Assembly (NCBI GenBank): GCA_905233955.1
Contig: CAJOFQ010000004.1
Span: 38,417 to 102,416, forward strand
Source of the DNA: an uncultured Lachnospiraceae bacterium
GTDB taxonomy: Bacteria; Bacillota; Clostridia; Lachnospirales; Lachnospiraceae
Length of the DNA: 64,000 nt
Direction: 5' to 3'
Below, piece by piece: positions 1 to 64,000 of the stretch (position 1 is the first letter of the stretch; every line of letters begins with the position of its first letter). A model generated the notes under the pieces. The model ran no database searches. It was given only the letters and a program-made list of their open reading frames with translations, and was not told the origin of the DNA. The position numbers and the translations under genes were made by a program.

Positions 1-2
1 CT

Positions 3-698
3 GCACAAATTACTGAGCGGGGGCACCTTCCGATAATAGTTGGAGGAACCGGGTTTTATATACAAGCCCTGCTGTATGATATTGATTTTAAGGAAGAGGA
101 TGCAGACAGAAGCTACAGAAAAGAGCTTGAGGAGGAAGCAAAAAAGAATGGCAATGAGTCCTTGTATAAAAGGCTTGTTGAAATTGACAGTGCTTCCGCC
201 CAAAAGATCCACCCTAACAATACAAAAAGGCTGATTCGGGCTTTGGAATACTTCCATCTTACGGGGGAGCCTATCTCAGGGCATAATGAGCTTATGCGAA
301 GAAAAGATTCTCCCTATTCTTTTTGCTATTTTGTGCTGTATAAGGACAGGGAAAAATTATACGAGAATATTGAAAAACGGGTAGATGGCATGATGGAGCA
401 GGGGTTTTTGCAGGAGGTAGAAGCTCTGAAAAAATCAGGCGTGACTAGAAGGATGACATCCATGCAGGGACTGGGTTACAGGGAATTGTATGATTATCTT
501 GAGGGAAAATATCCTTTAGAAGAGGCGCTTAGACTGATAAAAAGAAACACCAGACATTTCGCAAAGCGTCAGCTTACCTGGTTTAAAAGAGAAAGAGATG
601 TCATATGGGTGAATAAGGATGACTATAAGGATAATGATGAACTTGTTTCATATATGTGTGAAATAATACATGATAAAATCGGATGGGAGAGGCGTTAA
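3..698 (+). CDS. miaA: tRNA dimethylallyltransferase (MiaA), 5'-truncated at window edge
   Basis: Frame 3 is open from the window start (AQITERGHLPIIVGGTGFYIQALLYDIDF...) and continues to RNTRHFAKRQLTWFKRE, typical of MiaA C-terminal half; the listed ORF at 162 is an internal start. Confidence 0.95.
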   Translation, partial: AQITERGHLPIIVGGTGFYIQALLYDIDFKEEDADRSYRKELEEEAKKNGNESLYKRLVEIDSASAQKIHPNNTKRLIRALEYFHLTGEPISGHNELMRRKDSPYSFCYFVLYKDREKLYENIEKRVDGMMEQGFLQEVEALKKSGVTRRMTSMQGLGYRELYDYLEGKYPLEEALRLIKRNTRHFAKRQLTWFKRERDVIWVNKDDYKDNDELVSYMCEIIHDKIGWERR

Positions 699-1963
699 TG
701 GACTGGTATCAAAAGCTTGGAATATCGGAAAAGGTTCAAAAGCTCGGCGAGGAAAGCGAAGCAAGACTTAGGGAACGATTTTATAAAATTGACAGGATAG
801 CTGAAGAAAATCAGTTAAAGGTTTTGAATGCGTTTCAGACAAATAAGGTTTCAACTGAGCACTTTTGCGGTACTACGGGATATGGATACAATGATAGTGG
901 AAGGGATACTCTGGAGGCAGTATATGCTGCAGCCTTTGACGCAGAGGCAGCCCTTGTCAGACCCCAGATAACCTGTGGTACCCATGCATTGGCAGTAGCT
1001 TTATCAGCTAACACCAGACCTGGTGATGAAATATTTTCCCCGGTAGGCCGGCCTTATGATACATTAGAGGAGGTTATAGGAATACGCCCTTCCAGGGGCT
1101 CTCTTGCGGAATATGGAATAACATATGCCCAGGCGGATCTTAAGGCTGACGGAAGCTTTGATTACGAAGCTATACGAAGCAGGATCAACGAGCGGACAAA
1201 GCTTGTTACAATACAGCGTTCCAGGGGTTATGCCAGCCGCCCGTCTCTTTCAGTTGAAAAAATTGGGGAGCTGATTTCTTTTATCAGAGGTATAAAACCG
1301 GAAGTGATCATCATGGTTGACAATTGCTATGGAGAATTTGTTGAGACAAAAGAACCGATATCCGTTGGAGCGGATATGATAGTAGGATCACTTATTAAGA
1401 ATCCCGGAGGAGGACTGGCACCTATCGGAGGCTACATAGCCGGGAAAAAAGAATGTATAGAAAATGCGGCTGTGCGGCTTACATCACCGGGTCTGGGAAG
1501 AGAAGTCGGTGCGTCATTAGATGTATTAAGAAGCCTGTATCAGGGATTCTTTTTAGCGCCTGTAGTTACTGCACAGGCAGTAAAGGGAGCAATATTCGCG
1601 GCTGATATAATGGAACACATTGGATTTAAGGCATATCCTGCTTCTGATGAGGAGCGGTGTGATATCATAGAGTCAGTGGAATTCGGGACTGCAGAAGGCT
1701 TGTGTGCCTTTTGTGAGGGAATCCAGCAGGCTGCGCCGGTGGATAGCTTTTTGAAGCCTGTGCCATGGGATATGCCCGGTTACGATGATCAGGTAATAAT
1801 GGCAGCAGGGGCCTTTATCGCCGGTTCTTCTATCGAGCTGTCTTGTGATGGGCCTTTGAGAGAGCCGTTTTTGGCATTTTTCCAGGGCGGACTTACCTTT
1901 TGGCATGCAAAATACGGTATCCTTGCCGGGGTTCAAAATCTTTATAACGCCTCACTTGTTTAG
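698..1963 (+). CDS. PLP-dependent methionine gamma-lyase family / 'aluminum resistance' protein
   Basis: Start ATG overlaps the miaA stop (TAATG); PLP-enzyme features such as GTHALAVAL and GSLIKNPGGGLAPIGGYIAG; miaA-adjacent as common in Clostridia. Confidence 0.85.
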   Translation: MDWYQKLGISEKVQKLGEESEARLRERFYKIDRIAEENQLKVLNAFQTNKVSTEHFCGTTGYGYNDSGRDTLEAVYAAAFDAEAALVRPQITCGTHALAVALSANTRPGDEIFSPVGRPYDTLEEVIGIRPSRGSLAEYGITYAQADLKADGSFDYEAIRSRINERTKLVTIQRSRGYASRPSLSVEKIGELISFIRGIKPEVIIMVDNCYGEFVETKEPISVGADMIVGSLIKNPGGGLAPIGGYIAGKKECIENAAVRLTSPGLGREVGASLDVLRSLYQGFFLAPVVTAQAVKGAIFAADIMEHIGFKAYPASDEERCDIIESVEFGTAEGLCAFCEGIQQAAPVDSFLKPVPWDMPGYDDQVIMAAGAFIAGSSIELSCDGPLREPFLAFFQGGLTFWHAKYGILAGVQNLYNASLV

Positions 1964-2040
1964 AAAAAACACTTATGATAGAATAAACTGATATTCTTTT
2001 CATCAGATTTGCCCACGAGAAGAGTAGAAAGGGCATACTT

Positions 2041-2745
2041 ATGAAGAGAAATGACAAAAAAAGACAGCGTAGCAAGGCATGGGACGGATGCCTGCTTCCC
2101 GGCGACAAGGCCAGGCGCCTGGGGCTTGAAAGCCTTAGTGATTCGGAGCTTGTAGCTCTGATCATACGAAGCGGAACCAGGACCAAAACAGCTTTGCAGT
2201 TGGCTTCTGAGATTTTAGCCATCGGCGATCGCCAGCTAATGAACCTTTACCAGCTTAGCGTGAATGACATGCTTGGTATTGAAGGGGTTGGCGAGGCTAA
2301 GGCCCTCCAGTTGAAGGCCGTTGCGGAGCTTTCTAAGCGTATTGCTTCCTCCAGGCGGGTAACGGGCATTTGTGTTGAGAATCCTGCGACCATTGCGGAT
2401 TATTACATGGAGAGCATGAGACATGAGAAGCAGGAGCGATTCGTGGTTGCGCTTTTTGACAGCAAGGGTCACTTCATAGCTGATTCCGTTGTAACACAAG
2501 GCACAGTCAGATATGCTGTCTTTTCACCGCGGGAGGTATTTGCTTTTGCGGTATCTCACATGGCGAGCTTTCTTGTGGTTTTGCATAACCATCCAAGTGG
2601 GAATTGTGACCCCAGCGCGGAGGATGACAAGGCTACAGTGCGCATTGCCAAATGCGGCAAATTAATGGAGATATCACTTCTGGACCATATTATTATTGGG
2701 GACAATACTTATTACAGCTATCGTGAAAATGGACTGCTGGATTAG
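2041..2745 (+). CDS. radC: RadC-family (JAB/MPN domain) protein
   Basis: N-terminal LSDSELVALIIRSGT, HhH-like GIEGVGEAKALQLKAVAEL, JAB motif HNHPSGNCDPSAED. Confidence 0.95.
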   Translation: MKRNDKKRQRSKAWDGCLLPGDKARRLGLESLSDSELVALIIRSGTRTKTALQLASEILAIGDRQLMNLYQLSVNDMLGIEGVGEAKALQLKAVAELSKRIASSRRVTGICVENPATIADYYMESMRHEKQERFVVALFDSKGHFIADSVVTQGTVRYAVFSPREVFAFAVSHMASFLVVLHNHPSGNCDPSAEDDKATVRIAKCGKLMEISLLDHIIIGDNTYYSYRENGLLD

Positions 2746-2760
2746 ATCGGAGGTAGGAAT

Positions 2761-3774
2761 ATGGCAGGCGGTTATGGTATTGATATGGGTACGGGCAATC
2801 TAAAGATAGTTGACCGTGCTTCTGGTGAGATTACTAATGAGAAGAACACAATAGCCATAGTTGACAAAGACCAGATGTATGCATATGGCGACGAGGCATA
2901 TGCAATGTTTGAAAAGGCTCCGGAATCCATAGAAGTTTCATTCCCTATTCATGGCGGAGTAATTGCGGAATTTGATAATATGCAGACCATGCTTCTGGAG
3001 GTTTTGGAGCACAAGGTAGGTGCCAGACTCAAGGGTTCAGATATAGTTGTGGCTGTTCCCACAGATATTACTGAGGTTGAGAAAAAGGCCTTTTACGATA
3101 TTTTTGCCAAGACCAGGATCAAGGCACATTCTATCAGTCTGTGTGAGAAGCCATTGGCTGATGCTTTGGGCATGGGCATGGATATTACAGAGCCTACAGG
3201 AGTAATGGTAGTTGATATTGGTGCAGATACTACAGAGATTTCTGTAATCTCTCTTGGGGGACTGGTTTTATCCGAATTAAAATCCTTTGGCGGTAACAGA
3301 ATGGATGAGTCCATTGTTACCTACATGAAGCGCAGATATAATCTTGTGATCGGACAAAAAACCGCCAAATCATTAAAAGAGAGCATAGGCTCTGCCATCA
3401 ACCGCGTTACGGATTCCAAAACCGTAGTTGGACGGGATGTGGTAAGCGGCCTTCCAATCGAGATGGAAGTAACAGGGGAGGTTGTTTACGAGGGAATTCG
3501 TGATGATCTTGACAACATAGCTACCTCTGTGAAGATGATCCTGGAAAAGGTTCCGCCGGAGCTTGCCAGGGATATAGTTCATTCAGGAATCTATCTGTCA
3601 GGAGGCAGCAGCAGAATTCCGGATCTGGCGGAGTATTTTTCCAGCCTTACCAATATCAATGTCAATGTTGCAGAGAATGGTGATGAGGCTGTAGTTCGCG
3701 GACTGAACCGCATACTGACAGATGACAAATTTTCACGGTTTGGATACAGCATGAAATCGAGGATATTCAGTTAG
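2761..3774 (+). CDS. mreB: Rod shape-determining protein MreB/Mbl
   Basis: Actin-fold motifs GIDMGTGNLKI, VVDIGADTTEISVISLGG, GIYLSGGSSRIPDL; RBS GGAGG upstream; followed by mreC/mreD. Confidence 0.95.
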   Translation: MAGGYGIDMGTGNLKIVDRASGEITNEKNTIAIVDKDQMYAYGDEAYAMFEKAPESIEVSFPIHGGVIAEFDNMQTMLLEVLEHKVGARLKGSDIVVAVPTDITEVEKKAFYDIFAKTRIKAHSISLCEKPLADALGMGMDITEPTGVMVVDIGADTTEISVISLGGLVLSELKSFGGNRMDESIVTYMKRRYNLVIGQKTAKSLKESIGSAINRVTDSKTVVGRDVVSGLPIEMEVTGEVVYEGIRDDLDNIATSVKMILEKVPPELARDIVHSGIYLSGGSSRIPDLAEYFSSLTNINVNVAENGDEAVVRGLNRILTDDKFSRFGYSMKSRIFS

Positions 3775-4632
3775 ATGAACAGACGCGGCAGCAGAACGAC
3801 TATACCCGGCAATTTCATACTTATTACACTGACTATAATCTGCATAGTATTGCTGTTTATTAACTATGCCACAGGCTTTACAGGAGGCCCTCTGGTAACA
3901 ATTTCCAACTATATCTTTGTTCCTATGCAGAGGGGCATTGATTTCATAGGAGGCTCTATTGCATCGACCAATGAGGACGCCAAGACCAAAGCGGAGCTTC
4001 TGGAGGAGAATGCTGCTCTTCGTGATCAGGTGGATGAGCTTACCAACAGACTGACCAATACCCAGCTTCAGCAGACTGAGCTTGATGAATTGCTGACGCT
4101 GTATGACCTGGATTCCACCTACAAGGAATACAAGACCACAGGGGCTCATGTCATAGCCAGGGGTACCAGCAACTGGTTTTCTACTTTTACCATTGATAAG
4201 GGTACATCAGAGGGTATCAAAAAGGACATGAATGTCATAGCAGGCAGCGGATTAGTCGGAATTGTTACTCAGGCAGGCAGACATTATTCCACAGTAAGAA
4301 CTGTAATAGATGATACCAATAATGTCAGCGCCATGGTTTTAGATACAGACGACAATTGTATTATTTCCGGAAGCCTCAAGATGATGACTGAATCCGGCAT
4401 GATAGAGATCAGTTCCCTGGAGGATGAAGATGATGTTGTGAAAACCGGTGACGCTATTGTCACCAGTAATATCAGCGACAAATATCTGCCTGGTATTCTG
4501 GTGGGATATGTGGGAGAATTGGATAATGATGCCAACGGCCTTACCAAATCCGGCACCATGACTCCTGTAGTGGATTTTAAGCATCTTAAGGATGTTTTGG
4601 TTATTCTGGAAACAAAGGAGATAAGCGACTGA
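3775..4632 (+). CDS. mreC: Rod shape-determining protein MreC
   Basis: N-terminal TM, coiled coil, beta-domain motif GTSNWFSTFTIDKGTSEGIKKDMNVIAGSGLVGIV. Confidence 0.93.
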   Translation: MNRRGSRTTIPGNFILITLTIICIVLLFINYATGFTGGPLVTISNYIFVPMQRGIDFIGGSIASTNEDAKTKAELLEENAALRDQVDELTNRLTNTQLQQTELDELLTLYDLDSTYKEYKTTGAHVIARGTSNWFSTFTIDKGTSEGIKKDMNVIAGSGLVGIVTQAGRHYSTVRTVIDDTNNVSAMVLDTDDNCIISGSLKMMTESGMIEISSLEDEDDVVKTGDAIVTSNISDKYLPGILVGYVGELDNDANGLTKSGTMTPVVDFKHLKDVLVILETKEISD

Positions 4633-5195
4633 TGCAGCAGACGGTTTACAAATATTTGATCCGGTCAGCTATTGCCGTTTTCGGTGCTTTGTATATTGGG
4701 TTTTTGCTTCAGACCAGTTTTTTTCCCAGAATAGCTCTGGCGGGTGTGACCCCTAATATCATACTCATAGTAACTTCTATGTTTGGTTTTCTTCTGGGAG
4801 CCAAATACGGTATGATAACGGGTTTCCTGGGAGGTCTGCTTCTGGATATTTTCTGCGGTTCTTCATTTGGAATGTACGCGCTTATGTATCTGTATGTGGG
4901 ATCCTTAAATGGAGCTCTTGCCAAGATATATTACGGTGACGATATTAAGCTGCCATTATTTCTGATAGGCGGAAGCGATTTTCTGCTTGGCATGACTATA
5001 TATCTGTCTCAGTTTTTGATGCGCAACCGCAGCGATGCGGGATTTTATATAACCAATATTATAGTTCCGGAGATGGTTTATACAGTTCTTGTTGCAATCT
5101 TTTTATATTTTCCACTCAGATGGGTATGCAGCTGGGTAGATCAGGGCGGAGAACGAACAAATCGCAGTGTAAGAGGGGTCAGAGAGCTTGGCTGA
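4632..5195 (+). CDS. mreD: Rod shape-determining protein MreD
   Basis: Polytopic membrane protein, GFLGGLLLDIFCGSSFGMYAL; located between mreC and PBP2. Confidence 0.9.
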   Translation: MQQTVYKYLIRSAIAVFGALYIGFLLQTSFFPRIALAGVTPNIILIVTSMFGFLLGAKYGMITGFLGGLLLDIFCGSSFGMYALMYLYVGSLNGALAKIYYGDDIKLPLFLIGGSDFLLGMTIYLSQFLMRNRSDAGFYITNIIVPEMVYTVLVAIFLYFPLRWVCSWVDQGGERTNRSVRGVRELG

Positions 5196-8025
5196 CTTTT
5201 TAGATAGAATAAAAGAATATTTACTGGGATCCAGAATAACGGCTTTGTCCTTTGTGATAACTGCTTTTTCCATGATACTCGTGGGGCGATTATTTGTGCT
5301 GCAAATAGTTCGTGGCGAGGATTATCAGAATCATTATGATCTGTTGGTGGAGAAAACCGAGAATATAGATGCCACCAGAGGCAGTATCTATGACCGCAAT
5401 GGAATCTGTCTTGCCAGCAATGAGCTTGCGTTTGCTGTTACCATTGAGGATAGCGGCACCTATCAAAGCGATTCTGATAAGAACAAAGCTTTATCGGAGA
5501 TTCTGTACGAGGTGATCTCTCACATTCAGAATAATGGCGATGAGATAGATAAGGATTTTGGGATTTTTATTAATTCCTCAGGTGAATATGAGTTTGTGGA
5601 TTCAGGAACTTCTTTACAGAGGTTTCGCGCTGATATATTCGGGCATGCCAAGATCAGCCAGCTTGAATACAATACCCGTCTTAAGCTCAATGAAGCCAAA
5701 GCAAGTGCTGATGATATAATGGAGTACCTTACTGATAAGCGCTTTGGGATACCGAAAAAGTATCCAAAAGAGATGAGGTACGCGATTGCGGTCATCCGTT
5801 ATAACATGAATAAAAACTACTATCAAAAATATATCGCCACTACTATTGCTTCTAATGTAAGCAATAAGACTGTGGCCTATATCAAGGAGAACCAGAACGA
5901 GCTTACAGGTGTAGACATAGAAGAAAAATCAGTCAGAACTTACGCCGACAGCGAAGCATTTTCCAGTATTATTGGTTATACAGGAACTATCTCAACAGAC
6001 GAATATAATGAACTGTCCAAGGATGATGACACATATACCCTGAACGATACCATCGGCAAGGCAGGAATTGAGCAGTACATGAACAAATACCTGCGGGGGA
6101 AAAAGGGTTCCCAGACGGTGTATGTAGACAGTGTAGGCAACCTTATCGAGACGACTGATCATACGGATCCTGTCACAGGCAAGGATGTATATCTGTCCAT
6201 AGATGCCAGCCTTCAAAAAAGGGTATACAGTCTCCTGGAGAAGGAAATCGCCGGTATACTCCTGCAGAAGATAGTCAACGCCAAAACCACAGCTAAAACT
6301 GCCAAAGCATCTGATATTACCATTCCTGTTTATGATGTCTATTATGCGCTGGTGGGCAACAGTGTAATTGACATCAGACATTTTACCGAACCTGATGCGA
6401 CGGAGCTTGAGAAGCAGGTACAGGCGGCATTTGATGGCAAAAAACAGGTCGTCATGGACACTTTAGGGTCTATGCTTACTTCACAGGAGCCGGTTATATA
6501 TAAGGATTTATCTGAGGAATATCAGGCTTATTCTACATACATTGTAAAAAAGCTCAAGGACGAAGATGTAATTTTAAGGGATCAGATAGATACCGATGAC
6601 GAGATCCAGAAAAAGTGGACCTCTGAAGAAGCAAGCGTTAATGAATACATCAGGTACTGTATCGAGCAGGACTGGGTGGATATAACTGCCTTTACCGAGC
6701 AGTCTGAATATGTCGACACTGACGAGCTTTACAATAATCTTGCAGCCTATATTATCGACAGATTCAGCAATGACAATGGATTTGACAAATTAATCTACAA
6801 GAATGCCATTTTGGAGGATCTGGTTCGCGGTAATCAGCTCTGTGCGATAATGTTTGACCAGGGAGTTCTGGAATGGGACGAAGAGACCAGGAACGCCCTT
6901 GCAGATGGCAGAAGAGGTGCATATGACTTCATAAGAAGCTGTATATCCTCCCGTTCTATTACGCCGGGACAGTTGGCGTTGGAGCCTTGTTCAGGTTCAT
7001 GTGTGATGATAGACACTAAGACGGGAGAGCTTCTGGCCTGTGTAACATATCCCGGCTATGACAGTAATCTTTTATCTAATGCCAGAGATTCGTCATATTA
7101 TGTGTCACTTAATACTAATTTATCTAATCCTCTTTATAACAATGCTACCCAGCAGAGGACGGCCCCGGGATCTACATTTAAGATGTGCTCGGCTATGGCC
7201 GGGTTATCCGAAAGGGTGATTACTACCGCAACCCAGATTGTGGATTTAGGGGAATATGACAAGGTCTCTAACCATCCAAAATGCTGGATATATCCGTCAT
7301 CACACGGTTCGCTTAATGTTGCCGAAGCCATACAGCATTCCTGCAACTACTTTTTTTACGAGGTGGGCTTCAGGCTTGCAGGCGGAGGCGGATATAATGA
7401 TGCCAGGGGCATATCCAGATTGCAGAAGTACGCCAATCTCTTAGGACTTGATCAGAAGACCGGAATAGAGATTGAGGAGAATACATCCTCCATAGCTACG
7501 GAATATCCGGTAATGGCTGCAATAGGCCAGTCTAATAACAATATTACCACCATTGCTCTGGCAAGATATGTTACGGCAATAGCATCCAGTGGAACGGTGT
7601 ATAAATTATCGCTTTTGGATCATGTTCAGAATGCCAAGGGTAAAACCGTCAAAGAATACGGTCCCAAGGTCAAGACCAACATCGGTATACTAAATGCCGG
7701 TGAGTGGGGTGCTATTCACTCAGGAATGCGCTCTGTGGCAGAGGATCTTAGCAGTTTTAACAATTTCTCTGTAGAGGTTGCAGGCAAAACAGGAACCGCC
7801 GAGGTTAATAACCATCCAAACCACGCATTGTTTGTAGGATACGCGCCCTACGACAATCCCAGAGTGGCTCTTGCTACCAGGATAGCATTTGGTTACACAT
7901 CTCACAATGCAGCGGATATATCAAGACATTTTCTGGGAGTGTATTTTGGAGATGAGGCATCCATAGAATATGCTGATTCGGATGAGACCAGAGGCGTGAC
8001 TACAAGCGGTTCGGTAACAGATTAA
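5188..8025 (+). CDS. mrdA: Penicillin-binding protein 2 (transpeptidase), 945 aa
   Basis: TTG start; single TM; SxxK (GSTFK), SxN (SCN), KTG (AGKTGTAE); mre-cluster context. Confidence 0.92.
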   Translation: MADFLDRIKEYLLGSRITALSFVITAFSMILVGRLFVLQIVRGEDYQNHYDLLVEKTENIDATRGSIYDRNGICLASNELAFAVTIEDSGTYQSDSDKNKALSEILYEVISHIQNNGDEIDKDFGIFINSSGEYEFVDSGTSLQRFRADIFGHAKISQLEYNTRLKLNEAKASADDIMEYLTDKRFGIPKKYPKEMRYAIAVIRYNMNKNYYQKYIATTIASNVSNKTVAYIKENQNELTGVDIEEKSVRTYADSEAFSSIIGYTGTISTDEYNELSKDDDTYTLNDTIGKAGIEQYMNKYLRGKKGSQTVYVDSVGNLIETTDHTDPVTGKDVYLSIDASLQKRVYSLLEKEIAGILLQKIVNAKTTAKTAKASDITIPVYDVYYALVGNSVIDIRHFTEPDATELEKQVQAAFDGKKQVVMDTLGSMLTSQEPVIYKDLSEEYQAYSTYIVKKLKDEDVILRDQIDTDDEIQKKWTSEEASVNEYIRYCIEQDWVDITAFTEQSEYVDTDELYNNLAAYIIDRFSNDNGFDKLIYKNAILEDLVRGNQLCAIMFDQGVLEWDEETRNALADGRRGAYDFIRSCISSRSITPGQLALEPCSGSCVMIDTKTGELLACVTYPGYDSNLLSNARDSSYYVSLNTNLSNPLYNNATQQRTAPGSTFKMCSAMAGLSERVITTATQIVDLGEYDKVSNHPKCWIYPSSHGSLNVAEAIQHSCNYFFYEVGFRLAGGGGYNDARGISRLQKYANLLGLDQKTGIEIEENTSSIATEYPVMAAIGQSNNNITTIALARYVTAIASSGTVYKLSLLDHVQNAKGKTVKEYGPKVKTNIGILNAGEWGAIHSGMRSVAEDLSSFNNFSVEVAGKTGTAEVNNHPNHALFVGYAPYDNPRVALATRIAFGYTSHNAADISRHFLGVYFGDEASIEYADSDETRGVTTSGSVTD

Positions 8026-8057
8026 AGCCGTTATGTTCCAGATAGAAGGAGCGGTAT

Positions 8058-8759
8058 ATGATAGATGCATGTACGATCAAGAGCAATTCTTATGGTCTTA
8101 CACTTGTTTTGAGCCAGGAGGCGGATTTCGAGACTATGATCCGGGAGGTCTGTGCAAAGTTTGCGGAGGCCAAGCATTTTTTTGGTAAGACCGATCTCAT
8201 ACTAAGAGTGGAGGGCAGAGAGCTTACAGGCCAGCAAATGGCTGTCCTGGCTGAAGCAATTGAGCTGAATTCCATGATACATATTATCCTGATAGACGAG
8301 AAAGATGAACTTAAGGATGTCAGGATGGCAGAGAGGAAAGACCGGTTTTATTTTGAAGAGTATTACAAGAACGCCAAGATCATCCCTTCAACAGTAAAAA
8401 AGGACGAGACAGTTGAATCGGATGGAAGCATTTTGATACTTGGTGATGTCAAGAAGAATTCTACTGTGACCGCCAGAGGCAATGTGGTGGTTTGCGGCGA
8501 AGTGTGCGGTAATGTACACGCAGGCTGTGAAGGAGAAAAAGGATGTTTCGTTGTAGCTAATTCCTTCAAGAGTGCTAAGGTACAAATTGCGGATATCAGC
8601 GGCGATTTTACCAGCGGAAAAAGAAAGCTTTTCAGTCGCAGCAGTCAGTTCGAACCTTATGCCGTTGTTTTATGGGAGGGAGTTCTCCTGCATGAACCGT
8701 TGTCCAATGGAATAGTAAAACAGGTGGTAAATCGCGAAGATGATCAGCACATTTCGTAA
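8058..8759 (+). CDS. minC: Septum site-determining protein MinC-like
   Basis: N-terminal MinC_N-like region, C-terminal beta-helix SDGSILILGDVKKNSTVTARGNVVVCGEVCGNVHAG; context. Confidence 0.85.
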   Translation: MIDACTIKSNSYGLTLVLSQEADFETMIREVCAKFAEAKHFFGKTDLILRVEGRELTGQQMAVLAEAIELNSMIHIILIDEKDELKDVRMAERKDRFYFEEYYKNAKIIPSTVKKDETVESDGSILILGDVKKNSTVTARGNVVVCGEVCGNVHAGCEGEKGCFVVANSFKSAKVQIADISGDFTSGKRKLFSRSSQFEPYAVVLWEGVLLHEPLSNGIVKQVVNREDDQHIS

Positions 8760-9891
8760 TTACAAACTTAAAAACTACAATTTGCTTTTGATAGGAGCCG
8801 TATTTGGGCTTACTATGATAGGTATCTTTGTCATTGGAAGCGCGAATGAAAGCTATTTTAACCGCCAGATACTGGGAATGGTTATTGGGCTTATTGTGAT
8901 GGTTATTGTATCGCTGATAGATTTTGAGTTTGTCCTTCAGTTTCATTATTTATATTACGCGCTGACTTTGGTAATACTGTTTCTTCCGCTGATCTTTGGA
9001 GATGAAGGAAGGCTTGGGGGAAGAAGATGGATTGATCTGGGGTTTATCAGATTCCAGCCATCTGAGCTGGCCAAGGTTTTGCTGGTATTGTTTTTTGCCA
9101 AATTTTTTATGATTTATCAGGAGCATATCAATAAAAAGCACATGCTTTTTCTGATTGCTGTTTTGGCGGCAATACCTCTGCTACTTATTTTAAAGGAGCC
9201 CGATCTTTCCACGACTATAGTTACTTTTTTGATTGTTTCTGCCATGGTCTTTACGGCGGGATTGTCATATAAGATTGTGGGATGGGTTTTAGGCCTTTCG
9301 ATTCCTGCGGTAAGTATATTTTTATTTCTTGTCAGCCGGGACGGGCAGACGATACTGAAGCCGTATCAGGGACGAAGAATCCTTGCATGGCTTCATCCGG
9401 AAGATTATCCTTCAGATGCGTACCAGCAGATGAATTCCATAATGGCTGTTGGCTCAGGACAGTTATTCGGCAAAGGTCTCTACAATGATGCGGCTGATTC
9501 TGTAAAAAATGGTAATTATATATCCGAGCCGCAGACAGATTTTATTTTTGCTGTGGCAGGAGAAGAGCTGGGATTTGTCGGATCCTTCATTATAGTTTTG
9601 CTGCTCCTTATAATATCATTAGAGTGCTTGAAAATGGCAAGGCACGCCAGGGATCTTTCAGGCCAGCTTATCTGTGTTGGAATGGCGTCTCTGATAGGAT
9701 TTCAGAGCTTTGTAAATATATGTGTTGTAACAGGTATGATGCCTAATACCGGTTTGCCGCTTCCGTTTGTAAGCTACGGTCTTACATCACTTGTTACGCT
9801 GTATTTAGGGATAGGTTTTGTCCTCAATGTGGGGTTGCAGGCAAAAAAACGCTATTCAGGGGGAAATGTTGAAATAGATTGGGGGGAATAA
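8740..9891 (+). CDS. rodA: RodA/FtsW/SpoVE family SEDS glycosyltransferase
   Basis: GRRWIDLGFIRFQPSELAKV, EPDLSTTIV, FIFAVAGEELGFVGS, NTGLPLPFVSYG. Confidence 0.95.
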   Translation: MISTFRNYKLKNYNLLLIGAVFGLTMIGIFVIGSANESYFNRQILGMVIGLIVMVIVSLIDFEFVLQFHYLYYALTLVILFLPLIFGDEGRLGGRRWIDLGFIRFQPSELAKVLLVLFFAKFFMIYQEHINKKHMLFLIAVLAAIPLLLILKEPDLSTTIVTFLIVSAMVFTAGLSYKIVGWVLGLSIPAVSIFLFLVSRDGQTILKPYQGRRILAWLHPEDYPSDAYQQMNSIMAVGSGQLFGKGLYNDAADSVKNGNYISEPQTDFIFAVAGEELGFVGSFIIVLLLLIISLECLKMARHARDLSGQLICVGMASLIGFQSFVNICVVTGMMPNTGLPLPFVSYGLTSLVTLYLGIGFVLNVGLQAKKRYSGGNVEIDWGE

Positions 9892-10287
9892 ATGAATATT
9901 GGTTTGGTTGCGCATGATGCCAAGAAAAAATTGATGCAGAATTTTTGTATTGCATACAGAGGAATTTTAAGTCGTCATGATATTTATGCCACAGGAACCA
10001 CTGGCAGATTGGTGGAAGAGGCAACTGGCATTAATGTTCGAAAATATCTGTCCGGTCATCTGGGAGGTACACAGCAGCTTGGAGCCAAGATCGAGCACAA
10101 TGAGATTGATCTTGTAATATTCTTAAGGGATGCAGTTACCGCCAAGGCACATGAGCCGGATGTGAACAACATAGTAAGATTGTGCGATGCACATAATATA
10201 CCTTTGGCTACAAATCTTGCTACAGCAGAGTTATTGATATTGTCTTTGGATCGGGGAGATTTTGAGTGGCGTGAGATGTACAAATAA
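9892..10287 (+). CDS. mgsA: Methylglyoxal synthase
   Basis: IGLVAHDAKKKLM, GTTGRLVEEATG, SGHLGGTQQLGAKI, FLRDAVTAKAHEPDVNNIVRLCDAHNIPLATNLATAE. Confidence 0.96.
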   Translation: MNIGLVAHDAKKKLMQNFCIAYRGILSRHDIYATGTTGRLVEEATGINVRKYLSGHLGGTQQLGAKIEHNEIDLVIFLRDAVTAKAHEPDVNNIVRLCDAHNIPLATNLATAELLILSLDRGDFEWREMYK

Positions 10288-11257
10288 TAAAAAAATAATT
10301 TCTTTGGCCTTAGCATGTCTTGTAATGGTTTATTCTTTGGCTGGATGCGGTCAGAAGGCTGATCCTAATGCTTATAGGATCTATGAATCAAGTTATTACT
10401 ATGACATAACAGAGGCGGCCTTTGTTGAAGAAACTCCTTTGTTTGCCGAAGATTTATGTATTCCTGACAGTGAGAATATCGGGATTAAAAAGGTTGATTC
10501 TTCGCTTGCCAAATCAGGAGCGGTTTTTAATAACACCTCCAGAAAAACCATATATTCAAAAAAGATTTATGACAAGGTATATCCGGCCAGCACTACCAAG
10601 ATACTTACAGCTTATATTGCTATCCGTTATGGTAACCTGGATGAGATTTATACTGTAAGTGAGCATGCCTGCGATCAGACATATGATTCTTCCGTGGCAG
10701 GGCTCTCTCCCGGGGATAAGATCACTCTCAGAGATCTTTTGTTCGGACTTATTCTTGCCAGCGGTAATGATGCTGCGATTGCGATTGCAGAAGGAATTGA
10801 TGGGGATGAGAAAACCTTTGTAGAAAGGATGAACAAGGTTGCTAAAAAGCTCGGAGCCACAGATTCACATTTTGTAACGCCAAACGGACTGCATGACGAG
10901 GATCATTACACAACAGCTTATGACATGTATTTGATTTTTTCGGCTGCCCTTGGCGAAAAGGAATTTTACACAATCCTATCGACTCCGGAGTATACTGCCA
11001 GATTTTCTGCGGCAGACAATTCCGTCAAGGAAAAACAATGGAAATCCACCAACAGCTATATAACCGGAGAAAGGACAGCTCCTGACGGGATAACTGTCAT
11101 AGGAGGTAAGACAGGTACTACCGGTGCTGCAGGCTATTGTCTTGTTATGTTATCAGAGAACAGCAACAAGGATCAGATAATATCTATGGTTTTTGACGCT
11201 GAAAACCGCTATAATCTGTACGATTTGATGAATCAGCTGTTATCCAAAGCGGGTTAG
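10262..11257 (+). CDS. Serine-type D-Ala-D-Ala carboxypeptidase (S11), probable lipoprotein; start uncertain (TTG 10262 or GTG 10271)
   Basis: Lipobox-like SLAGC; SxxK (ASTTK), SxN (ASGND), KTG (GGKTGTT). Confidence 0.9.
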   Translation: MSGVRCTNNKKIISLALACLVMVYSLAGCGQKADPNAYRIYESSYYYDITEAAFVEETPLFAEDLCIPDSENIGIKKVDSSLAKSGAVFNNTSRKTIYSKKIYDKVYPASTTKILTAYIAIRYGNLDEIYTVSEHACDQTYDSSVAGLSPGDKITLRDLLFGLILASGNDAAIAIAEGIDGDEKTFVERMNKVAKKLGATDSHFVTPNGLHDEDHYTTAYDMYLIFSAALGEKEFYTILSTPEYTARFSAADNSVKEKQWKSTNSYITGERTAPDGITVIGGKTGTTGAAGYCLVMLSENSNKDQIISMVFDAENRYNLYDLMNQLLSKAG

Positions 11258-11276
11258 ATGACATTACAATTGTACC

Positions 11277-11305
11277 TTGAGTTTTGTATGCTAATATCTT
11301 ATAAT
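11277..11305 (+). promoter_or_regulatory. Sigma-A-like promoter TTGAGT-N17-TATAAT
   Basis: -35 at 11277-11282, -10 at 11300-11305, 17-bp spacer, upstream of the ORF at 11365. Confidence 0.6.
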
Positions 11306-11364
11306 GTACCGGAAGGACTTATTGTTCTGTTTTTAAAATAATACGATACCAGGAGGGCAATATT

Positions 11365-11787
11365 ATGGTTGAAATCATTGCAGGCGACAGGGGAAAAGGA
11401 AAGACAAGACATTTATTAGATCGTATACATGAGGATGTTAAGAGTGCCGCAGGCGACATTATTTACATCGACAAGAGTCAGAAACACATGTATGAGTTGA
11501 CTTCCAGGGTCAGGCTCATTAACATGGCGGATTATACGATTTCTTCCACTGATGAGTTTTTAGGCTTTTTAAGTGGAGCTATCTCCCAGAACAGTGATAT
11601 AGAAGAGATAGCATTAGATAGTTTTCTTACGATTGCCTACATTGATTCCACAGAAGAGCTTACCCGGGCTATTGAGAAGCTGGATGTCATCTCAGAGAAA
11701 TTCAACATTAAGTTTGTATTGTGCATTTCCAAGGATGAGGTTGAGATGTCAGAAAGTGTTAAGGCCAAGGTAGTTATAACACTGTAA
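11365..11787 (+). CDS. Small P-loop ATP-binding protein of unknown function
   Basis: 140 aa with N-terminal Walker A-like GDRGKGKT; RBS GGAGG upstream. Confidence 0.7.
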   Translation: MVEIIAGDRGKGKTRHLLDRIHEDVKSAAGDIIYIDKSQKHMYELTSRVRLINMADYTISSTDEFLGFLSGAISQNSDIEEIALDSFLTIAYIDSTEELTRAIEKLDVISEKFNIKFVLCISKDEVEMSESVKAKVVITL

Positions 11788-11817
11788 CATATTTCCAATA
11801 TAAGTTGAAGATGATTA

Positions 11818-11844
11818 TTAGCACTCAATTTATTTGAGTGCTAA
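11818..11844 (+). promoter_or_regulatory. CIRCE element (HrcA operator), possibly also an intrinsic terminator
   Basis: Perfect TTAGCACTC-N9-GAGTGCTAA; 11-bp stem TTAGCACTCAA/TTGAGTGCTAA followed by T6. Confidence 0.9.
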
Positions 11845-11851
11845 TTTTTTA

Positions 11852-11880
11852 TTGACTTTTCTAATTTGTGGGAGTAAAAT
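11852..11880 (+). promoter_or_regulatory. Sigma-A-like promoter for htpG, TTGACT-N17-TAAAAT
   Basis: -35 11852-11857 and -10 11875-11880, immediately after the CIRCE. Confidence 0.7.
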
Positions 11881-11920
11881 GGGTACCGGATTGAAAAACA
11901 TGTTTGGAGGTATGATAGTT

Positions 11921-14017
11921 ATGGCACAAACAAAAGGTACTTTATCAATAACCAGCGAAAATATATTTCCTGTTATTAAAAAATGGCTGTATTCCGATCA
12001 TGATATTTTCCTGAGAGAGCTGATTTCTAACGGTTGTGACGCAATTACAAAGTTAAAAAAGCTTGACATGATGGGCGAGTACGAGCTGCCGGAGGATTAC
12101 AAGCCTCGTATAGTAGTTACTGTTAACCCTGAAGACAAGACCCTTACTGTAGCAGATAATGGTCTTGGAATGACTGCTGATGAGGTTAATGAATATATTA
12201 ATCAGATAGCTTTTTCGGGAGCTACGGATTTCCTCGAGAAATACAAGGACAAGGCCAGTGAAGATCAGATCATAGGACACTTTGGACTGGGATTTTATTC
12301 TGCCTTCATGGTAGCTGATTATGTACATATAGATACCCGTTCCTACAAAGAGGGGGAGTCTGCAGTTCACTGGGAGTGCGACGGCGGCACATCTTATGTT
12401 ATGGATGAGACCGAGCGTGAGGATGTGGGAACTACCATCACTCTTAAGCTTAATGAGGATTGTCTGGAATTCTCGAATGAATACCGTATCAGAGAGGTTC
12501 TTGAGAAATACTGTTCGTTCATGCCGGTAGAGATATTCTTAGAGAAGGCCAACGCCGAAGAACAGTATGAGACCATAGATGCCGAGGACAGAAGGGACTC
12601 TGATACTGTAATAGAAGAGATCCACGAGGAGGCAAAATATGAAGAGCAGGAGGACGAGGACGGCAATAAAAAGCAGGTAGAGGTTTCCCCTGCTAAGGAG
12701 AAGCTTAAGATCGTAAAAAGACCTGTTCCGGTTAATGATATTAATCCCCTTTGGGCCAAGAACCCAAGTGAGTGCAGCGATGACGAATACAAGGAGTTCT
12801 ATCGCAAGGTATTCATGGATTTCAAGGAACCGCTGTTCTGGATACATCTGAATATGGACTATCCATTTAATCTTAAGGGCATCCTTTATTTCCCTAAGAT
12901 TAACACGGAATACGATTCAATTGAGGGAACGATCAAGCTCTACAATAATCAGGTATTTATAGCAGATAATATCAAGGAAGTGATTCCTGAATTTTTGATG
13001 CTGTTAAAGGGCGTAATTGATTGTCCGGATCTGCCGCTTAATGTTTCAAGGAGCGCTCTTCAGAATGACGGATTTGTTACCAAGATATCTGATTACATTA
13101 CCAAGAAGGTTGCGGACAAGCTTTCAGGCATGTGCAAGACTGACAAGGAGTCCTACGAGAAATACTGGGATGATATAAGTCCTTTCATCAAATACGGATG
13201 TCTTAGAGACAACAAGTTCTGTGACAGAATGAATGATTACATCCTGTTCAAGGACATATATGACGAGTACAAGACTCTTCCGGAGCTGTTAGTTAAGGAA
13301 GAGAAGGACGAAAGCGAGGACAAGGAAGACAAGCCTGAGATACTGGATGCGAATGGCAACCCTATATCTTCAGATGATTCCGGTGATGATAATTCCGAAG
13401 AGCCTAAGGATGAACGCAAGGTAGTATATTATGTGACTGATTTGGTTCAGCAGGGACAGTATATCTCCATGTTCAAGGAACAGAAGATGAACGCTGTTAT
13501 CCTGGATCATAATATTGATACCAGCTTTATTACCCAGCTTGAGCAGCGTAATGAGCAGTATCGTTTTTGCAGGATTGACGGTGATATCACGGATGGTCTC
13601 GTAGAAGAAGCAGAGGGTACCGAGGAGGATACCAAGTCTCTTTCGGAAGTATTCAAGAAATACTTATCCAATGACAAGCTTACTATTAAGGCGGAAAAGC
13701 TCAAGGATGAAGCTATCTCTTCTGTTTTGACTGTAAAAGAGGAATCCAGGAGAATGGCTGACATGATGAAGATGTACTCGATGTCAGGTATGGGAGGAAT
13801 GGATGCCAATTTATTCCCTCAGGATGAGACACTTATATTAAACATTGCTCATCCCCTGGTACAATTCCTTCTGGACAATCCTGATGGAGAGGGAGCGGAT
13901 AAGATCTGTCATCAACTGTACGATCTTGCAAGAATACAGAATGCTCCACTTGCTCCGGAGGATATGAAAGCTTTTGTAGCTAGAAGCAATGATATCATGA
14001 TGCTTCTTACAAAATAA
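11921..14017 (+). CDS. htpG: Molecular chaperone HtpG (Hsp90)
   Basis: Likely start MAQTKGTLSITSENIFPVIKKWLYSDHDIFLRELISNGCDA with RBS GGAGG at 11906; GHFGLGFYSAFMVAD; ORF track start 11834 overlaps the CIRCE. Confidence 0.95.
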   Translation: MAQTKGTLSITSENIFPVIKKWLYSDHDIFLRELISNGCDAITKLKKLDMMGEYELPEDYKPRIVVTVNPEDKTLTVADNGLGMTADEVNEYINQIAFSGATDFLEKYKDKASEDQIIGHFGLGFYSAFMVADYVHIDTRSYKEGESAVHWECDGGTSYVMDETEREDVGTTITLKLNEDCLEFSNEYRIREVLEKYCSFMPVEIFLEKANAEEQYETIDAEDRRDSDTVIEEIHEEAKYEEQEDEDGNKKQVEVSPAKEKLKIVKRPVPVNDINPLWAKNPSECSDDEYKEFYRKVFMDFKEPLFWIHLNMDYPFNLKGILYFPKINTEYDSIEGTIKLYNNQVFIADNIKEVIPEFLMLLKGVIDCPDLPLNVSRSALQNDGFVTKISDYITKKVADKLSGMCKTDKESYEKYWDDISPFIKYGCLRDNKFCDRMNDYILFKDIYDEYKTLPELLVKEEKDESEDKEDKPEILDANGNPISSDDSGDDNSEEPKDERKVVYYVTDLVQQGQYISMFKEQKMNAVILDHNIDTSFITQLEQRNEQYRFCRIDGDITDGLVEEAEGTEEDTKSLSEVFKKYLSNDKLTIKAEKLKDEAISSVLTVKEESRRMADMMKMYSMSGMGGMDANLFPQDETLILNIAHPLVQFLLDNPDGEGADKICHQLYDLARIQNAPLAPEDMKAFVARSNDIMMLLTK

Positions 14018-14035
14018 GCATTAACTGTTCTTTAG

Positions 14036-14065
14036 AGACAGGTGTCACATGGCACCTGTCTTTTT
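14036..14065 (+). terminator. Intrinsic terminator after htpG
   Basis: AGACAGGTG...CACCTGTCT hairpin followed by a T-run. Confidence 0.8.
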
Positions 14066-14177
14066 GTGCATAAATTGTGCATAAATGCGCTAAAATTTGC
14101 GACTATCAGTCATTTGTGTTATAGTAGTTAAGTTATGGTAGAAGATGAATTGAACGAAGAAAGGCAAGATACTGTTT

Positions 14178-15056
14178 ATGAGCAGGGTAGCGATTCTGAC
14201 TGATTCTAACAGCGGTATATCCCAGGATGAAGCTAAAAAGCTTGGAATATATGTGCTGCCAACCCCATTTTATATTAATGACAAGCTGTATTATGAGGGA
14301 GTGAATCTGACTTCCGACAAGTTTTATAAATTGCAGGAAAAGGGAGCTGATATCAAGACATCTATGCCCATTGTCGGGGATGTGATGGATATGTGGAACA
14401 AGCTCTTAGAAGAATATGACGAGGTTATATATATTCCGCTGTCCAGCGGTCTTTCAGCTTCATGTCAGACAGCGATTAACATGGCTTCGGAGGAGCCTTA
14501 TTGTGACAGAGTATTTGTTGTTAACAACCAGAGAATCTCTGTAACCATGAAGCTTTCAGTACTTGAAGCCAAGCACCTTGCTGATGAGAAAAAGACTGGA
14601 GAGCAGATTCGGGAATATCTTGAGAAGACAAAATTTGATTCATCAATTTATCTGATGGTTAATACGCTGGATTATCTGAAAAAAGGAGGCAGGATTACGC
14701 CTGCTGCAGCAGCGATAGGCTCACTGCTGCGTATCAAGCCGGTGCTTCAGATACAGGGTGAGAAGCTGGATGCTTACGCCAAAGCCAGAACTGTTAAGCA
14801 GGCGGGAGAGGTTATGATAGAAGCCATAACCAAGGATCTTTCCGAGAGATTTAACGATCCGGATGCCAGGGACAGTATTATTGCAATGGCATATACCAGG
14901 GATACAGAACAAGCTGAGATTATAAGGGAAGAAGTAATGCGAAGATTTCCTGGTAAGAGTGTCGTTCTGGAACCATTATCCCTTGTGGTAGCCTGTCACA
15001 CAGGTCCGGGTGCTATTGGAATGACGGCTTCAAAGAGTCTTATAGAGGAGATATAA
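14178..15056 (+). CDS. DegV family fatty-acid-binding protein
   Basis: VAILTDSNSGISQDEAKKLGIYVLPTPFYI; IPLSSGLSASCQTA; LKKGGRITPAAAAIGSLLRIKPVL. Confidence 0.93.
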   Translation: MSRVAILTDSNSGISQDEAKKLGIYVLPTPFYINDKLYYEGVNLTSDKFYKLQEKGADIKTSMPIVGDVMDMWNKLLEEYDEVIYIPLSSGLSASCQTAINMASEEPYCDRVFVVNNQRISVTMKLSVLEAKHLADEKKTGEQIREYLEKTKFDSSIYLMVNTLDYLKKGGRITPAAAAIGSLLRIKPVLQIQGEKLDAYAKARTVKQAGEVMIEAITKDLSERFNDPDARDSIIAMAYTRDTEQAEIIREEVMRRFPGKSVVLEPLSLVVACHTGPGAIGMTASKSLIEEI

Positions 15057-15069
15057 CGGAGGATTACAA

Positions 15070-16353
15070 ATGGTAAAAGCAGTAGTAGGAGCTAACTGGG
15101 GTGATGAGGGCAAGGGCAAGATCACCGATATGCTTTCGGAATCAGCGGATATCATAGTCAGATTCCAGGGCGGAGCAAATGCCGGACATACTATTGTCAA
15201 TGACTATGGTACATTTGCTCTTCACACTCTTCCATCAGGAGTTTTTTACGGTCATACCACCAGCGTTATTGCAAATGGAGTAGCGCTTAATATACCGGTA
15301 CTCGCCAAGGAGATACAATCCATAGTTGACCGTGGAGTTCCTATGCCCAGGATACTTGTGTCAGATAGAGCCCAGATGGTTATGCCCTATCACATTTTAT
15401 TTGATGAATATGAAGAAGAACGCCTGGGCAAGGCTTCGTTTGGTTCCACAAAGTCAGGAATTGCACCATTCTATTCAGACAAGTTCGCCAAGATAGGCTA
15501 CCAGGTCAGTGAGCTTTTTGATGAGGAGCTGCTTAAGGACAAAATCCACCGCACTTGTGAGCAGAAGAATGTTCTGTTGGAGCATCTTTATCATAAGCCT
15601 CTGATTGACGAGAAGGAATTGTTCAATACATTGATCTCTTATCGCAAAATGATAGAGCCATATGTATGTGATGTTTCTGCATTTTTATGGAATGCAATCA
15701 AAGAAGGCAAGGAGATACTGCTGGAGGGACAGCTTGGTACATTAAAGGATCCTGACCATGGCATCTATCCCATGGTAACATCCTCTTCAACCCTGGCAGG
15801 TTATGGGGCTGTGGGAGCCGGTATTCCTCCATACAGTATTGAAAAGGTTGTTACCGTAGTCAAAGCGTATTCATCAGCCGTAGGAGCTGGAGCATTTGTA
15901 AGCGAGATACTGGATGAAACCGAAGCTGAGGAGCTGCGCAAGAGGGGCGGCAACGCAGGAGAATATGGAGCTACTACCGGTCGTCCAAGGCGTATGGGAT
16001 GGTTTGACTGCGTTGCTACCAGATATGGCTGCAGGCTTCAGGGAACTACAGATGTTGCGTTTACAGTTTTGGATGTTCTGGGTTATCTGGACAAGATTCC
16101 GGTATGCGTGGGCTATGAAGTGGATGGCCAGGAAATCAAGGATTTTCCTGTTACACATCTTTTAGAGAAGGCCAAGCCCATTCTGGTGGAGTTGGATGGC
16201 TGGAAATGTGATATTACCGGGATCAGTGAATATGATAAATTGCCGGAGAATTGCCGTAAATATATTGAATTTATTGAGGAACATATAGGTTTTCCCATAA
16301 CGATGGTTTCAAACGGACCAAAGCGCAGTGACATAATATACCGCAACATATAA
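15070..16353 (+). CDS. purA: Adenylosuccinate synthase
   Basis: VGANWGDEGKGKITD; FQGGANAGHTIV; GATTGRPRRMGWFD. Confidence 0.97.
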   Translation: MVKAVVGANWGDEGKGKITDMLSESADIIVRFQGGANAGHTIVNDYGTFALHTLPSGVFYGHTTSVIANGVALNIPVLAKEIQSIVDRGVPMPRILVSDRAQMVMPYHILFDEYEEERLGKASFGSTKSGIAPFYSDKFAKIGYQVSELFDEELLKDKIHRTCEQKNVLLEHLYHKPLIDEKELFNTLISYRKMIEPYVCDVSAFLWNAIKEGKEILLEGQLGTLKDPDHGIYPMVTSSSTLAGYGAVGAGIPPYSIEKVVTVVKAYSSAVGAGAFVSEILDETEAEELRKRGGNAGEYGATTGRPRRMGWFDCVATRYGCRLQGTTDVAFTVLDVLGYLDKIPVCVGYEVDGQEIKDFPVTHLLEKAKPILVELDGWKCDITGISEYDKLPENCRKYIEFIEEHIGFPITMVSNGPKRSDIIYRNI

Positions 16354-16367
16354 GAAGCAGGAATAAA

Positions 16368-17537
16368 ATGGTTGAAGTCAAGAATCTCACAAAAAAATAC
16401 AGTGGACACACAGCAGTGGATGATATTTCATTTACGCTGCTTCCCGGGAAGATATATGGTCTGTTAGGACCGAATGGAGCCGGTAAATCCACTACTATGA
16501 ATATGATGACCGGATATATTGCTCCGGGTGGCGGAACAGTGGAAGTAGACGGTCATGATATATACAAGGATGGCAAGGCTGCACGAAGCAGGATTGGATA
16601 TCTGCCGGAGAATCCGCCTCTTTATCAGGATATGACGGTCCATGAATATCTGGTTTTTGTAGCAGAATTAAAGGGAATGGACAAATCCCAAAGGCTCGTA
16701 GCAGTAGAAGCTGTTATGGAGGATGCCGGGGTTTTGGATGTGGCTGATAAGCTGATCCGTTCCCTTTCCAAGGGGTACAGACAGCGGGTAGGCTTCGCCG
16801 GAGCCATTATTAACGATCCGGCAGTTGTTATTCTGGATGAGCCGACAGTTGGCCTGGATCCCAAGCAGATTCTGGAATTTCGAGACAGAATACGAAGCCT
16901 GGGCGAAGAACATATAGTGCTCTTATCCTCGCATATTCTCTCTGAGATATCCGCTGTATGCGATCATGTGTTCATAATCAACAAGGGCAAGCTCATTGTA
17001 GATGATGATGTATCAAATCTCGACAAATATGTCAACAGTGACAGGCGCATTACGATATCTGTTAAGAGCTCCGAAGAAGATGTAGTTTTGGTATTAGGTG
17101 ATCTGGAAGGCATAAAGGATGTATTCTGCGGCGAGGAGAAGGACGGGGTTCTGGAGCTTGATATTACCGCGGCTGCAGACAATTCTGACATAACTGAGCA
17201 GATTTCGCTTGCGTTAATGGAGCACAGGATCCCAATACTGGGGATGAAGGAAGAAAAGGGTTCGCTGGAGCAGATATTTTTGGAGATTACCCAGGAGGAT
17301 CCTGCAGCCGCGGAGGAAGCGGAATCTGAAACAGAAACCGGAGAGTCCGAAGAAGAAACCAACGAATCTGAAACAGAAACCGAAGAATCCGAAGAAGAAA
17401 CCAACGAATCTGAAACAAAAACCGAAGAATCTGAAGAAGAAACCAACGAATCTGAAACAAAAACCGAAGAATCTGAAGAGGAAGCCGGGGAAGAATCGGA
17501 TAAGGGGGACGATGAGGTGACGGAGGAAGAGAAATGA
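16368..17537 (+). CDS. ABC transporter ATP-binding protein (ABC-2/GldA-like) with acidic repetitive C-terminal tail
   Basis: Walker A GPNGAGKST, signature SLSKGYRQRVGFA, Walker B VVILDEPTVGLDP; C-terminal ESETETEESEEETN repeats. Confidence 0.93.
   Translation: MVEVKNLTKKYSGHTAVDDISFTLLPGKIYGLLGPNGAGKSTTMNMMTGYIAPGGGTVEVDGHDIYKDGKAARSRIGYLPENPPLYQDMTVHEYLVFVAELKGMDKSQRLVAVEAVMEDAGVLDVADKLIRSLSKGYRQRVGFAGAIINDPAVVILDEPTVGLDPKQILEFRDRIRSLGEEHIVLLSSHILSEISAVCDHVFIINKGKLIVDDDVSNLDKYVNSDRRITISVKSSEEDVVLVLGDLEGIKDVFCGEEKDGVLELDITAAADNSDITEQISLALMEHRIPILGMKEEKGSLEQIFLEITQEDPAAAEEAESETETGESEEETNESETETEESEEETNESETKTEESEEETNESETKTEESEEEAGEESDKGDDEVTEEEK
17322..17486 (+). repeat. 42-bp tandem repeat, about 4 copies, in-frame in the ABC ATPase
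   Basis: GAATCTGAAAC... units start at 17322, 17364, 17406 and 17448, encoding ESETETEESEEETN and variants. Confidence 0.93.
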
Positions 17538-19681
17538 TTGCTATATGCAAGCGGGAGTTTGCCTCCTTATTCAATAATGTAATAGGATGGCTATTTGTAG
17601 GCGTTATGGTGGCAATGTACGGATTGTACTTCTTTCTGTACAACATGCTGTACGGTCTGCCACAGATATCACATACGCTTTCAGCCGTAACCTTCCTGTT
17701 TCTGATAGCAGTTCCGGTGCTTACCATGCGTATACTCTCAGAAGACAGACGCAACAGGACAGATCAGCTGATCATGACTGCCCCTGTATCCACATGGCAG
17801 ATAGTCCTGGGCAAGTATCTGGCGCTGGTTTTGGTTTTTGCCATACCTGTATGTCTGATGGCAGTATCTCCATTGATACTGGGATTATTTGGAGAAGCGA
17901 ATTACACCGGAAGCTTCCTGGCGTTGCTGGGTTTTGTATTATATGGTCTTCTTACTTTATCGGTTGGACTTTTTGTTTCATCACTGACTGAAAGTGTGGT
18001 TATATCTGCAATAGTATCTTTTGTACTTTTATTTCTCGGGTATATGATGCCGTCCATAACCGGTGCGGTATTTCCGGATGGAGGGATTATTCCAACCATT
18101 TTAGGAGCTTATGATTTCATTACGCCCATGGACGATCTGTCTGACGGAAGTCTTAATTTAAGAAGTATAATATACTATGTTTCTGTCACAGGATTGTTTT
18201 TATTTGGAACGGTGCAATCCATTGAAAAGCGCCGATGGAGTGTGAGTGTCAGAAAGCTTTCAGGATCGGTTTTTTCCATAACTACTATAGCTGTAGTGTG
18301 TGCTGCAGTAGCGGGAGTTAATGCGCTGGCATTACAAATTCCGGATTCACAGGCCATCATTGACATGACGGCGGAAAAATATTTTTCACTTACAAAGGAC
18401 ACTGTCAAATTTCTCAAGGATTATTCTGAGGATGTAACTATTTATGTGGTTGGAACCAAAAAATCAGTCAAGGAATCATCAGTCGAGATACCCAAGACTC
18501 TCAAGCGATACCATGAAGCCAACCCGCGTATTAAGATCAGTTATGTTAATATATCCAAAAATCCTACATTTCTTGCTTCTTATGACGCAGAGGGCGAGCA
18601 GGAAGGCAGTCTTATAGTAGTAAGTGACAAGCGCAGCAAGGTTATCCCGGTGTCGGATATTTATCCCAGTGAGATTGACTACACTACTTATTCACAAACT
18701 GTTACCGGATATGATGGCGAAGGCCAGATCACCAGTGCGCTTCAATATGTATCCACGGATGATGTTCCTGTGGTGTACATTTTGGAGGGTCACGATGAGC
18801 TGGCTATTGGCGAAGATTTTATGGATGTACTGGAGAAATCCAATTACGAGATAAAACAGTTGTCATTCCTGAAGGAAGAGGCAGTTCCTGAGGATTCTGC
18901 CGCGCTTATCATCAATGGCGTGCAGTCGGATCTCTCCGATGATGATGTTAAAAAAGTAGTTGACTATATCAATGATGGAGGAAGCGTTCTTGCGTCAATG
19001 GATTTTCTTCAGATGGATAACCTTGCCAGATACAAAGGGATCCTGTCAGAATATGGAATAACACCTGTAGAGGGTGTGGTCGCGGAGTTAGACAAGGACT
19101 ATTATTATCAGAATCCATATTATTTACTGCCGGAAGTAGAAGTATCAGACGCAACGGATGGCTTGGAAGGAAAGTCTTCGATTTTTTCACCTTTTTCGGT
19201 AGGTCTGGAATATAATGAGGATAATGATAATACATATACAAAACTGTTTGTGACTTCTGATAAGGCCACTTCCAAAAAGGGTTACGGTTCTGCCGAGGAA
19301 ATGGCAAAGGTCGCGTCTGTACAAACAGAGGTTACAAAGGATCCCGGGGACCCTGACGGACCATTTTCCGTAGGTCTTCTTACAGAGACAAAAAAAGGCG
19401 GCAAAATCATAGTATTAGGTTCCGCGTATCTGCTTACAGACGCGTCGGATGCAATGGTGTCATATCGCAATTCCAGATTATTTGATTCTATGATGAAGGT
19501 TCTTGTACCCGATCTGGAGAATGAAAATGGTGTGATAATACCAGTTAAAAAATATGACGAGACGAGGCTTACAGTAAACACCAATGCGGCTCAGATGTAC
19601 GGGTTTATTTTTATAGTTCTGTTGCCGGTGTCTTGTCTTGTTGCAGGAGTAGTAATCTGGTCAAAACGACGCAGGAGGTAA
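17534..19681 (+). CDS. ABC-2 permease (GldF-like) fused to GldG-like auxiliary domain
   Basis: N-terminal ~6 TM ABC-2 permease ([26 protein letters not shown]); C-terminal GldG-like region ([24 protein letters not shown]...) and terminal TM. Confidence 0.85.
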
Positions 19682-19685
19682 TATA

Positions 19686-20246
19686 ATGACATTATTTGAA
19701 CAATGGGAAGATTTAGCTTACGACACAAAAACCAGAACCAGAGAGCAGATAGATGCTTTTTGGAAGGATTATTTTGAAAAAGAAAAAAATATTTATGATT
19801 CTCTTCTCAATAATCCGGAGGAAGAGGTAAAGGGAACAGTGCCCCAACTGGCAGAAAAGTATAATGTTTCTGTGGTTGAGATGACAGGCTTTTTAGATGG
19901 AATCAACGACAGCCTGGTAGAACAAAATCCCCTTAAGACCATGGATGAGAATACGGTAGTCTCTTTGAATTTTGATAATGAGAGATTGTACAGGAATATG
20001 ATAGATGCTGATGCCGAGTGGCTGTATGGTCTTCCGCAGTGGGATGATATCTTAGGTGCGGATAATAAAAAGGCGATCTTTTTAGATCAGAAAAAATCAC
20101 ACACGGTTCATGTTTTGAAAATAGGAAGAAACGAGCCTTGTCCTTGCGGCAGCGGTAAGAAATATAAGTTCTGCCATGGCAAAAAGGGAGCAGAACCGTT
20201 GTCTGAGGATGTTATTGAACGGTGGAAAGGAGAACATAATGGATAA
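19686..20246 (+). CDS. SEC-C metal-binding domain protein
   Basis: C-terminal [21 protein letters not shown]. Confidence 0.9.
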
Positions 20247-22041
20247 CAAAGAATTTTACAGTCAGGTATACAGGCATTCCCTTGCTCATGTTCTGGCCAA
20301 GGCAGTTCTGGAATTGTACGGCGCAGACAAGGTACAATATGCCATAGGACCGCAGATTTCTGATGGCTTTTATTATGATTTCCTTTTGCCTGTAAATCTT
20401 ACAAATGATGATTTCAAGCAAATTGAAGATAAGATGCGCGAGATATTGAAGCGCAAAGAGGATTGGACAGTAGAGGAGATTTCCAAGGCGGATGCCCTTG
20501 AGCTGTTTAAGGGACAGAAATTCAAACAGGAGATCATATCTGATCTGCCGGATGATGAGACTATCACTATATATCGTACAGGAGATGATTTTGTGGATTT
20601 GTGCAGAGGTCCCCATGTCTCTAATTCTCAGGAATTACTGGGAGCTGCCTTCCAGATCAAATCTGTTTCCGGCGCATACTGGCGCGGTGACGAGAATAGG
20701 GACCAGCTTCAGAGGATATATGTATATGCTTTCGAGAATAAAAAGGATTTAAAGGCTCACCTTCAGTTTATTAAGGAGGCAATGGAACGGGATCACAAGA
20801 AGCTTGGTCCTCAGATGGGGCTTTTTATGTTTGATGAAAGCGCGCCGGGGATGCCTTATTGGCTTCCCAGAGGCTGGAAGCTTTATAATGCCCTGTTGGA
20901 TTTTTGGAGGACTATTCATGAAAGACATGGATATCAGGAGATTTCAGGTCCTATAATCAACAATCGCTATCTGTGGAAGACTTCAGGACATTGGGCTCAC
21001 TATGTAGATAATATGTTCATAATCCCGGGACATGATGAAGAAGGTAATATGGACATCGAAACACAAGACACATATGCTGCCAAGCCTATGAATTGCCCTA
21101 ACGCTATCAATGTCTACAGAAACAGCCTGCGCTCATATCGGGAGCTGCCCTTTAGGATTTCCCAGGTGGATGTTATTCACCGCAAGGAAAAATCCGGAGA
21201 GTTGAACGGCCTGTTTCGTGTTCAGGCATTTCGACAGGATGACGCGCACACTCTTCTTACAGAGGAACAGATAGCGGATGAAATGGCCGATATCATGGAT
21301 ATAGCTGATGAGATATATGGTACCTTTGGACTTACCTATGAGGTAGAATTGTCCACCCGCCCGGATGACTTTATGGGAGATATTGAGGTCTGGAATGACG
21401 CGGAAGCGGCATTGAAGCGGATATTGGACAACCGTTTCGGTGAAGGCAATTATGAGGTCAATGAGGGGGATGGCGCATTTTATGGCCCTAAGATTGATAT
21501 AAAAATGCGGGATGCTTTGGGAAGAGAGTGGCAGACAGGCACCATACAATTGGATTTCCAGCTGCCATTGAACTTTGATCTTAAGTATGTGGCTGATGAT
21601 GGTACCCACAAGAGACCGGTCATGATTCACAGGGCTATTTTTGGTTCCTTTGAGAGATTTATAGGAATTCTTACAGAGAATTACAAAGGTCTGTTCCCCT
21701 TCTGGATGTGTCCTTATCAGGTGGGAATAGTGCCGATACTTCCTGAACACAATGATTATGCCATGAAGGTTAAGGAAGCTCTTACTCAGGCTGGCATAAG
21801 AGCGGAAGCAGATCTTGCTTACCGCAACATGAAGGAAAAAATAAAGGGATTCCATGGAATGAAGGATCCTTATATAGTTATTCTTGGAGATAAGGAGATA
21901 GCTGATAACAGTGTATCTGTAACTATCCGCGGCAACAAAAAAATGAACGGTGTTCCACTGGATAGATTTATCGAGATTTGTAAAAAAATGAACAGTGAGC
22001 ATATGCAGACTCTCATTGAAAGCCAAGAGGCTTTGGGATAA
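20239..22041 (+). CDS. thrS: Threonyl-tRNA synthetase lacking the N-terminal TGS domain
   Basis: Start [21 protein letters not shown] at 20239; editing motif HSLAH, class II catalytic motifs ([33 protein letters not shown]). Confidence 0.95.
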
Positions 22042-22865
22042 TGGTTGTTGACTCTGTATGTTTTGGCAGTAAGGCAGATGGGAAGGCCGTAAGAGGCAGG
22101 ATCTTCATCCCGGAGAACGGCAGCAGTATTCATCCAGCAGTGATAATATGTCACGGTTTCAGTATAAATTACATGAAGCTTTTGCATTATGGCGAAGAGA
22201 TGTGCAATGATGGTATATGCAGTGTAATGTTTGATTTCTGCGGTGGAGGCAATGAAGGTTCAAGTGATGGTTCCACCCTTGAGATGTCTGTTGTTACAGA
22301 GCAGGAAGATTTGTCGCTGGTTTTAAATGCTGTTATGTCGTATGATTATGTCGATAAGGACAATATCTTTCTCCTGGGAGAAAGTCAGGGCGGTTTTGTT
22401 GCTGCAATGATAGGATTAAAGAGGATCCGTGATATAGCAGGCCTTATTCTCTGGTATCCGGCATTTGCCATTCCTGATTATGTAAGGGATATGTGCAGGG
22501 AGGGAATACCTGAGGAATATGAGGTGTTTGGCACCAGAATAGGCAGAATTTACGCCGAGGATGCAATGAATCTGCATCCCTACGATGATATTCATAAATT
22601 CAAAAAACCTGTCTTAATTATTCATGGACAGCAAGATGATGTTATACCTGTATCCTATTCCCAAAGGGCAGCGGAGTGCTATCCTGATGTGGAATATACG
22701 GTAATCAAAAATGCCGGACATGGTTTTGAAGGGGATGACAGTGTTTACGCCAGGAAGCTTACAAGCGATTTTATCTTCAGGAAAGCTTCCCAAAATGACA
22801 AATATAATGGGTTATCGCTCATACAAAAAATCATGGCTTTCTTTGGCAGGGGACATAAGGGATGA
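22041..22865 (+). CDS. Alpha/beta hydrolase (dienelactone hydrolase/esterase-like)
   Basis: VIICHGFS, GESQGG nucleophile elbow, HGQQDDVIPV, NAGHGFEG. Confidence 0.9.
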   Translation: MVVDSVCFGSKADGKAVRGRIFIPENGSSIHPAVIICHGFSINYMKLLHYGEEMCNDGICSVMFDFCGGGNEGSSDGSTLEMSVVTEQEDLSLVLNAVMSYDYVDKDNIFLLGESQGGFVAAMIGLKRIRDIAGLILWYPAFAIPDYVRDMCREGIPEEYEVFGTRIGRIYAEDAMNLHPYDDIHKFKKPVLIIHGQQDDVIPVSYSQRAAECYPDVEYTVIKNAGHGFEGDDSVYARKLTSDFIFRKASQNDKYNGLSLIQKIMAFFGRGHKG

Positions 22866-22907
22866 CAAAGGAGTTACGCCATTACACATTCTTATAAGGT
22901 GGGAAAT

Positions 22908-23099
22908 ATGGATAACAGCTATTTTGTGGCGGAAATAATGAAGGGAAGGCGTAGAAAAGCGTTACTTATCGAACTTGAAGGACGGGAAACTATTGAAGAG
23001 GTAGTTAAGCGTAATTATGGGGAAGATACCGTGGTAGTTCAATACAGAGTACCTACCATGGAAGAGATGATTCTTATGAAGCGGGGGATGATAACTTGA
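22908..23099 (+). CDS. Small hypothetical protein coupled to the GGDEF/EAL gene
   Basis: MDNSYFVAEIMKGRRRKALLIELEGRETIEEVVKRNYG...; stop overlaps next TTG start (TTGA); ORF track start 22899. Confidence 0.55.
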   Translation: MDNSYFVAEIMKGRRRKALLIELEGRETIEEVVKRNYGEDTVVVQYRVPTMEEMILMKRGMIT

Positions 23100-26000
23100 G
23101 AAAAAAAGATCCTATGACGGGTCTTATGACTAAGGATGCTTTTATCGAAAGCGCCAGGCTGCGCCTTGAGTCCGGGGAGGTCTGTGCTGATGATTTATCC
23201 TGTGTCTACTTTGATATTAAGGCCTTTAAGCTTTTTTATGCAAGGAATAATTTTGATAGAGGGTATGAGTGCTTGTCATCAATTGGACATATGATCGAGG
23301 ATGTCTTTAAGGGGGATGATATCTGCAGATCGTCTAATGATCACTTTATAGTGCTTACAAGCCGCGAAGGGCTTTCCCAGCGCGTTCTTTTGGTGCAGGA
23401 AAAGGTTCATAACGAATGGAAGCATACAGGTCTTGAGCTGACAGCCGGAAGCTATGAGCTTAAAGACGGATATACTGATATGGCGACTGTGTGCAGTAAT
23501 GCCAAAATGGCATGCAAGAGCGCTGAAAAAAATGGTGATGGTTTCTCCGTATATGATGGTGCTCTTGAAAGGTCCATACGGTTAAAACAATATGTGATAC
23601 ATCACTTTGATGAAGCGATAGATTGTGGTCATATCATAGTCTATTATCAGCCGATCATGCATGTTTTAAAACAGCGGTTATGCGGTTATGAAGCCCTTGC
23701 AAGGTGGAATTCACCCGAGTATGGAATCCTTATGCCTGAAGATTTTCTGGACACCCTGAAGGAGGCTAAACAGGTTCATCGTCTGGATGCATACATGATC
23801 AGAATGGTTTGCAAGGATCTAAGGCTTTCTACTGACGAGGGGCTTTCTGTGGTTCCGGTATCGCTGAATCTTTCCAGACAGGATTTTGTCATGTCGGATA
23901 TGCTGGAGGTTGTAAAGCGCGCAACAGATGAATTTGGAATAGATAAGCAATATCTCCGTTTTGAGCTTTCAGAAGGAATGCTCTCTGAGGACAGGGAGGA
24001 TATGCTGTCTGAGATGCGTCGCTTCCGCAAGGCAGGATACATGCTTGGGATGGATGATTTTGGTGGAAAGGCATCTTCACTTCATATTCTCAAGGATATG
24101 CCTTTTGATTCATTAAAGATTGACAGCAGCTTCGTTAAGGGAACAGATGACCCGATCAGATCCAGGATCATATTGAAGAATATGATGAATATGGCCAAGG
24201 AATTGGGCATAGAGACCATGATGAGCGGCATAGATGATGAAAGCATAGTAGATTTCATCAAGCAGATAGGCTGTGAAAAATTCCAGGGCAATCTGTATGG
24301 AAGCCCCATGACTCTCGACAAGGATAAGCATATTAGCCTGGATCCTGAAAATGATTTTGAAAGGGATTATTATGATGCTATAGGACGGGTTAATATCCTT
24401 TCTCAAACACCCCTCAAGACAGGGTGGTCTCATCAGGAAGAGGATGCTGCTATTTTAAATCTGCTTCCTCTTGCAATTATGGAATTTGACAGGAAATCAT
24501 TTAATTTTCTCATGTCAAATGACAATTTCAAGTCAATTTTTTCGTCATTTGGAATGGATGGCGACGACGATCCGCAAAGTATATTTAATAACACAAGACT
24601 TACCATGTCCACACAGTTCAGGTCTTTGGCGGAGCGCTGTATTTATACGGGCACTGAATGTGTTCAGGATTTTGTGACGGATGCGGGCTATCACAGGTTA
24701 GTAATGCGCTGTGTATCCTACAATGGTGAAAATGACAGCGGAGCTGTTCTAGCTATTGTCGAGCGAATGTCTGAGGATGATCCTAACGAACGCGCGTCAA
24801 AAATGGACAACGCCATGCGATTCTTGTATTCACTTTATTCCAGGGTGGATTTAATAAGCGCGGATGGCAGCTCTATGGATAATATCTATATAGATACATC
24901 CAGATATAATAATCCGATATTAGGCAGAGATGCTAATGAGACAATTTTAAAATTCACTCAACAGAATATCTATGTTGAGGATATGCAAAAATGTCTCGAT
25001 TTTCTGAATCTTAATACCATGGAAGACCGCCTTGCGGATGTAGGCGGCAGATATATGGTGGATTATTTCAGAACCAGGGATGCAAAGGGCAACTACGACT
25101 GGCTGATGTACATGATAGTGCCGGTTGTGTCAGATAAAAAGACAATTTATGTATTGTGCTCAAGAGGTATTGATGCTGAGAGAATGCGCAGGTTGCCTGA
25201 GATTTCCCAGAGTGGCGCTGAGTATTATGATATGCCGAGCAATCCTGTATATCTCATTCTTGCCAGCAGTGCTTTTACCAGGATGCTGGAGTACGGTTCA
25301 TTTGATGAATTTTTGCGTAATTCATTCTTTGTAGAGGGAGATCTTACTTCTAATCTTATTTTAAGCCTGCATTTAGGCAAGCAGCAGGTTATGGACGATT
25401 CCAACATGGGGCATATGGGCATACCCTACGATGAAGTGATAAGGGAGATGATCACAGGTTCCGCAGTAGAATCCGACAAAGATAAGGTCAAGCCCTTCTT
25501 TGACAGAGACAGGTTATTGTCAGCTTATAAGGATGGACAGATAAGTTCTAATATTGAGTATCTCAGACTGCCTGACAGCGGAAGTGAGCATCCCAGATAT
25601 ATGAATGCCAGCTATCAGATACGGGAGGCATCTGACGGGCATATTCATATCTATATTTTGACCTTTGATGTGGATGATTACAGACGGACTAATGAGACCA
25701 TTCACAGGCTGGCTGAGAGGGATACTTTAACAGGGCTTTATAACCGCAGCACATCAGGAGCGATGTTCGATGGAATTCTTAATGATGAAACCACCGAAAC
25801 GGCTGCACTTATTATTCTTGACCTGGATAATTTCAAACAGATCAACGACAGGTACGGCCATGATTGCGGCGATAAGATATTAAAGGATGCTTCGTCCAGA
25901 ATGTCCGAGCTGTTTGACAGATTCGGATATGTGGCAAGAATAGGCGGAGATGAGTTTTTAGCAGTAGTAAAGAATCTTTCCGGTGAATATATTGATGAGA

Positions 26001-26647
26001 TTCTGCAGGGCTTTACCAATGAGACAAAGCTTGTAGACTACCACGGTAAATCTATAGTTTATACCATGTCAATAGGTTATGCTCTGTTTCCGGGGCATGG
26101 AGAAGAATACAATACTTTGTATCAGAGGGCTGATATGGCTCTTTACGCTGTCAAGATGCATGGACGCAATTCCTACAGATGCTTTGCCGAGGGTATGGAG
26201 AATCTGAACCGCTCCCAGCTTGGCTTTAATAAGAACTCTATATCAGAAGAAATGCCGGGAGGCTTTTTGGTATACAGAAACAACGATAACCTGGACATTG
26301 TTTTTGCCAATCAGCGGCTTATCAACATTTTTGGGTGCAGGACAATGGAGGAATTCAGGCTCTTTACAGGAAACAGTTTCAGAGGCTGTGTCTATGAAGA
26401 GGACTGGAAATTTATCCAGGAATGCATAGACCGTCAGGTCAATGAGTATGACGGCTACGATTATGTTCAATACAGAGCCAGGACAAAAGACGGCAAGATA
26501 AAATATATCGAAGACTATGGCAGATTATACCATGCAGAGAACGGTGAAGAGCTGTTTTATGTATTTATGCTGGATCTGGAGGAGAAGGAACGGAATTACG
26601 GTCATGTCATAGAACAATTTGGAATGATCCGATCCAAGGGTTTATGA
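23096..26647 (+). CDS. Multidomain c-di-GMP signalling protein: degenerate GGDEF - EAL - linker/PAS-like - GGDEF - PAS
   Basis: N-terminal DPMTGLMTKDAF...SSNDHF (degenerate); CGYEALARW...LNLSRQDF...FELSEGM...MDDFGG...LKID; RDTLTGLYNRST...ARIGGDEFLAVV; C-terminal PAS-like segment. Confidence 0.9.
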   Translation: MRKKDPMTGLMTKDAFIESARLRLESGEVCADDLSCVYFDIKAFKLFYARNNFDRGYECLSSIGHMIEDVFKGDDICRSSNDHFIVLTSREGLSQRVLLVQEKVHNEWKHTGLELTAGSYELKDGYTDMATVCSNAKMACKSAEKNGDGFSVYDGALERSIRLKQYVIHHFDEAIDCGHIIVYYQPIMHVLKQRLCGYEALARWNSPEYGILMPEDFLDTLKEAKQVHRLDAYMIRMVCKDLRLSTDEGLSVVPVSLNLSRQDFVMSDMLEVVKRATDEFGIDKQYLRFELSEGMLSEDREDMLSEMRRFRKAGYMLGMDDFGGKASSLHILKDMPFDSLKIDSSFVKGTDDPIRSRIILKNMMNMAKELGIETMMSGIDDESIVDFIKQIGCEKFQGNLYGSPMTLDKDKHISLDPENDFERDYYDAIGRVNILSQTPLKTGWSHQEEDAAILNLLPLAIMEFDRKSFNFLMSNDNFKSIFSSFGMDGDDDPQSIFNNTRLTMSTQFRSLAERCIYTGTECVQDFVTDAGYHRLVMRCVSYNGENDSGAVLAIVERMSEDDPNERASKMDNAMRFLYSLYSRVDLISADGSSMDNIYIDTSRYNNPILGRDANETILKFTQQNIYVEDMQKCLDFLNLNTMEDRLADVGGRYMVDYFRTRDAKGNYDWLMYMIVPVVSDKKTIYVLCSRGIDAERMRRLPEISQSGAEYYDMPSNPVYLILASSAFTRMLEYGSFDEFLRNSFFVEGDLTSNLILSLHLGKQQVMDDSNMGHMGIPYDEVIREMITGSAVESDKDKVKPFFDRDRLLSAYKDGQISSNIEYLRLPDSGSEHPRYMNASYQIREASDGHIHIYILTFDVDDYRRTNETIHRLAERDTLTGLYNRSTSGAMFDGILNDETTETAALIILDLDNFKQINDRYGHDCGDKILKDASSRMSELFDRFGYVARIGGDEFLAVVKNLSGEYIDEILQGFTNETKLVDYHGKSIVYTMSIGYALFPGHGEEYNTLYQRADMALYAVKMHGRNSYRCFAEGMENLNRSQLGFNKNSISEEMPGGFLVYRNNDNLDIVFANQRLINIFGCRTMEEFRLFTGNSFRGCVYEEDWKFIQECIDRQVNEYDGYDYVQYRARTKDGKIKYIEDYGRLYHAENGEELFYVFMLDLEEKERNYGHVIEQFGMIRSKGL

Positions 26648-27931
26648 GGTTATACTGTTAATCTGCTCAAAGAATCCGGGGAATGATATGTTAACGCAGT
26701 CACTGTTATCAAGTGTTGTGACCCCTTCTGCTCCAAGGGCTGCTATGGCAAAGGACATAGCTATTCTATGATCCGAAGCGGTGCGAATAAGGCCGCCTCT
26801 AAGGGGCTTTCCGCCGTGTATGATCATTCCATCATCACATGGAGTTACATCAGCACCCATATTTGTAAGGTTGTCGGTAATAAGGCTTATACGATCGGAC
26901 TCTTTTACTTTTAATTCTGATGCATCGCGGATAGTGGTCGTTCCTTCTGCGAAGGCTGACAGAACCGCTATTACAGGCAGCTCATCAATAAGTGCAGGGA
27001 TAATGTCCCCTGAAATTACAGTTCCATGTAGATTTGAATGGCTTACAGTAATATCAGCCGTCTCTTCACCTGATACAAGGCGTTTGTTTTCTATGGTGAG
27101 ATTGGCGCCCATTTCCTTGAGAACGGTTATTATTCCGGCACGGGTAGGATTGATATTGACATTTTGGATTGTAAGCTGGCCATGGGGAACTAACAAACCT
27201 GCTGCTATAAAATAGGCAGCAGAGGATATGTCTCCCGGTATATGAATGTCGGAAGCGTTTAACATATTTCCCGGGTGCAGGGTTACAGTATTGCCATCGG
27301 TTGTAATGTCCGCCCCCAGTGCTTTTAACATTCTTTCTGAATGATCTCTCGATAGTGAGGGTTCAACAACTGTGGTATCGCCATTGGCATACAGTCCTGC
27401 GAATAGGATACATGATTTAACCTGGGCTGAAGCCACAGGTGAATTCCATGTAATTCCATTAAGCTCTTTGCCGCCATCTATGATAAGAGGTGCGCAATTA
27501 TTGTCATTTTCTGAATGAATACCGGCGCCCATTTTGGTCAGAGGATCAATTATCCTCTTCATGGGGCGCTTTTGGATAGAGGCGTCTCCGCTGATAACTG
27601 ATGAGAAGGGCATCGCTGATAGTATCCCCGACAGGAGCCGAAGCGTTGTACCGCTGTTTTTTACATCGAGAGTTCCATTGGGCGCACAAAGACCATTAAG
27701 GCCTTTTCCGTGGATAATCACATTTTCTGCTTCTTTTTCGATTTTAATCCCCATCTGCCTGAAGCAATCTATAGTCGCCGCACAGTCAGCACCGTCTAAA
27801 AAACCGCTAAGACGGGTCTGACCCTTGGATATGGCACCTAACATTACGCCACGGTGAGATATGGATTTGTCTCCGGGTACAGTGATGACTCCATTTATGT
27901 TACTTTTCTTTAATATGTCTATGGTATTCAT
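26642..27931 (-). CDS. aroA: 3-phosphoshikimate 1-carboxyvinyltransferase (EPSP synthase)
   Basis: VPGDKSISHRGVMLGAI; NSGTTLRLLSG; RDHSERMLKALGA; KVKESDRIS. Confidence 0.96.
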   Translation of the reverse strand: MNTIDILKKSNINGVITVPGDKSISHRGVMLGAISKGQTRLSGFLDGADCAATIDCFRQMGIKIEKEAENVIIHGKGLNGLCAPNGTLDVKNSGTTLRLLSGILSAMPFSSVISGDASIQKRPMKRIIDPLTKMGAGIHSENDNNCAPLIIDGGKELNGITWNSPVASAQVKSCILFAGLYANGDTTVVEPSLSRDHSERMLKALGADITTDGNTVTLHPGNMLNASDIHIPGDISSAAYFIAAGLLVPHGQLTIQNVNINPTRAGIITVLKEMGANLTIENKRLVSGEETADITVSHSNLHGTVISGDIIPALIDELPVIAVLSAFAEGTTTIRDASELKVKESDRISLITDNLTNMGADVTPCDDGMIIHGGKPLRGGLIRTASDHRIAMSFAIAALGAEGVTTLDNSDCVNISFPGFFEQINSITS

Positions 27932-27937
27932 AATATT

Positions 27938-29032
27938 TCAGCTTCGATGATGTACTCTGTAACCTCTTTTTTCCAGCAATTCAGTTGCCTCAGTTCTGGA
28001 ATTGTTATCATACAGTTCGAGGTGCAAAACTCCATCTTCAAATTCCCTGTTATGTATGATACCAATGTTTTTGATGCTTATATTGGCAAGTGCCAGGGTA
28101 GTGGCAACAGAGGCTATCTGGCCTGCCTCATCCTCCAGATCCAGGAAGAAATCATAGGTCTGGGGAAGAATTGATCCCTTGGGTATGGGCATTGAATCCC
28201 GATAGTCCTTGGATTCCTGGAAAAATGAATTTAACTTATCGGGATCCCCGTCATTGATAAGTTTTTTGGCAAATCTTAGGGTATCTTCGTAGGAACTAAG
28301 CGTAGCAAGCAATTCATCCTTGTTATCCATGCATATATTCTGCCACATTACCGGTGATGAGGAAGCTATACGGGTTATGTCCTTGAAGCCGCCTGCTGCT
28401 ATGGTTCTCATAAACCCATCATCAGTGTCGCAGTCATGTACATATTTGACCAATGATGCGGCAATAATATGAGGCAGATGACTTATGGCTGCCGTGGCAT
28501 GATCGTGGAGCTTTGGGGAGGCTTTTAATGTGATTGCTCCCAGAGATGAGATAAAGCCGGCAAATTCTTTAAAGCGCTTCGGATCGATCTCGTCATTTTC
28601 CGTAAGAATATAGTAGGCGTTCTCCAGCAGCATAGCCAAAGAGTTACTGTATCCGTCCTTTTCAGAGCCTGTCATAGGGTGTCCGCCTATGAATTGTGAC
28701 GACAGACCCAGCATTTTGGCCTTGCTTTCAATCCCACCCTTAACACTGCCAATATCAGTAATAAGAGTTGTCTTGGGAACGATGGGGGCCAGCTTGCATA
28801 AATACTCAATATTGTTTCCAACAGGAGCGCACAGGAAAATAATATCGCTTTTGGCAAGTTCTTCTAATGGAAGAAAATCCCTGTTTGAGATGACTTCGTC
28901 ATTAAAAGCATCCTGCAGAGTCGAAGCATGGGAGGCATGTCCATATAGCTTTATTTCAGGATGATATTTTTTGATGGCCTTTGCAATGCTGCCGCCTATT
29001 AGTCCTAACCCGATAAAGCTGATGCTCGTCAT
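27938..29032 (-). CDS. tyrA: Prephenate dehydrogenase with C-terminal ACT domain
   Basis: FIGLGLIGGSIAKAIKK; DIGSVKGGI; GGHPMTGSEKDGY; AISHLPH; ACT-like C-terminus. Confidence 0.95.
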   Translation of the reverse strand: MTSISFIGLGLIGGSIAKAIKKYHPEIKLYGHASHASTLQDAFNDEVISNRDFLPLEELAKSDIIFLCAPVGNNIEYLCKLAPIVPKTTLITDIGSVKGGIESKAKMLGLSSQFIGGHPMTGSEKDGYSNSLAMLLENAYYILTENDEIDPKRFKEFAGFISSLGAITLKASPKLHDHATAAISHLPHIIAASLVKYVHDCDTDDGFMRTIAAGGFKDITRIASSSPVMWQNICMDNKDELLATLSSYEDTLRFAKKLINDGDPDKLNSFFQESKDYRDSMPIPKGSILPQTYDFFLDLEDEAGQIASVATTLALANISIKNIGIIHNREFEDGVLHLELYDNNSRTEATELLEKRGYRVHHRS

Positions 29033-29043
29033 TGTTAAGCTCC

Positions 29044-30057
29044 TTAAATATTTCGGCCTGCAAGAGATATAAAGGGCTTAAGCTCCTGCATGGTGTTATC
29101 AAACTGTTCAAATGTCAAAGACTGCGGACCGTCAGAAAGTGCATGCTCGGGATCGTTGTGAACCTCTATCATAACACCGTCGGCTCCGCAGGCAATGGCA
29201 GCTTTCGCTAATGGCGCTACATAGGACCTTACGCCTGTAGCGTGTGATGGATCTACTATAACTGGCAGGTGGGTTCTTTCCTTTAGAACCGGAACCGCCG
29301 CAAGATCCAGTGTGTTGCGGGTTGCAGTCTCAAAGGTTCGTATACCCCTCTCACAAAGGGCGATCTTAGTATTTCCTTCGGACATAATGTATTCTGCAGC
29401 ATTCAACCATTCATCAATGGTTGCGCTCATCCCGCGCTTCAGCAATACAGGCAGGGAGGACTTGCCAACCTCCTTAAGAAGCTCGAAATTCTGCATGTTA
29501 CGGGCTCCAACCTGAAGCATGTCAACATAGCGGACCGCTGCCTCAATTGCATGGGCACTGGTTACCTCACATATTGTTGCAAGACCTGTCTCATCCGAGG
29601 CCGCCTTAAGGTAACGCAGTCCTTCTTCCTCAAGTCCCTGGAAGGAATAGGGCGAAGTCCTGGGCTTGTATGCGCCGCCGCGCAGTATAGTTGCACCGGA
29701 GGCCTTGACACTTTTGGCAATTACCATCATCTGTTCTTCGGATTCAACTGCACATGGACCTGCCATAATGGTTATATTGTCGGGACCGATATGTGTGTTC
29801 TTTACAGCAAAACCGGATGCTTCGGGATGGAATTTGCGATTAGCCAGCTTATAGCTTTCTGTAACCGGAATTACACGGTCGATATAAGGAGATGCCTTAA
29901 GTCTGTCAATATCCAGGCGGGATTTGTCTCCGACTACGCCAACAATAGTAACCTCAGTACCCTTCGAAACATGAGTCTGAAGTCCTTCCTTTTCAATGTT
30001 TGCAACAACTGCTGACAGGCCGCTGTCGCCGGTGTTAGGTTTTAATACCAGAATCAT
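29044..30057 (-). CDS. aroF: 3-deoxy-7-phosphoheptulonate synthase (DAHP synthase, ferredoxin-like N-domain)
   Basis: IMAGPCAVESEEQM; LRGGAYKPRTSPYSFQGL; ARNMQNFELLKEVGK; VDPSHATGVRSYV. Confidence 0.95.
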   Translation of the reverse strand: MILVLKPNTGDSGLSAVVANIEKEGLQTHVSKGTEVTIVGVVGDKSRLDIDRLKASPYIDRVIPVTESYKLANRKFHPEASGFAVKNTHIGPDNITIMAGPCAVESEEQMMVIAKSVKASGATILRGGAYKPRTSPYSFQGLEEEGLRYLKAASDETGLATICEVTSAHAIEAAVRYVDMLQVGARNMQNFELLKEVGKSSLPVLLKRGMSATIDEWLNAAEYIMSEGNTKIALCERGIRTFETATRNTLDLAAVPVLKERTHLPVIVDPSHATGVRSYVAPLAKAAIACGADGVMIEVHNDPEHALSDGPQSLTFEQFDNTMQELKPFISLAGRNI

Positions 30058-30203
30058 GCCCTTTCGTGCCTCCTTTTAACTTTGATTGCAATTTGTATAA
30101 TTTGATATGATAGCCATTTTTGAGGCTTTTGTAAAGTTATAGACCCAGTTAGTGAATAATTATCATGTATGGCAACCTTGTTTTTAATGGGGAGATATTG
30201 TAT

Positions 30204-30247
30204 TATGAGATGGTGCGTTGTCTTGAATTGAATATGAGATGGCGCGT
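30204..30247. repeat. Pair of 15-bp direct repeats TATGAGATGG(T/C)GCGT
   Basis: Copies at 30204-30218 and 30233-30247, upstream of the EF-G paralogue. Confidence 0.6.
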
Positions 30248-30281
30248 ACGGTAACTACTGTTTCATATAGGGGGATTGTTT

Positions 30282-32372
30282 ATGAAGGTATACACAACTG
30301 ATAAGATCCGCAATGTTGCGCTTTTCGGTCACTCAGGCTGTGGTAAGACATCATTAGTGGAGGCAATGGCATATCTGGCAGGCATGACTACACGCCCCGG
30401 TAAGCCGTCTGAGGGGAACACGATCAGTGATTTTGACAAGCAGGAGACTGCCAGGGAGATATCTATCAACACAAGTGTTATTCCAATAGAATGGGATGAC
30501 TGCAAGGTTAATATTCTGGATACTCCGGGATCTCTGGATTTTATAGGCGAGGTTGAGGAAGCTGCATCTGCAGCGGATGCAGCTATTATTGTTGTTTCCG
30601 GCAAGAACGGTGTAGAAAGCGGCACAAGGCGCGCATGGAAGATGTGTGAGAAATACCACCTTCCCAGAATAGTCTTCGTAACAGAGATGGATATTGATGA
30701 CGCTTCATATCGTCAGGTTGTGGAGGATCTTCAGGATCTTTATGGCAAAAAGATCGCTCCTTTCCATCTTCCTATACGCAAGGATGGCCAGTTTGTAGGC
30801 TATGTTAATGTTATCCAGCAGCGTGCCAAGGCATGGAAGCAGGATGGAACGGTAGAACCCTGCGATATACCCGATTATTCCAAAGAGAATCTGGAGATGT
30901 GCAGGGAAGCTTTGATGGAATCTGTTGCAGAAACCAGTGAAGAGTTCATGGACAGATATTTCGGAGGAGAAGAATTCTCCGAGGATGAGATAAGGCAGGC
31001 TCTTCGTGCGAATGTGGCAGAGGGCTCCATTGTACCTGTGCTTATGGGTTCTAATATTCTGTGCAGGGGAATGTTTACACTTATGGTGGATGTAATAAAA
31101 TATCTGCCATCCCCTGAGAACCGCAAATGCACAGGCATAGACGCCAAATCCAACGAGACATTTGAGGCGAACTACGATTTCTCCAAGCCCAAATCCGCAT
31201 ATGTATTCAAGACAATAGTGGATCCTTTCGTAGGAAAATATTCTCTTATTAAGGTTAATTCCGGAGTTTTGAAGACTGATGATGTCCTTTTCAACCATCA
31301 CAAGGATTCAGAAGAGAAGATTGGAAAGCTTTATGTACTTACAGGTTCAAAGGCTGAAGAGGTGAAGGAGCTTCATGCTGGCGACATTGGCGCTTTATCA
31401 AAGCTTAACAAAGTAGCCACAACCGATTCTCTTTCCACCAAGGCTCATCCTATTGTGTATATCCGCGCAGGAATTCCTGTTCCTTACACATGCATGCGCT
31501 ACAGCGTTACTAAAAAGGGCGATGAGGACAAGGCAGCTACTTCATTACAGCGTCTGGCACAGGAGGATCTGACCATCCGCATAGAGAACGACAGCGCTAA
31601 TCACCAGACACTGGTATATGGAATCTCTGAGCAGCATCTGGAAGTAGTCACAGCCAAGCTTATGGACAAATACAAGGTTGAGATCAAGCTCGAAGAGCCC
31701 AGAATAGCATATAAAGAGACTATACTTGGCAAGACTGATGTAGAATACAAATACAAAAAACAGTCCGGAGGCCATGGGCAGTATGGTCATGTTAAGCTTC
31801 ATCTGGGACCTTCAGGTGATCAGGAGGAGCCTTTTGTATTCAGTGAATCCGTTGTAGGCGGCTCAGTTCCCAAGAATTATTTCCCTGCAGTAGAAAAGGG
31901 TATTTCAGAGGCAGTGCTTTCAGGTCCTTTGGCAGCTTATCCTGTAGTGGGGCTTTCAGCAGAGCTTTTTGACGGATCATATCATCCGGTGGATTCTTCC
32001 GAGCAGGCCTTCAAGACGGCTGCCAGAATGGCTATTAAAAAGGGAATCATGGATGCTAACCCGATTCTGTTAGAGCCAATCGCTTCATTAAAGGTAGAAG
32101 TACCTGACGCTAACACAGGAGATGTAATGGGTGATCTTAATAAGCGTCGTGCCAGGGTTATGGGACTAAATCCTACTAATGACGGCAATCAGGTAATAGA
32201 AGCCGAGGTTCCCTTCAAGGAGTTAAATGGCTATGGTACTACACTCAGGTCTCTGACAGGCGGCAATGGTGAGTATTCATATGAGTTCCTGAAATACCAG
32301 CAGGCTCCAAGAGAGGTTCAGGAGGCTGAGGTTGAAGCCAGAAAAGATATGATAGGCAGGGACGAGGTTTAA
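30282..32372 (+). CDS. Elongation factor G paralogue (EF-G II-like)
   Basis: MKVYTTDKIRNVALFGHSGCGKTSLVEAMAYLAG; NILDTPGSLDFIGEV; EF-G domains III-V (SGGHGQYGHVKLHL); ORF track start 30276. Confidence 0.9.
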   Translation: MKVYTTDKIRNVALFGHSGCGKTSLVEAMAYLAGMTTRPGKPSEGNTISDFDKQETAREISINTSVIPIEWDDCKVNILDTPGSLDFIGEVEEAASAADAAIIVVSGKNGVESGTRRAWKMCEKYHLPRIVFVTEMDIDDASYRQVVEDLQDLYGKKIAPFHLPIRKDGQFVGYVNVIQQRAKAWKQDGTVEPCDIPDYSKENLEMCREALMESVAETSEEFMDRYFGGEEFSEDEIRQALRANVAEGSIVPVLMGSNILCRGMFTLMVDVIKYLPSPENRKCTGIDAKSNETFEANYDFSKPKSAYVFKTIVDPFVGKYSLIKVNSGVLKTDDVLFNHHKDSEEKIGKLYVLTGSKAEEVKELHAGDIGALSKLNKVATTDSLSTKAHPIVYIRAGIPVPYTCMRYSVTKKGDEDKAATSLQRLAQEDLTIRIENDSANHQTLVYGISEQHLEVVTAKLMDKYKVEIKLEEPRIAYKETILGKTDVEYKYKKQSGGHGQYGHVKLHLGPSGDQEEPFVFSESVVGGSVPKNYFPAVEKGISEAVLSGPLAAYPVVGLSAELFDGSYHPVDSSEQAFKTAARMAIKKGIMDANPILLEPIASLKVEVPDANTGDVMGDLNKRRARVMGLNPTNDGNQVIEAEVPFKELNGYGTTLRSLTGGNGEYSYEFLKYQQAPREVQEAEVEARKDMIGRDEV

Positions 32373-32388
32373 TTATTACGCTCAAATC

Positions 32389-32497
32389 TTAAGGAAACGC
32401 TGATTAAAGCGTTTCCTGCGCGAAAATCGCAGCGCGAAGCGCATTCCTATGCGATTTTCTGTGCATCTCTTTAAGGAAATACTGAATTTTCCTTAAA
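32389..32497. repeat. Complex inverted-repeat cluster of three consecutive hairpins
   Basis: GGAAACGCT/AGCGTTTCC (32393-32416); GAAAATCGCA/TGCGATTTTC (32422-32459); TTTAAGGAAA/TTTCCTTAAA (32470-32497); TTAAGGAAANNCTGA occurs at 32389 and 32471. Confidence 0.85.
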
Positions 32498-32505
32498 TAA
32501 AAGGG

Positions 32506-32534
32506 TTGACAAATGACGAATGGGGTGCTAAATT
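32506..32534 (+). promoter_or_regulatory. Sigma-A-like promoter of hrcA operon, TTGACA-N17-TAAATT
   Basis: -35 32506-32511 and -10 32529-32534, upstream of CIRCE. Confidence 0.8.
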
Positions 32535-32548
32535 ATGTTTTGGACATA

Positions 32549-32575
32549 TTAGCACTCCATTTTATTGAGTGCTAA
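32549..32575 (+). promoter_or_regulatory. CIRCE element (HrcA operator)
   Basis: Perfect TTAGCACTC-N9-GAGTGCTAA, just downstream of the -10. Confidence 0.97.
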
Positions 32576-32604
32576 TAACGAAAAACAGTACGGAGACGAA
32601 TCAG

Positions 32605-33639
32605 ATGGAAGAGTTGGACGAGAGAAAGGTCAAAATCCTGAATGCAGTTATCCAGACCTACCTGGATACAGGCGAACCGGTGGGTTCGCGAACCATTTCC
32701 AAAAATTCCGATCTTAATCTCAGTTCTGCTACGATTCGCAATGAGATGTCCGATCTGGAGGAGCTTGGCTATATTATTCAGCCGCATACTTCGGCGGGGC
32801 GTATTCCTTCTGACAAGGGATACCGGTTTTATGTGGATCAGTTGATAGAACAGAAGGATGCTGAAGTTGAAGAATTCAAGGAGCTGATGCTTGAAAAGAC
32901 GGAGAAGATGGAGAAGGTTCTTCGTCAGGTTGTAAAGACTCTTGCAGTTAATACACAGTACGCGTCCATTATCTCCGCACCGGCTATTCGCAGCAATCGT
33001 GTAAAATTTGTTCAGTTATCTGCTGTTGATGAGGATCATGTGCTTTCTGTAGTAGTTATGGATGGTAATCTGGTCAAAAACAAGATGATCGAGCTTGCTG
33101 AGCCGTTGGATAATGAAGAGCTTCTGAAGCTCAATATGCTTTTAAATACCAATCTTAATGGCTTGACAGTCGACGATATCAACCTGGCTCTTATCACCAG
33201 GATGAAGGGGCAGGCCGGTGAATTTGAGGGTATCATAGAAGAGGTTCTGGCAACAGTAGCAGATACCATAGAACAGGATGAGGAGCTTAAGATCTACACC
33301 AGCGGCGCTACGAATATCTTCAAGTATCCGGAGCTGGCGGATTCGAGAAGGGCAAGCGAATTCATCTCCACCTTTGAAGAAAAGGATGCTCTTAAGGAAC
33401 TTTTGTCAGGAGCTTCCGAGGACGATACAGGGACCGGTATTCAAGTGTATATAGGCGATGAGTCCCATATTCAGACCATGAAGGATTGTTCGGTGGTTAC
33501 AGCGACTTATGAGCTGGGAGAGGGTGTAAGAGGCACCATAGGAATTATAGGTCCCAAGAGGATGGATTATAAGAATGTTATGAGTAATCTTAACCATTTG
33601 AGACGGGAGCTTGATAAGGTTCTTCGTACAGAAAAATAG
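32605..33639 (+). CDS. hrcA: Heat-inducible transcription repressor HrcA
   Basis: MEELDERKVKILNAVIQTYLDTGEPVGSRTISK; NEMSDLEELGYIIQPHTSAGRIPSDKGYRFYV. Confidence 0.97.
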   Translation: MEELDERKVKILNAVIQTYLDTGEPVGSRTISKNSDLNLSSATIRNEMSDLEELGYIIQPHTSAGRIPSDKGYRFYVDQLIEQKDAEVEEFKELMLEKTEKMEKVLRQVVKTLAVNTQYASIISAPAIRSNRVKFVQLSAVDEDHVLSVVVMDGNLVKNKMIELAEPLDNEELLKLNMLLNTNLNGLTVDDINLALITRMKGQAGEFEGIIEEVLATVADTIEQDEELKIYTSGATNIFKYPELADSRRASEFISTFEEKDALKELLSGASEDDTGTGIQVYIGDESHIQTMKDCSVVTATYELGEGVRGTIGIIGPKRMDYKNVMSNLNHLRRELDKVLRTEK

Positions 33640-33749
33640 AGCCTGGTACTGTTCAATGAACACGAAGTGTGAATTGATGACAGCACTGGCATCCGACGAC
33701 AGAGTAAGTCAGATATTACTTGCAGTAATATAAGGAGGAAGGTGATCAC

Positions 33750-34451
33750 TTGGAAGAGAATTTTGATACAAAGGATGAAGAAATAGTCACAGAGGACTCC
33801 AGGGAAGAGAAAGCTTTGGAGGATATACAGGGGGATGAGTCCAGGGAAGCTGAGGAAACATCCGACGATGAAAAGGGTGCAGAGAGTGAAGAGGATGATA
33901 TGACAGAAGCGTCAGAGGATGAAGCAGATGAGGCTTCCAGTGAGACGCCGGAAGATTCTGAGGAGGAAGATAAGGCCCAAGGAGGCAAGATAAAAAAAGG
34001 CTTCTTCCAGAAGAAGGATAAGAGAGTCGAGCAGATAGCCAATCTGCAGGATCGCATAAAGAGGCAGATGGCTGAGTTTGAGAACTTCCGCAAGCGCTCC
34101 GAGAAGGAAAAATCCCAGATGTATGATATGGGAGCAAAGTCCATGCTGGAGAAGATTCTCCCGGTGGTTGACAGCTTTGAAAGAGGCTTTGACGGCAGGG
34201 ACGAGGAGCAGGATGATCCCTTTGCAGAAGGCATGAGAATGGTTTTCAAGCAATTGATGACAGCTCTTGAGGATGCAGGTGTGAAGGAAATTGAAGCCAT
34301 GGGAGCTCAGTTTGATCCGGAGGTTCACAATGCAGTAATGCATGTTGATGATGATCAGTATGGAGAGAACGAGATAGTGGAAGTGCTCCAAAAGGGGTAC
34401 ACATACCACGACAGTGTTATCAGACATTCCATGGTAAAAGTAGCAAATTAG
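33750..34451 (+). CDS. grpE: Nucleotide exchange factor GrpE with long acidic N-terminus
   Basis: TTG start after AAGGAGG; RQMAEFENFRKRSEKEK; MVFKQLMTALEDAGVKEIEAMGAQFDPEVHNAVMHV. Confidence 0.95.
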   Translation: MEENFDTKDEEIVTEDSREEKALEDIQGDESREAEETSDDEKGAESEEDDMTEASEDEADEASSETPEDSEEEDKAQGGKIKKGFFQKKDKRVEQIANLQDRIKRQMAEFENFRKRSEKEKSQMYDMGAKSMLEKILPVVDSFERGFDGRDEEQDDPFAEGMRMVFKQLMTALEDAGVKEIEAMGAQFDPEVHNAVMHVDDDQYGENEIVEVLQKGYTYHDSVIRHSMVKVAN

Positions 34452-34477
34452 CCTGTTTTCGAACAGTAATAGAATAA

Positions 34478-36385
<1,908 letters not shown>

Positions 36386-36394
36386 TAGATTATT

Positions 36395-37564
36395 ATGTCA
36401 GATTCCAAAAGAGATTATTACGAAGTCCTGGGCGTTGATAAAAACGCCGATGAGGCAGCATTAAAAAAAGCATACAGACAGCTTGCGAAGAAATATCACC
36501 CTGATATGCATCCGGGAGACAAGGAAGCTGAGGCTAAGTTTAAGGAGGCTTCAGAGGCTTACGCAGTTCTTTCTGATCCTGAAAAGCGCAGCAGGTATGA
36601 CCAGTTTGGTCATGCTGCGTTTGAAGGCGGAGCAGGTCAGGCCGGGGGCTTTGATTTCTCCGGAATGGATTTTTCGGATATTTTTGGAGATATATTCGGA
36701 GATTTCTTTGGAGGAGGTCACAGCCGCAGGGCCAGTAACGGACCGATGCGGGGTGCCCATGTTCGTACTTCAGTCCGCATCACCTTTGAAGAGGCGGCGT
36801 TTGGATGTACGAAGGAGATTGAGCTTGTTATAAAGGACGAGTGTGCTACATGCCACGGCAGCGGAGCTAAGCCTGGTACCAGTAAGGTTCGCTGTTCAAA
36901 ATGCGGCGGCAAGGGACGGGTAGTTATGACCCAGCAGTCGTTTTTCGGAACAGTACAGAATGTTACCACCTGTCCTGACTGTCAGGGAACAGGTGAAATC
37001 ATCAAAGAAAAATGCCCTGATTGCATGGGAACCGGTTATATTTCTCGCAAAAAGAGGATTGAGATCAATATCCCTGCGGGAATAGACGACGGCCAATCTG
37101 TACGGATCAGGGAAAAGGGAGAACCCGGTGTCAATGGTGGGCCCAGGGGAGATCTTCTGGTTGAGGTGAGAGTTGCTTCTCATCCAATATTCCAGAGAAG
37201 AGATTACGATATTTTCTCATCAGCACCTATTTCCTTTGCACAGGCAGCGTTAGGCGGCGAGGCTATCATAGATACCCTGGATGGCAAGGTAAGCTATGAG
37301 GTCAAGCCCGGAACCCAGACAGATACCAGAATACGCCTTAGGGGCAAGGGAGTTCCTACTCTGCGTAATAAGAATGTACGGGGTGATCATTATGTCACCT
37401 TAGTGGTTCAGGTACCGACATCGTTGAATGCCAAGGCAAAAGAGGCTTTGAGAAGCTTTGACCAGGAGACGGGCAATACCTTAAAGGGTGCCACAGGTGT
37501 CAAACAGGAGAAGCGAAAAAAGGGCTTTGGAGAAAAGATACGGGACGCATTTGATGATTTGTAA
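36395..37564 (+). CDS. dnaJ: Molecular chaperone DnaJ
   Basis: J-domain with HPD, G/F region, CXXCXGXG zinc-finger repeats. Confidence 0.98.
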
Positions 37565-37571
37565 ACAACAC

Positions 37572-37604
37572 AAAATCCGCTTTGCACACAGCAAGGCGGA
37601 TTTT
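37572..37604 (+). terminator. Intrinsic terminator after dnaJ
   Basis: AAAATCCGC...GCGGATTTT hairpin. Confidence 0.8.
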
Positions 37605-37624
37605 CTTATATTGATTCACAATCA

Positions 37625-37653
37625 TTGCATGAGCCGTCTAAATAGTTTATAAT
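37625..37653 (+). promoter_or_regulatory. Sigma-A-like promoter TTGCAT-N17-TATAAT
   Basis: -35 37625-37630, -10 37648-37653, upstream of the gene at 37695. Confidence 0.65.
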
Positions 37654-37694
37654 TGTCAGGAATAAATCTGTTTCAAGGCGTATAGGAGTCTGCT

Positions 37695-40600
37695 GTGCGT
37701 AAGAAGATATGGCGGATGGCGGAGGATCATTTCGACATCGCAATTCCCAAGTTAAGATTTTATGAAGAACAGATAGAGCTGGAGGCGGTTGCAGGAGAAC
37801 CGTTTCGCAGCAGTTTTTTGATTGAAAGCACCAATACTGTATCATTACGGGGAGTATGCTATTGCTCGAACCCCTTTATTCGAATATTGTCCCCCCAATT
37901 TGAGGGAGCATCTGTTGAGATTTTTTTTGAAGCCGTTGGCAGCCATTTCAGGGACGGTGAAGCTATCAGCGGAGAGTTTGATATTGTAACGGCAGGTTAT
38001 GAGGAGAAGCTTCCGTTTATTATCCACTACAAGAGAAGCTATCCTGCCTCTTCTGTAGGACCGATAGACTCTGATGAGCAGTTTGCCCGTTTGTGCAGGG
38101 AACACTGGAATGAAGCTATGCAGCTCTTTTTCTCAGACAGGATCAAGCCTTTTATAGACTCTCTGCCTATAGAGCGCAGGCTTTGCTATAAGGGTTTTTC
38201 TTCAGGAGCTCCGACCTCTGCCAATCTGGAATCGTACCTTGTAGAAACAGGTGCCAAGGAGCGTGCTATTTTTAGCATAGATGAGAGTAACAGAGATTAT
38301 TATGGCATCAATGAGAATCAGCGGGAGACGATAGATATTACCAGAAGTAACTGGGGCAACATTGAGATACGCGCCAAGGTTGATGCTGATTTTATCACCC
38401 TGGACCAGAAGTTTATTACGGCTGATTTTTTCATGGGAAGCCACATGCAGCTTTCCTGGTATATACATGTTAACCGTCTGCATGCAGGCAAGAATTTTGC
38501 CTGTATATCATTGGAATCAGAAAGCTGCTCCCAAGAGATCCATATCATGGCGACAAGGGATGCTCAGGGAGAGGGGTTTATTCCGGCTTCAAGGCTTTCC
38601 GGCAAGCGCCTTATAGAGCTTACAAATTGCTATGAAGAATACAGATTCGAAAAAATATCATCCCAGGAGTGGTCTGGCGAGACTGTGCGCATCTTAGATC
38701 AGCTTATCGAAGATGATGGTAAGAACCTTATGTATCATCTGATGAAGGCACATGCTCTGATAGTTGGCCGCAGCAAGCAGGAAGCACTGTGGATTATTCA
38801 GCAGCTGCGCAGAGATATTGAGGATCGTAAGACCACAGAGTGGGCTTATCTTTTGTATCTTTGTACACTTATCGAGAAGGAAGAGTCTTACATTGAGAGG
38901 CTGGTTCATGAGATAGAGCTTATATACCGTGAGCAGTCTGATAATCCGATTATATTCTGGTTTTTACTCTTTTTAAGAGAAGAATACATAGATGATTATA
39001 AGCGTCGTATTACTGATATCAAACGGTGGATGATGGATGGAGAAAATTCACCATTTTATTATGTGGAGGCTTGTTATCTGCTCAGGCAGGAACCGTTTTT
39101 ATTAACATATTTTGATCAGTTTTCCATCAGGATCCTAAGATGGATGATCCGCCATGGACAGTTGACACAGGCGCTGGCTGATCAGATATCATATATTCTC
39201 GAGGGTGAGAGGACATTTCAAAAGCCGGTTTTTGATCTGGCAAGAAGCGCTTTTGATGTATACCCTACTGATGCATTTTTGACGAATATTGTTGCGTACC
39301 TGCTTCGCAGTCATCAATACGGACAAGAATATCTTACATGGTATGACAGGGCTATCAGAGCCGAGATGAGATTTACCGGACTGTATGAGGCATATATTTT
39401 ATCTTTGCCGTCGGATTACGGCGGTATGCTTCCCCAGATGGTAGTGATGTATTTTCGTTATCAGAATACCCTGCCGTCTGAAAAAAAGGCCTTTGTCTAT
39501 GCCAATGTGATCCTTCATCGCAAGGAACAGGTAAGGATATACGAGCAGTACATCAGGCATATGGAGGAATTTGCCCTGGATATGGCCAGAAAGGGCCGCA
39601 TAGATGATAACCTCGCCATAATATATCAGCACATATTTTTGGACAGAGGCATCATTGACGATGAAATAGCCGATCAGATGGGTGAGCTATTATTTTATGA
39701 CAAGGTTTTTGGCCTGGATTCGGATATAGTCCGTGTTTATGTATATCAGGAACAGCTTGCATCGCCTGTTGTGGGAGCTGTTGAAAATCACAAGGCCTAT
39801 GTTCCTGTGTATTCCAGGAATTATCAGGTGTTTTTGGAGGATTCAAAGGGTCATCTGACATGTGACCGGGGGTCTTACTATACGGAACATCTGATGCAGC
39901 CCGGGCGGGTATATCGCAGGCTTTATGAAATGGCTTCTTCGCGGCTTTCGTATTTTTTGTATGATCTGAACCAGAGAAGCTCCCAGGATGAACTGTATTC
40001 AGTTGATATACCCGACATTGAGGAATTTCTTCTGTCAGACAGGGTTGATCTTGAATATAAGCAGCAGATGTACCCGATGCTGATATCTTATTTGAATGCC
40101 AATGGACACCGAGATGAGATAGATAAGCATTTTTTGTCATTGAGCAATTTCGAGGATCTGGACGCCGCTACGCTGTCGTATATTATTGAGCTGTATATTA
40201 ATTCGGGTGATGATGAAAAAGCCTTTGAACTGGTTAAAAAATATAACGCATCCGAAGTAGAGGGCAAATTGCTTCTGGAGCTTTGTACTAATATCATAGC
40301 AAATGACGGGGAGCATGCGGATGATTTTCTTCTAGGTCTTTGCTGCAGGCTGATGCGCAGATATCTGTCATCTGAGGAAACCATTACATATTTGAACAGG
40401 TATTTTATCGGCGAGACAGAGGATATGCTGATGCTTTGGCAATTTGCTGCTGCCAGGAACCTGGAGACCAGAGCTCTTGAGGAGAGGATCCTTACACAGA
40501 TGCTGTTTACGGAGAATCTGGATATATCCAGTGAACCCGTATATTCAGCCTATCTGGCGCATCATCCCAACCGCAAGGTTAAGGATGCGTACGCGACATT

Positions 40601-41234
40601 TTTTTCCAGAAAGTATATTTCAGGGGCCAGGGATATTCCGGAGAGAGTTTTTTCGGACATTCTTATGTGTGCCAGATCAGATATCCCTCTTAATGACAGC
40701 ATGAGACTGGCGTTGATGATGTACCTTTCAAAACAGAAGGATCTGGACGATAATACATTTTCTGTTTTGGATACCCTGATGGGAGAGTATGTTTTGTCAG
40801 GGGTATATTTCCCTTTCTTCAAGGATTTGGACCGCAGGCTCATTATAAAATATCATTTATATGATAAGACCTTTGTTGAGTATCAAGGCAAGGCCAAAGA
40901 GCATCTGGCAGTTATCTTCAGCAAGAACGAGGGAGCAGATGAAGTTTTAGATATGCCAGAGGTATATCCGGGCATATATGTCAAGGTATTCGTGCTGTTT
41001 TTTGGCGACAAGCTGTCATATCAGATTGTTGACGCTACAGCTCATGATAATATCCGCAAGGAAGAGGAGCTGACTAATACGCGTATCATTGAAGAGAATA
41101 ACGCAAGTAAATACGAGAGGCTTAACGCTATGGCCAATGCTTTCCTGTATTCCAATGAGAAGCGTTTGATCGAGGAAATGAAAGATTATCAGCGCCTTGA
41201 GACGGCGACGGGTCAGCTTTTTTCCATGTTATAG
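37695..41234 (+). CDS. Giant (1179 aa) uncharacterised protein: N-terminal beta-rich domains plus long alpha-solenoid (DUF5717-like, name from memory)
   Basis: GTG start with upstream AGGAG; beta-rich N-terminal ~300 aa followed by helical repeat-like region; no TM apparent. Confidence 0.75.
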   Translation: MRKKIWRMAEDHFDIAIPKLRFYEEQIELEAVAGEPFRSSFLIESTNTVSLRGVCYCSNPFIRILSPQFEGASVEIFFEAVGSHFRDGEAISGEFDIVTAGYEEKLPFIIHYKRSYPASSVGPIDSDEQFARLCREHWNEAMQLFFSDRIKPFIDSLPIERRLCYKGFSSGAPTSANLESYLVETGAKERAIFSIDESNRDYYGINENQRETIDITRSNWGNIEIRAKVDADFITLDQKFITADFFMGSHMQLSWYIHVNRLHAGKNFACISLESESCSQEIHIMATRDAQGEGFIPASRLSGKRLIELTNCYEEYRFEKISSQEWSGETVRILDQLIEDDGKNLMYHLMKAHALIVGRSKQEALWIIQQLRRDIEDRKTTEWAYLLYLCTLIEKEESYIERLVHEIELIYREQSDNPIIFWFLLFLREEYIDDYKRRITDIKRWMMDGENSPFYYVEACYLLRQEPFLLTYFDQFSIRILRWMIRHGQLTQALADQISYILEGERTFQKPVFDLARSAFDVYPTDAFLTNIVAYLLRSHQYGQEYLTWYDRAIRAEMRFTGLYEAYILSLPSDYGGMLPQMVVMYFRYQNTLPSEKKAFVYANVILHRKEQVRIYEQYIRHMEEFALDMARKGRIDDNLAIIYQHIFLDRGIIDDEIADQMGELLFYDKVFGLDSDIVRVYVYQEQLASPVVGAVENHKAYVPVYSRNYQVFLEDSKGHLTCDRGSYYTEHLMQPGRVYRRLYEMASSRLSYFLYDLNQRSSQDELYSVDIPDIEEFLLSDRVDLEYKQQMYPMLISYLNANGHRDEIDKHFLSLSNFEDLDAATLSYIIELYINSGDDEKAFELVKKYNASEVEGKLLLELCTNIIANDGEHADDFLLGLCCRLMRRYLSSEETITYLNRYFIGETEDMLMLWQFAAARNLETRALEERILTQMLFTENLDISSEPVYSAYLAHHPNRKVKDAYATFFSRKYISGARDIPERVFSDILMCARSDIPLNDSMRLALMMYLSKQKDLDDNTFSVLDTLMGEYVLSGVYFPFFKDLDRRLIIKYHLYDKTFVEYQGKAKEHLAVIFSKNEGADEVLDMPEVYPGIYVKVFVLFFGDKLSYQIVDATAHDNIRKEEELTNTRIIEENNASKYERLNAMANAFLYSNEKRLIEEMKDYQRLETATGQLFSML

Positions 41235-41268
41235 GGCCGTTAAAATACTATTTAAGGATATTTGATAA

Positions 41269-42504
41269 ATGGAAGATAACAGAACTAACGGAGTATATCT
41301 GGGAATAGATATAGACGATAAGTCAACTATTTTCAGTTACTATAAAAAGGGACAGGATGAACCAATTACACTTTCCACTGTTATGGGAAGTGAGGTGTAC
41401 CAGATACCCACATTTCTGGCCAAAAAAAGAGGCGTAGGACAGTGGTTTTTCGGTAACGACGCCATAAGGCAGACGCAGCTTTCTCTGGCAGTAGGTGTAG
41501 ATAATCTTTTAGAAAAAGCGAGAAAAAAGGAATATGTTTTTTTAGATACAGAAGAATATCCTGCTGAGGAGCTTTTGGTTATCTACCTGAAAAAACTGCT
41601 GCTTATGCCGGGACGGGATCTTGATACACATTTGTCAAAGCTGGTTATTTCAGTAGAGACACTGGATGAAAGAACCATAAGTCTTTTTACGGTGGCATCT
41701 ACCCGTATAGGGCTTGCTCCTGACCAGCTTTTGCTGATTGATCACAGGGAGAGCTTTTACTATTACGCCCTGTCTCAGGATCCCCAGTTATACCTTCATG
41801 ATGTAGCTTTGTATGACTACTCCCAGAGCCAGTTAAAATCGTGTATATTAAAGCGCAATGCAGCTACAAGGCCTCAGGTTATCAATCTCCAATATCATAA
41901 TCTGGGTGCGATTAATTTCGACAAGGACAAATCCTTTGACGATATGATAAGAAAGGGCTTTGCCGGGGAGATAATTTCGTCAGTGTACCTGATTGGAGAC
42001 GGCTTCGATGGTGATTGGATGAAGCAGTCTCTAAAGAGGCTCTGTCAGGGAAGAAGAGTCTTCATGGGCAAAAACCTCTATTCCAAAGGGGCGTGCTATG
42101 CAGGCATGGTCAAGGACGGTATTAAGGAATGGCCGTTTGTCTATATTGGGGATAATGATCTCAAGGTCAATCTATCTTTGAAGGTGATTGATAAAAATGA
42201 AATGAATTTTATCACTCTTATATCAGCAGGTGACAGCTGGTATGATGCCCATGGCGAATGTGAGGTTATCCTGGACGGCTCCCCTGAGTTTGAATGTTGG
42301 ATACAAAGTCCTGATTCAAGGCGGGCCCAGGTGGATACCATTGAGCTTTTGGGGCTTCCTGAAAGGGAGAACAGGACAACCAGGCTCAGAATCACAGCAA
42401 AACCGGTTTCAGACAGAGAAATCAAGCTATCAGTGCAGGATATTGGATTTGGTGAGCTGGTGCCTGCCTCGGGTATGGTTTGGGAAAAGGTTTTTGGAAT
42501 ATAA
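41269..42504 (+). CDS. Degenerate Hsp70/actin-fold protein (DUF5716-like, name from memory)
   Basis: YLGIDIDDKSTIFSYY aligns with Dna[30 protein letters not shown]...VALYDYSQSQLKSCIL aligns with [12 protein letters not shown]...[25 protein letters not shown]...LSVQDIGFGE aligns with [10 protein letters not shown]...[10 protein letters not shown]. Confidence 0.75.
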   Translation: MEDNRTNGVYLGIDIDDKSTIFSYYKKGQDEPITLSTVMGSEVYQIPTFLAKKRGVGQWFFGNDAIRQTQLSLAVGVDNLLEKARKKEYVFLDTEEYPAEELLVIYLKKLLLMPGRDLDTHLSKLVISVETLDERTISLFTVASTRIGLAPDQLLLIDHRESFYYYALSQDPQLYLHDVALYDYSQSQLKSCILKRNAATRPQVINLQYHNLGAINFDKDKSFDDMIRKGFAGEIISSVYLIGDGFDGDWMKQSLKRLCQGRRVFMGKNLYSKGACYAGMVKDGIKEWPFVYIGDNDLKVNLSLKVIDKNEMNFITLISAGDSWYDAHGECEVILDGSPEFECWIQSPDSRRAQVDTIELLGLPERENRTTRLRITAKPVSDREIKLSVQDIGFGELVPASGMVWEKVFGI

Positions 42505-42513
42505 GGGACTGTT

Positions 42514-43341
42514 ATGGGAGAATTGATCTTATGCAGCCGTCCAATTGCGGCGGCGCCGTTTTACATAGAAGAGCTCTCTGTTAATCTGTATTCTCTTGAG
42601 GAATTATCATACTATATCTTTCATAATGTCTATTTACTTAATTCGGATTTTATGTCTGTTGAGCTGTGCCAGTGGATAGGCCAGGAGCTTGATATGAGGG
42701 ATCTGTCAGATGAGCTTAGGGAGATGATAAGGGACAATGTTCCTCTTCATATCTTTGTGGCGAGGCTTTTAAATGCCAGCGGTTACCTGGCAGCAGGGGA
42801 GATCCGTGATACGGTAGATATTATAGCTGCCTTTGAGAATAAAAGTGATGCTGAAAGGAAGAAAATCCGCGCGGACAGATTGCTTGAGAGAAAGAGGATA
42901 CTTGAGGCGGTTTTTGAATATGAGCATTTGCTGACTTCCGAGGATAACATTGGAGAGAGGCTTTTAGGAGATATATGGCATAATTTAGGAACAGCATATG
43001 CCAGGCTTTTTTTCTTCGAGGAATCTGCGGAATGCTTTGAGAAGGCATATAAAAAGAATCGCAGGAGACAGTCTTTAAGGTCCTTTTTATTTGCGAAGCT
43101 ATGTCTGAACGATAGACAGGGATTTGACGATACAGTCGCCAGGCTTATGCTCTCTTCGCAGGATGCGCAGGGAATTGTATCCGAGGTGGAGCATGTTTTT
43201 GAGTCTACAGAGATAAAAAGATTTTCTGACGAATTGGATCACATGCGCAGCCAGTACAGCGAGCAGAGCGCATATATGAAACATTTGGAAAACATTTTAG
43301 TTCATTGGGAAGATGATTATTTGAACATCCAGAAGCTATGA
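42514..43341 (+). CDS. TPR-containing protein of unknown function
   Basis: TPR-like GDIWHNLGTAYARLFFFEESAECFEKAYKKN; 9-bp gap to upstream gene. Confidence 0.7.
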   Translation: MGELILCSRPIAAAPFYIEELSVNLYSLEELSYYIFHNVYLLNSDFMSVELCQWIGQELDMRDLSDELREMIRDNVPLHIFVARLLNASGYLAAGEIRDTVDIIAAFENKSDAERKKIRADRLLERKRILEAVFEYEHLLTSEDNIGERLLGDIWHNLGTAYARLFFFEESAECFEKAYKKNRRRQSLRSFLFAKLCLNDRQGFDDTVARLMLSSQDAQGIVSEVEHVFESTEIKRFSDELDHMRSQYSEQSAYMKHLENILVHWEDDYLNIQKL

Positions 43342-44531
43342 TATTTTTCGGAAAAAGAAAGCGTAAAAGACAGGAAGAACTGGATGCCTCTTTTAAAGAG
43401 GTTATGGATGAGATTCAAAGGATAGATGACTGGGAGAATCCAAAGAGATTACAGCACTATATTTTGGATTCCTGCGAACAGATCATAGCCCAGACCAAAG
43501 CCTTGGAGAAGCAGAAGGCACAGTATCGGGTGCTGAATAATTACCTTACAGATATTCGGAAAATAGAATCTCTTAACCAGATCCAGTCAAAACGGCTTTC
43601 AGAGGTTGCAAAAAAGGTTTCTGACACGGCAAAATCCAGAGAAGACTACGCCAAAGTCACCCACAGGCTCAACGACGAGCAATATATCCTGCTCAGGGAG
43701 AATGACGAATTTCTTCCGGGTGAGATTCGGCAGATGCAGGCTGATGAGACATATCAATTTAATCTGAAAAAGGATATCCGTCTTCTGGAAGCCACCAAAA
43801 GCGAGCATGAGATAGAACGGGAGAATAATTCCAGAACGCTTTCGATGCTTAGAAAGATTGCCATTCTCCTGCTGGGAGCGTGTGCTTCCATGGTTCTGCT
43901 GTTTACACTGTTACAGTTTACAATGGATGTGGATATGACGCTGGCATCACTGCTGTTATTGCTGGTTATGGTGCTGTTTGTCATGTATCTTTTCTTTAAG
44001 AATTCCCATATTGTCCGTCAGAACAGGCGCAGCATAAATGAGATCAATAAGACCATTTCATTATTGAATGTTGCGAGAATGAAGTATGCGAATGTTACGG
44101 GGGCTATAGGTTATTTACAGAGGAAGTATCACATCAAGACTTCATATGAGTTAAATTATCTGTGGGATGCTTATATGGAGGAGAGGCGCATAAGAGATAA
44201 AAACCGCCAGGATAATGAGGATTACAAATTCTTTTATCGCAAGCTTGCAAAACAGCTTGACGATCTTGAACTCAATGACAGTGATATCTGGCTATCCCAG
44301 TCGGCGGCCTTGATTTCATCAGATGAGATGAAAAAGGTAAAAGAAAACCTAAGTGAAAGAAAGAGCAAGCTGCGTGAACAGATAGAGGAAAATACCCGTG
44401 TCATAGGTCAGGAAAGGGATGAGGTTTCAAGACTTATGAGAGAACACGATTACTATCCGCCGGAGATAGTGGAGATAATTGCTTCTGTGGATCGTATGTG
44501 TGGATTGAATGTCAATTATTATTTCAGATAG
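43338..44531 (+). CDS. Coiled-coil protein with central TM hairpin, unknown function
   Basis: ATGA overlap with upstream stop; [21 protein letters not shown] and [19 protein letters not shown] flanked by charged heptad-like segments. Confidence 0.75.
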
Positions 44532-44542
44532 AAGGAGGCAAC

Positions 44543-45997
44543 ATGAAGACAAGAACCCGGTATGCACCGTCTCCGACAGGACGCATGCATGTAGGTAATT
44601 TAAGGACGGCGTTGTATGCGTATTTAATAGCCAGACACGACGGAGGAGATTTCATTCTGCGAATTGAGGATACTGACAGGGAGAGGTATGTTCCTGAAGC
44701 AGAGGAGATTATTTATCGTACCTTGGAAAAGGCGGGAATGGATTGGGATGAAGGTCCCGGCAAGGAAGGATCTGTGGGGCCATATATTCAGAGCAAGCGA
44801 CAGGAAGCCGGAATCTATATGGAGTATGCTGAAAAGCTTGTAGAAAAGGGCGAGGCATATTATTGTTTTTGTGACAAAGAGCGTCTGGAGGGACTTAAGA
44901 GGAATGTCGCCGGCAAGGAGATATCCGTTTATGACAAGCACTGCCTTGGACTATCCAAAGAAGAGGTTCAAGAGAACCTTGACAAGGGGATGCCATTTGT
45001 AATCAGGCAGAACAATCCCACAGAGGGAACTACTACATTTACTGATATTATTTATGGTGATATTACCGTTGATAATGCAGAACTGGATGATATGATCCTT
45101 ATTAAATCGGATGGTTTTCCTACATACAATTTTGCTAATGTGGTGGATGATCATCTTATGGGGATCACCCATGTGGTCAGAGGCAACGAATATCTGTCTT
45201 CTTCTCCAAAATACAACAGGCTTTATGAAGCTTTTGGATGGGAGGTTCCCGTCTATATTCATTGTCCTTTGATAACTAACGAGGAGCATCAGAAACTGTC
45301 AAAGCGCAGTGGTCATTCATCATTCGAAGACCTGTGTGACCAGGGTTACCTGCCCGAGACTATAGTTAACTTTGTCGCATTGTTAGGATGGTCTCCGGAG
45401 GACAATCAGGAAATAATGTCCCTGGAGGAGCTGATCAACAGATTTGACTATCATCATGTTAACAAAGCCCCCGCTGTATTTGACATAACAAAATTGTCCT
45501 GGATGAATAGTGAGTACATTAAGACGATGGATCCGGATGATTTTTATGATATGGCCATGGAACCTATAAGGAAGGTAGTATCAAGGGATGTGGATACAAG
45601 AAGCATCGCCAGGATGGTTCAAAGCCGTATCTCCACTGTGAACGACATAGCTGATCTGATCGATTTCATAGAGGAAGTACCCGAATATGACAGCCAGATC
45701 TATGTCCATAAAAAAATGAAGACCACAAAGGAGAATTCTCTTACAATCCTTGGTGAGATACTTCCGGTTTTATCCGAAACAGACGACTATTCCAATGATG
45801 CGCTCTACAGTCTTCTGGTATCCTTCGCAAAGGATAAAGGGTATAAAAATGGTACGGTTTTATGGCCCATAAGAACCGCATTATCGGGCAAACAAACCAC
45901 GCCGGGAGGTGCTACTGAGCTGTTGGAGCTTCTGGGTAAGGAAGAGTCTCTAAAGCGAATAGAAGCGGCAGTTAAAAAGCTTGAGGAAGAAATATGA
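44543..45997 (+). CDS. gltX: Glutamyl-tRNA synthetase
   Basis: [39 protein letters not shown] (KMSKS-like); RBS AAGGAGG. Confidence 0.97.
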
Positions 45998-47904
45998 CAG
46001 ACGACTTACAGCAACAGGCTATACATCATGTAAGGGGGCCTTGCATAACCATTGCAGGCCCCGGGGCCGGCAAGACCTTTGTTCTGATCAGAAGGATTGC
46101 ATATCTGACAGAAAGCTGTCGGATACCGCCATCACAGCTTCTTGTGATAACCTTTTCAAGGGCGGCGGCCATAGAGCTTCGTGAACGATATCAAAAGGCT
46201 GTACGGCCGGAATTTTCAGGCGTTACATTTGCTACATTTCATTCTTTTTTCTTTCATATTCTTTGCAAATTCGGCAACTTTACCACCCAGAGCTTATTAG
46301 ATACCCAGACAAGACAGTATATTTTAAAGAGTGCGTGTGAAAAAGCCAATATTACGGACGCAGGCAGAGCAGGCTTTTACGGCCGTACAGCTTCGGAAAT
46401 CAGCTATATTAAAAATTCAGGTGTTTCCTGCGACGAATACGAACCAGCCGAGCTTACCAGGGAGGAATTAAAAGCGATTTTCTTTTATTATGAGCAGAAA
46501 AAGGATGAACTGGAAAAAATTGATTTCGATGATATGCTGATAAAAACCTACGAATTACTTAGAAATGATCCGGGAGTTCTTGATACTTACAGGAGCAAAT
46601 ACAGCTATATTCTGGCTGATGAAGCGCAGGATACTAATGAAATTCAGTATAACATTTTAAAAATGCTGGCCATGCCCTTAAATAATCTTTTTTTGGTGGG
46701 GGATGATGATCAGGCGATTTATTCATTCAGAGGAGCCATGCCGAAGCTTCTGCTTAATTTTACATCAGATTACCCTGACGCGAAAAAGGTTGTACTGTCC
46801 AGGAATTACAGATGCGACAGAGAAATAGTAAGAAAAGGACTTAAGCTGATAAAAAACAATACCGAAAGGTTTGAAAAACAGCTCAGCTCCGCCAGCAGGC
46901 TGGAAGGGAGTATAAGATACCTTCCCCACGCCGGTTATAAGGATGAGGCAGAGGACATAATAAGGCGCATAATAAGGCAAAAGGAGATAAAACCATTAGA
47001 AAAAATAGCTGTTCTTTACAGAAACAATGAGACTGCGCGAACACTGATAACGGAAGCGGAAAACCGCGGATTTTACATTAATGGAAAAAAGCATCACTAT
47101 AACTGGTTTGATTCAGAAACAGTAAGGATTGTAGAAGCGTATTTTTACGCTTTAATTACTGAAAAACAAGATTATATAATACAGATTATGAATGTGCCGC
47201 AGAGATATCTGCCAAGAAAGGGTCTTGAAGATAGTACTGTGGATTACAATCGCTGGAAGAAATATTTTATAAACGATAATGATGTAATAAATCGTATATC
47301 GGGCTTTGAAAGAGAACTGAAAATGATGAAAAATCTTCCGAGTTATGCAGTTGTAGCTTACATTATGTACACTCTGAATGTAAAAGGTTATCTGGAAAAA
47401 AATAACAGCTTTGATGAAAAAGCTCTGTCAAAGCTGTTAGAAATAGCGGAAAGTATTCCGGATAAAAAGAGATTTATCAAGGCAATAGATGGCCATAGAA
47501 TGAAAAAGGAAAAAGACACGGAAGAAACAAGCGAGGCAAACAGGCTGTATTGTTATACATTTCATGGATCAAAGGGTCTGGAATTCGACCATGTGTATAT
47601 TATCGACGCTAATGAAAGCATAACGCCGTCCAGATATGCCACTACTCTCCGGGCAATAGAAGAAGAGCGCAGACTGTTTTATGTGGCTATGACCCGGGCG
47701 AAGCATTCACTGACCATATCCGCCATAACGCGCAGGGGTAAGGAGATATTATATCCTTCACGATTCATCAGGGAAATTGCCGATGATCAGGAATCAGCTT
47801 CATTAACCAGCTCCTCAAATACTTCAGACACCAGGCGTGCTTCCTCGTCTGATTCGATATTATCAATGACAGGGCTTCCGTCCTCAAGCTCAAAATATCT
47901 GTAG
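45994..47904 (+). CDS. UvrD/Rep-family SF1 ATP-dependent helicase
   Basis: [75 protein letters not shown]. Confidence 0.93.
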
Positions 47905-48095
47905 AGCAAAATACCAAGATCTTCGAGAAAATCGCCGTTGTCATCTACAGGCATCAGAGCGATATAGTCGCTTCCGTCTACTTCGAAAATGACTACTATC
48001 TCACAATCCATCTCTGAATCATCGTCTAAAGTGATGGTTACCATCACATCGGTATCGTTCTCATCAACAGGAAATATCTCTTCATTTGAACGCAT
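47787..48095 (-). CDS. DUF1292 family protein
   Basis: MRSNEEIFPVDENDTDVMVTITLDDDSEMDCEIVVIFEVDGSDYIALMPV; start ATG at 48095 with AGGGAG; ORF track start 48137. Confidence 0.85.
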   Translation of the reverse strand: MRSNEEIFPVDENDTDVMVTITLDDDSEMDCEIVVIFEVDGSDYIALMPVDDNGDFLEDLGILLYRYFELEDGSPVIDNIESDEEARLVSEVFEELVNEADS

Positions 48096-48239
48096 AATAG
48101 CTCCCTTCGGACATGCTGCATAGTAAAATGTACTCATATGATACCTGTTACCATAAAAAAAAGCAATGTATGATTAAAAAATGAGAAATAATATGTTATA
48201 ATGGGTCTCGTGTATGCGCACTAGAGAGGCGGTTGTATT

Positions 48240-50078
48240 ATGAAAAAACAGATAACAATCGGTCATTTTACGAGATTTGGCGCAATAATTAAGGATAATA
48301 TAGCAGAATTTACCTTTGAGACTAAGACAGATCAGAGGGCGTTTATTCTGTTATATGACAGACACTCCAAAAAGCAGACTGCCAGGATTGCTGTTCCTGA
48401 AGATTATTCCATTGGCAGGGTTTATTCAATTCGCATAAGCGGATATTCCTGGGAGAGGCTGTGCTATCTTTTAGAGAAGGACGGCGATATCTGCATGGAC
48501 GAATATGCCTGCAGTGTTGTGGGCCGTGAGACATGGATGGATGAGAGCCGGTCCAAATCTAACTACAGGGTATATGGCGGATTCTGTCTGGGCGAATACA
48601 CCTGGAAGGAGACTCGAAAGGCTATTCTTCCGCAGGATATGGTACTTTACAAGCTCCATCTGCGTGGAATTACCATGCAGAACGGTTTGGGTACAGGCAA
48701 GAGGGGCAATTATAAGGGAATCATCCAAAAGCTCCCTCAGTGGAAGGAGCTTGGGATTACCTCCCTTGAATTTTTACCAATATATGACTTCGAAGAAATA
48801 AAATACCAGTTCCATTACAAGCTTGACGAGAACCGTAAGACTATGATGGTAGCTGAGGACCCCATCGGAACGAATTTCTGGGGATATGGTAAGGCTGATT
48901 ATTTTGCACCCAAGGCATCATATTTCGGTGCCAGGGATGCAGATATACATATGAAGCAGATGGTAGAAGCGATACATAATGCCGGGATGGAGATTATCAT
49001 GGAGATGTCTTTTGTACCGGGTATTAAGGAGGATCGCATTATAAATTGTCTGAGATACTGGGTTATGGAATACCACATTGATGGATTCCATTTGCTGGGT
49101 ATGGGTCTTCCGGTTGAACAGATAGCAGAAGATGCATTCTTGGGCAAGACCAAGATTTTTTATGATAATTTCCCTGAAGAGGTTCTGATGTCACAATCAC
49201 AGCCTGCGCATCTGTTTGTGACCAATGATGAATTTATTTATCCGCTCCGTAAGCTCCAGAATCACCTGGACGGCAGTATAGCTGAGCTGTCTAATTATTT
49301 AAGGAGACAGGGTAATGGTTACTCCTTTGTCAATTATGCTGCCAGTAATACGGGCTTTACCTTGTGGGATGCCTATTCCTATGGCGAAAAGCACAATGAC
49401 GGCAATGGTGAGGATAATTGTGATGGCAGCAATTACAATTGCAGTCATAATTACGGATGTGAAGGTCAGACAGCGAATCGCATCATAAACCGCAACCGTA
49501 TGACAGCGGTTAGGACTGCGCTATGTGCTGTTTTTACTGCACAGGGAGTGCCAATGATAATGGCAGGAGACGAGGCAGGAAATACTCAGTCTGGCAATAA
49601 TAATCCATACTGTCAGGACAATGAAGTTGGATGGGTTACATATTCCAGAAGGAAGCTTCCCAAGGAGCTGGCCAAATATGTAGCTAATCTTATCAAGTTC
49701 AGACGGGAACACAGCATATTGTCTAATCCCCTTCCCATGAAGATGAATGATTATAAGCACACAGGCATGCCGGATCTGTCTTATCATGGCAGACAGCCGT
49801 GGATAATGGGAATCGGAGAGGAAAAAAAGGCGCTCGGTATACTGTACAATTCTGCGTATGGAAGGGATCCCGAAGAAGAGGATGTCATGGTCTGTTTCAA
49901 TTTCTACTATGGCGAGGAATCCTTTGCACTTCCCAGGCTCAGGCAGAATCGCAAATGGTATTTTGTGACTAACTCAGGCCTTAATGAATGGATGCCTGAT
50001 GAAGAGCCTATGCAGGATCAGGGATATTGTGCGGTTCCGGGAGGAACTATAACCATACTCATTGGAAAGGAGCCTTGA
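48240..50078 (+). CDS. GH13 (alpha-amylase/debranching-like) protein with apparently lost catalytic residues
   Basis: GH13 scaffold incl. LPQWKELGITSLEFLPIYDF, GTNFWGYGKADYFAPKASY, EKHNDGNGEDNCDGSNYNCSHNYGCEG, VPMIMAGDEAGNTQSGNNNPYCQDNEVGW; catalytic motifs replaced. Confidence 0.85.
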   Translation: MKKQITIGHFTRFGAIIKDNIAEFTFETKTDQRAFILLYDRHSKKQTARIAVPEDYSIGRVYSIRISGYSWERLCYLLEKDGDICMDEYACSVVGRETWMDESRSKSNYRVYGGFCLGEYTWKETRKAILPQDMVLYKLHLRGITMQNGLGTGKRGNYKGIIQKLPQWKELGITSLEFLPIYDFEEIKYQFHYKLDENRKTMMVAEDPIGTNFWGYGKADYFAPKASYFGARDADIHMKQMVEAIHNAGMEIIMEMSFVPGIKEDRIINCLRYWVMEYHIDGFHLLGMGLPVEQIAEDAFLGKTKIFYDNFPEEVLMSQSQPAHLFVTNDEFIYPLRKLQNHLDGSIAELSNYLRRQGNGYSFVNYAASNTGFTLWDAYSYGEKHNDGNGEDNCDGSNYNCSHNYGCEGQTANRIINRNRMTAVRTALCAVFTAQGVPMIMAGDEAGNTQSGNNNPYCQDNEVGWVTYSRRKLPKELAKYVANLIKFRREHSILSNPLPMKMNDYKHTGMPDLSYHGRQPWIMGIGEEKKALGILYNSAYGRDPEEEDVMVCFNFYYGEESFALPRLRQNRKWYFVTNSGLNEWMPDEEPMQDQGYCAVPGGTITILIGKEP

Positions 50079-50691
50079 AATTATAATCTTAAACGCTTAT
50101 CGTCATTTTATGACAATTACGAATCACAGGAATCTGGTTAGAAAGCATTGCTTTGAGATGGGGCTTTTTTTTCAGGGGCTAACGCACGATCTTACAAAAT
50201 ATTCTCCTACGGAATTCATGGTAGGAGTCAAGTATTATCAGGGAGACAGGAGTCCGAATAATGCGGAGCGTGAGGCCACAGGCAAATCTCTGGCATGGCT
50301 GCATCATAAGGGACGGAACCGTCATCACCTGGAATACTGGATTGATTATAATCTGAACAAAGAAGACAGGGAGCATCCATTATGTGGCACCCAGATGCCT
50401 GTAAAGTATGTTGTGGAGATGTTTGCTGACCGTATGGCGGCTTGCAAGGTTTATCAGGGCAGCAGTTATACATCAAAAAATCCATGGAGATACTACAATA
50501 AGGGCAGGGAACATTATCTGCTTCATGAAAAGACCAGAAAACAGTTGGAGTTCATGTTGAAAATGCTGGCTGCACGGGGTGAGGACGAAACCTTTGCCTA
50601 CATTAGAAAACATATTTTACATAACGATGAAATGCCTCTGGTAAAAATATATAAAAGGATAAAAAGGCAGCAGCGTGCAGCTAATACATAG
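50062..50691 (+). CDS. Conserved hypothetical protein (DUF5662-like); start uncertain
   Basis: AYRHFMTITNHRNLVRKHCFEMGLFFQGLTHDLTKYSPTEF...WLHHKGRNRHHLEYW. Confidence 0.7.
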   Translation: MERSLEIIILNAYRHFMTITNHRNLVRKHCFEMGLFFQGLTHDLTKYSPTEFMVGVKYYQGDRSPNNAEREATGKSLAWLHHKGRNRHHLEYWIDYNLNKEDREHPLCGTQMPVKYVVEMFADRMAACKVYQGSSYTSKNPWRYYNKGREHYLLHEKTRKQLEFMLKMLAARGEDETFAYIRKHILHNDEMPLVKIYKRIKRQQRAANT

Positions 50692-50740
50692 GCATTTCAT
50701 TCAGGAATAGTTTTATACATTGCAAAAAGAGGAGATCAAG

Positions 50741-51745
50741 ATGTCTGATGATAAACAGATACTGTATAGTGGTATGCAGGCTACTGGCAGCCTGACACTA
50801 GGCAATTATCTGGGAGCTTTAAAAAATTGGGTAAAAATGCATGAGGAATATGACTGTTATTATGGGGTGATGGATCTTCACTCCCTTACAGTGCGCCAGG
50901 ATCCTGTCAAATTCAGGCAGAACGCAAAAAAGCTTTATGCGCTGTATGTTGCGGCAGGCTTAGACCCCGAGATAAACTGTGTGTATTTTCAGTCGCATGT
51001 AAGCGCTCATGCCGAGCTGGCATGGATTCTGGATTGCTTTACATACATGGGTGAACTGTCACGAATGACACAGTTTAAGGACAAGGCCCAAAAGCATGAA
51101 GATAATGTTAATGCGGGTCTTTTCACATACCCTGTATTAATGGCTTCTGACATACTGTTGTACCAGGCGGCTGTGGTTCCTGTTGGAATTGACCAGAAAC
51201 AGCATCTGGAGATAACAAGGGATATTGCTGAGCGCTTTAATAACCTGTATGGAGATGTCTTTACAGTTCCCGAACCGTATTTTGGAGAGAATGGCGCCAA
51301 GGTAATGTCACTTGCCGATCCTTCCAAGAAGATGTCAAAATCCGATGAGAATCAGAATGCTGCAATTCTTCTGATTGATGACAGGGATACAATAATCCGC
51401 AAATTCAAGAGGGCAGTAACGGATTCAGACGCCGAGGTCAGGTATGATCCTGACACCAAGCCTGGTATCAGTAACCTCATGGAAATATATGGAAGTGTAA
51501 CAGATAAATCCTCAGAGGAAATCGAAAAAGAGTTCCAGGGCAAGGGATATGGCGATTTCAAACTGGCAGTAGGGGAGGCAGTTGCAGACGAATTAACTCC
51601 CCTGCAGCAAAAGTATGAGGAGCTTTTAGCTGACAAAACATACATAGAAGAGTGTATAAAGCGTAATGATGAAAAAGCACGCCGTGCAGCCACAAAGACC
51701 CTTCGCAAGGTAAGAAGAAAGGTTGGACTTACGGATCTGTCATGA
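50741..51745 (+). CDS. trpS: Tryptophanyl-tRNA synthetase
   Basis: ILYSGMQATGSLTLGNYLGALKNW; DQKQHLEITRDIAERFN; KKMSKSDEN; RBS AGAGGAG. Confidence 0.97.
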   Translation: MSDDKQILYSGMQATGSLTLGNYLGALKNWVKMHEEYDCYYGVMDLHSLTVRQDPVKFRQNAKKLYALYVAAGLDPEINCVYFQSHVSAHAELAWILDCFTYMGELSRMTQFKDKAQKHEDNVNAGLFTYPVLMASDILLYQAAVVPVGIDQKQHLEITRDIAERFNNLYGDVFTVPEPYFGENGAKVMSLADPSKKMSKSDENQNAAILLIDDRDTIIRKFKRAVTDSDAEVRYDPDTKPGISNLMEIYGSVTDKSSEEIEKEFQGKGYGDFKLAVGEAVADELTPLQQKYEELLADKTYIEECIKRNDEKARRAATKTLRKVRRKVGLTDLS

Positions 51746-51781
51746 AAGCCTGGTGTGATGGTGCGTCAGTGAGCTTGCAGA

Positions 51782-52162
51782 CTAGAAGAATTGCTGACCC
51801 TTATATATGATGAATGCGCGCTCCAAAATATCAGCCATGGCGACATATTCACCTGTATGATCGGGAGTGTCGCATTCGACTTTTATCTGCTGGTTGGCAT
51901 CATGCATTAGCTGGCGTATATGGTGATTGTGGTCGTCCAGAAGTCGCTTCGCAAATGAGAAATCATTATTCTTCTCAAAATATTCACCGGGACGGGGCGT
52001 ATCTAAGAATTTGATAAAACGGGTATAGTATTCGATTATCCCAAGATTGCCATCGCTGTCCACCAGGAAATAGTACTTTCTGGAAAGCTGGTGACGCCAG
52101 AGGCTCTTAAAGGAAGTAACAGTACGCTTTTTATTATGATAAGAATATACAAGCTTTGCCAT
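51782..52162 (-). CDS. Hypothetical protein
   Basis: MAKLVYSYHNKKRTVTSFKSLWRHQLSRKYYFLVDSDGNLGIIEYYTRF...; fills an otherwise empty interval; ORF track start 52189. Confidence 0.6.
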   Translation of the reverse strand: MAKLVYSYHNKKRTVTSFKSLWRHQLSRKYYFLVDSDGNLGIIEYYTRFIKFLDTPRPGEYFEKNNDFSFAKRLLDDHNHHIRQLMHDANQQIKVECDTPDHTGEYVAMADILERAFIIYKGQQFF

Positions 52163-52297
52163 TATCACACACTCACACAATACACACACTATACAAGGAA
52201 TATCCTATAACATAAAGTTACCATTATTGAAAAATATATGCAATACCATAAATTACTTTTTTATGGTCGGTGAAACAATACATTTTGGAGGAAGAGT

Positions 52298-53785
52298 ATG
52301 GGTTTGACATATGTAAGTACCAGGGACAAAAATAATAAAGCCACAGCTTCCGAGGCAATATTGCAGGGACTGGCAGCAGATGGAGGGCTGTATGTACCGG
52401 AATATATTCCGAAGTATGCTAACAGTTGGAGAAGCTTATGCCGCAAGAGCTATCAGGAGATAGCATATGAGATAATGAGTCTTTTTCTTACGGATTTTTC
52501 AGAAGAGGAGCTAAAAAGCTGTATTAACAGAGCCTACGACAGTAAATTTGACGATCCATCGATAGCTCCTGTTCGAAAGGCGGATTCGTCCTTTTATATA
52601 GAACTGTTCCATGGCAGAACAATTGCCTTCAAGGATATGGCACTTTCGATATTGCCGCATCTTATGACAGCCTCTGCCAGGAAGAATAATGTTTCAAATG
52701 ATATTGTCATACTTACCGCTACCTCCGGAGACACAGGCAAGGCAGCACTGGAGGGCTTTGCAGGGGTGGAACAGACAAGGATAGTTGTGTTCTATCCTAA
52801 AAACGGAGTCAGTGCAATTCAGGAAAAGCAGATGTTGACTCAAAAGGGTGATAACACCCTTGTTGTGGGGATCCATGGTAATTTTGACGAGGCTCAGACA
52901 GGGGTAAAAAAGATATTCTCCGATACAGCCTTAAAAGAAAAAATGGATAAAGCCGGATTTTCTTTTTCCTCTGCTAATTCTATAAATATTGGAAGATTGG
53001 TTCCTCAAATTGTCTATTATGTGGCCAGCTATGTAAGACTGCTTGAGAGCGAAGAAATAATTGATGGCGAGCTTATAAATGTTACGGTTCCTACAGGAAA
53101 TTTTGGTAATATACTTGCTGCATATTACGCCAAGCAAATGGGGCTTCCAATAGATAAGCTAATATGTGCATCTAATGAGAATAAGGTGCTGTTTGATTTC
53201 TTCTCCACAGGAATATATAACAAGAATCGCAAGTTCGTCCTCACAAGCTCACCTTCAATGGACATACTTGTGTCCAGTAATCTTGAGCGGCTTATATATA
53301 AGATTGCGGGTGAAGACGATACAATGGACCGGGATTTGATGAATAAGCTTGTCAATGAAGGAGAATATGAGATTACTACCAATATGCGAAGCAAATTATC
53401 AGATTTCTATGGTAACTACGCGTCTGAAGAAGAGACCTTGAATACCATAAACAGGATATTTGAATCAGATAACTATGTTTTAGATCCGCACACAGCAGTT
53501 GCGGCATGTGTTTATGACAAATATCGCAAAGAGACGGGTGACACTAAAAAGACTCTTATAGCTTCGACTGCAAGTCCTTATAAGTTCACCAGAAGTGTAA
53601 TGAAGGCTATTAACAGGGATGATCCTTCAAAGAGCGACATTGAGCTTACGGATACACTTTATGAGGTTACCGGAGTGGATATACCTCCTGCAATTCAGGA
53701 GATAAAAGAAGCACCAATCAGGCATGATACACAGTGTGATGTGGAGGCTATGAAGAGTGTGGTGGAGGATTTTCTCGGGATTTGA
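52298..53785 (+). CDS. thrC: Threonine synthase
   Basis: YVSTRDKNN; FHGRTIAFKDMALSILPHL; TATSGDTGKAALEGF; VPTGNFGNILAAYYAK. Confidence 0.96.
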   Translation: MGLTYVSTRDKNNKATASEAILQGLAADGGLYVPEYIPKYANSWRSLCRKSYQEIAYEIMSLFLTDFSEEELKSCINRAYDSKFDDPSIAPVRKADSSFYIELFHGRTIAFKDMALSILPHLMTASARKNNVSNDIVILTATSGDTGKAALEGFAGVEQTRIVVFYPKNGVSAIQEKQMLTQKGDNTLVVGIHGNFDEAQTGVKKIFSDTALKEKMDKAGFSFSSANSINIGRLVPQIVYYVASYVRLLESEEIIDGELINVTVPTGNFGNILAAYYAKQMGLPIDKLICASNENKVLFDFFSTGIYNKNRKFVLTSSPSMDILVSSNLERLIYKIAGEDDTMDRDLMNKLVNEGEYEITTNMRSKLSDFYGNYASEEETLNTINRIFESDNYVLDPHTAVAACVYDKYRKETGDTKKTLIASTASPYKFTRSVMKAINRDDPSKSDIELTDTLYEVTGVDIPPAIQEIKEAPIRHDTQCDVEAMKSVVEDFLGI

Positions 53786-53796
53786 TTATAAGGTGA

Positions 53797-53830
53797 AAAA
53801 AGGTCATGCCATCCGGCATGACCTTTTCTT
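53797..53830. terminator. Intrinsic terminator between convergent thrC and CheX-like gene
   Basis: AAAAGGTCATGCC-atc-GGCATGACCTTTT hairpin with T-rich tail; near-symmetrical, possibly bidirectional. Confidence 0.88.
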
Positions 53831-53853
53831 TTACTATATACTGGTATCATAAA

Positions 53854-54735
53854 TCACATAGTCAATAACAAATATATAGTCCCGAAAGGATAGATCACAG
53901 GAATAACAAACGAATCGTCTGTAAGCTCCAAAACCGGTCCCTCTTCCTGAACAGGAGGATCAAGCGTCAATTCCTCAGAATACATATTGGACATGTTAAC
54001 TGAGAAAAGGCCATTGTGAAGATTGAGGAAATCCTCCAAAGAGGCCTCTACATATTCGTCGAATTCCGTAAAATCCATCTTGGCATAACGCGAAGCAAAA
54101 GCAATTGCTATCTCTTCGGTCATGTCCAGACTGGATGTGCAGTTAATAGGACCTGATATACGCTGTGTAACGCAGCAATTGATGTCATACTGCTTGCACG
54201 CGACAGGAGCAAGAGGAGTGAAATCCTCACCGATAAAGCGTATCAGATTGTTGAACACAAGATTCATATACATGAGCTCGTATTCAGAAATTTCCTTGCC
54301 GGCATCCTTGAAGAAGGATGTTAAAAGACGGCTGGTTGTTTCGGCAGTCTCATTAGATACAGAATCCTCGTTGAGCTGGCTCTCGTTCTGGTAGCCCACC
54401 ATAAGCTCCTCCAGCTCGCTGTTGGAGATACATCCCATATCAACCAGAGTCTGTCCCAACAGTAGATAATCAGGAATCTGCGTCTTAACTAATTCATCAA
54501 GCTGCTCGTCAAACAGATAATTGCGCTCGAGAGCTATTTCTCCGAAGCGTTTGTCCTCCCTGGTCTGCAGAAAACAAACCTCATCCACTTCTGCTGCTGT
54601 CATATATCCCATATGCATGGCCAAAGTCCCGAGCTTTATATGCGTATCGGCAAGCATACTGATAGCGGCTATCAAGTCGTTAGGTGCGACGGCATCGTGA
54701 TTTAGCAGATAGCTGCCAAAAAACTGTGCAAACAT
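53854..54735 (-). CDS. CheX-like chemotaxis protein with N-terminal repeats resembling MshEN/T2SSE_N
   Basis: LGTLAMHMGYMTAAEVDEVCFLQ / FGEIALERNYLFDEQLDELVKTQ / LGQTLVDMGCISNSELEELMVGYQ, then CheX-like C-terminal region. Confidence 0.65.
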   Translation of the reverse strand: MFAQFFGSYLLNHDAVAPNDLIAAISMLADTHIKLGTLAMHMGYMTAAEVDEVCFLQTREDKRFGEIALERNYLFDEQLDELVKTQIPDYLLLGQTLVDMGCISNSELEELMVGYQNESQLNEDSVSNETAETTSRLLTSFFKDAGKEISEYELMYMNLVFNNLIRFIGEDFTPLAPVACKQYDINCCVTQRISGPINCTSSLDMTEEIAIAFASRYAKMDFTEFDEYVEASLEDFLNLHNGLFSVNMSNMYSEELTLDPPVQEEGPVLELTDDSFVIPVIYPFGTIYLLLTM

Positions 54736-54738
54736 AGA

Positions 54739-55116
54739 TCATCTTCCCCCTAAATGCGATTCTAATACACTCTCAACCTGTGACGGATTCATCGGCTTCT
54801 GGATGAAGTCCCTGGCTCCGGCTTCGATAGCAGCTTTGAGCTGCATTTTGGTTCCAACAGACGAAACTATTATTATATCAGCCTTGTCATCAATAGCAAT
54901 GATGCCCTTGGTGGCTTCTATTCCATCTTTTTTAGGCATGACAATATCCAAAAACACCATGTCCGGATGAGTCTCCTGATACAGATCAATGGCCTCCTGT
55001 CCATTGGAAGCCTCAACAAAAGTAACATCCGGAGAATGTCTTAGAATTACATCTTTTAATTGTTTTCTGGCCAGAATGGAATCGTCACTGACCAAAATCG
55101 TGAGAGTATCAGACAT
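54739..55116 (-). CDS. CheY-like single-domain response regulator
   Basis: ILVSDDSILARKQLKDVI; DMVFLDIVMPKKDGIEA; IIVSSVGT; GARDFIQKPM. Confidence 0.95.
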   Translation of the reverse strand: MSDTLTILVSDDSILARKQLKDVILRHSPDVTFVEASNGQEAIDLYQETHPDMVFLDIVMPKKDGIEATKGIIAIDDKADIIIVSSVGTKMQLKAAIEAGARDFIQKPMNPSQVESVLESHLGGR

Positions 55117-55201
55117 TTAATCACCCCTTTAAAGCGTTATTACCCCCATATTACACTAAGTAAATGAAATAATCAAATATTTTAAGAAAATACTTAAAAA
55201 A

Positions 55202-56569
55202 TTACCTCTCATCTATAGGAATGTAGTTGCGATGAGGAGTAGCAGCCATATAAGCCGGTCTCATTATCTTATCATCATGGCAGATCTCCTCCATTCGATG
55301 AGCTGACCACCCGGCGATCCTGGCTATGGCGAACAGAGGGGTGTAGAGTTCCATGGGAAGACCCAGCATATGATAAGCAAAACCGCTATAGAAATCCACA
55401 TTGGCGCTGACGCCCTTATATATGCGGCGCTCCTCGGCGATTATCTGCGGAGCAAGCCTTTCTACGGTCCGATAGAGGTTGTATTCTTTTTCGTATCCTT
55501 TTTCTGCTGCAAGCTGGCCTACAAAGTATTTGAAGGTTCTGGCTCTTGGATCGGATTTGGAATATACTGCATGTCCTATACCGTAGATCAGCCCTGATTT
55601 ATCGAAGGCTTCTTTGTGCAGTATGGCACGCAGATAATCAGCAATGGCGTCTTCATCCTCCCAGTTGCGGACATGCTTTTTCAGATCGGCAAACATCTTC
55701 ACATTCATGATGTTGGCACCGCCGTGCTTCGGCCCCTTCAGCGAACCCAGAGCTGCCGCAATAGCGGAATATGTGTCTGTTCCGGATGAAGATACCAGAT
55801 GAGTTGTGAAACTGGAATTGTTACCTCCGCCGTGCTCCATATGAAGAATCAGTGCCACATCTAAGAGCTTTGCCTCAAGCGGTGAAAAATAGGAGTCATG
55901 TCTGAGACAGTGTAAAATGTTTTCAGCAGTGGAATAAGTGCTTACAGGTCTGTGAATTACAAGGCTCTTGCCCTTGTGATAATACCTGTATGCGTGATAT
56001 CCGTATACCGACATCAGAGGGAACATGGCTATCAGCTCAAGACACTGACGCAGGACATTGGCCTCGTCGGTGCGGTCGGGATTGTCGTCATAGGAGTACA
56101 TGGATAATACACATCTGGCCAGCGTGTTCATCATGTTGTTAGAAGGCTTTTTCATAATGATATCACGCACAAAGTTGCGGGGGAGTACCCTGTAGCGGCT
56201 TAGAATGTCTTTAAGCTCGGACAGCTCGTCCCTGTTGGGAAGCTTTCCGAATAGCAGGAGATATGTACATTCTTCGAAACCAAAATGGTCATTAAAATCC
56301 TGATTGCGGATAAGCTCTTCGATGTTATATCCCCTGTAATATAGTTCTCCGTCAATGGGGATACGCTCACCATCCTGTCCATCGCGAAAAGCGTTGATTT
56401 CGGATATGTTTGTAATACCCACCAGCACTCCGGCACCGGTTATATCACGCAATCCGCGTTTTACATCGTACTTGTTATATAACTTTGGGTCGATGTAGGA
56501 TGCCTCTTTTGCAAGCTTGGAAAGGCGGACAATATCATCCGTTATCTTGCTGAATGATGTCTTGGGCAT
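55202..56569 (-). CDS. gltA: Citrate (or 2-methylcitrate) synthase
   Basis: Start MPKTSFSKITDD with GGAGG; GELYYRGYNIEEL; HMEHGGGNNSSF; GPKHGGAN; GIGHAVYSKSDPRA. Confidence 0.92.
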   Translation of the reverse strand: MPKTSFSKITDDIVRLSKLAKEASYIDPKLYNKYDVKRGLRDITGAGVLVGITNISEINAFRDGQDGERIPIDGELYYRGYNIEELIRNQDFNDHFGFEECTYLLLFGKLPNRDELSELKDILSRYRVLPRNFVRDIIMKKPSNNMMNTLARCVLSMYSYDDNPDRTDEANVLRQCLELIAMFPLMSVYGYHAYRYYHKGKSLVIHRPVSTYSTAENILHCLRHDSYFSPLEAKLLDVALILHMEHGGGNNSSFTTHLVSSSGTDTYSAIAAALGSLKGPKHGGANIMNVKMFADLKKHVRNWEDEDAIADYLRAILHKEAFDKSGLIYGIGHAVYSKSDPRARTFKYFVGQLAAEKGYEKEYNLYRTVERLAPQIIAEERRIYKGVSANVDFYSGFAYHMLGLPMELYTPLFAIARIAGWSAHRMEEICHDDKIMRPAYMAATPHRNYIPIDER

Positions 56570-56718
56570 GGGACACCTCCTCAATTTATAGCTTAAATGT
56601 ACAATCAACTGCACCATGTTACCATAAGTTGTGCATATTAGCAAGGGCACTACCAGATGTAGAAAAGTGTGAAAAATAACCGTAAAATAAGAGCCTGCTC
56701 ATATACAGTATCCTTTCA

Positions 56719-56748
56719 TTGACAAAGATTATAATAATAAAGTAAAAT
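56719..56748 (+). promoter_or_regulatory. Sigma-A-like promoter for pckA, TTGACA-N18-TAAAAT
   Basis: -35 56719-56724, -10 56743-56748. Confidence 0.6.
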
Positions 56749-56786
56749 GGTGAGGTTAAAAACATAACTATTTAAGGAGGTTAACT

Positions 56787-58490
56787 ATGGCAACAAAGGC
56801 AATGTATCCCATTAGTGAAATCGGAAAGGGGAAGGTGGGCTTTTCAAAGACAAGATCCATCATTGAAGCTCCTTTTTATGGAAACAATGTAATTAAGATC
56901 AACACGCTTCGTGAGGCGTATCGTCTTGCAAGTGAATCTCCTGGAACCATAGTTACCGATATGCCTATAAAGGATGCTGAGACAATAGGATTAGAGAGGG
57001 ATTCCAAGGTACTTCTGTTTAACGATGGCGCTGTAGTAGGGCGTTATGCTGTAGCCAGAAGAATCAAGGGTCAGCCCGGTGTGGATGAAGAAAAGCTCGA
57101 TAAGGTCGTAATGTCTGCGATATATGAGAGCCGTTGGAAGACAATGTATCATGCTGAATGTGTTATCGGTCTGGATCCCGAATTCATGGTAAGAGCTCAT
57201 CTGCTTATCCCGGAGGGTGAAGAGAATCTGCTGTATAACTGGATGCTTAATTTCCAGTACATTAACGAGAAATATGCCAAAATGTACCGCGAATCTTTGC
57301 CTGTAGGAAATGGCAACGAGCCTGACATCTATATTTTCTCAGATCCTCAGTGGACTCCTATTGCTTTGCCGGATGTAGATTACTCATGCTTGTCAGATCC
57401 CCAGACACTTTGCTATTTCGATACAGATCACAACTGCGCAGCTATCCTTGGTATGCGTTACTTTGGTGAGCACAAGAAGGGTACCCTTACAATCGCCTGG
57501 GCTATTGCCAACCGCAATGGTTATGCTTCCTGCCACGGCGGACAGAAGGAGTATACCCTTGATGATGGCAGCAAGTTTGTAGCTAGTGTTTATGGTTTGT
57601 CAGGTTCAGGCAAGTCTACACTGACACATGCCAAGCATGATGGCAAGTATCCTTCCATCAAGGTGCTCCATGACGATGCTTTTGTTATCAATACAGACAC
57701 ATGCTCATCAATAGCCCTGGAACCTACATATTTCGACAAGACCAATGATTATCCTACAGGCTGCCCGGATAATGAATATCTGCTTACTGTACAGAACTGT
57801 TCAGCTACGATGGACGAGGATGGCAAGATTCAGATAGTTACAGAGGACATCAGAAATGGTAATGGACGGGCCATCAAATCCAAGCTTTGGAGTCCTAACA
57901 GGGTTGACAAGATTGATGCTCCGGTAAATGCTATATTCTGGATCATGAAGGATCCTACACTGCCTCCGGTATTAAAGCTTAAGGGCGCTGCTCTGGCATC
58001 TGTTATGGGTGCAACCCTTGCTACCAAGACCTCCACAGCAGAGAGAGTCAAGGCAGGTACTGATCTTAATGCTATCCGCATAGTACCATATGCTAATCCT
58101 TTCAGAACATATCCTCTTTCACATGATTACGACAAGTTCAAGAAGCTTATCGGTGAGAAGAATGTTGCATGCTACATCGTTAATACCGGAGATTTCATGG
58201 ACAAGAAGGTTCAAAAGGAAGACACCCTTGGAATCCTTGAAGCAGTAGTTGAGAATCGTGCTTCATTCAAGCAGTGGGGACCTTTTGAAGATATTGAGAT
58301 CATGGAATGGGATGGCTTTGTACCTGATCTTACTGACAAGGATTACATCAAGGCTCTTGATAACGCCATGAAATCAAGGCTTTCGGCTGTTGAAGGATTC
58401 CGCGATGATAACGAAGGCTATGACGCCCTTCCGCAGGAAGCCTTAGACGCTATGAAGAAGCTGGTAGACGAAGTAGAGTCGCTTTCGTAA
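56787..58490 (+). CDS. pckA: Phosphoenolpyruvate carboxykinase (ATP)
   Basis: YGLSGSGKSTLTHAKHDG P-loop; VLHDDAFVI; gene length and fold signature of PEPCK. Confidence 0.9.
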   Translation: MATKAMYPISEIGKGKVGFSKTRSIIEAPFYGNNVIKINTLREAYRLASESPGTIVTDMPIKDAETIGLERDSKVLLFNDGAVVGRYAVARRIKGQPGVDEEKLDKVVMSAIYESRWKTMYHAECVIGLDPEFMVRAHLLIPEGEENLLYNWMLNFQYINEKYAKMYRESLPVGNGNEPDIYIFSDPQWTPIALPDVDYSCLSDPQTLCYFDTDHNCAAILGMRYFGEHKKGTLTIAWAIANRNGYASCHGGQKEYTLDDGSKFVASVYGLSGSGKSTLTHAKHDGKYPSIKVLHDDAFVINTDTCSSIALEPTYFDKTNDYPTGCPDNEYLLTVQNCSATMDEDGKIQIVTEDIRNGNGRAIKSKLWSPNRVDKIDAPVNAIFWIMKDPTLPPVLKLKGAALASVMGATLATKTSTAERVKAGTDLNAIRIVPYANPFRTYPLSHDYDKFKKLIGEKNVACYIVNTGDFMDKKVQKEDTLGILEAVVENRASFKQWGPFEDIEIMEWDGFVPDLTDKDYIKALDNAMKSRLSAVEGFRDDNEGYDALPQEALDAMKKLVDEVESLS

Positions 58491-58497
58491 TTATTAA

Positions 58498-59982
<1,485 letters not shown>

Positions 59983-60000
59983 CACGAGTATTATAGGAGG

Positions 60001-61098
60001 ATGTTTGTTATGTGGACAATTAATCAGGTTAAAGCCAGGGGAAGGGTATGCTTTCAGCGAAACTATTGGAAGGCTGTACTTGTTGCACTCGTTATTTCAT
60101 TGATAGGCGGAATGCAGGGGAGCAAGGCAGTAAGTTCAGTCCTGACGCTGTGTATTAACCCCTTTGTTAACATGAGTACATCCTCCCTAGATCATCCGGA
60201 TGAGATTCGCGGACCGGAAGGGTATGCCTTCGATTTTGACGATGATTACAATTACAATATCGGGGATGATTTTGGAAGCTACATAGAAGGTGAGAATCCT
60301 TTCTCCATAGGCAATTCCTTTGGAAACACCAACAGGTGGACAGGGATGGCGCTTGGGGTAATTGTAATCCTGGCAATGCTGTTTTTCCTGGTTTTTGCGG
60401 TGGTTCTTGTGGTGTCAGTTCTAGTAGATGTATTTTTCAAAAATCCGCTTTTTGTGGGAACCCAGAGATTCTTTATTCATAATCTGACATCAGATGGAAT
60501 GGTTGGGGACATGGGCTTTGGCTTTGACCGCAGCTACAGGAACCAGGTCAAAAACATGTTTTTGAGGGATTTATATACCCTTGGCTGGTCGCTTTTGTTT
60601 GTTATTCCGGGAATTTATAAATCCTATGAATACAGGATGATACCTTATCTTATGGCGGAATATCCCCAGATGAGCAAAGAGCAGGTTTTTTATACCAGTA
60701 AATATCTTATGCATGGCAATAAGTGGAGGTCATTTCTGTTCGATCTGTCATTCATAGGATGGTGGTTGGTGTCCATTATAACATTTGGTATAGTCGGTTT
60801 GTTCTATGTGAATCCATATTATGTCTCATCCTGTGCAGCACTGTATGAGGCATTGAAGGCTATTAAGGGAATTCCGGATTTTGATCGTGATATCAATGTA
60901 CAGGCAGAGACAGTCTCATCAGAGGATGTTTCAGAACCAGTCTTTTCAGAAGAGACTTCAGAGACCGTTTCATCAGAGAAAGCTTCTGAGCCTGTCAGTG
61001 GTTCTAATTTTGTTATGATGGACGCTCCTGCACAGCAGGATGACAATTCCACAAATGCCTCTGATCAGGAGGATGATAACGATGGGAGGATCATATGA
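60001..61098 (+). CDS. DUF975 family integral membrane protein
   Basis: AKGRVCFQRNYWKAVLVALVISLIGG; multiple TMs; SYEYRMIPYLMAEYPQMSKEQVF; Ser/Glu-rich tail. Confidence 0.85.
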   Translation: MFVMWTINQVKARGRVCFQRNYWKAVLVALVISLIGGMQGSKAVSSVLTLCINPFVNMSTSSLDHPDEIRGPEGYAFDFDDDYNYNIGDDFGSYIEGENPFSIGNSFGNTNRWTGMALGVIVILAMLFFLVFAVVLVVSVLVDVFFKNPLFVGTQRFFIHNLTSDGMVGDMGFGFDRSYRNQVKNMFLRDLYTLGWSLLFVIPGIYKSYEYRMIPYLMAEYPQMSKEQVFYTSKYLMHGNKWRSFLFDLSFIGWWLVSIITFGIVGLFYVNPYYVSSCAALYEALKAIKGIPDFDRDINVQAETVSSEDVSEPVFSEETSETVSSEKASEPVSGSNFVMMDAPAQQDDNSTNASDQEDDNDGRII

Positions 61099-62507
61099 GA
61101 AAGACTAAGATCATAGCTACAATCGGACCGGCTTCTGAGTCAGAGGAGATGATCAGAAAGCTGGCATTGGCTGGCATGAATGTTGCCAGATTGAATTTTT
61201 CCCATGGAACATACGAGCAGCATCAGGTCAAGATTGACAGGATAAAAAAGGTTCGCGAAGAATTAGATCTTCCAATCGCCATTATGCTCGATACCAAGGG
61301 ACCGGAGTATCGTATTGGAGGCTTTGTCAATGGCAGAGTTACATTGAATGAGGGGGATGTTTTTTCATTTACTTCAGAGAAAATCGAAGGTGATGAGCAC
61401 AGAGTTTCAGTCAATTACTCTGATCTTCCCAAAGAGCTGTCTATAGGTGATACCATTCTCCTTAATAATGGTCTGATGAATTTTAAAGTTACGGCCATTG
61501 AAGGAAATGACATTATTACTGAGGTAATTATAGGAGGGGAGTTATCCAACAAAAAGAGCATGAGCTTCCCCGGCAAGGTATTAAAACAGGTTTACCTGTC
61601 TGAGCAGGACAAGTCGGATCTTCTGTTTGGAATAGAGCAGGGTGTTGATTTTGTGGCTTGCTCGTTTGTGTCGGTGCGTCAGGATATAGCCGATATTAAG
61701 GATTTCATCACAGAGCACGGAGGCAAGGATATTGACCTCATTGCCAAGATTGAGAATCAGTCAGGCTGTGACCATATTGAAGAGATCTGCGAGATTTGTG
61801 ACGGTGTAATGGTTGCCCGCGGTGACATGGGTGTGGAGATCTCTTTGGAGAAGCTTCCTGCTATTCAAAAGGAACTTATTACCAAATGTCGCCTTTTGGG
61901 CAAAAGAGTTATTACTGCCACAGAGATGCTGGAGTCGATGATCCATAATCCCAGGCCAACAAGGGCAGAGGCTTCGGATGTGGCCAATGCAGTTTATGAT
62001 GGTACTTCAGCAGTTATGCTTTCAGGGGAGACCGCTGCCGGTTCATATCCTGAGGAAGCAGTCAGGACTATGTCTGCCATTTGTGAAGCAACTGAGAATG
62101 AGATCAATTACAAGCGCCGTTTCCATGAATATGCGTTCCTGATTCAAAATGAAGTAGATGCAATATCTCATTCCACATGCTCCATGGCTATAGATCTGGG
62201 AGCAAAGACCATAGTCGCAAGTTCACTTTCAGGTATGACTACCCGCATGGTCTCAAGATTCCGTCCGCCTATGGATATTATAGGTCTTACGACCAGTGAG
62301 GAGACTAGGCGTAAGCTGGCTCTTTCATGGGGAGTTATTCCTATTCTGGCTGAGATGTATCCATCTACCGATGTATTGTTCTTCGGGGCAAAAAAGGTTG
62401 CGGAGTCAGTATTTAACTTGAAAAAGGGTGACAAAATTGTTATTACCGGAGGTGTTACCAATGGTGCGACCGGCAATACTTCACTTATTAAGATAGAGAC
62501 AATGTAA
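61095..62507 (+). CDS. pyk: Pyruvate kinase
   Basis: MRKTKIIATIGPASES; LNFSHGTYEQH; IAKIENQSG; ARGDMGVEI; TATEMLESM. Confidence 0.97.
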   Translation: MRKTKIIATIGPASESEEMIRKLALAGMNVARLNFSHGTYEQHQVKIDRIKKVREELDLPIAIMLDTKGPEYRIGGFVNGRVTLNEGDVFSFTSEKIEGDEHRVSVNYSDLPKELSIGDTILLNNGLMNFKVTAIEGNDIITEVIIGGELSNKKSMSFPGKVLKQVYLSEQDKSDLLFGIEQGVDFVACSFVSVRQDIADIKDFITEHGGKDIDLIAKIENQSGCDHIEEICEICDGVMVARGDMGVEISLEKLPAIQKELITKCRLLGKRVITATEMLESMIHNPRPTRAEASDVANAVYDGTSAVMLSGETAAGSYPEEAVRTMSAICEATENEINYKRRFHEYAFLIQNEVDAISHSTCSMAIDLGAKTIVASSLSGMTTRMVSRFRPPMDIIGLTTSEETRRKLALSWGVIPILAEMYPSTDVLFFGAKKVAESVFNLKKGDKIVITGGVTNGATGNTSLIKIETM

Positions 62508-62526
62508 CAGAAAAAGGATTATTAGT

Positions 62527-64000
62527 GTGATCAAAAAACATCAGGAAGTAACAGGATTTGTAGAAAAGGTACTGTTTCCCAATGTAGGTATTGTTGATGT
62601 TTGCGATAATGATGATCATATCAAGGTCAGAGTCAAGGATGTTCTAAAAGGCCAGAGAATCAGGCTGTACATCACCAGAAAGAAAAATGAACGATACGAG
62701 GGTCGTCTGATTGAAGTCATGGAGCCATCTGTGGCAGAAACTGTCAGCGACCCTTGTTGTCATTATCCCCAGTGTGGAGGATGCCTGTATCAGACTGTAG
62801 ATTATGATACGCAGTTAAAATGGAAGCAGGAGCAAATAGAGCAGCTTTTGGCGCCCGTGATAGGTCAGGATATCTATAACAGTGCTTATGAGGGAATAGC
62901 AAGAAGCCCATATACCAGGGGTTATCGCAACAAGATGGAGCTTACCTTCGGAGATAGCAAAAAGGGTGGCCAGCTTGCCCTTGGTATGCATAAAAGAGGG
63001 GCATTTTATGATATATTATCCACTACGGAATGCAGGCTGATGGATGAGGACATGAGGAATATCCAGAGGCTTACACTGGAGTATTTCAAGGATAAGGATA
63101 TTCCCTATTATCACAAGAGATCCCACACGGGATATCTGAGACATTTGTTAATAAGAAAAGCCCATACAACAGGTCAGATACTAATAGATCTGGTGACATC
63201 CACACAAAATGCTTCTTTTAATGACAGAATAAGTGAAGAATGTCTTTTAAAGGAATGGATGAATACAATTCTGTCGTCTGACTACGAAGGGGTTATAACA
63301 GGTGTATTACACACTGTTAATGACAGACTGGCTGACATTATCGAGGACCAGGGGACATCTATTCTCTACGGCCGGGATTTTTTTCAGGAAAAACTATTGG
63401 GATTGACATTTAATATTAGCCCATTTTCTTTTTTTCAGACTAATTCTTATGGGGCAGAGGAATTGTACAGCCTTGTCAGAAGGTGGCTTAAGGACGAGGC
63501 ATCCCGGGCAGGAGTTGAAGCATTTGACAGAGTTTTTGATTTATACAGCGGCACAGGGACAATTTCCCAGATTATATCCGAGTCTGTCAGAGAAGCAACA
63601 GGCGTAGAGATTGTCAGCGAAGCAGTTGAGGCTGCGAAAAGCAACGCAAGCTATAATGGAATTAGCAATTGTTCTTTTATTGCGGGAGATGTATTAAAGG
63701 TTCTTGACGACATGACCGAACCCCCTGATTGTATTATTTTGGATCCACCCAGGGAAGGAATTAATCCCAAGGCGCTTACAAAGATCATAAATTATGGAAC
63801 GGATTATATTATATATATTTCCTGCAAGGCCACAAGTCTCGCCAGGGAATTGCCGACTTTTATGGAGCATGGGTATTTGGTCAGGAGAATAGCCATGGTT
63901 GATCTTTTTCCCTTTACCACGGGGGTTGAGACTGTGTGCCTCTTGAGCAACCGAAAACCTGACTCATATGTGCACCTGAATCTGAAGATGGAAGACTACT
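62527..64000 (+). CDS. rlmD: 23S rRNA (uracil-5-)-methyltransferase RlmD/TrmA family, 3'-truncated at window edge
   Basis: GTG start; N-terminal TRAM-like region; CCHYYPQCGGCLYQ Fe-S cysteines; SPFSFFQTNSYGAE; DLYSGTGTISQI; LDPPREG. Confidence 0.9.
   Translation, partial: MIKKHQEVTGFVEKVLFPNVGIVDVCDNDDHIKVRVKDVLKGQRIRLYITRKKNERYEGRLIEVMEPSVAETVSDPCCHYPQCGGCLYQTVDYDTQLKWKQEQIEQLLAPVIGQDIYNSAYEGIARSPYTRGYRNKMELTFGDSKKGGQLALGMHKRGAFYDILSTTECRLMDEDMRNIQRLTLEYFKDKDIPYYHKRSHTGYLRHLLIRKAHTTGQILIDLVTSTQNASFNDRISEECLLKEWMNTILSSDYEGVITGVLHTVNDRLADIIEDQGTSILYGRDFFQEKLLGLTFNISPFSFFQTNSYGAEELYSLVRRWLKDEASRAGVEAFDRVFDLYSGTGTISQIISESVREATGVEIVSEAVEAAKSNASYNGISNCSFIAGDVLKVLDDMTEPPDCIILDPPREGINPKALTKIINYGTDYIIYISCKATSLARELPTFMEHGYLVRRIAMVDLFPFTTGVETVCLLSNRKPDSYVHLNLKMEDY

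Follow-up and report, generated by a model that had tools for sequence, protein, structure and literature searches.

A GlgX paralogue predicted to be catalytically inactive is conserved across Lachnospiraceae

Background

Isoamylase-type proteins without catalysis are known from plants. ISA2 is a non-catalytic GH13_11 paralogue with four or more of five conserved active-site positions altered. It has been kept throughout a whole lineage and has documented effects on glucan structure that do not depend on catalysis (PMC12510319). Among bacterial glycogen enzymes, GlgD is a paralogue that acts as a regulatory partner of GlgC in some bacteria (PMC10395257). Within GH13, the third catalytic residue is substituted in the BmaN1 group (GH13_45), and BmaN1 is active (PMC5347038). 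Two glgX homologues in Blautia obeum have been noted without comment on their activity (PMC10395257). A literature search for inactive bacterial isoamylases, with CAZy and subscription papers outside its scope, found plant work alone.

Here, a gene from an uncultured Lachnospiraceae bacterium is described whose product has the fold of GlgX and none of its canonical active-site residues. It lies in a stretch of 64,000 nucleotides of contig CAJOFQ010000004.1, referred to as the window, and the source genome is incomplete (1.56 Mb, 66 % complete). A previous sequence-only reading of this DNA had proposed a repurposed GH13 pseudoenzyme, and its claims are taken up below together with the results that bear on them.

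Results

The gene spans 48240-50078 on the forward strand and runs from ATG to TGA in an intact frame of 612 codons, as had been stated before. A probable ribosome-binding site (AGAGAGG, 48223-48229, forward strand) can be read from the sequence 10 nt before the ATG. A possible sigma-70-type promoter (TTAAAA-17 nt-TATAAT) at 48174-48202 on the same strand is a consensus match only, and the regional number of such matches is close to that in shuffled sequences. In an HMM search, the 612 aa window protein matched TIGR02100 with 251.5 bits (E-value 1.4e-74), which is below the equivalog cut-off of 640.9 bits. A phmmer search against the PDB returned GlgX and ISA1 as the top matches (E-value 4e-47), and Foldseek placed the AF2 model (pLDDT 85) nearest to rice ISA1 and Streptomyces GlgX. 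The window protein is homologous to GlgX (GH13_11) over its full length and has the GH13_11 fold, which agrees with the debranching-type scaffold recognized earlier. The closest PDB entries share just about 20-24 % identity with it, and the cleft was read at a level coarser than side chains. An N-terminal beta-sandwich (48240-48540, forward strand; AF2 strands within residues 4-85) occupies the position of CBM48 in GH13_11 proteins. The family architecture suggests that this domain is a CBM48, and a Pfam search of the protein did not match CBM48. Visual inspection of MKKQITIGHFTRFG revealed no evident signal peptide.

The residue columns of the active site were set in an alignment that included E. 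coli GlgX together with 25 active relatives. The canonical set in E. coli GlgX comprises H266, R334, D336 (nucleophile), E371 (acid), H442 and D443. These columns are occupied by P, H, L, D, N and T in the window protein, i.e. by none of the six canonical residues. The catalytic Asp/Glu/Asp of regions II, III and IV correspond to Leu/Asp/Thr. The alignment upholds both the placement and the losses that had been proposed for three regions. Region I is EMSFVP (residues 255-260, 49002-49019, forward strand, as for all following features of the gene) in place of the active consensus DVVxNH. Region II is DGFHLLG (residues 281-287, 49080-49100) in place of DGFRFDL, with the nucleophile Asp changed to Leu and the Arg to His. 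Region IV, given earlier as VNYAASNTG, is NYAASNTGF (residues 365-373, 49332-49358) in place of NFxTCHDGF, with His and Asp lost. For region III, the loss of the acid Glu stands, but its placement at LMSQSQ does not: the column of E371 holds D309, part of TKIFYDNF just a few positions earlier, and the true region III is KIFYDNFP (residues 305-312, 49152-49175) in place of KLIAEAWD. The sequence-only reading had named an Asp/Glu/Asp set supplied from shifted positions as a finding that would speak against it. Such a set was looked for and none was seen; the nucleophile column is mostly non-acidic and a loop has been deleted from the stretch between regions I and II.

This lost loop and the family-wide pattern of loss are features that the sequence-only reading had not noted. 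The spacing between regions I and II is 26 residues in the window protein and 25-29 in members of its clade, compared to 70 in all active relatives, and the loop of about 44 residues after region I is absent from all 83 inactive members. The deletion site lies at 49020-49031, and the missing stretch corresponds approximately to residues 269-309 of E. coli GlgX, many of which are invariant among active enzymes. In GH13 enzymes, domain B sits after strand 3, and by analogy the deleted stretch would therefore form a wall of the cleft. Around 43 columns are conserved in both the inactive and the active clade, and many of them fall into two retained loops (motifs NGExNxDG... and GNNNxYCQD). One follows region IV (residues 381-409, 49380-49466, YGEKHNDGNGEDNCDGSNYNCSHNYGCEG) and the other follows region VII (residues 443-460, 49566-49619, GDE...GNNNPYCQD).

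A census of the canonical residues was made for 83 near-complete inactive members and 26 active relatives. None of the six residues is kept in 36 members, one in 27 and two in 20, while all 26 active relatives have six of six. No intermediates between the two groups were seen among these 83 and 26 sequences. One locus (L150) has a chance Asp in DGFVLDEW; the other canonical residues are absent there and it is counted as an inactive member. In loci L143-L148, an extra stretch of up to about 75 residues is found at region III, the site of the former catalytic Glu.

It is very improbable that the protein has kept glycoside hydrolase activity by means of an unusual set of catalytic residues. BmaN1 shows that a GH13 enzyme can be active with its third residue changed from Asp to His (PMC5347038), and D309 is acidic and stands at the acid column. 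However, BmaN1 keeps nucleophile and acid, whereas the window protein has Leu at the nucleophile column and has lost the Arg and both His, and none of the 83 members has the full triad. Another possibility is that the old pocket was rebuilt to catalyze a different reaction. The dead pocket has a conserved pattern of its own, with E255 in 89 % of the clade, H284 in 83 %, G287 in about three quarters, and D281 and D444-E445 kept. These residues, G287 aside, would fit such a neo-functionalised enzyme, but they could also be structural, the old acid and nucleophile columns are variable across the clade (the latter with mixed residues), and one loop on the side of the cleft is missing. A new enzymatic function is thus considered unlikely.

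In a search of 396 Lachnospiraceae genomes, matches were found in 336. The inactive paralogue is carried by about 318 of the 396 (about 80 %), a tally that combines matches with E-values under 1e-60 and divergent members resolved individually. About a fifth of Lachnospiraceae do not have it though glgC is kept. For searches outside the family, a profile was built from 26 members, against which most members among the matches listed score 620-860 bits. In 51 genomes of the same order but other families, the top score was 306 bits and no comparable match was found; five of these outside matches were read, and each carries DGFRFD and is an active enzyme. In a class-wide draw, no match reached 1e-40 in the 142 genomes that belong to other families. 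That the inactive paralogue is a near-core gene of Lachnospiraceae is well supported.

A tree of 59 sequences was inferred under LG+C20, of which 33 were a subsample of the inactive clade; plant sequences were left out. The inactive clade is supported by 100/100, the active Lachnospiraceae GlgX by 98/90, and both are joined with 100/100. The simplest reading of these sequences would be a single duplication of GlgX and a single inactivation on the Lachnospiraceae stem. On the same reading, the inactive copy was subsequently lost in about a fifth of the genomes and the active copy in most.

Pairwise dN/dS of the inactive paralogue was 0.056 (dS 0.29), 0.067, 0.10 and 0.13 for pairs with dS below 1.5. 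In the cleanest pair, which has the value of 0.056, the neighboring genes on the same contigs have values of 0.060 (gltX), 0.050 (the gene downstream of DUF5662), 0.019 (DUF5662) and 0.160 (helicase). The inactive paralogue is under strong purifying selection, at the level of ordinary housekeeping constraint, and frames are open throughout among the Lachnospiraceae matches listed. A decaying pseudogene, for which the lost residues alone would speak, is ruled out for practical purposes by dN/dS of about 0.06, open frames family-wide and presence in about 80 % of the genomes. The earlier view of repurposing rather than decay is supported, since all 83 members are catalytically incomplete, form one clade (100/100) and have dN/dS values of 0.056-0.13.

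The occurrence of glycogen genes was assessed in 80 Lachnospiraceae genomes, a non-random sample enriched for genomes without the inactive paralogue. As glgC is present in 79 of the 80, and the window's genome has glgC and an adjacent second, lower-scoring gene of the glgC family (glgD-like), these bacteria are expected to make glycogen. A link of the inactive paralogue to glycogen synthesis was also sought by co-occurrence, which is uninformative with glgC nearly universal. In searches limited to active GlgX and type I pullulanase as debranching enzymes, both were missing at the thresholds applied in many genomes that carry glgC.

Neither of these two enzymes tracks the inactive paralogue. 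Active GlgX is present in 8 of 42 carriers and 11 of 38 non-carriers, and type I pullulanase in 12 of 40 and 8 of 38, respectively. An obligate partnership with either one is therefore unsupported by co-occurrence, and since most carriers have no active GlgX, an obligate role as its partner is unlikely. A regulatory subunit of active GlgX or pullulanase, as a strict counterpart of the ISA1/ISA2 pair, would be in line with the sister relationship to GlgX and with the known ISA1/ISA2 heteromers (PDB 9j6x). In addition, the active and inactive genes lie close together in one genome (G113, locus L104), with active GlgX about 2 kb upstream on the same strand. However, active GlgX and type I pullulanase were both missing at these thresholds in 22 of 40 carriers, and such a subunit is regarded as quite improbable.

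The neighbors of the inactive paralogue are housekeeping genes. In near relatives these are gltX, a UvrD helicase and trpS, and in other relatives xth-like and ABC-F ATPase-like genes, which were named by sequence inspection only. No glycogen genes adjoin it at the examined loci. A DUF1292 gene (47787-48137, reverse strand) lies between the helicase and the inactive paralogue and is found directly upstream in 17 of 65 neighborhoods. Downstream, a DUF5662 gene follows on the forward strand (50062-50691; PF18907, E-value 2.5e-36), with an uncertain start at TTG 50062, ATT 50080 or ATG 50110 and a ribosome-binding site (AAAGGAG, 50066-50072) inside the last codons of the inactive paralogue. Of 79 loci of the inactive gene, 48 have DUF5662 nearby on the same strand and 44 have it directly downstream, and it is near none of 22 active GlgX genes. 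In loci L053, L065, L067 and L069, a gene for a small membrane protein (putatively TraX-like) lies between the two.

The alignment of DUF5662 has invariant residues H26-D27, H65-H66, H72-H73, E75, D79, E103 and D107, and these His, Asp and Glu resemble a metal site, perhaps of an HD-like type. Its AF2 model (pLDDT 78) had no significant match in the PDB, and a literature search found no paper naming DUF5662. The adjacency, together with the invariant His/Asp residues, would suit a sensor or allosteric regulator in which the GlgX scaffold would recognize a small ligand (nucleotide or sugar phosphate) and relay this signal, perhaps to DUF5662. However, the E-x-R(X)6-R motif is absent from residues 1-100 of the window protein. 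Moreover, DUF5662 is found nearly as often in non-carriers (30 of 38) as in carriers (37 of 42). With frequent adjacency but loose co-occurrence, a strict partnership was rejected. A sensor of this kind appears rather doubtful.

Discussion

The loss of catalysis in a GlgX (GH13_11) paralogue that is kept under selection is well supported, as judged from the sequences. For the function, the preferred explanation, at a rough probability of 0.45, is that the inactive GlgX paralogue may have been retained as a cytoplasmic, non-hydrolytic alpha-glucan-binding protein that acts on the cell's own glycogen. Such a role in binding and organizing glucans would be non-catalytic and is suggested by analogy to ISA2; glucan binding or regulation had also been conjectured in the sequence-only reading. 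GlgX would have been duplicated on the Lachnospiraceae stem, with one copy losing the catalytic residues and the loop after region I. The N-terminal beta-sandwich and the conserved half-cleft, formed by the loops after regions IV and VII, could then retain glucan chains or serve as a docking site for glycogen enzymes. By masking or presenting chains, the protein may set the structure or turnover of the glycogen polymer, as has been proposed for plant ISA2, and it would have no GlgX to work with in the majority of genomes. The lack of adjacent glycogen genes, an occurrence that does not follow active GlgX or type I pullulanase, and the absence from about a fifth of the family despite glgC speak against this explanation.

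The family has consequences for genome annotation. Annotation by GH13 similarity as a debranching enzyme or amylase would misread its members, and predictions of glycogen or starch degradation for common gut bacteria would include a protein that does not cut. It would also be a second dead isoamylase that was kept over long evolutionary time. The role of non-catalytic isoamylases thereby becomes testable in bacteria, many of which have no active partner to complicate the outcome.

Compared to GlgX/isoamylase (GH13_11; TIGR02100), the window protein has the same fold, domain order and loops after regions IV and VII, and its clade is sister to the active Lachnospiraceae GlgX. Unlike GlgX, it has neither the triad nor the Arg/His of the -1 subsite, is without the loop of about 44 residues, and scores far below the equivalog cut-off. 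The c-di-GMP-regulated Streptomyces GlgX differs in its ExR(X)6R motif, which the N-terminal domain of the window protein (residues 1-100) does not have. The BmaN1 group likewise belongs to GH13 and has a catalytic substitution common to the whole group, but BmaN1 replaces the third residue only. GlgD belongs to the nucleotidyltransferase family and is paired with glgC gene by gene, whereas the inactive paralogue is unpaired with glgX.

The comparison with plant ISA2 goes further, as both are non-catalytic GH13_11 paralogues conserved across a whole lineage. The two may have separate origins, as the inactive clade joins Lachnospiraceae GlgX with 100/100 in the tree without plant sequences. They also differ in that the window protein has 612 aa, with the extra N-terminal domain of ISA2 not apparent in its AF2 model, and in that an active isoamylase partner is missing from most Lachnospiraceae carriers. 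Tentatively, the inactive paralogue might be an ISA2-like non-catalytic isoamylase that evolved independently of plants, a partner-free organizer or sensor of glycogen encoded by a near-signature gene of Lachnospiraceae.
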